Origin: Planctomycetaceae bacterium
GTDB taxonomy: Bacteria; Planctomycetota; Planctomycetia; Pirellulales; PALSA-1355
Length of the DNA: 49,674 bases
Reading direction: 5' to 3'
Assembly (NCBI GenBank): GCA_003153375.1
Contig: PLYM01000256.1
Coordinates: 1-49,674 of the forward strand
Shown: positions 1-49,674 of the stretch, piece after piece
Layout: each line of letters begins with the position of its first letter
Numbering within the stretch: position 1 is the stretch's first letter
The notes under the pieces: generated by a model
Databases searched by the model: none
Told to the model about the DNA's origin: nothing
The model's input: only the letters and a program-made list of their open reading frames with translations
Made by a program: the position numbers and the translations under genes

Positions 1-21
1 GTAAACATGCTGGATGAGGTA

Positions 22-366
22 CTAGTGAGTGGGAAAAGATAAATTCCGCGGCCGGGTAGCCCTGAACCATCGCCATCCGGTCCAGCAGATGAGCGCCACG
101 AATGCCAGCGCCGGCCAGCGTAAGCGAGCATTCAATCGCTGGTGGTCGATAAGGTACACCATCACTGGTGTTCCGTCCGACTCGGTCCAGGTTGCCCGCA
201 CATCCGCTCCGGCTGGCACCACCTGCGACCCTCGCACCATTAACTCGTGCCGTACCGTAGAAGTGTAGGGCCGCTGTGCGAGTGCCCAACAGAGGATCGT
301 GACCGTCGCCAACAACGTCAGCAAGGAAAACTGAAACCAGCGGCGTTTCTCGGCGTCGTCGCTCAT
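22..366 (-). CDS. small two-TM membrane protein, unknown function
   Basis: A 114-residue protein of unknown function. Residues about 10-28 (after the charged start MSDDAEKRRWFQF) form one hydrophobic segment, and residues about 84-101 form a second before a basic C-terminus. The opening RWFQFSLLTLL resembles a common N-terminus of small planctomycete membrane proteins, which is a family impression rather than a functional call. No Shine-Dalgarno sequence precedes the ATG at 366-364. A TATAAT box lies only 6 nt upstream, so the mRNA is probably leaderless. It lies on the same strand as the comEC remnant but has its own promoter. The reading frame is intact and bounded by a TAG stop. Confidence 0.7.
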   Translation of the reverse strand: MSDDAEKRRWFQFSLLTLLATVTILCWALAQRPYTSTVRHELMVRGSQVVPAGADVRATWTESDGTPVMVYLIDHQRLNARLRWPALAFVALICWTGWRWFRATRPRNLSFPTH

Positions 367-372
367 TGCCCG

Positions 373-400
373 ATTATACCGCTCCCGCGCGCTCCAGCAA
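373..400 (-). promoter_or_regulatory. promoter giving a probably leaderless mRNA
   Basis: On the minus strand TTGCTG (400-395), a 16-nt spacer and TATAAT (378-373) are followed by CGGGCA and then the ATG at 366. A start site seven bases after the -10 box would fall on the A of the ATG. The TAA inside TATAAT is also the stop of the upstream fragment. Confidence 0.5.
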
Positions 401-484
401 TTCTTTGACGCTCCACACCTCGTCCGCCAATCCGCTGGCCAGCGCGGCCGTTTGATTCTTCAGCGTTTCAAGCACGGAGCGGGT
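374..484 (-). pseudogene. orphan C-terminal fragment of an unidentified gene
   Basis: After the stop that ends the comEC remnant (TGA at 499-497) and a second in-frame TGA (487-485), the same frame stays open for 36 codons to TAA at 376-374. The peptide contains ALASGLADEVWSVKELLERA and has no start codon. It looks like the last part of a larger protein. The pattern GLADxxxSxxELL is compatible with an S49/NfeD-type protease tail or with the C-terminus of some transposases, and I cannot decide between them. It suggests that another gene once joined comEC here. Confidence 0.3.
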
Positions 485-496
485 TCACACAAGAAT

Positions 497-1341
497 TCAC
501 TCGACAACCGGCCGCCAACTGTCGACGGACAGTTGGCCATCGACGATGGCCACGTGAATCGCGCCGGATTCGGCGGTGTGCAGCACGCGGCTGCCGCGTT
601 GCTGGTAGGCCGTGACCACGAACTCCAAACGATCGCGCTGGCCGCCGCTGACGATCGCCCAGCGGGGCGTGCTCCAGGCGGCAAAGCCGGGCGGATGGTA
701 CTGGTCTCGGGAAACTCGCATCGCAGCGAACACAGCCGGCGGTCGCCGCGGGATTGGCGGGCAAAGTCGAACTCGCCGGGGTTCTGCGGCCGCGCGATCG
801 TAGCCCATTGGGCGAGCACTCGCAGTCGGTCGCCCGGGCGCAGATCGGGCACGTGCCCATCGACAAACAGCGTTGCCGTGCCCGAGGCTTCGCGCCACGC
901 GGCGCCATCGCGCACCGACAGCACGGCGACGTCCAAGCGGGTGCGCTCGGGCGTGATCAACGTGCGCAGCGGATCGGGTGCCGGCGGCGGAATGCGCCGC
1001 GGTCCGCCCAACGCCGCCACTTCGAGCGCCGCGGGCCCCGGCACTTCGGGCGCCAACAAGCCCACGTGATCCGCCGGGTAGAGCGACCAGTGCACGTGGT
1101 GCCAGGCCGCGCCGACGCTAACGAGGCTGACTAGCAACAGCACGCCCGCGGCGTTAAATCGGCCAGAGCGCCACAGCAACCACCAGCTCGCCAATGCCGC
1201 GGTCGCCGCCGTCACGCTCCAGCCGAGCGCCAGCGGCGCGACACGGTCGACGACAATGCCGGCACAAACAGCCGCTAGTACGATCACCAGCGGCTGGTAA
1301 GCCAGCGTCGTCGTGGCTGAGGGTGTGGGTTTCGCGCGCAT
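497..1341 (-). pseudogene. comEC: comEC/rec2 remnant with large internal deletion and frame change
   Basis: ComEC is the inner-membrane channel for DNA uptake in competence, usually about 700-850 residues. From the ATG at 1341 the first 215 or so codons match its N-terminal part. They give two or three TM segments (about residues 15-75) and a DUF4131-like domain ending with NPGEFDFARQSRGDRRLCSL. Around 680-705 the sense jumps by one frame into FAAWSTPRWAIVSGG and VLHTAESGAIHV. This matches the extreme C-terminus of the ComEC metallo-beta-lactamase domain, and it stops at 497. The whole Competence domain and most of the hydrolase domain are missing, so the product cannot work as a channel. A real deletion and a misassembly are both possible. 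Another, intact copy may exist elsewhere. Confidence 0.7.
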
Positions 1342-1452
1342 GATCGTGGCGATTCACTTGGTGTGCCAGGGTTCGAACAATCTACCACGGCGAGAGCGAC
1401 GTTTCAGCACTCGGAAACGCCAAGGTCCGGCCTAATGCGTCGAGTCCGCGAC

Positions 1453-1481
1453 TTGGCGGCCGTGCGCGCGGGGGCTATCCT
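1453..1481 (+). promoter_or_regulatory. possible promoter of the S9 peptidase gene
   Basis: TTGGCG (1453-1458) and TATCCT (1476-1481) are separated by 17 nt and lie about 70 nt before the ATG at 1549. The -10 context CTATCCTGAA resembles the elements before the TPR genes at 11089 and 13178. Confidence 0.35.
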
Positions 1482-1548
1482 GAACCGGCCAGTGGCTCCA
1501 GGCGAGTCGCGCGACGGTTTGCTGGGCTTCATCAAAGGACGGGACATA

Positions 1549-3807
1549 ATGTCGAGACTGCTTTTCTCGCTGCTGTTGGGCTTGGCGATTCCGCTTTACA
1601 CTGGCTGCAGCTCCCAAGCGCCATCGCGAGGCCCCGAGGAGCTTGCCGCCGCGCCGGTCGACTCGCAGCCGGGCGAAAGGCCTGCCAATTCGACCGAGCC
1701 ACCCCCAGCCGCAGTCAACGAGTTGCCAGCTGAGAGTTCCATCGACCAGCCGGCAGCCGCGAAGCCAACAGCGGCGGCTGCCCCTGCAACGACCCCGCTC
1801 GCCGCGTCGAACGATGCCCAGGACGGTGGCAAAACTCCGCTGATTCCCCGTGCCGTGCTGTTCGGCAATCCCGACAAAGCGACCGTGCGACTCAGCAACG
1901 ACGGAACGCGGATCGCCTACCTGGCTGAGAGTGACGGCGTGTTGAACGTGTTCGTCGGGCCCGTGAGCGATCCGGTCGCGGCCAAGCCGGTGACGCACGA
2001 CAAGAACCGCGGCATTCGCAATTATTTCTGGGCTTTCGACAACCAGCACATCATCTTTCTGCAAGACTTCAACGGCGACGAGGACTGGCACGTCTACAGC
2101 GTCGACCTGGCGAAGGACGAAACGAAGGACGTCACCCCCTTCAAACGCATCTCGGCCCAAATCGAAAACGTCAGCGACCGGTTTCCGCAAGAGATCCTGG
2201 TCGGGCTGAACAACCGCGACATGCGCTACCACGACGTCCATCGCATCAATATCGCCACGGGCGAGCGCAAGCTGGTCGAAAAGAACTCGGACTACGCCAG
2301 CTTTCTGTCGGACGAAGACTACCACGTGCGCATGGCCACGAAGATGACAACCGACGGCGGCACGCAGTACTACCAGGCCAACGGCCAGGGAGGTTGGAAG
2401 GAGTATCTGAAGATTCCGCTCGAGGATGGGCTGACCACCAGCGCCGTCGGTTTCGACAAGACCGGCCAGATGCTTTACATGAGCGACAGCCGGGAGCGCG
2501 ATACGGCGGCCCTCGTGCAAATCGACCTGGCCAGCGGCGAGGAGAAAGTGCTGGCCTCGAACGAGCTGGCTGACGTCGGCGCCGACGTGCTGATGCACCC
2601 CACCGAAAAAACCATTCAGGCCGTCACGTTCACCTACGAACGCCGCAAGTGGCACGTGCTCGATCCGGCGATCGAGGAAGACTTGCGCTACTTGCAGACC
2701 GTGGCCGACGGCGACCTGGAAGTGCTCAGCCGCACCTTGGACGACAAGGCCTGGGCCGTGGCCTATGTCATGGACAACGGCCCGGTGCGCTACTATCTCT
2801 ACGATCGCGCGAACAAGACCGCCAAATTCCTGTTCACCAATCGCCGCTCGCTCGAGGGCTTGCCGCTGGCCCGCATGCATCCGACCGTCATCAAGTCGCG
2901 CGACGGGCTGAGCCTAGTCAGTTACCTGACGCTGCCAATCGATGCCGATCCCCAGGACACCGGCCGCCCGGCCCAGGCGCTGCCAATGGTGCTGTTGGTA
3001 CACGGCGGCCCGTGGGGCCGCGATTCGTGGACCTATTCGCCCGAACATCAACTGCTGGCCAACCGGGGCTATGCCGTGTTGAGCGTCAACTTCCGCGGCT
3101 CGACCGGGCTGGGCAAGAAGTTCGCCAACGCCGGCGACAAGGAATGGGGCGCCAAGATGCAGGACGATCTGCTCGACGCCCTCAACTGGGCGATCGCCGA
3201 GAACATCGCCGATCCCAAGCGCGTGGCCATCATGGGAGCCAGCTATGGCGGCTATGCGACCCTGGTCGGCCTGACCAGCACGCCCGAAACGTTTGCCTGC
3301 GGAGTCGATATCGTCGGTCCGACGAACCTCCTGACACTGCTCAAGACGATACCCTCGTTTTGGGCGCCGATGCTGCAAATGTTCAAGGACCGCGTTGGCG
3401 ATCCGACCACCGAAGAAGGTCAGAAGCTGCTGCACGACCGCTCGCCGTTGCACTTCGTCGAGAACATCAAGCGGCCGCTGTTGATCGGCCAAGGCGCGAT
3501 GGATCCGCGCGTCAAACGATCGGAGTCGGATCAGATCGCCACGGCGATGCAGGCCAAGAACATCCCCTACACGTACGTGCTGTTTCCCGACGAGGGACAC
3601 GGCTTCGCGCGGCCGCAGAACAACCTGGCCTTCTTCGCCATCACCGAGGCCTTTCTGGCCACGCACTTGGGTGGACGCCACGAGCCGTTCGACGACGCCT
3701 TCGCCGGCTCGAAGATCAAGGTGCCCAAGGGGGCCGACCAAATCCCCGGGCTGGCCGAGGTGCTCGGCAAGCACGAAGCCGCCAAGGCGGCCGAGAAGGG
3801 CAAGTGA
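1549..3807 (+). CDS. S9-family prolyl oligopeptidase-like peptidase, lipoprotein
   Basis: A serine peptidase of the S9 (prolyl oligopeptidase/acylaminoacyl peptidase) family, 752 residues from the ATG at 1549. That start has an AAAGGAC ribosome site and begins a lipoprotein signal (MSRLLFSLLLGLAIPLYTGC), so the protein is probably anchored in a membrane outside the cytoplasm. An Ala/Pro-rich linker to about residue 95 precedes the beta-propeller part (about 100-440). The C-terminal alpha/beta-hydrolase domain carries the nucleophile Ser565 in GASYGG, Asp652 in GAMDPRV and His684 in DEGHGF, so the triad is complete. HGGP near residue 485 supplies the oxyanion-hole region. The frame is open further upstream to 1363 but lacks a signal or ribosome site there. 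Substrates are probably short peptides (family knowledge). Confidence 0.9.
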   Translation: MSRLLFSLLLGLAIPLYTGCSSQAPSRGPEELAAAPVDSQPGERPANSTEPPPAAVNELPAESSIDQPAAAKPTAAAAPATTPLAASNDAQDGGKTPLIPRAVLFGNPDKATVRLSNDGTRIAYLAESDGVLNVFVGPVSDPVAAKPVTHDKNRGIRNYFWAFDNQHIIFLQDFNGDEDWHVYSVDLAKDETKDVTPFKRISAQIENVSDRFPQEILVGLNNRDMRYHDVHRINIATGERKLVEKNSDYASFLSDEDYHVRMATKMTTDGGTQYYQANGQGGWKEYLKIPLEDGLTTSAVGFDKTGQMLYMSDSRERDTAALVQIDLASGEEKVLASNELADVGADVLMHPTEKTIQAVTFTYERRKWHVLDPAIEEDLRYLQTVADGDLEVLSRTLDDKAWAVAYVMDNGPVRYYLYDRANKTAKFLFTNRRSLEGLPLARMHPTVIKSRDGLSLVSYLTLPIDADPQDTGRPAQALPMVLLVHGGPWGRDSWTYSPEHQLLANRGYAVLSVNFRGSTGLGKKFANAGDKEWGAKMQDDLLDALNWAIAENIADPKRVAIMGASYGGYATLVGLTSTPETFACGVDIVGPTNLLTLLKTIPSFWAPMLQMFKDRVGDPTTEEGQKLLHDRSPLHFVENIKRPLLIGQGAMDPRVKRSESDQIATAMQAKNIPYTYVLFPDEGHGFARPQNNLAFFAITEAFLATHLGGRHEPFDDAFAGSKIKVPKGADQIPGLAEVLGKHEAAKAAEKGK

Positions 3808-3882
3808 ATCGCGTCGGTGCCATCGCTAGCACTGCTGGCGGACTGGCCTGGTAAAGTTTAACGGTCGCAGGGAATACTCAAG

Positions 3883-4212
3883 ATGGTCCAGCACTTCGTC
3901 GATAAATCTGCTTGCGTTCACCACCGCATTTTTCCGGGCGTCGACATCTACACCATCTGCGGCGACGAGATGATGCTGTCGTTGGTCGAAATGGAGCCAC
4001 GCGCCGTGGTCGAGGAACATTCGCATCCGCACGAGCAAATGGGACTGATGCTGGAGGGCGAGGCCGATTTCACGATCGGCGGCCAGCAGATGCGGGTCAC
4101 GGCAGGGCAAATGTGGCGCATCCCGGGCGGCGTGCCGCACAAGGTTGTGGCCGGGCCGCGGTCCGTCCGCGCGCTCGATGTCTTTCATCCACCTCGCGAA
4201 GACTACAGGTAA
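3883..4212 (+). CDS. single-domain cupin protein
   Basis: A 109-residue single-cupin protein with no signal peptide, so probably cytoplasmic. Cupin motif 1 is visible as EEHSHPHEQMGLMLEGEADF (metal ligands in HSHPHE) and motif 2 as PGGVPHKV, giving a likely His/Glu metal site. Small cupins of this size include sugar-binding, dioxygenase-like and pectin-degradation KdgF-like proteins, and the sequence alone does not fix a substrate. It starts 75 nt after the peptidase and its end lies close to the start of the next gene. The three genes may therefore be co-transcribed, although their roles are not obviously linked. Confidence 0.8.
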   Translation: MVQHFVDKSACVHHRIFPGVDIYTICGDEMMLSLVEMEPRAVVEEHSHPHEQMGLMLEGEADFTIGGQQMRVTAGQMWRIPGGVPHKVVAGPRSVRALDVFHPPREDYR

Positions 4213-4264
4213 GCAAACGCACGTGACCAATCCCCAGCCACTTGCGATTGGGCGTGGGCCTGCA

Positions 4265-5080
4265 ATGGGGCGGGGATTCTTGCTGGCCGCGCGGCTTACC
4301 TGTCTCGCCACGATTCTTTCCGGCTGTTCCTTGTTGCCGAAGCCGAAAGTGCCGCTCGACGCGGCCACGGGGTTCTATCAGTCGGCCAGTCTCAGCTATC
4401 GTCTCGATGCCGGCCGGTTGCAGCAGCCACTCGACGTGGCACGGATCGAAGGCCAGGGCTTGCGTTTCGAGCAGGTCGCCAGCAGCCCCCTGCCCGACCA
4501 GTCGATCGGCGTGCTTTCGATTACCTACCCCCATCCGAACGGCCGCGCCGGTTTTGCGCTGGCCAGATTCACGCTCGACAGCGGCGCTGCGAAATCGGGT
4601 GCCAAGTCCAGCTGGAACCCCTTTGCCAAAACGTCCGACCCGAAGGTGACGACGTCGCCGGGCGAGATTCACGAGGAGTGGGTGCTCGACGTGCCGAGCG
4701 GCGAATCGGATCAGATCTTCAAACTGGTGTGCAGCGAGAGCTTTTTCAATAACCAGCATCCCGGGGCAATCGGCACGCAGTTGACGGTCAACATCAACGG
4801 CCGCAGCGTGCAGAAAAACTGGGAGCAAATCGCCGAGTTGAACACCCTGGTGCAGCGCGTTCGCCGCGACGGGCAACTGATCGCGTTCACCCGGCCCGCC
4901 ACGGCCCCCGGCGCCCCAGCAACTCAGTTCACCAGCACCAAGGCCTACAGCGAATTGCTGGCCAAAAGCGGCCCGCCAGCGACCGCCCCCGGGCCCGTCC
5001 CGCCGGCGAGTGCCTTTACGATGGTCCAGCAGCCGGTCTATCCCACGACCGCGGCGCTGCCGGCACCGCCGGCTCGCTGA
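4265..5080 (+). CDS. predicted lipoprotein, unknown function
   Basis: A 271-residue predicted lipoprotein. From the ATG at 4265 the signal is basic and hydrophobic and ends in the lipobox LSGC (Cys21). A GTG at 4223 would add 14 residues and remains possible because of an AGGTAA sequence before it. The mature part has no domain I recognise. It carries mixed beta-strand-like sequence to about residue 205 and then a Pro/Ala/Thr-rich tail (TAPGPVPPASAF), typical of a surface-exposed spacer. The start lies just after the cupin stop. Nothing visible ties it to the aromatic pathway gene downstream, from which it is separated by a terminator-bearing leader. Confidence 0.7.
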   Translation: MGRGFLLAARLTCLATILSGCSLLPKPKVPLDAATGFYQSASLSYRLDAGRLQQPLDVARIEGQGLRFEQVASSPLPDQSIGVLSITYPHPNGRAGFALARFTLDSGAAKSGAKSSWNPFAKTSDPKVTTSPGEIHEEWVLDVPSGESDQIFKLVCSESFFNNQHPGAIGTQLTVNINGRSVQKNWEQIAELNTLVQRVRRDGQLIAFTRPATAPGAPATQFTSTKAYSELLAKSGPPATAPGPVPPASAFTMVQQPVYPTTAALPAPPAR

Positions 5081-5133
5081 ATGACGGGGCTCGCTGAATT
5101 CAGGGCCCCGCCGAATCCGCTGTCACCCGGCGC

Positions 5134-5162
5134 TTGCAATCCGCCCGGGCTGTGAGCACAAT
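5134..5162 (+). promoter_or_regulatory. promoter of the DAHP synthase leader
   Basis: TTGCAA (5134-5139) and CACAAT (5157-5162) are 17 nt apart. Transcription would begin at about 5169-5170, on or next to the ATG of the leader ORF, giving a leaderless leader peptide. Confidence 0.5.
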
Positions 5163-5169
5163 AGCGGGC

Positions 5170-5244
5170 ATGCGATCGATCCACCCGGTGTATTTTGAGT
5201 ATTTCTTTAGCCCGCCGAGTCGCGGGGCCGGAGGTGGAGTTTAA
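5170..5244 (+). CDS. aromatic leader peptide of DAHP synthase attenuator
   Basis: A 24-codon ORF from ATG (5170) to TAA (5242-5244), too short for most gene finders. Codons 8-13 read YFEYFF, which is two Tyr and three Phe in six codons (5191-5208). The enzyme encoded downstream commits carbon to Tyr, Phe and Trp synthesis. The arrangement matches the known logic of pheA- and trp-type leaders, where a ribosome stalls at codons of the scarce amino acid. The remainder is Pro/Ser/Gly-rich. No clear ribosome-binding site is present, and the promoter at 5134-5162 predicts a start at the AUG itself. The peptide itself probably has no function beyond being translated. Confidence 0.75.
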   Translation: MRSIHPVYFEYFFSPPSRGAGGGV

Positions 5245-5276
5245 AAACCCATCCTTGGAAGCGACCAAGAAACCAG

Positions 5277-5309
5277 CCCCGAGACTCAAGCGAGTCTCGG
5301 GGCTTTTTT
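5277..5309 (+). terminator. intrinsic terminator of the attenuator
   Basis: An 11-bp perfect stem, CCCCGAGACTC (5277-5287) with GAGTCTCGGGG (5292-5302), has a 4-nt loop and is followed by C and six T (5304-5309). It sits 100 nt before the DAHP synthase start and in its direction, as expected for attenuation. Confidence 0.9.
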
Positions 5310-5409
5310 ATTTGCCACGGCGAGAATCAGGCGAGGCGCTGCGAACGAACCAGCCAGCGGCTCGCGAAACAACACCACCCATCCATCTACTTGCACAGGA
5401 GACCCACAA

Positions 5410-6423
5410 GTGATCGTTGTCATGAAACAGGAGGCCACCGAGACTGACGTCAAACAGATGGTCAAGCGGATCGAATCGCTGGGCCTCAAGGCCCACGTCA
5501 TCGTCGGCACCGAGCGCACCGTGATCGCGGCCGTCGGCGACGATCGCAAGACCCACAAGGAATCGCTCGAGAGCGGACCCGGCGTGGCCGAAGTGCTGCC
5601 GATCCTGGCGCCGTACAAGGTTGCCAGCCTGGAATTGAAGCGCGAGCCGACGACCGTCCGCGCCGGAAAATTCGTCTGCGGAAACGGCACCATCGGCGTG
5701 ATTGCCGGTCCCTGCTCGGTCGAAACCGAGGAGCAGATTCTCGCCACGGCCAAGGCCGTCAAAGCTGCCGGCGCCACGGCGCTGCGCGGCGGCGCGTTCA
5801 AGCCCCGCACCAGCCCCTACAGTTTTCAGGGCTTGAAGGAGGACGGCCTCAAGATGCTTGCCACGGCGCGTGAGGCCACGGGCCTGGCCGTCGTGACCGA
5901 AGTCGTGGCCACCGAGGACGTGGCGCTCGTGGCCCGCTATGCCGACGTGCTCCAAGTGGGCGCCCGCAACATGCAGAATTATCGCTTGCTGGAAGCCGTC
6001 GGCGCCACCGATCGGCCGGTGCTGCTCAAACGTGGACCCAGCGCCACGATCGAGGAGTTGTTGTTGGCGGCCGAATATATCCTGAACGCCGGCAATCCGA
6101 ACGTAATGCTCTGCGAGCGGGGCATCCGCACCTTCGAAACGCACACCCGCTTCACCTTGCCGCTGGCGACCGTCGTCTACCTGCACGCCAAGACCCATCT
6201 GCCCGTGGTCGTCGACCCCAGTCACGGCACGGGGCACACCTACCTGGTCGGCCAGATGGCCGCCGCCAGCGTTGCCGCCGGAGCCGATGGCTTGATTCTG
6301 GAAGTGCATCCCGATCCCGCCAGCGCCTTGTCCGACGGGTATCAGTCGATGAACTTCAAACAGTTCGAAGAGACGATGACGCTGTGCCGCAGAGTGGCCG
6401 AAGCCGTCGGCAAGAAAATGTAG
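5410..6423 (+). CDS. aroF: 3-deoxy-7-phosphoheptulonate (DAHP) synthase, class I-beta
   Basis: Condenses phosphoenolpyruvate and erythrose 4-phosphate to DAHP, the entry step of the shikimate pathway in the cytoplasm. The 337 residues match the Thermotoga-type enzyme throughout. An N-terminal ferredoxin-like regulatory domain (about 1-70; [13 protein letters not shown]) is followed by the TIM barrel with [38 protein letters not shown] and VDPSHGTGH. In that family the N-terminal domain binds Tyr or Phe for feedback inhibition. The start is GTG at 5410 with AGGAG at 5397-5401. The gene therefore seems controlled twice by aromatic amino acids, through attenuation and through the enzyme itself. 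The symbol aroF is used in the general sense, and no neighbour belongs to the pathway. Confidence 0.95.
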
Positions 6424-6447
6424 TCGCGAGGAAAAGCCGCGCGGCAG

Positions 6448-7839
6448 TTACTTCGCCGGCTTGTCCTTGGCATGGCTGATCACGACCTTGCCGTCCTGAG
6501 CCGAGTAGATGAGGCCGAGTTTGACGACCGCCGAACGCAGCGCGTCGCCCGGCGTGGTGTCGACCAACTTGACCGTGACGGGTGTGAGCCGACCTTTGTC
6601 GAGCGATTTGATCGCGCGCTCGTCGATCGTAATCGTGAGATTCGTCAAGTCGGCGATGAAGTCGACAAACTGCGCCAGCGGCACCTTGACGAAACTAACA
6701 GTCGGCAAAGCGCTGGCCAGCCGCTCTTCGATCTCGGTCTGGCTGAGCACTCGGTTGCCCGGCGAGGCGGCGCCGGCTGCCGAAGTCGCGCGTCGAGGTT
6801 CGGCCGCCACATTTTCGTCCGGCGTCGCCTCTTCGGCCGAGGCCGACGGCGGTCCGCTGGGCTGAGACTCGACCGCGGCTGCCGTAGCCGGCGGCAAGGG
6901 ATCGAGTTTGATCGACGACGACGCCTTTTTCTCGGGGGCAGAAGGTATCGCGGGGTCCGCGGTAGGTTGTGAGTCGTCGGTTTCGGCAGTGGCCTCGACT
7001 GGCAGCGCGGCAGATTCCTCCGCGGCCATTTCGGCCGGCGTGGCCTCGACGGTCGGTTCAACAGGCGCCTGCGATTCGTTGGTGGCGATGGCCGCAGCGG
7101 AAACCGGCGCGATTTCATTAACCGATGTCACCGGCGCACTCTGCGCCGGCGGTTGTGCGGTCGCGCTTGCGATGCGCGGCGCATTCTCGGCAACGGTCTG
7201 CTCGCCCGGGCCGGTCGCCGCCAACACGATCCAAATCGTTGAGCCGAGCACCGCGCCGGCCGTCAGACCACTTCCCCAAAGAATCCAATCCTGTCGCGCG
7301 TGGGCGATGGCCGATGACCACCAAGATGCCGGCACCATCGCTGCACTGGCAGCGACGATTGTCGGCACGGTCACGGTTGGCGTTGGCAATGGCGCCGCTA
7401 ACACGGGGCTCACAGCGGCAACAGCCGCTTTGACGGGTGCGGACTTCGCGGGAGCTTTTTTCGTCGGAGCATCCGGCGCCCAGGCGGCCGTCGGCGACGC
7501 GGCCGGTTGTCGCTGGACGGCGGGGCGTTGCGATACGTCTGGCTGTGGCGGCAAGGCCGGCGGAGCCGAAGCGGCCTTCGATTTGGCCAGCGACGCCGGC
7601 TTGACCACCGTCGAGTCGCTGGCCGAGATCGGACGCGGCGGGATCGTCGGCGTCTGCGCAGGCACGACGTCGGTCGAGGAGTCCCGCTTCCAGCCCACTG
7701 GCGGGACGACTTGGACCATGCTGCCGCACTTGGGGCAAGCCAGGATCTGACCGATCACCGACTCGTCATTGACCTTGAGCCGGGCCTGGCAAGTCGTGCA
7801 TTGAATGGCAAAAAGATCCACGGCCCAACCCGTTCGCAT
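6448..7839 (-). CDS. zinc-ribbon membrane protein with C-terminal secretin-like domain
   Basis: A 463-residue protein. The N-terminus has a zinc ribbon (CTTCQARL and ACPKCG, about residues 13-37). It is followed by a long Ala/Pro/Thr/Glu-rich low-complexity region with one TM segment in the middle (WILWGSGLTAGAVLGSTIWI, about 188-207). The C-terminal 90 residues (from LSQTEIEERL) look like a short beta-alpha-beta repeat of the secretin/TonB N-terminal type. A related domain ends the neighbouring pseudokinase. The ATG at 7839 is preferred over TTG at 7854 because AGGA stands just before it, and a TATACT box lies at 7880-7875. It starts about 70 nt after the stop of the pseudokinase on the same strand, so the two may act together at the envelope. 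Function unknown. Confidence 0.75.
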   Translation of the reverse strand: MRTGWAVDLFAIQCTTCQARLKVNDESVIGQILACPKCGSMVQVVPPVGWKRDSSTDVVPAQTPTIPPRPISASDSTVVKPASLAKSKAASAPPALPPQPDVSQRPAVQRQPAASPTAAWAPDAPTKKAPAKSAPVKAAVAAVSPVLAAPLPTPTVTVPTIVAASAAMVPASWWSSAIAHARQDWILWGSGLTAGAVLGSTIWIVLAATGPGEQTVAENAPRIASATAQPPAQSAPVTSVNEIAPVSAAAIATNESQAPVEPTVEATPAEMAAEESAALPVEATAETDDSQPTADPAIPSAPEKKASSSIKLDPLPPATAAAVESQPSGPPSASAEEATPDENVAAEPRRATSAAGAASPGNRVLSQTEIEERLASALPTVSFVKVPLAQFVDFIADLTNLTITIDERAIKSLDKGRLTPVTVKLVDTTPGDALRSAVVKLGLIYSAQDGKVVISHAKDKPAK

Positions 7840-7908
7840 GTTCCTGGGCGGCAAGCGGCGCGACGATTCATTCCAGTATAGTGTCCCCTGGCCGCTTTGG
7901 ATGCGGTT

Positions 7909-10900
7909 TTAGGGAGAGGGAGCCGTGCTTTTCGGGGCAAATTCCGCCGGCAACTGGTCCCCTCGCTGGGTGGCGGCATTGCGGGTTGTAATGACGACCG
8001 CCTCGCGACCGTCGGCTTGCGGCCGAATGACGTAGACCAGTTTCCCGGCCGGATTGGCCAGTTGCAGCACCCGCCTCAGAATCTCGCCGGCCGGCTGCTG
8101 ACGCTCGTCGAGACCAAACGACTGGTTTCGCGTGATTCCCTCGGCCTGCAAATCGGCACCCTGAATGACGACGTCAACGTCGATCTCCTTGGCCAGCAGT
8201 TCCAGGCAACGCTCCAGGGTGTCACGCGGGAAGCTCAGCGTGATCGGCTTCGCCAGGGACGCGGCGGCGCTAGCAGAATCCTTGGGCGTCGCGGGGCTCG
8301 CAGCCACGGCGCCAGCTTGCGGCTCCTCGAACAGGGTCAGTTCGGCCCCCAGCAACAGATTGTGCGCCGCGATGGCCGGCAAGTACGCGCGCAACACGGC
8401 TTGCTGGTCGTCCACGCCGCCGCGGGTGTAGTCGGCCAGCAACTGCATCATCCGCGGAAAGCGGGTCACGATCAGCCGTCCATAGGGCGCCGGTTGCAAA
8501 CTGGCCACATAGTTCTCCACGCGCTCGGGCACTTTCTCCCAACGCGACCGCAACAGCCGCGCCAGGTCGGCCGGCGGCTTGTCGACCGAGCCGGTCGCGC
8601 GCAATTCAAGAAAGAACAGGTCGCCCAGGTGAGCGCTGGCGAGCACGCCCTGGATGCTCTCGTCCAGAAACGCGGCCAGCGGATCGCGCAGCTTTTCCAA
8701 ATCGCCCACCAGCAGGTCGTGCCCGTCGGTGAGCAGGTAGCTGGGGGCGAACAGCAAGTTCACGTGCCGCGAGGCATCGGACGAGCGCAGCAGGCGCTCC
8801 AGCCCCTTGCGCAACAACGGCGGGCCGTTGCGCTCGATGATTTCTTGCATGGCTGCCGCGGGAGCTATGGCGATCTGGCGGCCGTCGGCACCAGCGGGCA
8901 GATAGTACGCGAATCGCTCGCCTTGAAAGTACTTCGTCGACTTGTGCTCGGCTCTCTTGGGCTGTTGCCAGGCTTCGAGCAGCGTCACTTGCGAAACGCC
9001 TTGCCGCAATTGCATCGCGAAAGCCGTTTGTGTTGTGCCCGCATCGTCGGGATAGAAAGCGATCGCGAGTTGCTCGATGTTGGTGAATTCCACCCCCAGC
9101 GTGGCGAGCAACTCGGCTTTCGCTCGCTCGCCGGCGGGGCCCAAGGCGTCCAACAACTTCGCGCCCTCGGCGCTGGCCAGCAGATCGGCAGGCCGCAGAA
9201 TCAAGAACGCCTGAGCGCCCGAGGGCAGATAGTTCAAGGAAAGCGGCTCGCCGGCAGTCGGCGCAACCCAAAGCGCTGTTCCATCATCGGTTTCGATCAC
9301 CTGACCGGACGTCCTGGCGTTGGCTGGAGACTGCGGGGCGACGGACTCGGGTGCGGACAACGGCGTCTCGGCGACCGGCTTCACCTGACTCATTGCGGCC
9401 GGCGGAGCCTCGCCAGCGCCATCATCGCGAAACACTAACAGCACCGTCACGATGATCGCGACCAGCAACGCCAGGCCGACGCCGGCCATCATCAACAGGC
9501 TCTTGGACCATCGACTTTCGGCCGCGGAGTCCTGCGCGCCACCCTTGGGCCGTCGAGCCACGAGCGGCACCTGCCAGGGCTCGTCGGGCGACGAGCTCTC
9601 TTCGCCAATCGCCAACACCGAGGCATCGGGCAGTTCAACCTCGGCGGCCGCGGCCCAGTCTGGCTCGGGCGGTTGTTCGATCCGTTTCCCTTTCCGGGCG
9701 GGACTCTTTTCCACGACCGGCCCAGGGCTGTCTGGCGGCGAAGGCTGGGTGGCTTGGCCTGGCGCGGCTGACTGTGGCGCAGACTGCTCGGCCGTGGCGG
9801 GGGGGCTTGGCTTGGCCAAGCCTGGCGACTGGCGTGGCGGCGACTGCCAGGCAGGCGCGCTCCAGGCTCCATAGCCGGGTGTTAGCGCGCCGGGACCCAG
9901 CTTGGGCGGACCTGGGCGGCGACGCGCATTTTCCGCCATGTCGGTTGCAAATGGAGCGAGTAAGTGCGCGACCTGACTGGCCGTGCGGCAGCGCAACAGC
10001 GGCTCTTTGTCGATCATCTCGGCCACGAGATCGGCCAATTCTTCGGGCACGCCCGGCACCAGTCGGTCGAGCCGCTGCGGAATTTCGGCGGCATGCCGTT
10101 CGAGCCGTTGTTTGACGGCGCCGCCCGGAAACGGCACGCGGCCGGCGATCAACTCAAAGAGGATACAACCCAACGCATAGACGTCGGCCACGCCGCTGGC
10201 CGGCTGTTCGGGATCGCGGAGTTCCGGCGCCAGGTAATCGGCCATTGGCAGCTCGATCCGCTCCGTCGGCGAAGCTGCCGGAGCCAGCGGGAACGGCATC
10301 AGCTTGACCGTGCCGGTCGGGTCGACCCACAGATTTTCGGGGCACAATTTGCCGTGGGCGCTTTTCTTCTCGTGCCTGGCCACCAGCCCCAAGGCCGCCT
10401 GAAAGCCGATCCGCGCCGCCTGCTCCCAGGTCAACTTTTCGTTGCCACCAGCCAATTGTTCGCGCAAGCTTTGTCCGCGCAGATCCTCGACCACGGTAAA
10501 CGTATGGGGAGCTTCCGCGACAAATTTCAGAACGCGGACCACGTGGGGGCTTTCGATCATCGTCGCCTCTTGCGATTGCTCGGCGACGTAGTCGGGCCAT
10601 TCGTTCAGAGCCGGCAATTGGGCGGTGAACACCAGCAGCACGGGCTGCGTGCCGCCGCACGTCGCGCGAAACAAGCGAGCCAGACGGCCTCCCTCAATCC
10701 GCTCGCTGATCACGTAGTCGCCGAACACGAACGGCCCCGGGCGACCGGCCGCCAGCAGCGATACTTGATACCGCGTGAGCGCGCCGTTGGCGACGAGCCA
10801 TTGCGTCAAGGTCGCGACGTTGCCCTGCTGGGCAGCGCCCTTCATCCGCGAGAACTCGCCGTGCAACTGCTGAGCACGCGCTGTCGACAGCAGACCGCTG

Positions 10901-10941
10901 GCAATGGCGACCCGCCAAAAATCGTTGATCGAGATGGGCAT
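7909..10941 (-). CDS. membrane-anchored Ser/Thr pseudokinase with large extracytoplasmic part
   Basis: A 1010-residue protein of planctomycete kinase architecture. A helical N-terminal region (about 1-70; LVANGALTRYQVSLL) precedes a kinase-like domain (about 72-335), a Pro/Ala linker and one TM segment (about 477-502). About 500 extracytoplasmic residues follow. The kinase fold is recognisable from YLAPE (236-240) and ADVYALGCILFEL (252-264). However, the VAIK lysine is absent (VLLVF, 101-105), HRDLKPEN is replaced by HGKLCPEN (196-203) and the DFG position reads LMPF (214-217). All three catalytic residues are lost, so it is probably a pseudokinase acting as a binding or scaffold module. The last 100 residues resemble the C-terminus of the downstream zinc-ribbon protein. 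The frame is fully intact, which argues against decay. Confidence 0.8.
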   Translation of the reverse strand: MPISINDFWRVAIASGLLSTARAQQLHGEFSRMKGAAQQGNVATLTQWLVANGALTRYQVSLLAAGRPGPFVFGDYVISERIEGGRLARLFRATCGGTQPVLLVFTAQLPALNEWPDYVAEQSQEATMIESPHVVRVLKFVAEAPHTFTVVEDLRGQSLREQLAGGNEKLTWEQAARIGFQAALGLVARHEKKSAHGKLCPENLWVDPTGTVKLMPFPLAPAASPTERIELPMADYLAPELRDPEQPASGVADVYALGCILFELIAGRVPFPGGAVKQRLERHAAEIPQRLDRLVPGVPEELADLVAEMIDKEPLLRCRTASQVAHLLAPFATDMAENARRRPGPPKLGPGALTPGYGAWSAPAWQSPPRQSPGLAKPSPPATAEQSAPQSAAPGQATQPSPPDSPGPVVEKSPARKGKRIEQPPEPDWAAAAEVELPDASVLAIGEESSSPDEPWQVPLVARRPKGGAQDSAAESRWSKSLLMMAGVGLALLVAIIVTVLLVFRDDGAGEAPPAAMSQVKPVAETPLSAPESVAPQSPANARTSGQVIETDDGTALWVAPTAGEPLSLNYLPSGAQAFLILRPADLLASAEGAKLLDALGPAGERAKAELLATLGVEFTNIEQLAIAFYPDDAGTTQTAFAMQLRQGVSQVTLLEAWQQPKRAEHKSTKYFQGERFAYYLPAGADGRQIAIAPAAAMQEIIERNGPPLLRKGLERLLRSSDASRHVNLLFAPSYLLTDGHDLLVGDLEKLRDPLAAFLDESIQGVLASAHLGDLFFLELRATGSVDKPPADLARLLRSRWEKVPERVENYVASLQPAPYGRLIVTRFPRMMQLLADYTRGGVDDQQAVLRAYLPAIAAHNLLLGAELTLFEEPQAGAVAASPATPKDSASAAASLAKPITLSFPRDTLERCLELLAKEIDVDVVIQGADLQAEGITRNQSFGLDERQQPAGEILRRVLQLANPAGKLVYVIRPQADGREAVVITTRNAATQRGDQLPAEFAPKSTAPSP

Positions 10942-11080
10942 CGAATAGCACCGCGAGCCACGGCCGCGTCCTGTCTAGCTGGGTCCGGCGACACCCCTTT
11001 CGCCAGCCCAATCGTTCAATCTACCACGGGGACCAGCGAGAAACAGAGCGTTCCAGGCAAGCCATGGGAAAGGAGACCCA

Positions 11081-11099
11081 GTTTCGCCTATTCTTGAAG
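11081..11099 (+). promoter_or_regulatory. promoter-like element before the first TPR gene
   Basis: GTTTCGCCTATTCTTGAAG includes TATTCT (11089-11094) as a possible -10 box. A near-identical copy stands at 13170-13188 before the second TPR gene. No TTGACA-like -35 is visible at either site. Confidence 0.35.
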
Positions 11100-11178
11100 G
11101 GTGGCGAACTCGGCAGTTCGCTGCTCGTTTCTCGCTCGCAATTCAAACCGGCTACGACCAATTCTCGGAGCTCCGCAT

Positions 11179-13158
11179 ATGGTTCCTACGACCGAGGCGC
11201 TGCAAAACGCCTTGGCCCATCACCAGGCGGGACGACTGCGCGAGGCCGAGGCAATCTATCAGCAGATTCTCGAGGTCGATCCGCTGCACGCCGAAGCGCT
11301 GCATTTCATGGGCGTGCTGGCGAATCAAACGGGCCGACCTCAACATGCGGTTGAGCTGATCAGCCGGGCGATCCGACTGCGACCCAGCGAGACTGGATTG
11401 CACTTCAACTTGGGCACGATTCATCAGGCCCAGGGCCAGTTCGAGCTCGCCGTGGCCTGCTTTCGGGAAGCGGCCCGACTGCAACCGCAATTTGCCGCGG
11501 CACTCGTCAACTTGGGAACAGCGCTCCACGCCTTGCGCCGTTATCGCGACGCGATCTCGAGCTTCCGGGCTGCCTTGGCCATCCAGCCCGACTCGGCCCA
11601 AACCCATTTCGCCCTCGGAACCGCGCTGCACGACATCGAAGACTGGCAGGCCGCGGCGGTTGCCTATCGCGAGGCGTTGCGATGGAAGAACGACTGCGTC
11701 GAGGTCATGGTCAATCTGAGCGACGTGCTGAGACACCAAGACCAACTCGATGAGGCCATTGAGTGGTGCCAGCGAGCCATCCGACTGCGGCCCGATTTGA
11801 CCGCGGCGCACAACAACCTGGGCACGATCTTCGCCCGGCGGCAGCCGGAAGAGACCGAAGCCTGTTATCGCCGTGCCATCGGGCTGAAGCCTGACTATGC
11901 CGAAGCTCAGCGCAATCTCGGCGCTCTGATGCACAATCAAAACCGTCTGGAGGAAGCTGAAACGTGTTATCGGCAAGCCGTGGAACTCGAACCCGCGGCG
12001 GCGTCGCAGGCGGCCTTGGGCGCCGTGCTGGAGCGGCAAGGAAAGCTGCACGAGGCGGTCGCGTGGTGCCGGCGTGCCTTGGAAGTTGATCCGGCTCGTG
12101 CCGAGGCGCATGGCACGCTCGGCGCCATCTGGCAGCAATACGGCCAGTTCGACGCAGCGCTAGCCGCCTATGATCGGGCAATCGATTTGAACCCGGACCA
12201 TCCGGAATTCCACTTCCTCCGCTCGACCATCCGCCTCATGCGCGGCGATTTCGCCGGCGGTTGGCAAGAGTTCGAGGCTCGCTTGCAGACGAAATACGCC
12301 CGCCCCGCGCATCCGCAACCACGCTGGAACGGTGCGCCGCTGCGGGGCGAACGGATCGTGGTCCACGCCGAGTGGGGGCTGGGCGACACGTTGCAATTGG
12401 TCCGTTACGTGCCGCTGATTGAAGCCCGCAGCGGCGACGTGGTGCTGGAAGTGCAGCCGTCGTTGATACCGCTCTTGCGCGAGTCGGGCTTTCAGCAGGT
12501 CTTCGCTTGGAACGATCCGAGCCTGCCGGAATGCTCGTGGCACGTCCCGATTTTCAGCCTGCCCGGCATTTTCAAGACCACCCTCGACACGATTCCCGCC
12601 ACGGTTCCTTATCTGCGGGCCAGCGCCGAGCGCGTCGCGAGGTGGGGCCAGCGGCTGCACGGCTGCGCGGGATTCAAAGTCGGAATCCATTGGCACAGCC
12701 AGCGCAAGGCGCTGGCCACGGGCCCGCGGTCGATGAGCCTGGCCGAATTCGAGCCCTTGGCACGAGTGGCGGAAGCGACCCTGATCAGCTTGCAAAAAGA
12801 CGCGCCAACCGACGAATTGCAGGCGTTCGGCGAGCGATTGTCGCTGGTCGACTTTGGAGGAGAACTGGACGCGAGCGGCGGGGCCTTCATGGACACGGCG
12901 GCGATCATGAAGAACCTGGATTTGATGATTACTTGTGATACCAGCACGGCCCACGTGGCCGGCGGTTTGGGCGTGCCGGTGTGGGTGGCTATTCCACTGG
13001 GCGGTGAGTTTCGCTGGCTGCTCGAACGGAGCGATAGCCCCTGGTATCCGACGATGCGGCTCTTCAGACAATCGCGGGCGGCGGATTGGACTGATGCTTT
13101 TGCCCAAATGCGCGACGAACTGATTCGCCTCGTCGGGCAGCGCCGAACGTCGACGTGA
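11179..13158 (+). CDS. TPR protein with C-terminal GT9-like glycosyltransferase domain
   Basis: A 659-residue protein from the ATG at 11179, which has GGAG at 11167-11170. The first 385 residues are about ten TPR repeats, starting ALAHHQAGRLREAEAIYQQI and marked by repeated AIRLRP/ALEVDP endings. Residues about 390-655 form a domain seen in many TPR fusions and related to ADP-heptose:LPS heptosyltransferases (GT9). It shows HAEWGLGDTLQLVRY, a VGIHWHSQ strand and CDTSTAHVAGGLGVPVWV, which corresponds to the GT9 nucleotide-sugar site. No signal or TM is seen, so it acts in the cytoplasm. Likely role: TPR-guided transfer of sugar onto protein or another large acceptor, by inference. It forms a tandem with two related genes. 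Confidence 0.8.
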   Translation: MVPTTEALQNALAHHQAGRLREAEAIYQQILEVDPLHAEALHFMGVLANQTGRPQHAVELISRAIRLRPSETGLHFNLGTIHQAQGQFELAVACFREAARLQPQFAAALVNLGTALHALRRYRDAISSFRAALAIQPDSAQTHFALGTALHDIEDWQAAAVAYREALRWKNDCVEVMVNLSDVLRHQDQLDEAIEWCQRAIRLRPDLTAAHNNLGTIFARRQPEETEACYRRAIGLKPDYAEAQRNLGALMHNQNRLEEAETCYRQAVELEPAAASQAALGAVLERQGKLHEAVAWCRRALEVDPARAEAHGTLGAIWQQYGQFDAALAAYDRAIDLNPDHPEFHFLRSTIRLMRGDFAGGWQEFEARLQTKYARPAHPQPRWNGAPLRGERIVVHAEWGLGDTLQLVRYVPLIEARSGDVVLEVQPSLIPLLRESGFQQVFAWNDPSLPECSWHVPIFSLPGIFKTTLDTIPATVPYLRASAERVARWGQRLHGCAGFKVGIHWHSQRKALATGPRSMSLAEFEPLARVAEATLISLQKDAPTDELQAFGERLSLVDFGGELDASGGAFMDTAAIMKNLDLMITCDTSTAHVAGGLGVPVWVAIPLGGEFRWLLERSDSPWYPTMRLFRQSRAADWTDAFAQMRDELIRLVGQRRTST

Positions 13159-13169
13159 ATTCCCGCGAC

Positions 13170-13188
13170 GTTTCGCCTATCCTGGAAG
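13170..13188 (+). promoter_or_regulatory. promoter-like element before the second TPR gene
   Basis: GTTTCGCCTATCCTGGAAG differs from the element at 11081-11099 at two positions. It places TATCCT (13178-13183) about 50 nt before the ATG at 13233. Confidence 0.35.
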
Positions 13189-13232
13189 TTATCGCCGCCG
13201 AGACTCCGCTCCGCACTTGTTGAGACGTCACC

Positions 13233-15068
13233 ATGGCTCCCTCGATCGAGCTGCTGCGAGCTGCCTTGGCACATCACCAGGCCGGCCGGCTTGGCGAGGC
13301 CGAAGCTGCGTATCGGCAGATTCTGACTGCCCAGCCGCCGCTTGCCGACGGCTCGGCGAGGCCTGAGCCCATCGGGGCTCTGACCCCGCCTCAATGGCTC
13401 ACGGTCTGCTTCAACTTCGGTTCCCTGCTGGCTGCCCAGGGCCGCGCCGCCGAAGCCGTCGACTGTTTTCGCAGGGCGGTCGCGCTCGAGCCGAATCTGG
13501 CCGACGCCCACTTCTACCTCGGCAGCGGTTTGTACGCGATGGGCGATCTCGACGCGGCCAGGGGGGCTTATCGCGAAGCCCTGCGGCTGAAGCCGGATTT
13601 CCTGGAACCGCGGATGAACCTGGGCGATTTGTTGCAGAACCAAGGCCAGCTTCACGAGGCGCTCTCCTGCTACGACCAGGCGATCCAACACAACGGCAAC
13701 TATGCCTTGGCCTGGCTTGGCCGGGGCAATGTCCACCGCGTCATGCGGATGTTCGACGCCGCCCGCGCCGACTTCGAAACCGCCATCCGCCTGGCGCCCG
13801 AAGACCCCAGGGCTTACAACAATCTGGCTACGATGCTGCAGGAATCCAACGAGCTGGGCTCGGCCCTGACGCTGTATCGGCTGGCCTTGGAGCGCGAGCC
13901 GCGCTCGGCCGAGATCATGATCAACATTGGCTCCGTGTTGCAGATTCAGGGAGACATGAGCGCGGCGGCCGACCATCACCAGCGGGCCTTGGCGATCGAT
14001 CCCCGGCAACGCCGAGCCCATTTCAATCTCGGCGTGATCGATCATTTCCTGGGGCGCGATCGCGAAGCGATCGAACACTTGGACGAGGCGATCCGCCTAC
14101 AGCCGGGATATGCCGAGGCCTATCATCATCGGGCGACCGTGCGCCTGAGCCAGGGTGATTTCGACGCCGGCTGGCGAGATTTCGAGTGGCGCTTTCGCTG
14201 TTCCGACTATCCGCATCGCCGCGGAGCGCCGCTGGGCGACATGCCCCTCTGGGATGGCTCGCCCCTGGCGGGTCGCCGGTTGCTGATTCATGCCGAGCAA
14301 GGCCTGGGCGACACGTTGCAGTTCATTCGCTATGCCAGGCGGCTGGAACAACGCGGCGACGAGGTCGTCGTCGAAGTGCCCGAGGTGCTCGTGCCCCTGC
14401 TGGCAGCCTCGGGCTTTCGGAACCTGGTGGCCGAGGGTTCGCCGCTACCGCCGTGCGATGTGCAGGTTCCACTATTGAGCATGCCGGGCCTGGCGGGATT
14501 GCCGCCCGAGGCGATCGGAGTGACGTTTCCTTATCTGGCTGCCGATCCGCGACGGCTCAATTCCTGGCGGGGGCAGCTGGGAGACGGCAACCGCTTGCGC
14601 ATCGGCATCGTGTGGCAAGGGCGCACCTCGTATGCCTTCGACCGGGTGCGCTCGATTCCGCTGGCCGCTTTCGCGCCCCTGGCCCAGGTCGAGGGGGTGG
14701 AATTGTTCAGCTTGCAAAAGGGTGCCGGCAGCGAGCAGATCGCAGCCCTGGGGGGCCGGTTTACGGTGAACGACCTGGGCAGTAGGCTGGATAGTGACGG
14801 CGGCGCGTTCATGGATACGGCGGCCGTCATGTGCAACCTCGATCTGATCATCACGTCCGACACGGCCGCCGCGCACCTGGCTGGCGGCTTGGGGCTCAAC
14901 GTGTGGTTAGCCCTGTCAAAGCCCGCCGAATGGCGATGGCTCTACCAACGAGCCGACAGTCCTTGGTATCCGACCATGCGGCTGTTTCGTCAACCGCGCG
15001 AGGGTGACTGGGCCGGCGTGTTCGAGACGATGAAGCGAGAGTTGACGAGCCTGGTGCGGCGGCGGTAG
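13233..15068 (+). CDS. TPR protein with C-terminal GT9-like glycosyltransferase domain (paralogue)
   Basis: 611 residues, and a close architectural paralogue of the preceding gene. About seven TPR repeats (residues 1-330) begin ELLRAALAHHQAGRLGEAEAAYRQ, and a GT9-like domain follows (about 345-608). It shows HAEQGLGDTLQFIRYA, IGIVWQGRTSYAFDRVRSIP, SLQKGAG and SDTAAAHLAGGLGLNVW, and ends in SPWYPTMRLFRQ as the first paralogue does. The shared end and the shared promoter element point to a gene duplication. The first TPR unit is broken by a Pro-rich insert (near residues 32-50), unlike the neighbours. It is cytoplasmic as far as visible. The start is the ATG at 13233, with only a weak ribosome site. 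Confidence 0.8.
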   Translation: MAPSIELLRAALAHHQAGRLGEAEAAYRQILTAQPPLADGSARPEPIGALTPPQWLTVCFNFGSLLAAQGRAAEAVDCFRRAVALEPNLADAHFYLGSGLYAMGDLDAARGAYREALRLKPDFLEPRMNLGDLLQNQGQLHEALSCYDQAIQHNGNYALAWLGRGNVHRVMRMFDAARADFETAIRLAPEDPRAYNNLATMLQESNELGSALTLYRLALEREPRSAEIMINIGSVLQIQGDMSAAADHHQRALAIDPRQRRAHFNLGVIDHFLGRDREAIEHLDEAIRLQPGYAEAYHHRATVRLSQGDFDAGWRDFEWRFRCSDYPHRRGAPLGDMPLWDGSPLAGRRLLIHAEQGLGDTLQFIRYARRLEQRGDEVVVEVPEVLVPLLAASGFRNLVAEGSPLPPCDVQVPLLSMPGLAGLPPEAIGVTFPYLAADPRRLNSWRGQLGDGNRLRIGIVWQGRTSYAFDRVRSIPLAAFAPLAQVEGVELFSLQKGAGSEQIAALGGRFTVNDLGSRLDSDGGAFMDTAAVMCNLDLIITSDTAAAHLAGGLGLNVWLALSKPAEWRWLYQRADSPWYPTMRLFRQPREGDWAGVFETMKRELTSLVRRR

Positions 15069-15114
15069 CCGAGGCGAATCAACACCGTGCGTTGGAAATG
15101 GAGCGACCCTGACG

Positions 15115-17889
15115 ATGGCCAATACGACCGAAGCATTCCAAATCGCACTGTCGCACCACCAGTCTGGCCAATTGCGCGAGGCCGAATCGATCTATCGGAA
15201 GATTCTCGACGTCGATCCGGGCCATGCCGACACGGTGCACATGCTGGGATTGATCGCCCACCAGGTCGGCCAGCGCGAAAACGCCGTGCAACTGATCAAC
15301 CAGGCCATCTCGCTGCGCCCCGACCGGGCCACGTACCATTGCAATCTGGGCGCGGTCTACCACGGGATGGGCCGGCTCACGGAAGCCGAGACGGCTCTCC
15401 GGCGCGCGCTGACGATCGACCCCAACCTGGCCGACGGCTATTACAACCTGGGGCACCTGATGCTGGCCACGCACCGGCCCGCGGCCGCCATCGCAGCCTA
15501 TCAGCGCACCATCGAACTGAAGCCTGAGTTTGCCAACCCCTACCATCACTTGGGCAACTTGTTGGCGTCGCAGGGCAACCTGGCTGCCGCTGCCGATTGC
15601 TATCGCCAGGCAATCGAGTTGAATCCGCGCGAGCTGGGGTTTTATTCCAGCATGGCGGCCGCACTGAGCAAGCAGGGCCTGGTCCGCGAAGCGATTGAAT
15701 TCTGCGAGAGGTCTCTGCAACTATCGTGGAACAACGCCGAGGCGCATTACAACCTGGGCACGATGTACGACAGCCTGAAGGATTTCGAGTCGGCGGTGGC
15801 CAGTTATCAGGAGGCGCTGAAGTTCAATCCCGAATTCGCGCCGGCTCGAGTCAATTGCAGCGCGACGTTGCAAGCCGTCGGCAAGCTGGACGAAGCGATC
15901 GCTTGTCTCGAGGAAGGCACGCGGCTGGCGGGCGAAAACGCCGAGTTGCACTTCAACCTGGCCAACCTGCTCCAGTTGCAACGGCGATTCGAGGAGGCCG
16001 CCGCTTGCTACCGGGAAGCAATCCGTTTGGATCCGCATTCCCTGCCCGCTCACAACAATCTCGGCGGCACGCTGCGCCGCTTGGGCAGGAACCAGGAAGC
16101 CTTGAACTGCTTTCGCGAGACGCTGCTGATCCAACCCGACTACGCCGAAGCCTATTTCAATATCGGCACGACGCGCCACGCGATGGAGGACTGGGAAGGC
16201 GCCAAGACCGCCTACGTCCAGGCCCTGGAACTGAAGCCCGATTTTGCCGACGCCATGGTCAACCTGGGGGACCTGCTGAAGGGACAAGACGGCGTGGATG
16301 AGGCGATCGCACTTTATCATCGCGCCATCGAACTCAGGCCCGACTTTGCAATGGCCTATCTCGGCCGGGCGGACGCCTATCAGCTCAATGGCAAGAACGA
16401 GGAAGCCATCGCCGACTACCGCGAGGCGATCCGCTTGGAGCCGCGGAACATCGAGGCTTACAACAACTTCGCCGTGCTGCTGAATGATCTGACTCGCCCC
16501 GACGAGGCCATCGAAAACTGTGAAGCCGCGATTGCGATCAATCCCAACTCCCCCAAGCTCTATGCCACGCTGGCCAACGGCCTGCGCGGCCAGGCCCGCA
16601 TCGACGAGGCCATTCAGGTGGAACGCAAGTCGCTTGAATTGGAACCCGACAATGCGGTCGAGCACAGTAACCTGCTTTACAATTTGAACGCGCATCCTGG
16701 CTATGACCCGCCGGCGATTTTTGCCGAGCACTTGGAATGGGCGCGGCGCCATGCCGAGCCGCTCACGGCCCAGGCGAAGCCACACGTGAAAGGGGGCACC
16801 GCGAACCGCCGCTTGCGCATCGGCTATGTTTCGGCGCACTTTCGCGAACATGCCGTGAATTACTTCGTCGAACCGATCCTGGCCTCGCACAATCATCGTG
16901 AATTCGAGATCGTCTGCTACAGCGATGTGCCCTCGGCCGACCGCACCACCAAGCGTCTCCAAAGCCACGCCGACACCTGGCGCGACGCACGGATGCTCTC
17001 GGACGAACGCCTGGCCGAACTGATTCGCGACGACAAGATCGACATCCTGGTCGACCTGGCCGGACACATCGGCGGAAATCGCTTGCTCGTCTTCGCCCGC
17101 AAGCCGGCCCCGGTCCAAGTGACCTATATCGGCTATCAGAACACCACCGGCATGTCGGCCATGGACTATCGCCTGACGGACGAGCGAGCCGATCCGCCGG
17201 GATTGACCGATGCCTGGCACACCGAGCGCCTGGTGCGACTCCCGCAGAGTTTCTTCTGTTACCAGCCGGGCGACGATCCGCGGCCCAGCTCGCTGCCGGC
17301 GCTGACCAACGGCTACGTCACGTTTGGCTCGTTCAACAGTTTCTTCAAAGTTTCCCCAGGCGTGATCGACGTCTGGCTGCAGATTCTCGAGCGCGTCGAG
17401 AATTCGCGATTGTTGGTGCTGGCCTATCGCGGCGGCTACGTGGAAAACCGCTTTCATGAGGCGGCCCAAGAGCGGGGGATCGATCCGGCGCGCATCGAGT
17501 TGGTCGATCGCGTGCCGCGAGGCAAGTACGCGGGCGTGTTGCAACGCGTCGATGTGGCGCTCGACCCGTTTCCGTTCAACGGGCACACGACCACGTGCGA
17601 CTCGATCTGGATGGGCCTGCCGGTAGTGATGCGGCAGGGACAGACCTATGCCAGCCGCTTTGGCGGCAGCGTGTTGGCCAACGTCGGACTCACCGATTTG
17701 ATCACCGACACCAGCGAGCAATACATCGCGCGGGCCGCCGAGTTGGCCGCCGATTTGCCGGGGCTGGCGCGACTGCGCGGCGAACTGCGGGCACGCATGA
17801 TCTCCTCGCCCCTGTCCGACTATCGCGGCTTTGCCCGCAATCTGGAAGCCGCCTATCGGCAAATGTGGCAGACCTGGTGTGCACAATAG
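15115..17889 (+). CDS. TPR protein with OGT/SPINDLY-type (GT41) glycosyltransferase domain
   Basis: 924 residues. About fourteen TPR repeats (1-530) are fused to a GT41 domain (about 564-915), the fold of eukaryotic O-GlcNAc transferase and of bacterial protein or peptide O-glycosyltransferases. Family motifs are visible. GYVSAHFREHAVNYFVEP corresponds to the catalytic-histidine loop, FGSFNSFFKVSP contains the nucleotide-contacting Lys, and FNGHTTTCDSIWMGLPVV corresponds to the GHTT motif, so the enzyme looks competent. The TPR superhelix in this family selects the protein acceptor. GGAG at 15101-15104 precedes the ATG at 15115. The first TPR is nearly the same as in the gene at 11179. With the two GT9-like neighbours it suggests a locus for intracellular protein glycosylation; sugar donor and targets are unknown. 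Confidence 0.87.
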   Translation: MANTTEAFQIALSHHQSGQLREAESIYRKILDVDPGHADTVHMLGLIAHQVGQRENAVQLINQAISLRPDRATYHCNLGAVYHGMGRLTEAETALRRALTIDPNLADGYYNLGHLMLATHRPAAAIAAYQRTIELKPEFANPYHHLGNLLASQGNLAAAADCYRQAIELNPRELGFYSSMAAALSKQGLVREAIEFCERSLQLSWNNAEAHYNLGTMYDSLKDFESAVASYQEALKFNPEFAPARVNCSATLQAVGKLDEAIACLEEGTRLAGENAELHFNLANLLQLQRRFEEAAACYREAIRLDPHSLPAHNNLGGTLRRLGRNQEALNCFRETLLIQPDYAEAYFNIGTTRHAMEDWEGAKTAYVQALELKPDFADAMVNLGDLLKGQDGVDEAIALYHRAIELRPDFAMAYLGRADAYQLNGKNEEAIADYREAIRLEPRNIEAYNNFAVLLNDLTRPDEAIENCEAAIAINPNSPKLYATLANGLRGQARIDEAIQVERKSLELEPDNAVEHSNLLYNLNAHPGYDPPAIFAEHLEWARRHAEPLTAQAKPHVKGGTANRRLRIGYVSAHFREHAVNYFVEPILASHNHREFEIVCYSDVPSADRTTKRLQSHADTWRDARMLSDERLAELIRDDKIDILVDLAGHIGGNRLLVFARKPAPVQVTYIGYQNTTGMSAMDYRLTDERADPPGLTDAWHTERLVRLPQSFFCYQPGDDPRPSSLPALTNGYVTFGSFNSFFKVSPGVIDVWLQILERVENSRLLVLAYRGGYVENRFHEAAQERGIDPARIELVDRVPRGKYAGVLQRVDVALDPFPFNGHTTTCDSIWMGLPVVMRQGQTYASRFGGSVLANVGLTDLITDTSEQYIARAAELAADLPGLARLRGELRARMISSPLSDYRGFARNLEAAYRQMWQTWCAQ

Positions 17890-18017
17890 CGGCCTGGTCC
17901 GCTTTCATTCTGTACGCAACCACCAGCGGCGATTAAGATGGGGCCGCCGAGGCGCTCGTCGCTCGGCTGAAGGGGTTCACGATGCCACGACGTTCAACTT
18001 TTGATCGGGAGACACTC

Positions 18018-18866
18018 ATGCAGGCGTTCTGGTCGCGACGAAAATTTCTGGAGGCCACGGTCGGCACGATGGCGGCAATCGGTTCGCGGCGCGTGCTGCG
18101 AGCGGCCGGTCCGGAGAACGCCTACGGCGGCTTTCAAATGGGCATGCAAAGCTACACGCTGCGCGGCTTCAAAGTCGATCAGGCGCTCCAAGAGATCCAG
18201 AAGCTGGGACTGCACAACGTCGAATTCTTCGACGCCCACTTCCCCGTCAAGTCGTCCGACGCCGACATCGAGGCCATGAAGAGCAAGACCAAGGCCCTGG
18301 GCATCACGCTGCGTGGCCACGGCGTCAACCCCTTCACCAAGGATCACGAAGCGAATCGCCGTTATTTCGAGTTCGCCAAGAAAGCGGGCATCCGCAACCT
18401 GGCCGGCGATCCGACTGAAGATTCATTCGACAGCCTCGACAAGTTGGTGGCCGAATATCAGATTCGCATTGCGATTCACAACCACGGCCCCAACGCGCGC
18501 TACAACAAAGTGACCGACGTGCTCAACGCCATCAAGGGACACAACCCCCTGATCGGCGCCTGCGCCGACCTGGGCCACTACATTCGCAGCGCCGAAGATC
18601 CGGTGCGCGTGATCAACCTGCTCGAAGGCCGGCTGTATGGCGTACACCTCAAGGACTTCGCCGACCAGAAGGCCCAGACCAAGGGCGTGATCCTGGGCCA
18701 GGGCCACCTGGACGTGGTCGGCGTGTTCAAGGCCCTGCGTAAAGTGAACTTTCCGGCCGACGGCGCCCTGTCGCTCGAATACGAAGAGCAGCCGGAGAAC
18801 CCGCTGGCTGACGTGCAGGCTTGCCTGGCCGTGGCCCAAGAAGCGGCGCAGAAGGCGGCCGGCTGA
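18018..18866 (+). CDS. Tat-exported sugar phosphate isomerase/epimerase-like TIM-barrel protein
   Basis: 282 residues from the ATG at 18018, chosen because GGGAGA lies at 18008-18013 and because it begins a Tat signal (SRRKFLEATVG, twin arginines then hydrophobic stretch). An ATG at 17982 would only add 12 residues. The rest is an AP endonuclease-2/xylose isomerase-like barrel. It shows MGMQSYTLRGF, VEFFDAHFPV, RGHGVNPFT, IAIHNHGPNARYN, ACADLGHYIRSA, GVHLKDF and LGQGHLDVVG, which carry the Glu/Asp/His metal ligands typical of the family. Such exported barrels are common in planctomycetes and are thought to act on sugars or inositol-like compounds; the substrate is not evident. It ends one base from the convergent TPR gene. 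Confidence 0.85.
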   Translation: MQAFWSRRKFLEATVGTMAAIGSRRVLRAAGPENAYGGFQMGMQSYTLRGFKVDQALQEIQKLGLHNVEFFDAHFPVKSSDADIEAMKSKTKALGITLRGHGVNPFTKDHEANRRYFEFAKKAGIRNLAGDPTEDSFDSLDKLVAEYQIRIAIHNHGPNARYNKVTDVLNAIKGHNPLIGACADLGHYIRSAEDPVRVINLLEGRLYGVHLKDFADQKAQTKGVILGQGHLDVVGVFKALRKVNFPADGALSLEYEEQPENPLADVQACLAVAQEAAQKAAG

Positions 18867-18867
18867 A

Positions 18868-21807
18868 CTAGTTCTTGGCCGATGCGCTCGCCGAGCGGCC
18901 TTGCAGCTGGCGTGCCTTTTGCAACAACTCTTTGTACTTGGCCACCATCTCCGAGCCGTTGAGCTTGGGGCTGAGCACCAGCGTGGCATTGAGAAGCTGT
19001 TCGGCTTGCAGGGCTTTCTGCTGGTTGCGGGTCTTCATGCTCTCGGTGAACAGGCATGAGGCCGCGTTGTACACGACTTCGTAATACTCGGGCGGCTTCT
19101 TCGTGGCCTTGGCCAGCCGGGTGCGGAGCATCGTCCAATGGACCACGGCCTCGTCGAAGTGCGCCGGATCCTGGTCTGACCAGGCTTGCAGCAAACGTCC
19201 CTTCTCCATCTTGGGCTCGAGCGCGTTGGGAAATTTGGCGATCAGCTTGTCGACCTCGGCCAGGCCTTCGGCGAATTGTCCTTTCTGTCGCAACAAGCCC
19301 ACCAGTTGCGACTGAATTCTCGTCAGGGCCGCGGCATTGGCTTGCTTGAACACCGCGTCGTTTTCAGCTTGCGCCAGCACGGCTTGATACAACTCCCGGG
19401 CTGTGTCGGGCTGGCCCAACTGGGCGCTGGTGTCGGCAATATAGATCAAGGCTGGCATCCCATTCGCTTTGCGCAGGGCCAGCCGCGCGAGAAGTTGGCT
19501 CAGCCGCTGCTTGCGATCGCCGGCCGCGGCTTCGGCGGCCGCGCGGGCGGGCGCATCGCCGGCAGTGCGGGCTTCGATGGCTGCGGCTTCGGCCTGCTTC
19601 CAGGCATCGCCAAACATCTTGAGAATGGAAGCCAACACGCCGTTCGGCCCTCCCTCGTCGGCAGCCAGCTCGAACAGCAGGTTGGCCGTCGCGGTCGCCT
19701 TGTCGATTTGTCCCAACGCCAGTTGCGCTCGTGTCGCGGCCAGAAAAACGCGCAGAACGGTGTTGTCGGGCGGGTTCGGCTTCTCGGCGCGAACCCACTC
19801 GACCAGCGGCTCCAAAAGCGCGGCCGCCTCCTGGGCCTGCCCGGCGTCGGCCGTGGCTTCGGCCAGCAGCAGTTGTGTCTCGAACATCGTCCGCGTGAGC
19901 GTCTTGGCCCCCGCGACCTCCTTGCGCTGAGCCGCCAGGCTGGTTTGCAGTTGCTCGATCGCCTTGTCGCGCAGCTCGGTGAGTTGTTTGGGATCGGTCG
20001 TGCCCTTGGCTTTGGCCGCCAGGTACAGCCGCCAATTTGTCTGACCGGCCAGGTGCATCGCCGCCGGATAGCGCAGCGAGCGCGGATTGACGCGCTCGAA
20101 CACCGTCACCGCGTCGTTCAACTCGCCGCGCACCAAGGCCGCTTGCCCCATCGCGATCCGCGCATCGTCCGCTTCCGGCTTGTCGGGCCAACGGGCGATC
20201 AGGTCCTGTGCCAACTTTTCCAACCGCGCCAGCGCCGCCGGCTTGTCGGCGGCCGACGAATAGAGCGCCAGCGCGGCAGCCACCGCCAACGACGAAGCCC
20301 GCGGAGCCAACGTGCCATCGGGCGGCTGCCGCGCCAACTCCTCGGCGGCCGCCAGGCTTTCGGCGAACTTTTCGGCGGCAAACAGCGCGGCAGCCGCCTG
20401 GTAGCGGGCCTGGTCCAATCGATTTTGCACGGCGGCCACGCGCTTCGCGTCCTTGACCGGGCCGCTCAGCTCCATGGCCTTCGTGAACGCGGCCGCGGCG
20501 GCCGACCAGTCGGCGTTTTCGACGGCTGACTCGCCGATCGCCACCGCCTCGTCAAATGTTTTGACGCCGGTCAGATCCTGCGCGTCGGATTTCGGATCGG
20601 ACTTCGTCAACTCGCGCCGCAGCAGGATCGCTTCCTGTTGATGCTCGCCGCGCGCCTTGGCAATCTTGTTGAGCTGCAAAAGCGCGGTGCGCGTGAGGTC
20701 GACCTTCTTGGCGCCCGTCAACTCGCCGGCGATCTGCAAATTGGCCTTGGCCTCTTCCAGGACGACTCCCTGATACCCATCGTATTTCGACCAGCTTTTG
20801 TGAGACTCTAGCCAGTCCTCGGCTTGCGCCAGCAATTCCTTCTCCCCCGAGGCTCGCTTGACGACCAGTAGCCGCTGATACTGCACTTGCGCGAACAGCG
20901 GCTCGAGCCCCGTCGCCGCCCCGCCCTCGGGCGCCGAGGCCAACACTTCGTCATAGATGTCGAGCGCCAACGAGTTGTTACCCAACTCGTCGGCCGTGCG
21001 GCCATGCCACATGTGGGCGTGCAAGCCCACCAGGTTCTCGCGATACGACTGAAAGATCGCATCGAAGGCCTTGGCGGCGTTCTCGAGCGCCGTCTCGCGC
21101 TGTGGGGCCTTTTCGTCGAGCCAGGTTTTGCCAAGATAGAAATCGATCTTGGCGCTTTTGATGCGGCATTCGAGCCAGGCTGCCTCGGCCTCGCGCAGTT
21201 CGTCCTGGGCCTGACGCTGTTTCTTGGTCAGTGGCTGCGTGCTCTTGCGACGCTTCGCGGCCTCGGCCTTGGCCGCCGCCTTGAGCTTCGTATAGCGGTC
21301 GAGATAGCGGGTCGTGGCGTCGACGAACCGCGGCTGAGCTTCTTCCAGGTCAGCACGCGCGGCGGTGAACAGCTTTTCTTGCTGCGCCGCGTCTTTGGTC
21401 ACCCCGGCCGCGCGAATCCGCTCCAGTGCCCGATCGAGCGCGATGTCGCCCCACGACTCCAGCGCCCGGCCGATGGCCGCGTGATTCGGATGTTCCTTGA
21501 GGAACTTGTCGAGATACTTTTGAGCCTGGGCCAGCCGCTCGGCCGCCTCGTTGGCGTTGAAGGCCTCGCCCATTGCCACGCGATAGCTGCGCGACAGTTC
21601 GAGATCGTACGTCTCGTTCAATTCCTTGGGCATGCGGCCGCTGGCGCGCAGTTGATCGAGATAGCTGATCGCCGCTTCGCCATAGCCGTTGTCTTGTGCC
21701 GCGCGCAGAAACTCGAACACCGGCTCTTCGGCCACGGCGACCAGCGGCGCCGACAGAGCCCAGCCCAGGCCGGCGAGCAGAACGAGCGAACGAGTCACGA
21801 TGGCCAT
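18868..21807 (-). CDS. large exported TPR-like protein of the ExbB/ExbD cluster
   Basis: 979 residues with a Sec signal (MAIVTRSLVLLAGLGWALSA, cleavage probably after AVAEE). The remainder is almost wholly helical and Ala/Lys/Glu/Leu-rich, with TPR-like helix pairs (AQKYLDKFLKEHPNHAAIG; ADTSAQLGQPDTARELYQAVL). There is no catalytic motif. It is the last gene of a minus-strand series running exbB, exbD, exbD, membrane protein, toroid protein and this one, 70 nt after the toroid gene. A periplasmic scaffold or partner-binding role is inferred from composition and position. It ends one base from the convergent barrel gene, and no terminator is visible between them. Confidence 0.75.
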   Translation of the reverse strand: MAIVTRSLVLLAGLGWALSAPLVAVAEEPVFEFLRAAQDNGYGEAAISYLDQLRASGRMPKELNETYDLELSRSYRVAMGEAFNANEAAERLAQAQKYLDKFLKEHPNHAAIGRALESWGDIALDRALERIRAAGVTKDAAQQEKLFTAARADLEEAQPRFVDATTRYLDRYTKLKAAAKAEAAKRRKSTQPLTKKQRQAQDELREAEAAWLECRIKSAKIDFYLGKTWLDEKAPQRETALENAAKAFDAIFQSYRENLVGLHAHMWHGRTADELGNNSLALDIYDEVLASAPEGGAATGLEPLFAQVQYQRLLVVKRASGEKELLAQAEDWLESHKSWSKYDGYQGVVLEEAKANLQIAGELTGAKKVDLTRTALLQLNKIAKARGEHQQEAILLRRELTKSDPKSDAQDLTGVKTFDEAVAIGESAVENADWSAAAAAFTKAMELSGPVKDAKRVAAVQNRLDQARYQAAAALFAAEKFAESLAAAEELARQPPDGTLAPRASSLAVAAALALYSSAADKPAALARLEKLAQDLIARWPDKPEADDARIAMGQAALVRGELNDAVTVFERVNPRSLRYPAAMHLAGQTNWRLYLAAKAKGTTDPKQLTELRDKAIEQLQTSLAAQRKEVAGAKTLTRTMFETQLLLAEATADAGQAQEAAALLEPLVEWVRAEKPNPPDNTVLRVFLAATRAQLALGQIDKATATANLLFELAADEGGPNGVLASILKMFGDAWKQAEAAAIEARTAGDAPARAAAEAAAGDRKQRLSQLLARLALRKANGMPALIYIADTSAQLGQPDTARELYQAVLAQAENDAVFKQANAAALTRIQSQLVGLLRQKGQFAEGLAEVDKLIAKFPNALEPKMEKGRLLQAWSDQDPAHFDEAVVHWTMLRTRLAKATKKPPEYYEVVYNAASCLFTESMKTRNQQKALQAEQLLNATLVLSPKLNGSEMVAKYKELLQKARQLQGRSASASAKN

Positions 21808-21877
21808 GAGCTGCTAGGATTCCGGACGCCAGGCTTCGCCACGAACGTGTGGCCGGCACGGTGTGCCCCTACCCATT

Positions 21878-23593
21878 CTACGGCTTGGCCTTGGCGTCGG
21901 CAGCGGCCGTGGTGGTTTGCTCGGTGTTTTCGGTGGTGTCGAGGTTGTCGAGCTTGTAAAGCGGCAAATAACGGTAGTAAACCTCGAGCGTCAAGCAGCA
22001 CAGGCTGGTGACCATGATCCGGCCGCCCGGCTCACCCCACTGATCGGCGATCGGCCTGAGCGGATCCCAGCTCCCCTCGGCGCAGCCCTTCTTGATCTGC
22101 GAGTCGATCAACACCCGCCGCATCTGCCGGTTCCAGGTATCCCACTCCGGGCCAGGCAGATTGTGCATGACCTGGGTGGCATAGTACCAGTAGTAGCAAT
22201 TCGGTTGTTGCGGATCGGGCAGATGACCGAGCAGATACGCCATGCCCTCCTGGATCGACGGCGAATCGCGTTTGGCTCCCAGATACTGTGTACACAACAA
22301 GCCGACCGACGTCATCGAGGCGGTCGCGCCGGTATTCGGCTGATAAGAGAACTGCCCGCCATACTTGCCCAAGGCCGTCGCCTTCAGCCACTTGTGCGAG
22401 CCGGCGATCGTCGACTCGGGCACTTCGAGCCCGGCCATCTGGGCGCTTTTGAGCGCCATCACTTGCCAGCCGACGACCGAGGTGTCGCCAAACGGCGGTT
22501 CGTCGGGTTCGGGCCGGGCGGTGTAGTGCCAACCGCCCGATTCATACTGGGCGCGGACGATGAAGTCGATGGCCCCCTGCGCCGCCAGATGCACGCGCGA
22601 GTCTTTGTCGTTCGTCAGCGCCGTGGCTTCGCACAGCGTGATCGCGGCCAGGCCGTGGCTGTACATGTTGCCGCCGTCGCGCAGGTCACCGTCCTGCTTC
22701 TGATGCGAGATCAGCCAACCGATGCCCTTGGCGATCGTGTCTCGATAGGGTCCCTTCGTAAAGTGGGTTTGCCCCGCGGCCAGAAACGGCAGCAAGGCCA
22801 TTGCCGTGGCGGCGCTATCGGCCCGGTCGGCGGTGCCCGGACCCGTGCATGGATCACCATTGCAGTTCTGCATGAAGCCGTTGACCGACCAGCCGCCGTC
22901 GGCGTTTTGATGACGGTCGAACCAGTGGAGCGCGGCGGCCACGGCGCGCTCGCTAGCCTTGGTGCCGCCATAACCGCCAACCATGGCCGCCCGGGCGTTC
23001 TTGTCGCCGCGGGCGCCGAAACCATTGCCGGCTCCGCCGCTGCCGGGACCGCGTCCCGTGCCGCTGGCAGCCATGCCCGTGCCACGCACCAAAGGTCCGG
23101 GGCCGAGGGCTTTGACGGCGAATTGATCGAGCCCGCCAATGCCTCCGCTGGGACTGGCGCCGCTGCCGCCGCCCGAGGGAATCGCGTCGCTCGTTTCGGT
23201 GGCCGGGTCCGCTTCCATCTTCGGGGCGTCGAACAGGCTCAAGGTTTCGGTATTGAGCTCGCTGGGTTCGAGCGGCGTCTGGCCGACGTCGAAATGGTCG
23301 AGCTGCGGCACGGGGATTTCCGTGTCGAGCCGGGCTTCGAAGGCCGGTGCCTCGCCCTCCTTGGGTGGCGAACCCACCCTGCCCAACAGCATCAGGACCA
23401 CCGTCAACAGCACCGCGTGCCCCACCATGCTCGAGCCCCACCAGATGCCATACGTCAAGCACCAGGCTTTCACCACGGCCGCGACGTGCGCGGGCAGAGC
23501 GAGGAGTTGCGCGGGGCTGGGCAAAAACTTCAGCAAAGCGAGAGGCCTCTTCGTCGAACTTTCTCGCCCGGTGTCGCGAGTTGACAGGCACAC
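21878..23593 (-). CDS. membrane-anchored alpha/alpha-toroid (squalene cyclase/prenyltransferase-like) protein
   Basis: 571 residues. One N-terminal TM segment (SMVGHAVLLTVVLMLLG, about 54-70) is followed by a Pro/Glu-rich linker, a Gly-rich patch (about 165-200) and then a C-terminal domain of squalene-cyclase/prenyltransferase type. The repeats read QNADGGWSVNGF, HQKQDGDLRDGGNMYSH, YESGGWHYTA and EGSWDP. The DxDD motif of true hopene cyclases is not seen, so it is more likely a binding toroid than a cyclase. The short TM plus Pro-rich linker resembles the build of TonB, and the gene stands in a cluster with ExbB and two ExbD. The annotated GTG start has weak support, and the true start could lie inside the first 45 codons. 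Confidence 0.7.
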   Translation of the reverse strand: MCLSTRDTGRESSTKRPLALLKFLPSPAQLLALPAHVAAVVKAWCLTYGIWWGSSMVGHAVLLTVVLMLLGRVGSPPKEGEAPAFEARLDTEIPVPQLDHFDVGQTPLEPSELNTETLSLFDAPKMEADPATETSDAIPSGGGSGASPSGGIGGLDQFAVKALGPGPLVRGTGMAASGTGRGPGSGGAGNGFGARGDKNARAAMVGGYGGTKASERAVAAALHWFDRHQNADGGWSVNGFMQNCNGDPCTGPGTADRADSAATAMALLPFLAAGQTHFTKGPYRDTIAKGIGWLISHQKQDGDLRDGGNMYSHGLAAITLCEATALTNDKDSRVHLAAQGAIDFIVRAQYESGGWHYTARPEPDEPPFGDTSVVGWQVMALKSAQMAGLEVPESTIAGSHKWLKATALGKYGGQFSYQPNTGATASMTSVGLLCTQYLGAKRDSPSIQEGMAYLLGHLPDPQQPNCYYWYYATQVMHNLPGPEWDTWNRQMRRVLIDSQIKKGCAEGSWDPLRPIADQWGEPGGRIMVTSLCCLTLEVYYRYLPLYKLDNLDTTENTEQTTTAAADAKAKP

Positions 23594-23656
23594 CAGGAAC
23601 GATCGCCAGGATTCCCCGATTATCCACCGTGCTCGCGCGGGGGTCCAGTCATTTTG

Positions 23657-24640
23657 TCAGCTGGGCCGCTGAGCGTGGCCATTGTCAGCCTCCAAGTCGA
23701 CCCGTTCGTCATCATCGCCCGCCCGATCCAGCCATTCGGCGACCGCATGATCGTCGTGCCGCGTGGCGGGATTCGTGACACCGCCGCTGTGGCGGTTCCT
23801 CCACCGCGAACCCCAGCGAACGGCGAACAAAATCGCCAGCACGCCGCCGATCATCCAGGGCCACCAGCCCTCGTCGTCGCGGGCCATGCTGCTGCCGGCC
23901 GCCGGATGCCAGATGAGCCGGCCAATCAGCAGGGGCGTGGCGCGCGACACACCCTGGTGATCTTCATAGGGAATCAACTTGAGAAAATAGCCGACGAACG
24001 TGGCCTCCTCGGTAATGTTCGTGCCGCGGGGCATGCCCGGCGGAAGTTGGGGGCAGACGAACCAATAGGAATACGGCTGCGAGTCGGTGGTCCAACCCCA
24101 AACCTCGTCCAGATCCTTCAAGCCCAGGGAATTGTCGGCCAGCTCATCGACATGAGCGGTTTGCTTCAAGTGAACGGGAATCTCGACCAGTTGCCCGCGC
24201 CATTTTTCGGGCTGCTGCCAAAGCTGCTTGAAGGTGATGTCCTTCTTGGCGCGCTGACGCATCGCGGCCAGCGGCTCGTGCTGCTGCCAGGCCAGCAGCC
24301 GCCAATAGGCGGGCATCTCTTCCTTGGCCAAAGGCGCCTTGTCGGTGACGGCTTCGAACTCTTCGCGGGCCGCATCGCGCTCCTGCGGATCGTCTCCTGT
24401 CGGCCCCGCCGCGACGCGTTCGGCGGCGGCCACGTCCTCCTCGGTCGTATCAGCCGCCGCTGGTGCCGTGCCGGTGCCAACGTTCGGAGCCTCGGGTGCC
24501 AACCAGCGCCAAGTGCCCGGATCGCGCGCGCGGGCGAACAGCAGCGCCAGCACGCCCAGCATGACCACCATGGTCAGCAGCCGTACCAGTTCGTTGCCGC
24601 TAAAAAGCCCCGCGGGCCGTCGATCGCGCAGACGCCGCAT
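23657..24640 (-). CDS. two-TM membrane protein of the ExbB/ExbD cluster, unknown
   Basis: 327 residues. Hydrophobic segments lie near the N-terminus (VRLLTMVVMLGVLALLFA, about 19-36) and near the C-terminus (WWPWMIGGVLAILFAVRWG, about 278-296). The roughly 240 residues between them are therefore probably outside the cytoplasm. That domain has an acidic Ala-rich stretch and a folded part with QPEKWRGQLVEIPVHLKQT, QPYSYWFVCPQLPPGMP and FVGYFLKLIPYEDHQG. The last resembles a small beta-barrel found in planctomycete proteins of unknown function. A TATAAT box stands 60 nt upstream on the minus strand (24706-24701), so it may be transcribed separately from the exbD genes as well. No family name can be given. 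Confidence 0.7.
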   Translation of the reverse strand: MRRLRDRRPAGLFSGNELVRLLTMVVMLGVLALLFARARDPGTWRWLAPEAPNVGTGTAPAAADTTEEDVAAAERVAAGPTGDDPQERDAAREEFEAVTDKAPLAKEEMPAYWRLLAWQQHEPLAAMRQRAKKDITFKQLWQQPEKWRGQLVEIPVHLKQTAHVDELADNSLGLKDLDEVWGWTTDSQPYSYWFVCPQLPPGMPRGTNITEEATFVGYFLKLIPYEDHQGVSRATPLLIGRLIWHPAAGSSMARDDEGWWPWMIGGVLAILFAVRWGSRWRNRHSGGVTNPATRHDDHAVAEWLDRAGDDDERVDLEADNGHAQRPS

Positions 24641-24700
24641 GAAAAAGAACTCCGCTAGCCGAAGCGCCCCAGGCCATGCCCTAGCCGCGTGGCATGCTCC

Positions 24701-24706
24701 ATTATA
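24701..24706 (-). promoter_or_regulatory. -10 box inside the ExbB/ExbD gene cluster
   Basis: TATAAT on the minus strand lies between the second exbD stop (24749) and the next start (24640). No convincing -35 is seen at 16-18 nt. Confidence 0.3.
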
Positions 24707-24748
24707 CCTCGATACCTCGCCGGGCCTGGCAGCCTGGGCGAAGCGGGC

Positions 24749-25270
24749 TTATGGCTGAGCCTCGCCCTCGGGCAATTCGACGAAACTCAGCTTGGTGAGC
24801 TTCTGGCCGTTGGGCAGTTTTTGCCGGGTGCAAACGTCGACCACGCCCATCAAAGCGTCGTAGCGCAGGCCCGAGCCGACTTGAATCACGACCTGGTCAA
24901 ACGGACTTGCCTGATCGGCCAACACTGCCTTGAGCCGATCGTTCAGCCCGGTCAAGGTGGCGACCAGGCCTTCACCAATCGCCATCGAACCGATGCCGCC
25001 AGCCGTATTGGGCACCACGCTGATCACTAGCGAGTTGAGTCCTTGCACCGGGTCGTCGTTGGCCGCGTTGTCGCCGGCTTGCACCGCGTTTTTCACGGGA
25101 CTGACCGGCTGCGCGGGCGGCATGCGTAGGGAAATCTGACCTTCGACCGGCGCGGGCCGGAAGGTGAGGATGAAAAACGTGAGCAACTGAAACGCCATGT
25201 CGAGCATCGCGGCCAGGTTCAGCTCCACGGCTCCTTCTGCTCTTCGGCGGCGTCGACGGCGTCGGCTCAT
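24749..25270 (-). CDS. exbD: ExbD/TolR family proton-channel subunit (second copy)
   Basis: 173 residues. ExbD-type proteins couple the proton gradient, with ExbB/TolQ, to work in the envelope. After a run of eight Arg there is a single TM segment (LNLAAMLDMAFQLLTFFIL, about 18-36) containing Asp24, the proton-carrying aspartate of the family. A periplasmic domain follows, with VISVVPNT and VIQVGSGLRYDALMGVVDVC. A low-complexity linker of about 30 residues stands between TM and domain. The gene starts 13 nt after the stop of the first exbD copy. Two unequal ExbD copies beside one ExbB imply a heteromeric complex, or two alternative ones. Confidence 0.88.
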   Translation of the reverse strand: MSRRRRRRRRAEGAVELNLAAMLDMAFQLLTFFILTFRPAPVEGQISLRMPPAQPVSPVKNAVQAGDNAANDDPVQGLNSLVISVVPNTAGGIGSMAIGEGLVATLTGLNDRLKAVLADQASPFDQVVIQVGSGLRYDALMGVVDVCTRQKLPNGQKLTKLSFVELPEGEAQP

Positions 25271-25283
25271 ACGAATCGTGGCG

Positions 25284-25757
25284 CTAGGTTTCGCCTTCCG
25301 CCTTGTTCATGGCCTTGAGCGAAAAGTTACGGAAGCCGTTCTTTTGACATTCCTGAATCACGCGGTTGAGCAAATGGAACGGCGTCGCCCGATCGGCGCG
25401 AATCACGACCGTCGTGGGCAGCTCGTCGCCCAATTGCAGCTTGGGATTTTTTTGCCGCGCGGCCAGCAGGCTCGATTGGGCCTCGCCCGCGATATAACCG
25501 TCGATGTCCTTGGGCGTGTTGTAGACGGTCAGATGCCCCTGCTTGTTGATGTTGAGGACGAGCAAATCCTCCTGCCCTTTGGTATCGACCGGACGTGCCG
25601 AGCCGACCACCGGCAGCTTGAGATTCATGTCGAGCTGCGCCGACTTGAAGTTGATCACCAGCATGAAGAAGGTGACCAGCTGGAAAACCATGTCCAACAT
25701 TGGCGTGAGATTCGGCTCGGCGCTGGCGTCGTGATATTGTGAGCCGGACACAGGCAC
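25284..25757 (-). CDS. exbD: ExbD/TolR family proton-channel subunit (first copy)
   Basis: 157 residues, start GTG at 25757 with AAGG 5 nt before it. The TM segment NLTPMLDMVFQLVTFFMLVI (about 16-35) carries the essential Asp22. The periplasmic domain follows, with VLNINKQGHLTVYNTP, TTVVIRADRATPFHLLNRVI and ECQKNGFRNFSLKA, which is a good match to the ExbD/TolR fold. Only 6 nt separate it from the exbB stop and 13 nt from the second exbD, so the three are certainly one transcript. The partner and cargo of the motor are not TolA, TolB or Pal, none of which is nearby. Confidence 0.9.
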   Translation of the reverse strand: MPVSGSQYHDASAEPNLTPMLDMVFQLVTFFMLVINFKSAQLDMNLKLPVVGSARPVDTKGQEDLLVLNINKQGHLTVYNTPKDIDGYIAGEAQSSLLAARQKNPKLQLGDELPTTVVIRADRATPFHLLNRVIQECQKNGFRNFSLKAMNKAEGET

Positions 25758-25763
25758 TGCACC

Positions 25764-26657
25764 TTACGATTTGGTCGGTTTCGCGGGAGTCGCTCCGGCC
25801 GCCGGCGTTTGGCCGCCACCCGGCACCGCCGCGGCGGTCTTGCCGCGGGCCGCATGAGCAAAATGCCGCAGGAACTCGTCAGCCTTGAGCACCGTGGTCA
25901 TGGAAATCGACGACACGCGATTGCGAAACACGGCATAGAAGTAGATCGCCGGCACACTCAGGGCCACGCCCTCAAACGTCAAAAGCAAGGCCTCCGAGAT
26001 ACCGCCGGCCACTTGGCTGGCCTTCAGCTGCACGTCCGACAGTGCGATGACGCTGAAGCTCGCAATCATGCCCTTGAGCGTGCCCAGCAAGCCGATCATG
26101 GGCCCCAGCGTGCCGAGCACGGCCAGCATGCTGATCTTTCGTTCCATCTCGACGGTCACGGCGTCGCCGACTCGCTCCATCGCGTCGCGAGCTTCGGCCA
26201 GCCCGTTGGGCAACTCGGCAATGCCGGTGGCCAGCAGCCGGCTAAAGAACGACTGATCTTCCTTAACAACGGTGTAGATCTCTTTGAACTCGCGCCGTTG
26301 CAGAAGCTCGGTCAGATCGAGCATGAGTTCGGGCGGCGTCGCCACGGGCTGGCGCATTTCGAGAAACAACCGACTGACCGTCGAGACGAAATAAATCGAC
26401 AGCAACAGGATGCCCGCGCCGATGAGACCGGACGACTCGATGAACCACCAGAGTCGCGACTTCTCGACCGGCTTGGCCTCGACCGGCGCGCTTTGCGGCG
26501 CTGCTGCTGGTGCCGCCGCCGCTGCCGGCGCATCAGCGGCCGGTGGGTCTTGGGCGCGAAGCGACGAATCGTTCACACCCAGCGCGGCCCACAACACGAG
26601 GCCCAACGCGAACGGCCAGGAAATTTGATATCGCGTCAGGGCACGGCGAAGGCGCAT
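25764..26657 (-). CDS. exbB: MotA/TolQ/ExbB proton-channel protein
   Basis: 297 residues from the ATG at 26657, chosen because it begins a typical signal (MRLRRALTRYQISWPFALGL) followed by an Ala/Pro-rich periplasmic stretch (about 40-75). The frame is open 32 codons further. Three TM segments follow in the ExbB pattern. TM1 is LIGAGILLLSIYFVST, TM2 contains VLGTLGPMIGLLGTLKGMIASF with the conserved Gly/Thr residues lining the channel, and TM3 is LLTFEGVALSVPAIYFYAVF. ExbB pentamers surround an ExbD dimer and drive energy transfer to the outer membrane. It is the first gene of the series down to 18868. The cleavable-looking N-terminus is common in planctomycete and Bacteroidetes homologues. 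Confidence 0.92.
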   Translation of the reverse strand: MRLRRALTRYQISWPFALGLVLWAALGVNDSSLRAQDPPAADAPAAAAAPAAAPQSAPVEAKPVEKSRLWWFIESSGLIGAGILLLSIYFVSTVSRLFLEMRQPVATPPELMLDLTELLQRREFKEIYTVVKEDQSFFSRLLATGIAELPNGLAEARDAMERVGDAVTVEMERKISMLAVLGTLGPMIGLLGTLKGMIASFSVIALSDVQLKASQVAGGISEALLLTFEGVALSVPAIYFYAVFRNRVSSISMTTVLKADEFLRHFAHAARGKTAAAVPGGGQTPAAGATPAKPTKS

Positions 26658-26864
26658 GGAACGTTCTCGACAGGGCGCGAACCCCGCGAAGCAAGTCGTT
26701 TGCTTCGGTTCGAGGCTGCTAGCAATTCCCTTCATATTAGGATAGACGCGCAACCAGGAAAAGGACTCCGCGGCCGCGGCGCCAATCTGCTAGCAGAAGT
26801 CGAAAAATGCCAAGTAAAACTGCGCGGCTTATCCGGCCTCCTATCGCGTAAATGCGGCACAGAT

Positions 26865-26879
26865 TCCCAGGATGCCGAT
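26865..26879 (+). repeat. 15-mer shared with 36283-36297, upstream of a promoter
   Basis: TCCCAGGATGCCGAT occurs here and, identically, at 36283-36297. Both copies lie in a divergent intergenic region on the strand of the right-hand gene. Here it precedes a canonical promoter by 16 nt. Confidence 0.5.
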
Positions 26880-26895
26880 GTTAAGTGATGTTGTG

Positions 26896-26924
26896 TTGAC
26901 ACGTTGTGCCGACTGCGACTATAA
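26896..26924 (+). promoter_or_regulatory. sigma-70-like promoter of the methyltransferase gene
   Basis: TTGACA (26896-26901), a 17-nt spacer and CTATAA (26919-26924) form the best promoter of the window. Transcription would start near 26931, giving a 5' UTR of about 65 nt to the ATG at 26997. Confidence 0.7.
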
Positions 26925-26996
26925 GCACCGCCCGCTCGCCGTGCTTTCAGACGTTGGCCCTCGCCTCGCCCATTTAACGATTCCCCGAGCATTCAG

Positions 26997-27629
26997 ATGC
27001 CCCAAACGTCGACTTCGATTGCCAGCCCGGCCTGCTTCAAGACGCAAGTTGCCAACCTGCTCCACACGGTAGCGCAGTTTTTGGTCCGCCGCCGCATTCT
27101 GCTGACGGCGATGCTCTTCACCGGGCTGATCGTCGAAGACGTCGTCACGGGCGTCAAGCCGCACGATCTGGCGAATTGGCGCGATCCGGTGGTGGTGGGC
27201 GGCGTGCTGGCGATTGTCCTGGGCGTGGCACTGCGAAGTTGGGCCGTCGGCATCCTGCGCAAAGATGCGGAGCTGACCATGACCGGTCCCTATCGGCTGA
27301 TCCGCAACCCGCTTTACCTGGGCTCGTTCCTGATGATGGCCGGCTTTTGCATACTGATCGACGACCACGAAAACGTCCTTTGCATCCTGTTGCCCATGGC
27401 GCTGATCTATACGATCAAGGTCCGCCGAGAAGAACAATTGCTATCGAGCCTCTTTCCGGCGCAATGGACCGAATATGTCCGTAGCACGCCGCGCTTCATT
27501 CCGCGCTTGGCTCGGGTCAATCTGTCGGCAACCTGGAGCGGGGCCCGTTGGCTGGGCTGCCGTGAATATCATGCCTTGGTGGCCACGGCCGCGGCTTTGA
27601 TCGCGCTCAAAGCCTGGCAAATGGCCTAG
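26997..27629 (+). CDS. isoprenylcysteine carboxyl methyltransferase-like membrane protein
   Basis: 210 residues and an integral membrane protein. TM segments lie at about 34-50, 65-82 and 105-135. The conserved methyltransferase region of the ICMT/phospholipid-methyltransferase superfamily is clear: GPYRLIRNPLYLGSFLMM, then RREEQLLSSLFPAQWTEYVRS with the S-adenosylmethionine-binding Arg/Glu residues, and RFIPR. Bacteria do not have prenylated CaaX proteins in the usual sense, so the substrate is probably a lipid or small hydrophobic acid. The next gene, an LptF/G-type permease, starts 38 nt later on the same strand and the two are probably co-transcribed. The ATG at 26997 has no Shine-Dalgarno sequence. 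Confidence 0.82.
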   Translation: MPQTSTSIASPACFKTQVANLLHTVAQFLVRRRILLTAMLFTGLIVEDVVTGVKPHDLANWRDPVVVGGVLAIVLGVALRSWAVGILRKDAELTMTGPYRLIRNPLYLGSFLMMAGFCILIDDHENVLCILLPMALIYTIKVRREEQLLSSLFPAQWTEYVRSTPRFIPRLARVNLSATWSGARWLGCREYHALVATAAALIALKAWQMA

Positions 27630-27667
27630 AGCGGGCACTCCGCACGACTCGCAGGACAAACGGCTCG

Positions 27668-28849
27668 ATGCGTCTGTTAACCCGGTATGTCCTTCGCGAA
27701 ATCTGCCAGATCTTCCTGATCACGCTGGTTTCGCTGACCACCTTGATGATCTTGATCGGGGCCGTGCGCGAGGCGATCGCCCAGGGCCTGGGCGCGGCGC
27801 AGATCATCCAGTTGATCCCCTTCTTGCTGCCCAACGCCCTGGTGTTTGCCGTGCCGGGCACCATTCTGTTCTCGGTCTCCAGCGTCTATGGGCGGATGTC
27901 GAGTGCCAACGAGGTGATCGTCCTCAAGTCGCTCGGCCTGAGCCCCATGATCATCCTCTGGCCGGCGCTGTTGATGGCCGTCGTGTTGAGTTTCACCACG
28001 GTCTGGCTCAACGACCTGGCCATGAGTTGGGGGCATCACGGCATGCAGCAGGTCGTGGTCAATGCACTCGAGGACATCGCCTATGGCATGCTGCGCACGC
28101 ACCACTCGTTTAACGCCAAGGCCTTTTCGGTCACCGTGCAACGTGTGAAAGGCCGGCAATTGATTTCGCCGGTCTTCTCGCTGCCGTCGAACGACAACTC
28201 GGGACCCGTGACCGTGCGAGCCGAAAGCGCCGAGCTGCGCAGCAATCCCGGATCGGGCAAACTGACGATCTCGCTCTACAACGGCCGCGCCGACGGGCCG
28301 GGCTTTCACGCCGAATTTCCGAATCAGCTCTATGAGCGCGAGATCGACTTGCAGCCCGAGGGAGGCAGCCGCGATCCGTCGCCCGCCCATCTGTCGCTGG
28401 CCGAGATTCCCGGCAGCATCGTGCAACAAAAGGAACTGATTCAGCAAATCGAACAGCGGATGGTCGCCCAGGCCGGCATACGGATGGTGACGGGCGACTT
28501 CGACAGCCTGGCCGGGCCCAGCTGGTCGGTCGACTCACAAAACATCCAGTTCCAGAAACTGCGGCTCTATCGCATGCAAACCGAGCTGCCGCGCCGCTGG
28601 GCCAATGGCTTCAGTTGCCTGTGCTTCGCCCTGGTGGGCTCCGGCATGGCCATTCGCCGCAAAAACGCCGACATGCTCACCAGCTTCTTCCTCTGCTTCT
28701 TGCCGATCCTGTTGATCTACTATCCGTTCCTGTTTTTCGGCGTTGACCGCGCCAAAGCCGGCGCCATCAACCCCAACGCCGTCTGGCTGGGCAACATTGT
28801 CTTGGTCGCCTGGGGCCTGTGGCTGCTGCGCCGCGTGATTCGCTACTGA
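27668..28849 (+). CDS. LptF/LptG (YjgP/YjgQ) family permease
   Basis: 393 residues. LptF and LptG are the membrane subunits of the LptB2FG transporter, which pulls lipopolysaccharide from the inner membrane towards the outer membrane. The build fits. TM helices lie at about 15-35, 50-75 and 95-115, a periplasmic jellyroll follows (about 120-310; SVTVQRVKGRQLISPVF, NGRADGPGFHAEFP), and three TM helices close the protein (about 312-392; RWANGFSCLCFALVGSGMAI, LTSFFLCFLPILLIYYPFLF). The N-terminal coupling region shows YVLREICQIF and SSANEVIVLKSLG. Only one such gene is present here, so its partner must be encoded elsewhere. LptF and LptG cannot be told apart from this sequence alone. Confidence 0.9.
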   Translation: MRLLTRYVLREICQIFLITLVSLTTLMILIGAVREAIAQGLGAAQIIQLIPFLLPNALVFAVPGTILFSVSSVYGRMSSANEVIVLKSLGLSPMIILWPALLMAVVLSFTTVWLNDLAMSWGHHGMQQVVVNALEDIAYGMLRTHHSFNAKAFSVTVQRVKGRQLISPVFSLPSNDNSGPVTVRAESAELRSNPGSGKLTISLYNGRADGPGFHAEFPNQLYEREIDLQPEGGSRDPSPAHLSLAEIPGSIVQQKELIQQIEQRMVAQAGIRMVTGDFDSLAGPSWSVDSQNIQFQKLRLYRMQTELPRRWANGFSCLCFALVGSGMAIRRKNADMLTSFFLCFLPILLIYYPFLFFGVDRAKAGAINPNAVWLGNIVLVAWGLWLLRRVIRY

Positions 28850-28862
28850 GTGAGACTCGGGC

Positions 28863-30218
28863 CTACACTTGGATCCGCTTCCAGCCGCCGTGCAGGAAGC
28901 GATAGGCGATCAGCAAACAGCGAAGCATGATGTCGCTGACCAGGGCATACCAGGCGCCGCGGATTCCCCAGCCCCAGACGTGGGCCAACAGGTAGGCCGT
29001 CGGCAAGCGCAGGCCGACGAAACCGATGAACGTGAAAGCCAGCGGCCAGCGCGTGTCGCCCGCCCCGCGCAAGGCCCCGGTCAACACCTGCAGCAGCGCC
29101 AACGGCAGCATTGCGAACGACACGATACGCAGCAAGCTGGGCGCAATGGCCGCCACCCCCGATTGCTCGGGACTGAGAAACAAGTGTACGAGCGGGTTCG
29201 CGGCGAAGAACAGCACCAGCCCGGCCAGCGTGAGCAGGCTGCCGCTGGTTGCACAAGCCGTCAACACGCTGCGCGCCGCCTGGCGATGGTCGCCCGCGCC
29301 CAGGTATTGTCCGACCAGTGTCGCGGCCGCGACCTGAAAGGCATAGCCCGGCAGATAAGCCAGCGACTCGATGCGAATGGCCACGCCATGGGCCGCGACT
29401 TCATCGGTGCCCAGCTTGTTGATGATGGCGATGAACGCCAACTGGCAGCCGACCATCGAGAGCACGTCGATTCCGCCGGGCAGGCCAATCCGCAAAATGC
29501 GTCGCATCAAGTCCAGGTTGGGCCACAGCAAGCTCAGCCGCACGCGCAGTCCGAAGCGTCCGGCCAGCAGCAGCGCGAAGGGAATCAGACCGCCGGCCGC
29601 GTGGCCACAAGCCGCGCCGATCGGCAGCGAATCCCAACCCATTTCCGGAAATGGGCCCACTCCGGCCAACAGCGACCAGGCCACGGTGATGTTGATCACG
29701 TTGACCAGCACCATCGTCACCAGGCCGGTTACCATGTCGCCCGCGCCGCGCAAGCAGCCGATGCCGACCGATTCGAGCATCATCAGCGGCAGCATCGGCA
29801 CGATGAACCTCAGATAGCGCGTGGCCAGCGCAGCCGATTCGCCCTCGAGCAGCAACGCGCCAGCCAGGTGGTTGCTCCACAGCAGGCCGCACGTCAAAAA
29901 GACGAGTGCCAGCACCGCGCCCAACACGAACGACTGGTTCGTCACTCGGTTGGCGGCCGGCCAGTCGCCCGCGCCGACAAAGCGCGCCGTCATGGCCACG
30001 GCGCCGATCGAAACGATCGCGAACAGGTTCGTGAACATCCACAGCGCGTATTGAATGACGGTCATCGCCGCCAGATGCGCCGGAGTGAGATAGTGGCCGG
30101 CCAGGATCGTGTCCGAAAAGCCAACCAGCATCACCAGCACTTGCTCGATGAGCACTGGCCAAACCAACCGCAACAGCGGCCTTAGCGTTCCCGGAGTGTC
30201 AGTGATGGCAGCGGGCAC
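28863..30218 (-). CDS. MATE family multidrug/toxin efflux transporter
   Basis: About 451 residues from the GTG at 30218, which gives the usual family length; a TTG at 30332 would add 38 residues of poorly coding-like sequence. Twelve hydrophobic segments are evident in two related halves. The first half begins LRLVWPVLIEQVLVMLVGFSDTILAGHYL and the second LRIGLPGGIDVLSMVGCQLAFIAIINKLGT. MATE proteins export cationic drugs or metabolites using H+ or Na+. The repeated GCLRGAGDM and GALRGAGDTRWP motifs at matching places in the two halves are typical. The gene is convergent with the permease gene, 13 nt apart. Its cargo cannot be read from the sequence. Confidence 0.9.
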   Translation of the reverse strand: MPAAITDTPGTLRPLLRLVWPVLIEQVLVMLVGFSDTILAGHYLTPAHLAAMTVIQYALWMFTNLFAIVSIGAVAMTARFVGAGDWPAANRVTNQSFVLGAVLALVFLTCGLLWSNHLAGALLLEGESAALATRYLRFIVPMLPLMMLESVGIGCLRGAGDMVTGLVTMVLVNVINITVAWSLLAGVGPFPEMGWDSLPIGAACGHAAGGLIPFALLLAGRFGLRVRLSLLWPNLDLMRRILRIGLPGGIDVLSMVGCQLAFIAIINKLGTDEVAAHGVAIRIESLAYLPGYAFQVAAATLVGQYLGAGDHRQAARSVLTACATSGSLLTLAGLVLFFAANPLVHLFLSPEQSGVAAIAPSLLRIVSFAMLPLALLQVLTGALRGAGDTRWPLAFTFIGFVGLRLPTAYLLAHVWGWGIRGAWYALVSDIMLRCLLIAYRFLHGGWKRIQV

Positions 30219-30374
30219 GCCAGACCAGTGGAGCAAAGGGGCCAAAGGAACGTGGCAACGAGCGGGGCGCTGCGACCACGCTTCAGTCGCCGCCGGCAGA
30301 TTAAGTCTCGCGATGGGAGCCGTCAATGCCAACGGGCAGCGATGTTCGCAGCCCGCTGGATCTTAATTGGCCCG

Positions 30375-31670
30375 TCACGCGAACAGCTCTTTGATCACCT
30401 TGCCGCCGTTGGCGATTTTCATCGGGCGGCCGCTACGGCTGGTGAAGGTGGTATCGAGCGAGATGCCCAAGGCCTTGCAGACCGTGGCCATGACGTCCTG
30501 CGCGGCATAGGGCTCGGTCTCAACCTCGGTGCCGTCGGCGTTGGTCTTGCCGACCGCGATGCCGCCCTTCATCCCGGCGCCACCGAGTACGATGCTCCAA
30601 CTGCGGGCCCAGTGGTCACGGCCGCTGTTGCCGTTCACGCGCGGCGTGCGGCCGAATTCGCCCATCCAGATGATCGCCGTGTCTTCGAGCAGGCCGCGCT
30701 CTTTCAGATCACTGACCAGGGCGCTCATTGCCTTGTCCAGCTCGGGCAACTTCGTGTCGGCCAGCGTCTTGAAGTTGTTGCTGTGCGTGTCCCAGCCGTT
30801 CAGGTCCACTTCGACGAACGGCACCCCCTGCTCGACCAGTCGCCGGGCCATCAGGCAGCCGCGGCCAAAGCTGTTCTTGCCGTAGCGATCGCGGACCGCT
30901 TCGCTCTCCTTCGAGACCTTGAAGGCCTCCATCTGCTTGCTGGTCATCAGCGACACGGTGCGGTCGAGCACGTTGGCATGGTCGATGGCCGACTGGCCGC
31001 GATCCTGCTTGACGAAGCTCTTTTCCAGCGAGGCCAGCGTTTGCATCCGCTGCGCCAGGCGATCGGCATCCACTTCGCCATGTCCTTTTTCCATGCCCGG
31101 CAGGTTGCGGACGTTGCCGTCGGAATTGACCACGAACGGCGCGTAGGTCATGCCCAGGAAGCCCGGGCCGACGCTGCCCCCACCGACGGCAACGAACGGT
31201 GGAATGTCCAAGTGCAGTTGCTTGGTCTGCTCGGCCAGCATGTGGCTGATCACCGAGCCGTAGCCGGGGTGCTCGATGTTGGGATTGGGCACATAGCCGG
31301 TGTGCAGGTAGTAGCGGCCGCGATTGTGATCCGCCTCGCGCGTGCTCATCGAGCGCACGATCGCCAGGTGTTCCATCTGCTTGGCCATCAAGGGCAAGTG
31401 TTCGCAGATCTGCTCGTTGCCGCTGGTCGCGATGGGCTTGAACGTGCCGCCGGTGGGCGCGCCGGGCTTGAGATCCCAGATATCGATCGTGGCCGGGCCG
31501 CCCCCCATCCACAGCAGAATGGCGGCCTTGTGACGTTTCTTCAGATCGTCGGCATGCGCCGCCAGCGCGCCGGTGAACGACATCGCCGGCAGGGCCAGTG
31601 CCGAGGCCGCGGCCAGGTGCTCGAGAAAATGCCGCCGGGTCATTCCGCGAGGACGAGCAAATTGCGACAT
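30375..31670 (-). CDS. DUF1501 Tat-exported protein (alkaline-phosphatase/sulfatase-like fold)
   Basis: 431 residues with a Tat signal (MTRRHFLEHLAAASALALPA) and AAGGGAG before the ATG at 31670. DUF1501 proteins are abundant in planctomycetes and distantly related to the alkaline phosphatase/sulfatase superfamily. Typical strings are ILLWMGGGPATIDIWDLKPG, SMSTREADHNRGRYYLHTGY, GCLMARRLVEQGVPFVEVDLNGWDTHSNN, TAIIWMGEFGRTPRVNGNSGRDHW and the C-terminal SRSGRPMKIANGGKVI. It starts 46 nt after the stop of the DUF1549/DUF1553 gene, the usual partner order. A role in breakdown of complex extracellular material is often proposed but not proven. Confidence 0.9.
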   Translation of the reverse strand: MSQFARPRGMTRRHFLEHLAAASALALPAMSFTGALAAHADDLKKRHKAAILLWMGGGPATIDIWDLKPGAPTGGTFKPIATSGNEQICEHLPLMAKQMEHLAIVRSMSTREADHNRGRYYLHTGYVPNPNIEHPGYGSVISHMLAEQTKQLHLDIPPFVAVGGGSVGPGFLGMTYAPFVVNSDGNVRNLPGMEKGHGEVDADRLAQRMQTLASLEKSFVKQDRGQSAIDHANVLDRTVSLMTSKQMEAFKVSKESEAVRDRYGKNSFGRGCLMARRLVEQGVPFVEVDLNGWDTHSNNFKTLADTKLPELDKAMSALVSDLKERGLLEDTAIIWMGEFGRTPRVNGNSGRDHWARSWSIVLGGAGMKGGIAVGKTNADGTEVETEPYAAQDVMATVCKALGISLDTTFTSRSGRPMKIANGGKVIKELFA

Positions 31671-31715
31671 GGCCGGCTCCCTTGGTTGCGGCTTTGCGCC
31701 GCGGACACGAGCGAC

Positions 31716-33422
31716 TTAATGGTTCAAGATAAACTCATTGCTATTGAGCACGGCCCACCACACGTCTTGCAGGGCCGCGATCGGATCGCCCTTGCGCAGC
31801 AATAGCAATTCATTGGCCAGGCCGATTTCCTGCGCGGTGGGCTTGCGAGCTAGCGCCGCCAGATACAGATAGTTGATCTTGGCGGCATTGTTCATCTTCG
31901 GGTCCGACGACACGCGGTGCAAGAAGCCCCCTTTTTCCACGCTCGTGGCTTTCTTGATCAGGTCGCCGTTCATCATCATCAAGGTTTGGGGAATCGTGCC
32001 GTTGAACGTGGTCGACTCCTCATTGTCATCGGTGCCAAACGCCACGACGAACTGCTTGAGCCAGTCGTGCTTGGTCGATTCGCGCTTCTCGTAGCTGGTC
32101 TGCGTGTTCTGGGCCTCGGTGGCCACGAGCAACGACTCATACAGCTCCTCGGCCGGCATTTGCCGCAGATAGAAGCGGCTGAACAGCGGTTTCTCGCCCA
32201 GCGCCGGATCATCCTTCTTGTTGCGCGGGCCCACGCGGCTTGAGAGCGCGTACGGCTCGCTCAGCAGAATCCAGCGCATCAACTCTTTTTGGTTGTAGCT
32301 GCGAGTCTTGAATTCCGTCGCCAGGGCGTCGAGCAATTCCGGATGGCTCGGCGGATTGTGGGGGCCCATGTCGTCGATGGGTTTCGTGAAGCCATAGCCC
32401 AAAAAGTGTGCCCACAGGCGGTTCACCAGCGCCTTGGCCAGGTAATCGGAACCGACGACCAGGCCGGCCAACTCGGTGCGACGGTCCACATCGCGCACAT
32501 AGCCGCTGTCGCTCTTGAGCTTCGAACCGTCGACAAACACGGGCAGCGCGACCTTCTGCAGGCCGTTGCGCTGCTCGTAAAACAACACCGCTTCTTCGGG
32601 CTTGTTGTTCTCGCCGGAAAAATCCTGGTTGACCAATTCCACCGATTCGATTTGCCGGCCATTGGCAAAGTGGCGCAAGGCCCGCGCCTGGCGGAAGAAG
32701 GCGTTCATCTCCCAGAATTGATTCTGCTTCCAATCGTTGAACGGATGGTTGTGGCATTGGGTACACTGGATTTGCAGACCCAAAAAAATCTGCGACGTCT
32801 TGGCCGTGGCCTGCACGCCATTTTCCTCGAGGTTGCCGGCCAGGAAATTGACGAAGCCGTTAAAGCCCTCCTCGCCCGGTTTGCTGACGCCGGTGGCGCC
32901 GACCAGGTCGAAGACCAGCTTGTCATAGGGCGTGTTGCGCTGGAACGAACGCCGCAAAGCCTGCTGCAAGCCTTCGCGGTTGACCAACGAGCGGCGCTCG
33001 GTGCCGCCGCTGCGACCGATCAGGATATTCGTCCACAGCGTGGTCCAGTTGCGGGCGTAATCTTCGACGTAGTCCTCGCCGAGTAGACGATCGACCAGCC
33101 GCGTCTTGCGCTCGCGCACCGGGTCGTCCATGAATTGCTTCAGCTCATCGACCGTGGGAATCCGGCCCAGCACGTCCAGAAACGCCCGGCGGCACCATTC
33201 GCCGTCGCTGGCGGCCGGCGAGGGAGCGATCTTGCTGGCTTCCCATTGCGCGCGAATCTGCTGATTGATCTGCGCGACCTGCGGAAAATCGGTCTTGGGG
33301 CCGACCGTTTTCTTGGTCACCACCGGGGCCGGCGATTTGTCGTCTGCACAGGCCTGCGATTCGAGCGCGGCAACCGTCAACCCGGCCAGCATGAGCAGAA
33401 GAAAGCCGGCGACCTCCCGCAT
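31716..33422 (-). CDS. DUF1549/DUF1553 exported protein with CxxCH motif
   Basis: 568 residues from the ATG at 33422, chosen because a Sec signal begins there (MREVAGFLLLMLAGLTVAAL); the frame is open 27 codons further without a signal. The DUF1549 half (about 65-260) shows RRAFLDVLGRIPTVDELKQF and a single CTQCHNHPF, a CxxCH heme-type motif. The DUF1553 half (about 300-560) shows RLWAHFLGYGFTKPIDDMGPHNPPSHPELLD, RWILLSEPYALSS, LFSRFYLRQMPAEELYES and a C-terminal NSNEFILNH. These are the standard marks of the planctomycete paralogous family. It is co-oriented with the DUF1501 gene. Whether the CxxCH really holds heme is not known for this family. Confidence 0.9.
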   Translation of the reverse strand: MREVAGFLLLMLAGLTVAALESQACADDKSPAPVVTKKTVGPKTDFPQVAQINQQIRAQWEASKIAPSPAASDGEWCRRAFLDVLGRIPTVDELKQFMDDPVRERKTRLVDRLLGEDYVEDYARNWTTLWTNILIGRSGGTERRSLVNREGLQQALRRSFQRNTPYDKLVFDLVGATGVSKPGEEGFNGFVNFLAGNLEENGVQATAKTSQIFLGLQIQCTQCHNHPFNDWKQNQFWEMNAFFRQARALRHFANGRQIESVELVNQDFSGENNKPEEAVLFYEQRNGLQKVALPVFVDGSKLKSDSGYVRDVDRRTELAGLVVGSDYLAKALVNRLWAHFLGYGFTKPIDDMGPHNPPSHPELLDALATEFKTRSYNQKELMRWILLSEPYALSSRVGPRNKKDDPALGEKPLFSRFYLRQMPAEELYESLLVATEAQNTQTSYEKRESTKHDWLKQFVVAFGTDDNEESTTFNGTIPQTLMMMNGDLIKKATSVEKGGFLHRVSSDPKMNNAAKINYLYLAALARKPTAQEIGLANELLLLRKGDPIAALQDVWWAVLNSNEFILNH

Positions 33423-33503
33423 GCGCGCGCAGCGATCACGTCGGGCTGGCGACAGCCCGTGGCGCAACGCAATCGATCCCTGCGAAGCCATGCCGTGTCT
33501 CAT

Positions 33504-34005
33504 TGGAAGGCCCGCGGCCCCTGCAAGTCGTACCTAGTGGCATTCGACCATTGGAGACTCGAACGGGCAATTGCGCCGGGCTTTTCGGCGACTTCCGACT
33601 CAGCCTCGGTCGGCAAATAGAAATCGTCGAGAGCAGGGAAATTTATTTCCAAAGGCCCCACTGTGCGCCAAGGGACCCCAGAAATAGGTGCATCGTTTCG
33701 CAGCAGGTGTTTAATTTTGCTGTATTAAAATGCAACAGGCGAGTTGGGACCTTGCAGTCCCAACTCGCCCTTTAAATCACGGAAACTTTTACTTGTTCGA
33801 GCATTCGGGCCGGCCTCACTGTTCCAGTGCAGCCCGTAACTCTATAAGTCCCTGTAGTTTCCGTCGTTTTGTTGCTACACCTCTTCTGCTAACCGGCCCC
33901 GAACCTGTGCTCTTCTCTGTACTGGCCCCGGTCCAATTCGCGGTGTCCACTAACCGTTTCGCCGCTGATAAAAGCAAATCTCGCGCCAAAGATCTGCTTT
34001 GACAG
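33504..34005. other. gene-free, AT-richer intergenic region
   Basis: About 500 bases between the ABC exporter stop and the DUF1549 start, both minus-strand. It is clearly lower in GC than its surroundings (for example 33640-33735 and 33960-34000). No ORF with family features was seen. It contains a perfect 13-bp hairpin at 33738-33769 and otherwise nothing I can assign. A small RNA or the relic of a foreign gene is possible. Confidence 0.5.
33738..33772. terminator. perfect 13-bp hairpin, possible bidirectional terminator
   Basis: GGCGAGTTGGGAC (33738-33750) pairs fully with GTCCCAACTCGCC (33757-33769) around CTTGCA. CTTTAAA follows on the plus strand, and on the minus strand TGTTGCATTTTAA follows. 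The T tract is short in each direction. Confidence 0.5.
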
Positions 34006-34041
34006 AAAAAGGCCTAACGGCCGAGCGCTGCTCAGGCCGTT
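34006..34041 (-). terminator. intrinsic terminator overlapping the ABC exporter stop codon
   Basis: On the minus strand AACGGCC-T-GAGC pairs with GCTC-GGCCGTT (34041-34016) around AGC, with one bulged T. AGGCC and five T follow (34010-34006). The TGA stop at 34034-34032 lies inside the stem. Confidence 0.65.
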
Positions 34042-36029
34042 TCCTTGAACTGAATCTGGTGCAGCCGGCGGTAGACATCGCAGCGAGCCATCAACTGATC
34101 GTGCGTGCCCAGGTCGATGATCCGCCCAGCGTGCATCACCACAATCCGATCGGCCAGCGCCAGCGTTGCCAGTCGATGAGTCACGATCACGGCCGTGCGG
34201 TGGCGAATGAACGTCTCCAGCACTTTTTGAATGAGCTGCTCACTCTCGAGATCGATCTGGCTCGTGGCCTCGTCGAGAATCAGAATTGCCGGGTCGCGCA
34301 GAATGGCGCGGGCCAGCGCGATGCGCTGCCGCTGGCCGCCGGACAACCGGCCGCCCCCCTGCCCCACGACCGTCTGATAGCCGCGCTCGAGTTTCTGTTC
34401 GATGAACTTGTGGGCATGCGCCTGCTGGGCGGCTTCGATCACCTGCTCGCGAGTCGCTTGCGGGCGGCCGTAGCGAATGTTGTTGAGCACCGTATCGTCG
34501 AACAGCAGCGTTTCCTGCGTGACCAGTCCGATCTGGCTGCGAAGATCTTGCAGCCGCACGTCGCGCAGATCGGTCCCATCCAGCACGATGCGCCCCTGCA
34601 CCGGGTCGTAGAATCGTGAAATCAGATTCGCCAGCGTGCTCTTGCCGCAGCCGTTGGGTCCCACGATAGCCAGTGTCTCGCCGAATGGAATGCGCAGATC
34701 AATCCCTTCCAGCACGGGCTGGTCGGGCGTGTAGTGAAACGAAACCCCCTCGAAGACCAAATCACGATGATGACGCGCGAGTGGTTTGGGCTGTGGCGGA
34801 TCACAGACCGTCGGCTCGCGATCGAGCAATTGATACACCCGATCGGCGGCGGCGGCGGCCCGTTGCAGCCGGTTGAAAACTTCGGCCAAACGGCGGGCCG
34901 GATCGCTCACGCCGGCCAGCATGCCATAGAACACCAACAAGGCGCTGAGCGACAGCGGCCGATCGCACATCTTGATGCCCATCAAATGCGTCTGGCGGGT
35001 CATCACCAGGTAGGCGCCAAACAGGATGGCCATCGAGATCATCGACATGCCCATGAACTCGGTCACGGGATTGATCAGGCCATCGAACAGCGCGATCCGC
35101 ATCGATTTGCGATAGCACTTCTTGCTCGTGTCGTGGAACCGGCGCCGCTCATAGCGTTCCATCGTGAACGCCTTGACCACTTTGATGCCGCCAAAGCTCT
35201 CGACCAGGATGGCATAGAGCGACGACATTTCCTCGAGCGCCTTGCGATTGGCCCGGCGGAGCGTTTTGGCCAACAGCCCGATCAGATAACCGGCCACGGG
35301 GGCCACGATCAGCGACAGCACCAGCAACTGCCAGCAGATGTAGGCGGCCACGGCCAGGCAGCCGATCATCTTCAACGGCTCGCGTATCGCGCGACCAAAC
35401 AGCGTCTGAAGTCCGCCCCCCACGCTCTCGGCGTCGTTCGTAAACCGGCTCAGCAAGTCGGCGGTGCCGGTCTCGCCGAAACTGGCCAGGTCGAGCCGCA
35501 GCGTGCGGCGATAAAACTGCTTGCGCAGGTCGAACACGGCCAATTGCGCCACGCGGTCGACCAGGAACAAGCTGAGCGTGAGAAAACCATCCTTGATGAC
35601 CGTGGCCACGAGCAACAGGCCCACGATGACGGCCAGCGTGTGAAACGGATCGTCGGGCAAATAGCCGTCGATCCAAACCTTGAATCCTTGATAGCGGGCC
35701 ACTTCGGCCTCGGCCGATTCGAGCCGCGCGGTGGCCGCGTCGCGATTGCGTTCGAGCGCCGGCACTTCAGCGGCCGGCGCGGCGGCAATCTGTCGGGCCG
35801 TCTCCTCCTGCGCCGCGCGGGCTTTGTCGGCGGCCTGCTGGGCGTCGTCAATCGACTCGTTGGCCCATTGACTGAGCGTCTGGTTCTTGCCAACCACTTC
35901 GACCAGTGGATAGAGAACCGTGATGTTGCCGCTCCACAGCACGGCCACGACCATGGAGCACAGAAACGCCGCCACCACGGTCCAGTAATAACGCAGTGCC
36001 AATCGCACGGTACGCGCGAAGTTGCTCAT
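34032..36029 (-). CDS. ABC exporter (MsbA/type IV fold) with coiled-coil insert
   Basis: 665 residues from the ATG at 36029 (AAGG directly before it; no coding sign upstream). The N-terminal membrane domain has six TM helices. Between TM1 (YYWTVVAAFLCSMVVAVLW) and TM2 there are about 95 extracytoplasmic residues rich in Ala, Glu and Arg with heptad character (AQQAADKARAAQEETARQIA). The ATPase domain is complete: Walker A GPNGCGKST, Q-loop TQE, signature LSGGQRQRIALARAI, Walker B AILILDEATS and the switch His in IVTHRLATL. Homodimeric exporters of this type carry lipids, lipid-linked sugars or peptides. The insert is much longer than the short loop of MsbA. It is transcribed alone, with its own terminator. 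Confidence 0.9.
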   Translation of the reverse strand: MSNFARTVRLALRYYWTVVAAFLCSMVVAVLWSGNITVLYPLVEVVGKNQTLSQWANESIDDAQQAADKARAAQEETARQIAAAPAAEVPALERNRDAATARLESAEAEVARYQGFKVWIDGYLPDDPFHTLAVIVGLLLVATVIKDGFLTLSLFLVDRVAQLAVFDLRKQFYRRTLRLDLASFGETGTADLLSRFTNDAESVGGGLQTLFGRAIREPLKMIGCLAVAAYICWQLLVLSLIVAPVAGYLIGLLAKTLRRANRKALEEMSSLYAILVESFGGIKVVKAFTMERYERRRFHDTSKKCYRKSMRIALFDGLINPVTEFMGMSMISMAILFGAYLVMTRQTHLMGIKMCDRPLSLSALLVFYGMLAGVSDPARRLAEVFNRLQRAAAAADRVYQLLDREPTVCDPPQPKPLARHHRDLVFEGVSFHYTPDQPVLEGIDLRIPFGETLAIVGPNGCGKSTLANLISRFYDPVQGRIVLDGTDLRDVRLQDLRSQIGLVTQETLLFDDTVLNNIRYGRPQATREQVIEAAQQAHAHKFIEQKLERGYQTVVGQGGGRLSGGQRQRIALARAILRDPAILILDEATSQIDLESEQLIQKVLETFIRHRTAVIVTHRLATLALADRIVVMHAGRIIDLGTHDQLMARCDVYRRLHQIQFKETA

Positions 36030-36504
36030 CCTTGAACTGCTTTCCTGCGCGGGTTTTATGACAGCACGATCGCTGGCGCGCGGCTTCCATCCGCGGCGTC
36101 CGAGACGGCTAAGTCGGCCTCTTCTACCAGATTGCAGCGAAATGGCCAAGTCCGAGCTCCGCCGCCGAGCCGTCTCGGCGACATGCTAGCGTGGCCCGCG
36201 CGCTAGGCCAACGCGAGGCACAGGCCGCCGTAGCGCTTCGCTTTAACCGCTTTATGCCGCTCGCGTTGAGCGGGGGGATAACTCCCAGGATGCCGATTTG
36301 TTGAACTTTGCGGATTGTGCCGCCGATAGTCCGTTGTAGGTGGAACGTCACAAAGTCGGCTGCGGCGCAGCCAGGGGCGCGGAAACGCGGCCGCGTGACG
36401 CTTCCAAGGGGGAGCATTCAGGGGGGGGCTCGAGCTGATTCACCGCGCCAATCACGACGCGCGGGGCTAAGACCCCAATCAGCGAGAAAGGATTACAAGC
36501 GATC
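36030..36504. other. divergent intergenic region between ABC exporter and Cys-rich lipoprotein
   Basis: About 475 bases with no convincing ORF. It holds the second copy of the 15-mer (36283-36297), a weak promoter-like pair TTGAAC (36301-36306) and CGATAG (36324-36329) with 17 nt between, and a TTCTACCAG sequence near 36121-36129 on the exporter side. It ends in AAAGGA (36487-36492) before the lipoprotein gene. The long 5' leader from 36335 to 36504 is GC-rich and may fold, but I see no known riboswitch. Confidence 0.45.
36283..36297 (+). repeat. 15-mer shared with 26865-26879
   Basis: TCCCAGGATGCCGAT, identical to the copy at 26865. TTGTGCCG follows 18 nt downstream here (36315-36322), and the same octamer lies in the spacer of the other promoter (26904-26911). 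Confidence 0.5.
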
Positions 36505-37017
36505 ATGAAACGCGCGATTTTTGCCTTCGTGGCAGTGGTGGTTATCAGCAGCAGCTCGGGCTGCTGCCTGCTCGACCGCCTGTTCTGTTGGGGTTGTGAT
36601 GGCTGCGGCGGCTATGGCCACGGCTGTGGCGCCTGCGGCAGCTCATGTGGCGGTGGTTGCGGTGGCGGTTGCTCAAGCGGCGGATGCAGCAGTGGTGGTT
36701 GTGGCGGCGGTGGCTGTTCGGATTGCGGCTCCTATGCCGGCAACACCGCCACCGGTGGCGGCCGCGGCATGGTGCAGAACGGCCCCGCTGGTATGAATAG
36801 TGCCAACGTTCAATACGGCCCCGGCGCTTCGTCGCGGATGATTGCCGCGCAGCGTGCCGGCCAGAACGGCCATCCGCTGGTGCGTCAACGTCGCGACTCG
36901 GGTGAAGAATACGAGTTCGCCGCGGGTCCGCCGACCGGTGCCACGACCTATCCGTACTACACGAACCGGGGTCCTCGCGACTTCCTGGCTCGTAATCCCC
37001 GCGACATCGGCAACTAA
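36505..37017 (+). CDS. Cys/Gly-rich predicted lipoprotein
   Basis: 170 residues. A lipoprotein signal (MKRAIFAFVAVVVISSSSGC) is followed by a region of about 55 residues made almost only of Gly, Cys and Ser (GCGACGSSCGGGCGGGCSSG), with about 19 Cys in all. A hydrophilic tail of about 95 residues rich in Gly, Arg and Asn follows. AAAGGA lies 12 nt before the ATG. The Cys clusters could bind metals or form disulfide crosslinks in the envelope; planctomycete cell walls are known to be rich in cystine-containing proteins. The tail has one less simple part, QRRDSGEEYEFAAGPPT. No homologous family with a known role is recognised. A strong terminator follows. The ferritin gene is next on the same strand, so a metal link is tempting but unproven. 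Confidence 0.75.
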   Translation: MKRAIFAFVAVVVISSSSGCCLLDRLFCWGCDGCGGYGHGCGACGSSCGGGCGGGCSSGGCSSGGCGGGGCSDCGSYAGNTATGGGRGMVQNGPAGMNSANVQYGPGASSRMIAAQRAGQNGHPLVRQRRDSGEEYEFAAGPPTGATTYPYYTNRGPRDFLARNPRDIGN

Positions 37018-37059
37018 GCCGACACCCGTTCGCGGTCGTTGTCAATCGATCGATTCACC

Positions 37060-37113
37060 GGGCCAGCCGCCAGTCATGCAAGAGCGCATGCACGCGGCTG
37101 GCCCTGTTTTTTT
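37060..37113 (+). terminator. intrinsic terminator after the Cys-rich lipoprotein gene
   Basis: GGGCCAGCCGC (37060-37070) pairs perfectly with GCGGCTGGCCC (37094-37104). An inner hairpin CATGC/GCATG sits in the loop, and TG plus seven T (37107-37113) follow. Confidence 0.85.
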
Positions 37114-37237
37114 ACCCGCGCTGGCTGCGTTTCGAGTGGAAGCCGAGCGGGAGGATTCGTTACACTAGCCGCCAGTGCGGGCAAGCGGCTATTTGTCAGT
37201 GCCCACACCAGGGAACTCAGCCAGGGAGACGCCATTC

Positions 37238-37753
37238 ATGTTCAGCCAAACCGTGCAAGACGCGATCAACGAGCAAATCAACAACGAATTCAGCGCCTCC
37301 TATTCGTACCTGGCCATGTCGACCTACTGCGAGCGGCAGAACTTCCTGGGTTGTTCTCGCTGGCTGCGCATTCAAAGCCAGGAGGAATATGGACACGGCA
37401 CGCGCCTGCTCGATTTTCTGATCGCCCGCGGCGGCACGGTCGTGCTCAAGGCCGTGCCCGAGCCGCCGGTGCAATACAAATCGATCGCCGCCGTGTTCGA
37501 GCAAGCCCTGTCGCAGGAACAGGAAGTCACCCAGCAGATCGACCGGCTTTATGAACTGGCACTCAAGGAAAAGGCTTTCGCCGCGCTGGTCCAGTTGCAA
37601 TGGTTCATCACCGAGCAAGTCGAAGAAGAGAAGTCAGCCCGCGAGATCGTCGCCAAGTTTCACCTGCTGAGAGACGATCCGGCCGCGCTGCTGGATCTGG
37701 ATCGCGAACTCGGCTCGCGAACCCGTGAGACCGCCCCGGCAACTGCCGGCTAG
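37238..37753 (+). CDS. ftnA: ferritin (non-heme iron storage protein)
   Basis: 171 residues from the ATG at 37238, which has GGGAGA 9 nt upstream. Ferritins assemble into 24-subunit cytoplasmic shells that oxidise Fe2+ and store it as mineral. The ferroxidase residues sit at the same numbers as in E. coli FtnA: Glu17, Glu50, His53, Glu94, Gln127 and Glu130 (NNEF, QEEYGHG, SQEQE, ITEQVEEE). The enzyme should therefore be active, and no heme-ligand Met of bacterioferritin is apparent. It follows the lipoprotein terminator, and a TACACT box at 37161-37166 may be its own -10. I see no obvious Fur box. The tail after residue 160 is short and disordered. Confidence 0.93.
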   Translation: MFSQTVQDAINEQINNEFSASYSYLAMSTYCERQNFLGCSRWLRIQSQEEYGHGTRLLDFLIARGGTVVLKAVPEPPVQYKSIAAVFEQALSQEQEVTQQIDRLYELALKEKAFAALVQLQWFITEQVEEEKSAREIVAKFHLLRDDPAALLDLDRELGSRTRETAPATAG

Positions 37754-37847
37754 GTCACGCGCGGAGCTTTTTCGAGTGCCGGCGGTGACTTGCGACCACG
37801 ACTTTCGCCCGATGTGGCGAAAAGTTCGTGCCGGCCAGCGGGCGCGG

Positions 37848-40187
37848 TCAGCGCGCGGCCACGATCTCGAGCCGAGTTTCGGCGACGGCCGGGCGGTCGG
37901 CCGATAGCGAGGTGGCCCGCACGATCAGGGGCATGTTGAAGACGCCACACTCCGGGGAAAATTCGACCTTCAAGGGCCCCGAAGCCTCGGCCGGACCGAG
38001 CACAACCGGCTCGGCCTTCACGCCGGTCACGTGCGGCGGCACGATCAGTTCCAATCGGACGGGAACCTGCTGCGAGGCTTCGCGCGTCACCGTGGCCTGC
38101 ACGCTGGCAGTGCCTCCCTTTTTGGCCAGGATCGATTCGCGATCGGTCGCGACGCTCAGCAGGCCCGAGGAAACGCGCAGCACGATTTGCTGGTTCTGTT
38201 CGATCGAACTGTAGCTGAGGACGTGCTCGCTGCCATCAAAGTCCTTGAGCACGCCAACCGCCATCGGCACCGAACGGCTCGTGCGTCCCAACTCCATCCA
38301 GGGCGGCAGGAACACCTGGTAATCGAACTCCTCGGCGCCAGCGGGAACCGCGATCGTTGGGCCGGTGATGCCTTGCAGATGCCGCATCTGGCGATCGGCC
38401 AGCCGCACTTCAACCGGTCCGTTGAAGTTCGTGCGCGCGAGCTTGTAGCGCCGCTCGACAAAGCCACCCCGGGGCGTGAACGATAGTTGATAGGTGCCCA
38501 CGATCTTGAACGGCGGCTCCAAGGCCACGGCCCAGTAGACATGCTCGATCGCCGGCTCGCCCCGCAGCGTGGCAACCTGCGCCGTGTGCGTGACGGACTG
38601 CTCGCCGATGCGGGCCGTGCCCCGCACGGTCAGCCGGCCGGTCGTCACGCTGGTTTTGTCGGGCGTCTTGAACACGATCTCGACTTGCTTCGCCTTGGCC
38701 GGAATCTGCGCAGGCGAGGCCGTGACGCCCGCGGGCAGGCCTTCCCACTGCAAATCGATCGGCGAATCCAAGGGCGCGGCCCCCTCGATGTCGATCCGCA
38801 GCCTCGCCTCTTTGCCGCGCACCAGGTTCAGCGCATCGGACGCGAACACTAAACGAAAATCGGACCGTGCCGGCTCCATGCGCAGTCGATAAGCGAACGC
38901 CGCGGAACCCCGCGACGGCAGCCGGTCTTCGATGCGCACCGTCCAGCGGCCGTCAGCGGCGGCCGTGGCGAGGCACTGCGAGTCGGTGTTGCCGGCCGCA
39001 AGGTCGTCGTTGCGGACCACTTCCTTGCCGTCGGCGTCGCTGACGATCAGCACCGGATCCAAGGGCGAACCAAGGCGCCCCGCACGCAGATCGAATTCGT
39101 AGGTCTGTCCCTTGCTCACCGCAATCGCGAAATAATCGGCATCGCCGGGCTTGCCGATGCGCCCGTTGACGATCGCCGGCAAGGCGACCGCCTCGGCATG
39201 GCCAGCGTCATCGTTCGCTTCGTGCTCGAGCACTTCGGGCAGATCGTCCAGTTCAAGCTCCACGGAATTGGTCAGTTGGCCACCCACTTCAAAACGGTGC
39301 CCCAGGCTGGCCGTCGCCGCGTTGGGCAACGCCACCGCCACCGGCTCACTTGGCACGCCCGCGCCGGAGAGTTCGAAACGGGTCGTCTCGCCGCGCCGGC
39401 CGCCCAGCGGAAATACCGTGGCCACATGTGGACCACTCGAGAGCGTGAGCCGATAAACATACGTTTGCAGGCCGCCGAAATTGATGTCGTGAATGCGCAC
39501 GTGATACGTGCCATCGGCGGGCGCGGTGAACGACAGACTGGCCTCGCGGGACGGGTTGCCGAGCGCTTCGGCCAACCGCTTGCCATGGGTATCCGTGATT
39601 TCCAGCCGGGCATCCAACGGAGAACCCACGCGCTGGGCGCAAACTTCCGCCCAAATGATCTGGCCCGTGCGGGCGGTGAACGACCAGACATCGACATCCT
39701 CACGCGGAAAAATGCGGCCGTTGATCGTCACCGGCAAGGTAACCGCCACGGGCAGCGGCTCGCCATCGATTTCCGTTTCGACAATCTCGGGCAAGTCGCC
39801 CACCACGAAGCGCCGAGTGGCCGTGGCCCCCTCCGCGGTCGACAGCCGCCAGTAACTGGTGCCCAGCGGCGCGTCGGCGGCAATCTCGAGCGACGTGGCA
39901 TAGTCCTGCGGATAGTCCTCGGCCAGTTGCGAATCGGGCAACGGCACGACCGGCCCTTCGAACCAAATGTTCGGCACGCGCTTCAACGGCGCCGTGGCTC
40001 GCACGCCGGGCGATGGCACGTCGAAACCGCAACCGTCGTACAAGAACAGCCCGCCCACGCGCACTTCGCACTTGGTGCCCCGCTGAGCGCCGGCCGGAAA
40101 GATGTAACTGGCCACCGGCTCGTTCGCTACGGCCGCGACACCCGAGCAGAGCAGGATCGTCAAGGCTGTGATCGCGCGCGTTTTCAT
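37848..40187 (-). CDS. exported multi-domain protein with PPC-type beta-sandwich repeats
   Basis: 779 residues with a Sec signal (MKTRAITALTILLCSGVAAVA) and GAGGG before the ATG at 40187. At least two bacterial pre-peptidase C-terminal (PPC) beta-sandwiches are visible. One is near 150-250 (DVDVWSFTARTGQIIWAEVCAQRVGSPLDARLEI) and one near 340-430 (GDADYFAIAVSKGQTYEFDLRAGRLGSPLDPVLIV), each with the GSPLDxxL signature. The C-terminal 350 residues look like further Ig-like domains, with no catalytic motif. It follows the DUF1501 gene on the same strand by 28 nt, so it is probably the third member of that transcription unit. A binding or adhesion role outside the cell is inferred. Confidence 0.8.
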   Translation of the reverse strand: MKTRAITALTILLCSGVAAVANEPVASYIFPAGAQRGTKCEVRVGGLFLYDGCGFDVPSPGVRATAPLKRVPNIWFEGPVVPLPDSQLAEDYPQDYATSLEIAADAPLGTSYWRLSTAEGATATRRFVVGDLPEIVETEIDGEPLPVAVTLPVTINGRIFPREDVDVWSFTARTGQIIWAEVCAQRVGSPLDARLEITDTHGKRLAEALGNPSREASLSFTAPADGTYHVRIHDINFGGLQTYVYRLTLSSGPHVATVFPLGGRRGETTRFELSGAGVPSEPVAVALPNAATASLGHRFEVGGQLTNSVELELDDLPEVLEHEANDDAGHAEAVALPAIVNGRIGKPGDADYFAIAVSKGQTYEFDLRAGRLGSPLDPVLIVSDADGKEVVRNDDLAAGNTDSQCLATAAADGRWTVRIEDRLPSRGSAAFAYRLRMEPARSDFRLVFASDALNLVRGKEARLRIDIEGAAPLDSPIDLQWEGLPAGVTASPAQIPAKAKQVEIVFKTPDKTSVTTGRLTVRGTARIGEQSVTHTAQVATLRGEPAIEHVYWAVALEPPFKIVGTYQLSFTPRGGFVERRYKLARTNFNGPVEVRLADRQMRHLQGITGPTIAVPAGAEEFDYQVFLPPWMELGRTSRSVPMAVGVLKDFDGSEHVLSYSSIEQNQQIVLRVSSGLLSVATDRESILAKKGGTASVQATVTREASQQVPVRLELIVPPHVTGVKAEPVVLGPAEASGPLKVEFSPECGVFNMPLIVRATSLSADRPAVAETRLEIVAAR

Positions 40188-40215
40188 GCCGCCCTCGAAC
40201 GTGGTTTCGCTCGCC

Positions 40216-41550
40216 TTATACCAACTCGTGAATCACGCGGCCTTGGTTGACGATCTTGACGGGCCGGCCCTCGGGCGTGATGAACTCCTCGTCGCCGTTG
40301 ATGCCCAGTTGCCGATAAATCGTAGCCGCCAGGTCTTCGGGTCCGCGCGGATTATCGGCCGGCTTTTCGGCTCGCGCGTCCGACGAGCCCACGGCAACGC
40401 CGCCGCGCAGCCCGCCGCCACCCAAGACGACGGTGAAGCCGGATCCCCAATGATCGCGTCCGGCATTCTTGTTGATGCGCGGCGTGCGGCCGAACTCGCC
40501 GCAGGCCACGACCAGCGTCCGCTCCAGCATGCCCCGCTCGGCCAGATCGCGAAACAGCGTCGACAAACCCGAGTCGAGCGCCGGCAGCAGTTGCGTCTTG
40601 AGCACGTTGAAGCAATTGTCGTGCGTATCCCAATTGGTGTGTTCGATCGTGACGCACCGCACCCCGGCTTCGACCAGCCGGCGGGCCATCAGGCACGACT
40701 GTCCCAGGGTGTGTCGGCCATAAGCGTCGCGCAGGGCCGTGGGCTCGGCATGGATGTCGAAGGCCCGCTTGGCGTCGGGCGAGACCATCAGGTCGAAGGC
40801 CTTGCGCTGGAACAGGCTCACGCTGCGCGCGCTCGCGTTGGCGCTCGCTTCGACCGATTTCTGAAACTGATCGACCTCCGAGAGCAATTGCCGGCGACGG
40901 TCGAGCCGCGTGGCGTCGAGCGACAGCGGCGGCAGCACGTCGGGCACCGAAAAGTTGGCCGCCGCCGGGTCGGCGTTGATCGTAAAGGGCGCGCAAGCCG
41001 GGCCAAGGTAGGCGGCGCCGGTGCTGGGGTGCATCTGGGGCAGGCAAACGTAGGCCGGCACCGAACCGCGCGGCCCGAGTTTGCGGCCCATCACGGCCCC
41101 ATAGGCAGGTCGCTGGTTGTTGGGCGAAATCGTGGGCGTGAAGCCGGGGCCCGTCTTGTAGCCCGTCAACATATAGTGGTCGGCCGCGCCGTGATCGGAG
41201 TTGCCGTGGCCAAACGAGCGAATCAGCGAAATCTTGTCCATCTCGCCGGCGATTCGCGGCAGGTGCTCGCTGATCGCGATCCCCGGAGCTTTGGTCGCGA
41301 TGGGGCGAAACTCGCCGCGGAATTCGGCCGGGGCGTCGGGCTTAAGATCAAACGTGTCGATCGTACTCATGCCGCCGCGCAGGAACAACACGATCAGCGC
41401 CACGTCTCCCGACGTCTGCCCCCCATCGGCCGCCCGGGCCGTGGCCCGATCCAACGCCCCGACAAAATTGGCGCCGAACAGCCCGGCCGCGCCCACGCGC
41501 AGAAAATCGCGACGTCGGACGCCATCGCAATAGTTCGAGCGATTGTTCAT
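40216..41550 (-). CDS. DUF1501 Tat-exported protein (second copy)
   Basis: 444 residues. A Tat signal is present (GVRRRDFLRVGAAGLFGANF), and AAGGAA stands 6-7 nt before the ATG at 41550. Family strings match those of the copy at 30375: LIVLFLRGGMSTIDTFDLKPDAP, SLIRSFGHGNSDHGAADHYMLTGY, SCLMARRLVEAGVRCVTIEHTNWDTHDN, LVVACGEFGRTPRINKNAGRDHW and TPEGRPVKIVNQGRVI. The metal-site-like Asp/His residues of the phosphatase superfamily are retained in both. It is the middle gene of a three-gene unit with a DUF1549/DUF1553 protein before it and a PPC protein after it. The two DUF1501 proteins differ enough to be old paralogues rather than a recent duplication. Confidence 0.9.
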   Translation of the reverse strand: MNNRSNYCDGVRRRDFLRVGAAGLFGANFVGALDRATARAADGGQTSGDVALIVLFLRGGMSTIDTFDLKPDAPAEFRGEFRPIATKAPGIAISEHLPRIAGEMDKISLIRSFGHGNSDHGAADHYMLTGYKTGPGFTPTISPNNQRPAYGAVMGRKLGPRGSVPAYVCLPQMHPSTGAAYLGPACAPFTINADPAAANFSVPDVLPPLSLDATRLDRRRQLLSEVDQFQKSVEASANASARSVSLFQRKAFDLMVSPDAKRAFDIHAEPTALRDAYGRHTLGQSCLMARRLVEAGVRCVTIEHTNWDTHDNCFNVLKTQLLPALDSGLSTLFRDLAERGMLERTLVVACGEFGRTPRINKNAGRDHWGSGFTVVLGGGGLRGGVAVGSSDARAEKPADNPRGPEDLAATIYRQLGINGDEEFITPEGRPVKIVNQGRVIHELV

Positions 41551-41583
41551 AGCAAGTTCCTTCGTACGCGCGGACGGAATCGA

Positions 41584-44061
41584 TCAATGATTGAACACGA
41601 ACTCCAAGCTGTTCAGCATGCCCCAGGCCAGGTCTTCGGCCACGGCCTGCCGGTTCGACGAACCGCTGGCAAAATACTTGAGCGCCACCTGCCGCTCGGC
41701 ATCGCTGGGATAGCGGCTGAATAGCGTCAGGTAGAGCGCGTCGGCCAATTGTCCGTCGTCGCCGATTTCGGCCGTCAGCCGCGCGACGTTGCCGCGCGGA
41801 CTGGCCAGTTTGCCGGCGATGGCTGGACCGTTGAGCAGGTGCAGCACCTGCGCGACGCTCGGCTCGCCGTTGCGTTCACATTCGCAAGCGCTCTGCCGCG
41901 TCGGCCGGCCGAACAGTTTGAGAAAATAGTGCGACGTCCGACTGTCCCACAATTGGATCGCACGGTAGCCCGCGGGCACACCCTGGAATTTCTCCTCGAC
42001 GCCGGTCACCTGGCAAACCGCATCCAGCAGCACTTCGGCATCCATCCGCTTGAATAAGGCCCGCGAGTAGTTCATCTCGTCGCGAGCGTTCGAGTCGCTG
42101 GGATGCGAGGCGTGCTGATAAACGCGCGAGGCACAAATAGCCCGCACCAGTTGCCGGGTGTCGAACTGGTGGTCGACCAGGTACTGAGCCAGGGCATCCA
42201 GCAGTTGCGGATTGGTCGGCGGGTTCGTGGCCCGCACGTCATCAATTGGCTCAATCAATCCCCGACCTAAGAAATGTGCCCACAGGCGGTTGGCCTGGTG
42301 CCGGGCGAACCAGGGATTGTCGCCGGCGGTGAGCCAGCGGGCCAACTGCGCGCGGCGATCGCCCGCGGCAGTTTGCTTTTCCTGCGGCGTGCCCAGCGGA
42401 TGGGCCACCATCAATTCGCCCGTGCGCGGGTGACGGGTCTCGGGATTGCCGCTGGCCAACACCACGTCGCCCAGGGGCGAGGTCTTCTGTCCCACCGGCG
42501 CGAAGTAATCGACCATGCCGAAATAGTCGGCCTGACTCCAGCGGTCGAACGGATGGTGATGGCACTGCGCGCACGCGATGCGCACACCGAGAAACACCTG
42601 CGAGATCGTGCTGGCCGATTCGCCCGGCTTGGCGGTCACCTTATAGAGCTGCGCCTGCGGCACGTCGGCCAGCGGCCCCTCGGCCGTAATGATGTCGGCG
42701 GCAAAGCGATCCAGCGGCGTGTTGTCGGCCAGCCGCTCGCGAATCCAGCCGTAATACGAATAAGCCCCCTTGTGTCCCAGCGCCAGTCGATCGACGCGCA
42801 GCAGATCGGCCCACTTGAGCGCCCAGTAGTCGGCATACTCGGGACGGGCCAGCAACTCGTCGACCAACCGCACGCGGCGATCATCACGACTGTCACTCAA
42901 GAATCGCGTCGCTTCCTCGCGCGTCGGCAAGGTGCCGATCACGTCCAAATACACGCGCCGCAAGAACTCGGCGTCGCTCGAAAGCGCGGCCGGCTCGATG
43001 TTGAGTTGCCGCAGCCGGGCATAGACCAGCCGATCGATGAAGTTGTGCTCGGGCCACGAACCGCTGTCGGCCAACGGTCGCGCGTTGGGCACCAATGCCT
43101 GAAAGATGCCGACCGAGCCCATGAAGCTGGCCATGATCGCCACCTGGCCCGGAACATCGCCGGCGGTGACGAAGCCCGACTCGTCGACCCCCGCCAGGCC
43201 ATCGCTGTTCGACTGAAACTTTGCCAACCGCGTGACGTCGACACGGCGACCATCGCTCATCGTGGCCACGGCCCGCAGTTGCTGGTGTGCGCCCATCGCC
43301 AGTTGCCGACTGGCCGGTTGGACTTCGAGACCTGTCACATGCGGATCGTCCGGGGCGCCCTGCGGAAGGCCCGCGGCAATCCAATCGCGCAGCAATGCAT
43401 AGTCGCGCGAGTCGCGGGCGATCCGCAATCCACCACCGTGCGGCACCAGGGCGGCGGCCTTTTGCAAGAACAGGCTCTGTTCGGGCACGGCCGGAAACAT
43501 CCGCCGGCCGCGCCCCTCCATCGCCAGCGCCGCATAATCGGCCGGCGGGTCGAAGCCGAACACCGAAAGCTTGAAACCATTCTGCCCCTCGGCCTTGCCA
43601 TGGCAGCCCGAAGAATTGCAGCCATGCTTGCCCAACAATGGGACAACGTCGTTTTCGAAACTGAAGTGTCGCGAACTTTTGGCGCCTTGCACGGTGACCG
43701 GGACAGAGGCCTGTTGGCCGCCGGCCGTCACTTCGACCGTGCCCACGCCGTCGGCCACGCCCCGCACGACGCCCGTGCTGGAGACCTCGACCACCGCCGG
43801 CGATAGCGAGCGAAACTCAGCCTGCCGTGTCAGGTCGATCGCGCCGCCGGTCGGCTCTCGCCGCTCGACCAGGATCGAATAACTGGCGTCGGGGCCGGTC
43901 AACTGAATCGCCGGCGGATCGATGACCAGCGATGCCGCGGCCCCAACCACAGGGGCAACGCCGCCGGGTGCTGGATCGGCAGCTGAAAGCTGGGAATTCG
44001 CGAGCGATGCGACGACGGTCCCGCAAACGAGCAGCGCCAGCCTGAAGCGCGTGCGTCTCAT
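41584..44061 (-). CDS. DUF1549/DUF1553 exported protein with Ig-like domain and two Cys-His motifs
   Basis: 825 residues from the ATG at 44061, where a signal begins (MRRTRFRLALLVCGTVVASL); the frame continues 27 codons upstream without a signal. The order is an Ig-like Big_2 domain (about 45-140; EVSSTGVVRGVADGVGTVEV), a Cys motif HGCNSSGCHGKAEGQNGF (about 155-172), a further Ig-like part, DUF1549 (about 340-540) with CAQCHHHPFDRW, and DUF1553 (about 590-820). The last shows RLWAHFLGRGLIEPIDDVRATNPPTN, RAICASRVYQ and C-terminal NSLEFVFNH. The paired CNxxxCHG and CxxCH motifs are typical of the large form of this family. It is followed by DUF1501 after 33 nt. The smaller paralogue at 31716 lacks the Ig and first Cys parts. 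Confidence 0.9.
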   Translation of the reverse strand: MRRTRFRLALLVCGTVVASLANSQLSAADPAPGGVAPVVGAAASLVIDPPAIQLTGPDASYSILVERREPTGGAIDLTRQAEFRSLSPAVVEVSSTGVVRGVADGVGTVEVTAGGQQASVPVTVQGAKSSRHFSFENDVVPLLGKHGCNSSGCHGKAEGQNGFKLSVFGFDPPADYAALAMEGRGRRMFPAVPEQSLFLQKAAALVPHGGGLRIARDSRDYALLRDWIAAGLPQGAPDDPHVTGLEVQPASRQLAMGAHQQLRAVATMSDGRRVDVTRLAKFQSNSDGLAGVDESGFVTAGDVPGQVAIMASFMGSVGIFQALVPNARPLADSGSWPEHNFIDRLVYARLRQLNIEPAALSSDAEFLRRVYLDVIGTLPTREEATRFLSDSRDDRRVRLVDELLARPEYADYWALKWADLLRVDRLALGHKGAYSYYGWIRERLADNTPLDRFAADIITAEGPLADVPQAQLYKVTAKPGESASTISQVFLGVRIACAQCHHHPFDRWSQADYFGMVDYFAPVGQKTSPLGDVVLASGNPETRHPRTGELMVAHPLGTPQEKQTAAGDRRAQLARWLTAGDNPWFARHQANRLWAHFLGRGLIEPIDDVRATNPPTNPQLLDALAQYLVDHQFDTRQLVRAICASRVYQHASHPSDSNARDEMNYSRALFKRMDAEVLLDAVCQVTGVEEKFQGVPAGYRAIQLWDSRTSHYFLKLFGRPTRQSACECERNGEPSVAQVLHLLNGPAIAGKLASPRGNVARLTAEIGDDGQLADALYLTLFSRYPSDAERQVALKYFASGSSNRQAVAEDLAWGMLNSLEFVFNH

Positions 44062-44373
44062 CTCGAACCCCTGGAAGGAAATGCGGGGACGGCGGGGGGA
44101 AGCGAACGCATCAAAGTATACCGACTTAAACTCGCCGATCAACGTGATTTATCGTCCCACAGGCCAGTCCGTCAGTGAATCGAAAGCCGGGGCCGCAGCG
44201 GTTCCTGCCGCCAAGTCTCTGCGAATCAAAAACATTTTTTAGGACGATCTCGCTGGCTTGCTATAATCCCGGGCGTGACGCTTGATGGCGTCGATTTTGG
44301 GCGGCGAGTCGAAAGGAAGCGGCCGGCAACAGATCGCTCGCGAGTGGCTCAACAAGAAAAAGGGGAGACTGTG
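44062..44373. other. divergent intergenic region
   Basis: About 310 bases. The right half carries the promoter described at 44239-44267 and a 100-nt 5' leader with GGGGAG near its end. The left half, upstream of the DUF1549 gene, shows no convincing promoter and no ORF. Confidence 0.5.
44239..44267 (+). promoter_or_regulatory. promoter of the PDZ protein gene
   Basis: TTAGGA (44239-44244), 17 nt and a consensus TATAAT (44262-44267). The start would be near 44274, about 100 nt before the ATG. Confidence 0.6.
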
Positions 44374-45231
44374 ATGCGACAAATAGACAAAGCTTCCACT
44401 TGGATCGCCGTCGCGGTGGTGATTGGTTTGCTGGCATCCGGCGTTCCGACGAGCGCCAACGAACAACGCGGCAGGGGCAAGAACGAGGGCAATAGCGCAC
44501 CACGCGGCGGAACGAAATCGAACACCGGCGGTCCGGCCAAGGGCAACACCCCCGGTAGTGGCCCTTCACTTGTGCCCAACAACAACCCGGCGCTCGCGCC
44601 CGGCAACAACGCCAAGACCAACACGGGCAACACCGGAAAACAAAAGTCGGCCGGCGGCGACAAGGTCAATCCGAACAACAACAAGGGACCGCAAGGCGAC
44701 AAGGCCGGCGCAGGCCAAAATGGCAAGGGCCCGGACGGCAAGGCCCTCAAGCCGCCGGGCACCGTACCCGGAAAATCGGGCAACAACAAACTGGTTGAGA
44801 AGAAGAACTGGAACTCGTGGAACAAGGACGGTTGGAACAAGAACAACTGGAACAACAACTGGAACACCGCCCATCAGAATCACCAACATGGCTATTGGGC
44901 CAACGGGCTATGGATTGCTCCCTGGGTCATTCTTTACAGCCAGCCGTGGAACTACTTGCGGCCCGTGCAACCGATCTCGGCCGGCCAGAGATGGCTGGGC
45001 GTAACCTATGAGCCCTACGACGGCGGCGGCACCTATGTGACCGGCATCTACGAAGGCAGTCCCGCGCAGCAAGCGGGCATCGAGGTCGGCGACGTGATCG
45101 TGGCAATCAACGGCAATGACGCCAGCGACTTGCCCGCCGCCGTCCGCACCGCTCCCGACCTCGCCACCCTGCAAGTCCTCAGCGGCCGCACCGGCGAGCT
45201 CATGCAATCGCAAGTGAACTTGATTCACTAA
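44374..45231 (+). CDS. exported PDZ-domain protein with Asn/Lys/Trp-rich linker
   Basis: 285 residues from the ATG at 44374 (GGGGAG 7-8 nt before). After a Sec signal (STWIAVAVVIGLLASGVPTSA) comes a region of about 110 residues dominated by Asn, Gly, Lys and Pro. A short Trp/Asn block follows (KNWNSWNKDGWNKNNW). Then comes a globular part with HGYWANGLWIAPWVILYSQPW and a C-terminal PDZ domain (about 208-283), with WLGVTYEPYDGG, VTGIYEGSPAQQAGIEVGDVIVAINGNDA. No protease domain is present, so it is a PDZ-only adaptor. The peptide-binding loop is normal. Low-complexity polar linkers of this type are usually unfolded spacers in the envelope. It is transcribed alone. Confidence 0.8.
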   Translation: MRQIDKASTWIAVAVVIGLLASGVPTSANEQRGRGKNEGNSAPRGGTKSNTGGPAKGNTPGSGPSLVPNNNPALAPGNNAKTNTGNTGKQKSAGGDKVNPNNNKGPQGDKAGAGQNGKGPDGKALKPPGTVPGKSGNNKLVEKKNWNSWNKDGWNKNNWNNNWNTAHQNHQHGYWANGLWIAPWVILYSQPWNYLRPVQPISAGQRWLGVTYEPYDGGGTYVTGIYEGSPAQQAGIEVGDVIVAINGNDASDLPAAVRTAPDLATLQVLSGRTGELMQSQVNLIH

Positions 45232-45378
45232 ACGCGGATAGCGCCGCGCATCGAGGAGCGATTGCCTAACGCGAAGAGGCTGAAGGCTGAAGGAAAGAGT
45301 CGAGCGGCCCGTTCGCGGTTCGCAACGATGCTTTCTTCGTCACCAACCACCATCCACCAGCCACTAACAACCAACTCC

Positions 45379-45723
45379 TCACCGCAGCGGTTCTGCCACT
45401 CGCGCCGCGCTGGCCGGTGGTTGCTCGCCGACGCTCTGGCTGCTCATCGAGTTGAAGAACCAGCCGAGCAGGAACGGAACGGCGAGCACGGCCAGTACCA
45501 GCAGGAACAGTTTGCCGAGGGAGTGCGGGAACTCGTGCCGGGCAAACTTGGCCTCGGGCGAGTAGTAGCCGACCTCGCGCTTGATCTTGCGCTTCTCGTT
45601 GCCCCACCAGCGAAAGGGCTTCAGGAGCGCCGTGATGCCCAGGTCACGCTTGATCCGTTTCTCTTCCGCCGTGATGCCCAAGGCGGTCCGCACCGACGTA
45701 CGACGATAGCGAAGTGGAGACAT
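45379..45723 (-). CDS. small single-TM membrane protein, unknown
   Basis: 114 residues with GAGGAG about 6 nt before the ATG at 45723, which supports translation. The N-terminal 70 residues are basic (AEEKRIKRDLGITALLKPFRWW, KRKIKREVGYYSPEAK). One TM segment follows (KLFLLVLAVLAVPFLLGWFF, about 71-90), then a short polar tail. Basic residues before the TM predict a cytoplasmic N-terminus. No family is recognised. It is convergent with the PDZ gene. Confidence 0.65.
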   Translation of the reverse strand: MSPLRYRRTSVRTALGITAEEKRIKRDLGITALLKPFRWWGNEKRKIKREVGYYSPEAKFARHEFPHSLGKLFLLVLAVLAVPFLLGWFFNSMSSQSVGEQPPASAARVAEPLR

Positions 45724-46007
45724 TTCAACTCCTCAAGAACTCGGTCGACGATTTTGGACCCTTGCGGGGCGGGGTTATACGTCAAACCGGTAACTTTGGG
45801 AATCGCAGTTCGCTCTCAGCGTTGACCGTCGACAAGAATGCCGCCGTCCTCGTGCGAGCTATCGTGCACCGTGCCAGCAGGCACAAACCCAGCGCGCAAG
45901 CAAAGCAAATCGCGACCTGAGCCCAGGGAACCGCGGGATCGCGGGCCGCCGTGAGTTGACTGGCCTGCAAGCCTTTGGCGATTCGGCAACAGCGAATGGC
46001 AAACAGA

Positions 46008-46802
46008 CTAGCGCTCCACGCGCTGTTTTTGCTTGATCGCTGGCCGGACGATTGGCTGTGGCTGGGCTCGCATCCGAACGGGCCGAAAGAACCATGTCTC
46101 GCTTTGCTTGACCCAGCGCTCGACCAGCACCAGCTCCTTCGCGTCGGCCGGGGTGCGCAGCCGCACGCGCACGTCGACCACGTCACCAGCGGCCGTGGTT
46201 TTGGCAGTGCTCAGAACGGCCGACTCAACCTGTGGATTCTCCGAGCTGCTTATCTGCGGAAGATCCTTGCCATGTGCTATCCAGATGCGCAGCGCACGAT
46301 GCTGGCTCGGTTCGGTCAGACCGATCAGCACCTCCATATCGCGCGTCGCCAGTGCCTCGGCTAGCAGGGCCGCCCGCTCCGCGAGCGCTGTGGGCAATTC
46401 GCGATGCACCGGCGGCGCGGGGCCGCTGGAGGCGAGCAGCACGAGTCCTGAAATCACCCCAACGATGCCGCAGAGGGCCACAGCGCGGGCGACGTTACTC
46501 GCGGCCAGAGAGGTCCCGATATCGCTGAGCCGCTCCCTCAAACTCGGCTCGCGCTGGATGACGGCGCGATGATCCTGCCATTGAGACGAGCTGCTGCGAA
46601 CCTGGACGGCAATGCGCTCTTCAGGCGGCGTTTCAATCTCGACCAGGCCGCCCGGCTCGACGCGAAACGAACTGGCGCACCCACGGCAATAGAGAACCCG
46701 GTCCAAATGTTGAATCGGAATCAGTCCAGAAGCCCGGCACTTTTGGCAGACCAACGCAAGTTTGACATCCGAATAACGGTCGGCGTCCAGTGACATCGCC
46801 AT
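46008..46802 (-). CDS. zinc-ribbon single-TM membrane protein
   Basis: 264 residues from the ATG at 46802; a frame open upstream to 46988 runs through the inverted repeats behind the DUF1559 gene and is unlikely to be coding. An N-terminal zinc ribbon (VCQKCRASGL and YCRGCASSF, about residues 17-44) is followed by a polar stretch. One TM segment comes next (RAVALCGIVGVISGLVLLAS, about 104-123), then an extracytoplasmic domain of about 135 residues with ALATRDMEVLIGLTEPSQHRALRIWI and VDVRVRLRTPADAKELVLVERWV. That domain has the look of an NTF2-like cone (inference). The plan ribbon-TM-small domain recalls the gene at 6448. It lies downstream of the DUF1559 gene on the same strand. Confidence 0.7.
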   Translation of the reverse strand: MAMSLDADRYSDVKLALVCQKCRASGLIPIQHLDRVLYCRGCASSFRVEPGGLVEIETPPEERIAVQVRSSSSQWQDHRAVIQREPSLRERLSDIGTSLAASNVARAVALCGIVGVISGLVLLASSGPAPPVHRELPTALAERAALLAEALATRDMEVLIGLTEPSQHRALRIWIAHGKDLPQISSSENPQVESAVLSTAKTTAAGDVVDVRVRLRTPADAKELVLVERWVKQSETWFFRPVRMRAQPQPIVRPAIKQKQRVER

Positions 46803-46853
46803 CGGAAAGCCCCTTCGGTTTTCGAAACTGACGAAAAGCAAGCCCGCTAAATG

Positions 46854-46912
46854 GCATGCCTGCGACGGCATGCACGGCCCCTGTCCGGCTCGCGGATGCC
46901 GGAACAGGAACC
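46854..46912 (-). terminator. two inverted repeats behind the DUF1559 gene
   Basis: GCATGCC and GGCATGC (46854-46873) pair around six bases. Next to them CCTGT(T)CCGGC and GCCGGACAGG (about 46884-46912) pair with a bulged T. They lie just after the DUF1559 stop on its strand. The U tract is weak, so termination is only possible. Confidence 0.4.
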
Positions 46913-46933
46913 GCGCTAAATAGGCGCCGAGCG

Positions 46934-48139
46934 TCACTGGGTGTTGAAGTACAACGACAAAGCCTCGTCGCGACCCGTGCCTGTCCACAGGTGGTTGTCA
47001 CTAATGTTGTTTGTTGTGCCGCTCGCGCTACTGGCAGTGTTGCCAAACGGCAGGGTGCCCGGCGTCGGGTTCAAAACCGGGTCGGCAATATACTGAGGCT
47101 GCGCTACGCCTTTGCTGTTGACGACGTATCCCAGTTCTTGCAGAGTGTGGCTCTCGACGTGGCCATCGAGAAAGACAACGTTCGCGCGGCCCTGATGCCG
47201 TTCTTCGACGGGCGAAAAGTAGATGACGATATCGGTGCCAGTCTCGTCCGGTCCGTTCGGGTCGAAGTCCTTCATCAACGACGGCGAGGGCGAGCCCCAG
47301 CCGACGGTGCTCGTGGAAAACGGATCGGCTGGACGAACACGCTGATGAGGCGGGTCGAGTGTCATCGAGTGCCCACCGTGAGGTGTGTTGCCACCGCGAC
47401 TGTCGGCGAACACGATCGTGCGTGCGGAATCGGTCGCTGACTTGACCGGATAGTTGATGAACGGGGAGGCCGGATAGTCTCCCAAGTCATCAATCGTACG
47501 GCTGTTGCCCAGGTACTGGAAGTTATAACCATAGGCACCGTTGCGGATGCTGTTAAAGCCCGTGGCAATTCCTCCAGACGTCGTGGGGTCAGGGTTCGTG
47601 TCCTGGAACCCCGGATCGAGAAACACTTCGTTGTCCAAGGGAACCAGGGTATAGGTTGCGTCGCCGCCAGCGGCCACCGAGGCGTCGCCTCCCACCGGGT
47701 AGCCCTTGATCACCTGCGTTCCCAGCGCGTAGCCGAAAACTGGGCCGCCGGCAATCACGGCTTTGTCATACGCGCGCAGCGCATCGGGATTCTGGGCCGG
47801 GCGGCCCAAATAATCGGCGATAATCCACTGCCAGCGCGGCCGATTCACACCCCAACGATTCACGTGATTAGCGTCTTCAAAGCGATAGGGCATGAATGCC
47901 CGGTTCGCTTCCAGAAACTGGGCGTGGCCCAGATAGAGCTGCCGAAGATTCGACCTGCACTGCGTCGAACGGCTCGATTCGCGCGCTTTGAGCACCGCCG
48001 GGAGCAACAGCGCGGCCAGCGCGACCATGATCGCGATCACCACCAGCATTTCCACTAAGGTGAAACCCCTGACTGAAAGTAGCCCACGCTTTCGCGAGCC
48101 GCGGCGGCTCAGCGGGACTTTTGGAAGACGACGTTTCAT
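46934..48139 (-). CDS. DUF1559 protein with type IV pilin-like N-terminus
   Basis: 401 residues from the ATG at 48139, which has AGGAGAT 7-8 nt upstream. A prepilin-type leader is clear: basic residues, then [19 protein letters not shown], with cleavage expected after Gly and Glu at mature position 5. The helix continues into [24 protein letters not shown], the hallmark of the DUF1559 (SBP_bac_10-like) family. This family is greatly expanded in planctomycetes and often has dozens of copies per genome. The C-terminal part shows the family ending [23 protein letters not shown]. It is probably processed by a prepilin peptidase and placed in the envelope as a pseudopilin-like protein; the exact role is unknown. 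Its start overlaps a 30-codon ORF. Confidence 0.9.
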
Positions 48140-48228
48140 AGTGAATCTCCTAACATGTGACTGAACAGTGAGCCCACGACCAACGCCGCCATCCATCCCC
48201 CCGTCGCGCTGTGCACGACTCGTCGCAT
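48136..48228 (-). CDS. possible 30-residue hydrophobic protein coupled to the DUF1559 gene
   Basis: ATG at 48228 to TGA at 48138-48136, overlapping the DUF1559 start as ATGA. AAGGAA stands about 5 nt before the ATG. The peptide begins [19 protein letters not shown] and ends HMLGDSL, giving one short hydrophobic segment of about 14 residues. It could be a genuine small membrane protein, or a leader ORF whose translation opens the ribosome site of the next gene through coupling. Confidence 0.45.
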
Positions 48229-48423
48229 CGTGGTTCCTTCGTGCTGCCGAAATACGGGACAATCGGGTTCGCGCTCAGTTAGCAGCTTGCGTGCCAAGGT
48301 CCAGCTCGGTGTGCGATCGGACCGCGTGACGCGCGCTTAAGCCCGCAGATCACCGCGTTTTTGAATCGCGCAGAGTTTTCCGACCACGGAACGCAAAACT
48401 TCGATCGCGAGCAAGTTCGATGC

Positions 48424-48449
48424 TTTTTTCGCCACGCGCGGCGAAAAAA
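48424..48449. terminator. symmetrical bidirectional terminator
   Basis: TTTTTTCGCC (48424-48433) pairs perfectly with GGCGAAAAAA (48440-48449) around ACGCGC. The A6 and T6 arms give a U tract in both directions. Confidence 0.7.
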
Positions 48450-48505
48450 TCGCCGCTCACGGGGATCGCTACTCCGCCCCGCGCGCACGTTCGCTGTCGT
48501 CATAG

Positions 48506-48544
48506 AAAAAGGGTCCCTCTCGCCGCGCTTGGCAAGAGGGACCC
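48506..48544 (-). terminator. intrinsic terminator behind the transposase remnant
   Basis: On the minus strand GGGTCCCTCTTGCC (48544-48531) and GGCGAGAGGGACCC (48524-48511) pair with one mismatch around six bases. Five T follow (48510-48506). It lies about 70 nt after the transposase stop at 48613. Confidence 0.75.
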
Positions 48545-48612
48545 TGTGGGACATTTGGCAGCGACGATCGCCTAACTCTTGCTGAGCACGGTGCCTCGAA
48601 TGGCACGTAGTT

Positions 48613-49234
48613 CTATCGAAGTCCTTCCAGGATATCGCGTTTGATCTCGTGCCTCGCCTTCATCATGCGATCATACTTCTTTTGTCTGCGTTTTCTCTGC
48701 CGCGGTTCAAAGCGATCGGGTCGATCGGCAACGCGGTGGGTAGCAATGGCATCGAGTAGCTTTTGGTAGAGACTATCTCGGTGCGCTGATTTGCGTTCGC
48801 CTTGAATGGCGATCAATGGTTGAAACGCCTCCAGGGTCTGGACCGTTCCCTTGAAGCTGATCGAACGCGGCTGGATACCGTGCTGGCTGGCCGCCTGAGC
48901 GATGACCGTGCGGATGAGGTTGTAAGCCAGGATGTGCGTCCAAATCTCTTCCCCCACCAATTCCGGCGTCTTGCATCGCAAGATGTCCATCTGCATCGTT
49001 TGCTTGAGTGATCGCAGATCGAGTTCGGCATTCCATCTTGCGCGGTAGAGCTCCGCGAGGTCGCTCGCGGGAACCTCGTCCGCGTCAAGCAAGGTTGTGG
49101 CAACGATTATGGCTCGGCAGCGGAATCCGGGCTGTTCGACGCGCACTCGCGTCTCGCGGATGGTGAGGAACTCGGGAAGAGACTTCAGGGACTGCCGGTC
49201 AATCGAACGAATAATGCTGGGCCTTGGCCACTCG
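48613..49234 (-). mobile_element. IS4-family remnant (3' part of transposase gene)
   Basis: Codons from about 122 of the fused reading frame onward match the C-terminal half of IS4-type transposases: LPEFLTIRETRVRVEQPGFR, VATTLLDADEV, then LYRARWNAELDLRSLKQTMQ and EEIWTHILAYNLIR. The Y-(2)-R-(3)-E-(6)-K signature is intact, but the N-terminal half with the two catalytic Asp is missing. Confidence 0.8.
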
Positions 49235-49596
49235 ACGCCGGCAGCTTTGTAGCTGCTGAGGTTATCCAGCACGACCAGATCGCCCGGTTCGAGTGTGGGC
49301 ACCTGCACTTGGCGAACGTAGGCCAAGAAGGCCTTGCCGTTCATCGCGCCGTTGAGCACCATCGGCGCCGTCAGGCCAGCTTCGCGGAGGGCGACGACGA
49401 AGGTTGTGATTTTCCAGTGACCGTGCGGATCGTAAGCCACCAGCCGCCGTCCGCGTAGGCAACGTCCATACTGGCGAACCAGATTGGTCCGCGCGCCACT
49501 CTCATCGATAAAGACCAGGTGATTGGGCTCCCAACCGCGTCGCTCCACGTGCCAAGCAACGCGGCGGATTTGGACGTCGGGTCGCTGTTGCTCCAC
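48613..49596 (-). pseudogene. chimeric transposase: IS630 N-part fused in frame to IS4 C-part
   Basis: One open frame of 327 codons joins two unrelated transposase families. Residues 1-121 are IS630/Tc1-like DDE: LVFIDESGARTN with Asp31, PHGHWKITTF, VLNGAMNGKAFLAYV and LVVLDNLSSYK with Asp111. It breaks just before the region that would hold the third acidic residue. Residues 122-327 are the end of an IS4 transposase (Tyr184, Arg187, Glu191, Lys198 of the YREK motif). Neither active site is complete within its own family, so transposition activity is unlikely. The join lies near 49225-49240. It probably arose when one element inserted into or recombined with another, although misassembly of repeated elements is possible. 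The apparent start GTG at 49596 is internal to the IS630 gene. Confidence 0.8.
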
Positions 49597-49674
49597 GGCA
49601 TGGATCGCTTTTTTTGAAAGTGATCTGCAAACGCTTCAAGGCTCGCCAGACCGTTCCCAACGCCACCGTGACGC
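49235..49674 (-). mobile_element. IS630-family remnant, running out of the window
   Basis: The left end is the fusion point. On the right the element continues beyond 49674, where the minus strand reads VALGTVWRALKRLQITFKK, the end of the IS630 helix-turn-helix part, in a different frame from the DDE part. The frame changes at a run of seven A (minus strand; forward T7 at 49609-49615), followed by AIHAVEQQRPDV. Many IS elements use such slippery runs to make the full transposase, and a frameshift mutation is the alternative. Confidence 0.75.

Follow-up and report, generated by a model that had tools for sequence, protein, structure and literature searches.

The class I-beta DAHP synthase gene described here is very probably controlled by transcription attenuation of the trp/phe type, mediated by a ribosome. 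The gene lies within a 49,674-nucleotide stretch of DNA from a Planctomycetaceae bacterium (the whole stretch that was analysed, here called the window), and sequence and folding reveal a complete classical attenuator layout upstream of it at 5134-5311. This layout consists, in order, of a putative promoter, a 24-codon leader, and a terminator of 13 bp followed by a T tract, and its RNA can form three pairings that exclude one another. The gene product fits the control codons: the enzyme encoded downstream of the aromatic run catalyses the first step in the synthesis of aromatic amino acids. A sequence-only reading of this DNA had proposed such an attenuator, specific for Tyr and Phe, and the element positions it gave within 5134-5309 all proved to be exact or within 1 nt. 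The features are as follows:

5134-5162, + strand: putative promoter, with -35 TTGCAA at 5134-5139, a 17-nt spacer, and -10 CACAAT at 5157-5162 (from the sequence and the same spacing in relatives)
5170-5244, + strand: leader peptide ORF MRSIHPVYFEYFFSPPSRGAGGGV, 24 codons plus TAA, predicted to be leaderless, with no Shine-Dalgarno sequence
5191-5208, + strand: control codons Tyr-Phe-Glu-Tyr-Phe-Phe (YFEYFF; from the sequence, the aromatic run being conserved in relatives)
5180-5188, + strand: segment 1, which pairs with 5228-5238 to form the 1:2 hairpin (from the minimum-energy fold of 5170-5260 and covariation of the equivalent regions)
5217-5238, + strand: segment 2, of which 5217-5228 pairs with the terminator 5' arm (antiterminator) and 5228-5238 with segment 1 (from duplex energy and covariation)
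5275-5287, + strand: segment 3, the terminator 5' arm (from terminator detection and folding)
5292-5310, + strand: segment 4, the terminator 3' arm at 5292-5304 and the T tract at 5305-5310 (from sequence and folding)
5397-5401, + strand: Shine-Dalgarno sequence AGGAG of the DAHP synthase gene (from the sequence)
5410-6423, + strand: class I-beta DAHP synthase with a GTG start and an N-terminal ferredoxin-like domain (PF00793, PF18152; NF006421 and TIGR01361 above cut-off)

The terminator, AGCCCCGAGACTC-AAGC-GAGTCTCGGGGCT at 5275-5304, lies between the leader ORF and the gene; its 13 pairs are followed by TTTTTT, and when folded alone it has an energy of -26.9 kcal/mol. The sequence-only reading had also held that a segment of the leader copies the 3' arm of this terminator and can thus sequester its 5' arm. 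Indeed, 5217-5228 (GAGTCGCGGGGC) pairs with 5276-5287 of the 5' arm (GCCCCGAGACTC) at 11 of 12 positions, with a single mismatch and a duplex energy of -20.8 kcal/mol. The entire leader folds to -55.0 kcal/mol, which is better than all 200 of 200 dinucleotide shuffles (z -3.7). The 1:2 hairpin was likewise proposed from the sequence, as a third pairing that would act as a pause hairpin; the transcript 5170-5260 adopts it as its minimum-energy fold. If the RNA before 5217 is covered and the 3' arm has not yet been made, the antiterminator becomes the minimum-energy fold, at -36.0 kcal/mol. Equilibrium folding prefers the antiterminator (-40.5 kcal/mol) over the 1:2 hairpin also when no RNA is covered, as long as the 3' arm is missing. 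Since the antiterminator is favoured at equilibrium even without a ribosome, the off state would depend on kinetics and the order of synthesis or on ribosome movement. The fold also shows segment 2 in a local hairpin with bases immediately downstream of the aromatic run (e.g. 5211-5215); as the main competitor, this hairpin was set aside in favour of the 1:2 pairing because it does not covary (z -1.1).

The promoter call at 5134-5162 rests on the comparison with relatives; a simple sigma-70 scan did not flag this site because its score falls below the scan's threshold. The distance from the -10 box to the leader ATG is 7 nt, and transcription is predicted to start at the ATG or 1 nt earlier. 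When the loci that carry the element are searched for their best promoter-like match, 54 of 105 place the -10 box 6 or 7 nt upstream of the leader start versus about 5% in shuffles, a match that is somewhat inflated because the leader start codon was picked by promoter score among in-frame candidates, although the concentration at 6-7 nt is not a consequence of that choice. Furthermore, only 9 of the 61 chosen Pirellulales leader starts have a Shine-Dalgarno match of 4 or more in front of them, versus 91 of the 101 DAHP synthase genes of the set. A -10 box ending 5-8 nt before the leader start is found in 36 of 61 Pirellulales loci versus 1 of 16 in Planctomycetales. Thus, the earlier suggestion that the leader is probably leaderless agrees with the promoter spacing in Pirellulales and not with that in Planctomycetales, and the predicted leaderless start appears to be a Pirellulales trait rather than a phylum-wide one.

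In the proposed mechanism, RNA polymerase would start at or beside the leader AUG, followed by a ribosome translating the leader peptide. When charged Phe- and Tyr-tRNA are abundant, this ribosome would pass the aromatic run, leaving segment 2 either beneath the ribosome or paired with segment 1. With segment 2 unavailable, the 3:4 terminator would form and halt transcription near 5310. When charged aromatic tRNA is scarce, the ribosome would instead stall on the run and block segment 1, and segment 2 would be free for segment 3. The resulting 2:3 pairing would prevent the terminator from forming, and the DAHP synthase gene would be transcribed.

The layout recurs across the phylum. Sequences upstream of DAHP synthase orthologues were collected from 80 loci of a genome collection together with order and phylum draws, giving 200 distinct upstreams after deduplication, and were screened for a start codon, at least 4 aromatic codons in 8, and a terminator starting 45-150 nt later (a stricter variant required at least 5 in 8). 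An aromatic leader ORF with a terminator is present in 105 of the 200 (92 at 5 in 8), and none of 1000 dinucleotide shuffles satisfies the same rule. In addition, sequences of 600 nt cut from the ends of these loci, used as a control, gave 0 of 96 at 5 or more in 8, even when no terminator was required. These counts are lower bounds because the stricter automatic screen drops some true members that have a low-scoring terminator or a long loop. A conserved aromatic-codon ORF in related Pirellulales had been suggested as a check on the reading, and at 5 in 8 the Pirellulales draw contains the ORF in 60 of 86 upstreams, 45 of them with the terminator, compared with an ORF-alone rate of 26 in 1000 shuffles; in about 30% of the Pirellulales orthologues the aromatic ORF was not found. 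By the stricter rule, the element is also present in 9 of 10 loci of a family of the same class (f4) and in 7 of 24 from the remainder of the phylum draw, and about half of 23 orthologues have it in the family of a locus whose record is titled Gemmataceae (L057). The genes upstream of the element differ between relatives, while the element itself is retained.

Compensatory changes, the other part of that check, were found in both stems. The score of segment 2 with the terminator arm of its own locus was compared, by permutation, with its scores against the arms of other loci. For the 2:3 pairing, own versus permuted partners give z = 12.9 over 92 loci, and the result is significant in each clade (z 7.2 in Pirellulales, 7.3 in Planctomycetales, and 3.2 in Gemmataceae); as the permutation treats loci as independent and does not model the tree, such values are to be read as large rather than exact. 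Covariation is also seen for the 1:2 pairing, with an overall z of 5.2 and a z of 4.8 within Pirellulales, but it falls short of significance outside that order (p 0.06). For a pairing used as a negative control, z is -1.0. Taken locus by locus, the 2:3 pairing alone is no better than shuffles at the 5% level in 53 of 92 cases.

The leaders also indicate which amino acids would be sensed. In the set with 5 in 8, Phe occurs in 92 of 92 leaders, Tyr in 87, Trp in 79, and all three in 74. Among 180 amino-acid triples with 5-6 codons, F/Y/W has the top score (92), and the next eight all include F and Y. Because 74 of the 92 leaders contain F, Y, and W, the family is best read as a general aromatic sensor, predicted to respond to Phe, Tyr, and Trp and not to Tyr and Phe alone. 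The Tyr/Phe label given earlier is therefore apt for the copy in the window, whose leader has Tyr and Phe and no Trp, but too narrow for the family. The last aromatic codon is Phe in 79% of leaders and Tyr in 20%, and Trp peaks three codons earlier, at 38%. Counting from the first nucleotide of the last aromatic codon, the median distances are 11.5 nt to segment 2, 36 nt to the stop codon, and 66 nt to the terminator; in 90% of loci, the aromatic cluster lies 78-100 nt from the terminator. If the last aromatic codon occupied the A site, the footprint of the ribosome would extend to the edge of segment 2. The fixed geometry thus fits the leading edge of a ribosome stalled at the last aromatic codon, as the model needs. 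A leader of this composition would be able to guard the common first step of three pathways, a step at which E. coli instead has separately regulated isoenzymes. It is proposed, with moderate confidence, that Planctomycetota have a phylum-wide attenuator, mostly of the Phe/Tyr/Trp kind, through which entry into aromatic synthesis is controlled by an OR gate.

Other explanations of the locus have been weighed against attenuation. It might be argued that the hairpin, being a good terminator, merely ends the upstream gene at 4145-5080, which runs in the same direction and stops at 5080, and that the aromatic ORF arose by chance. However, this gene is present only in a few close relatives, while about half of the orthologous loci, and no shuffles, share the leader, the terminator, and their spacing; with the tight distance between cluster and terminator and the covariation of the segments, this explanation becomes exceedingly improbable. 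Equally hard to credit is a T-box-like tRNA-binding or metabolite-binding riboswitch with an incidental ORF. Although a terminator-antiterminator layout before an amino-acid gene would suit such an element, the aromatic codon run would be left unexplained, and neither the window nor 18 related loci contain a match to a T-box or any other Rfam leader family when the curated covariance models are applied at the gathering score.

A slightly better case, yet still a very unlikely one, can be made for a small ORF whose product is a functional peptide, perhaps trans-acting like peTrpL, with the RNA structure being secondary. A peptide tail, SPP-RGAGGG, is recurrent in Pirellulales, and in Sinorhizobium an attenuator leader peptide and its sRNA are reported to be active in trans (PMC7298713). 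However, the stretch that encodes this tail is also segment 2, and segment 2 covaries with the terminator. Furthermore, the N- and C-termini and the length of the leader are highly variable, and both TTT/TTC and both TAT/TAC codons are in use, with recurrence limited to the aromatic run and the RNA-coding segment 2. An additional role of the leader peptide in trans, beside attenuation, is possible.

The attenuator favoured here resembles E. coli pheL-pheA and trpL-trp in its leader codons, its 1:2, 2:3, and 3:4 pairings, and its intrinsic terminator. The E. coli leaders each respond to one amino acid, have their own ribosome-binding site, and control different target genes; the planctomycete element also differs from them in that segment 2 lies inside the leader ORF. 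The closest precedent is aroR-aroF of Corynebacterium glutamicum, in which a short aromatic leader peptide with a Phe-Tyr-Phe run precedes a DAHP synthase gene whose transcription rises under Phe limitation, with Tyr reportedly having no effect (PMC11802643; PMC4046766). The actinobacterial aroR has three aromatic codons and no Trp, unlike the planctomycete leaders, which have 5-8 aromatic codons, mostly including Trp. In a survey of Actinobacteria, no RNA element was found to be conserved upstream of Phe or Tyr operons (PMC1262725). Transcripts that start at the start codon of a leader peptide have been described for Sinorhizobium meliloti trpL (PMC7298713) and for leaderless leader peptides of Streptomyces lividans (PMC8079986); these belong to other phyla, carry Trp, Leu, Ile, or other codons, and do not precede DAHP synthase. 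The sequence-only reading knew of no such element in planctomycetes, and nothing in the open PMC literature, which mostly leaves out subscription journals, contradicts it: no description of an attenuator in planctomycetes was found there, and one survey (PMC2965389) is silent on these bacteria. The mechanism itself is thus already known; what is new, and well supported, is the phylum, the mostly three-amino-acid code, and the breadth, which includes Gemmataceae.

This breadth matters because a classical attenuator requires a ribosome that translates the nascent RNA close behind the polymerase. A separation of transcription and translation has been claimed for Gemmataceae (2014 work, cited by PMC5287468 and by PMC5394234); the compartment model is contested (PMC6554331). 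Finding a probable attenuator that is conserved and covaries in this phylum, also in Gemmataceae, is genomic evidence for coupling, which has been doubted in planctomycetes, and the element offers a natural reporter for it.

Among the genes checked, the genome itself has the attenuator only at 5134-5311; no aromatic leader or terminator was found upstream of its other three DAHP synthase genes or its two chorismate-binding genes. Two of these further DAHP synthase genes adjoin prephenate dehydratase genes (L002, L003, L239, L240; contigs C278 and C9). There are 11 loci in which DAHP synthase directly follows a gene whose 3' end is like that of 7909-10941 (minus strand) in the window, with a GITRNQSFGL motif, and all 11 are without the attenuator (L015, L032, L040, L046, L047, L048, L055, L056, L192, L202, L211). 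A recurrent GC-rich hairpin (e.g. GGAGCCCCGGCGCGTATCTCGCCGGGGCTCC) with a T-rich tail, without an Rfam match and distinct from the attenuator terminator, is located 80-400 nt upstream of DAHP synthase in L038, L039, L042, L057, and L066. Outside the phylum, two to three similar loci were found, including L074 (Anaerolineae) and L075 (titled Deltaproteobacteria), whose leaders FYFYFYF and FFMFYYF precede terminators; the antiterminator pairing in loci of this type is not significant. Finally, in family f43 of the phylum (L143, L146, L148), Tyr-rich leaders (FYYFRYYYRKGR) are combined with AT-rich terminators, GCCCTAAAAC...GTTTTAGGGC, in a divergent form of the same layout.
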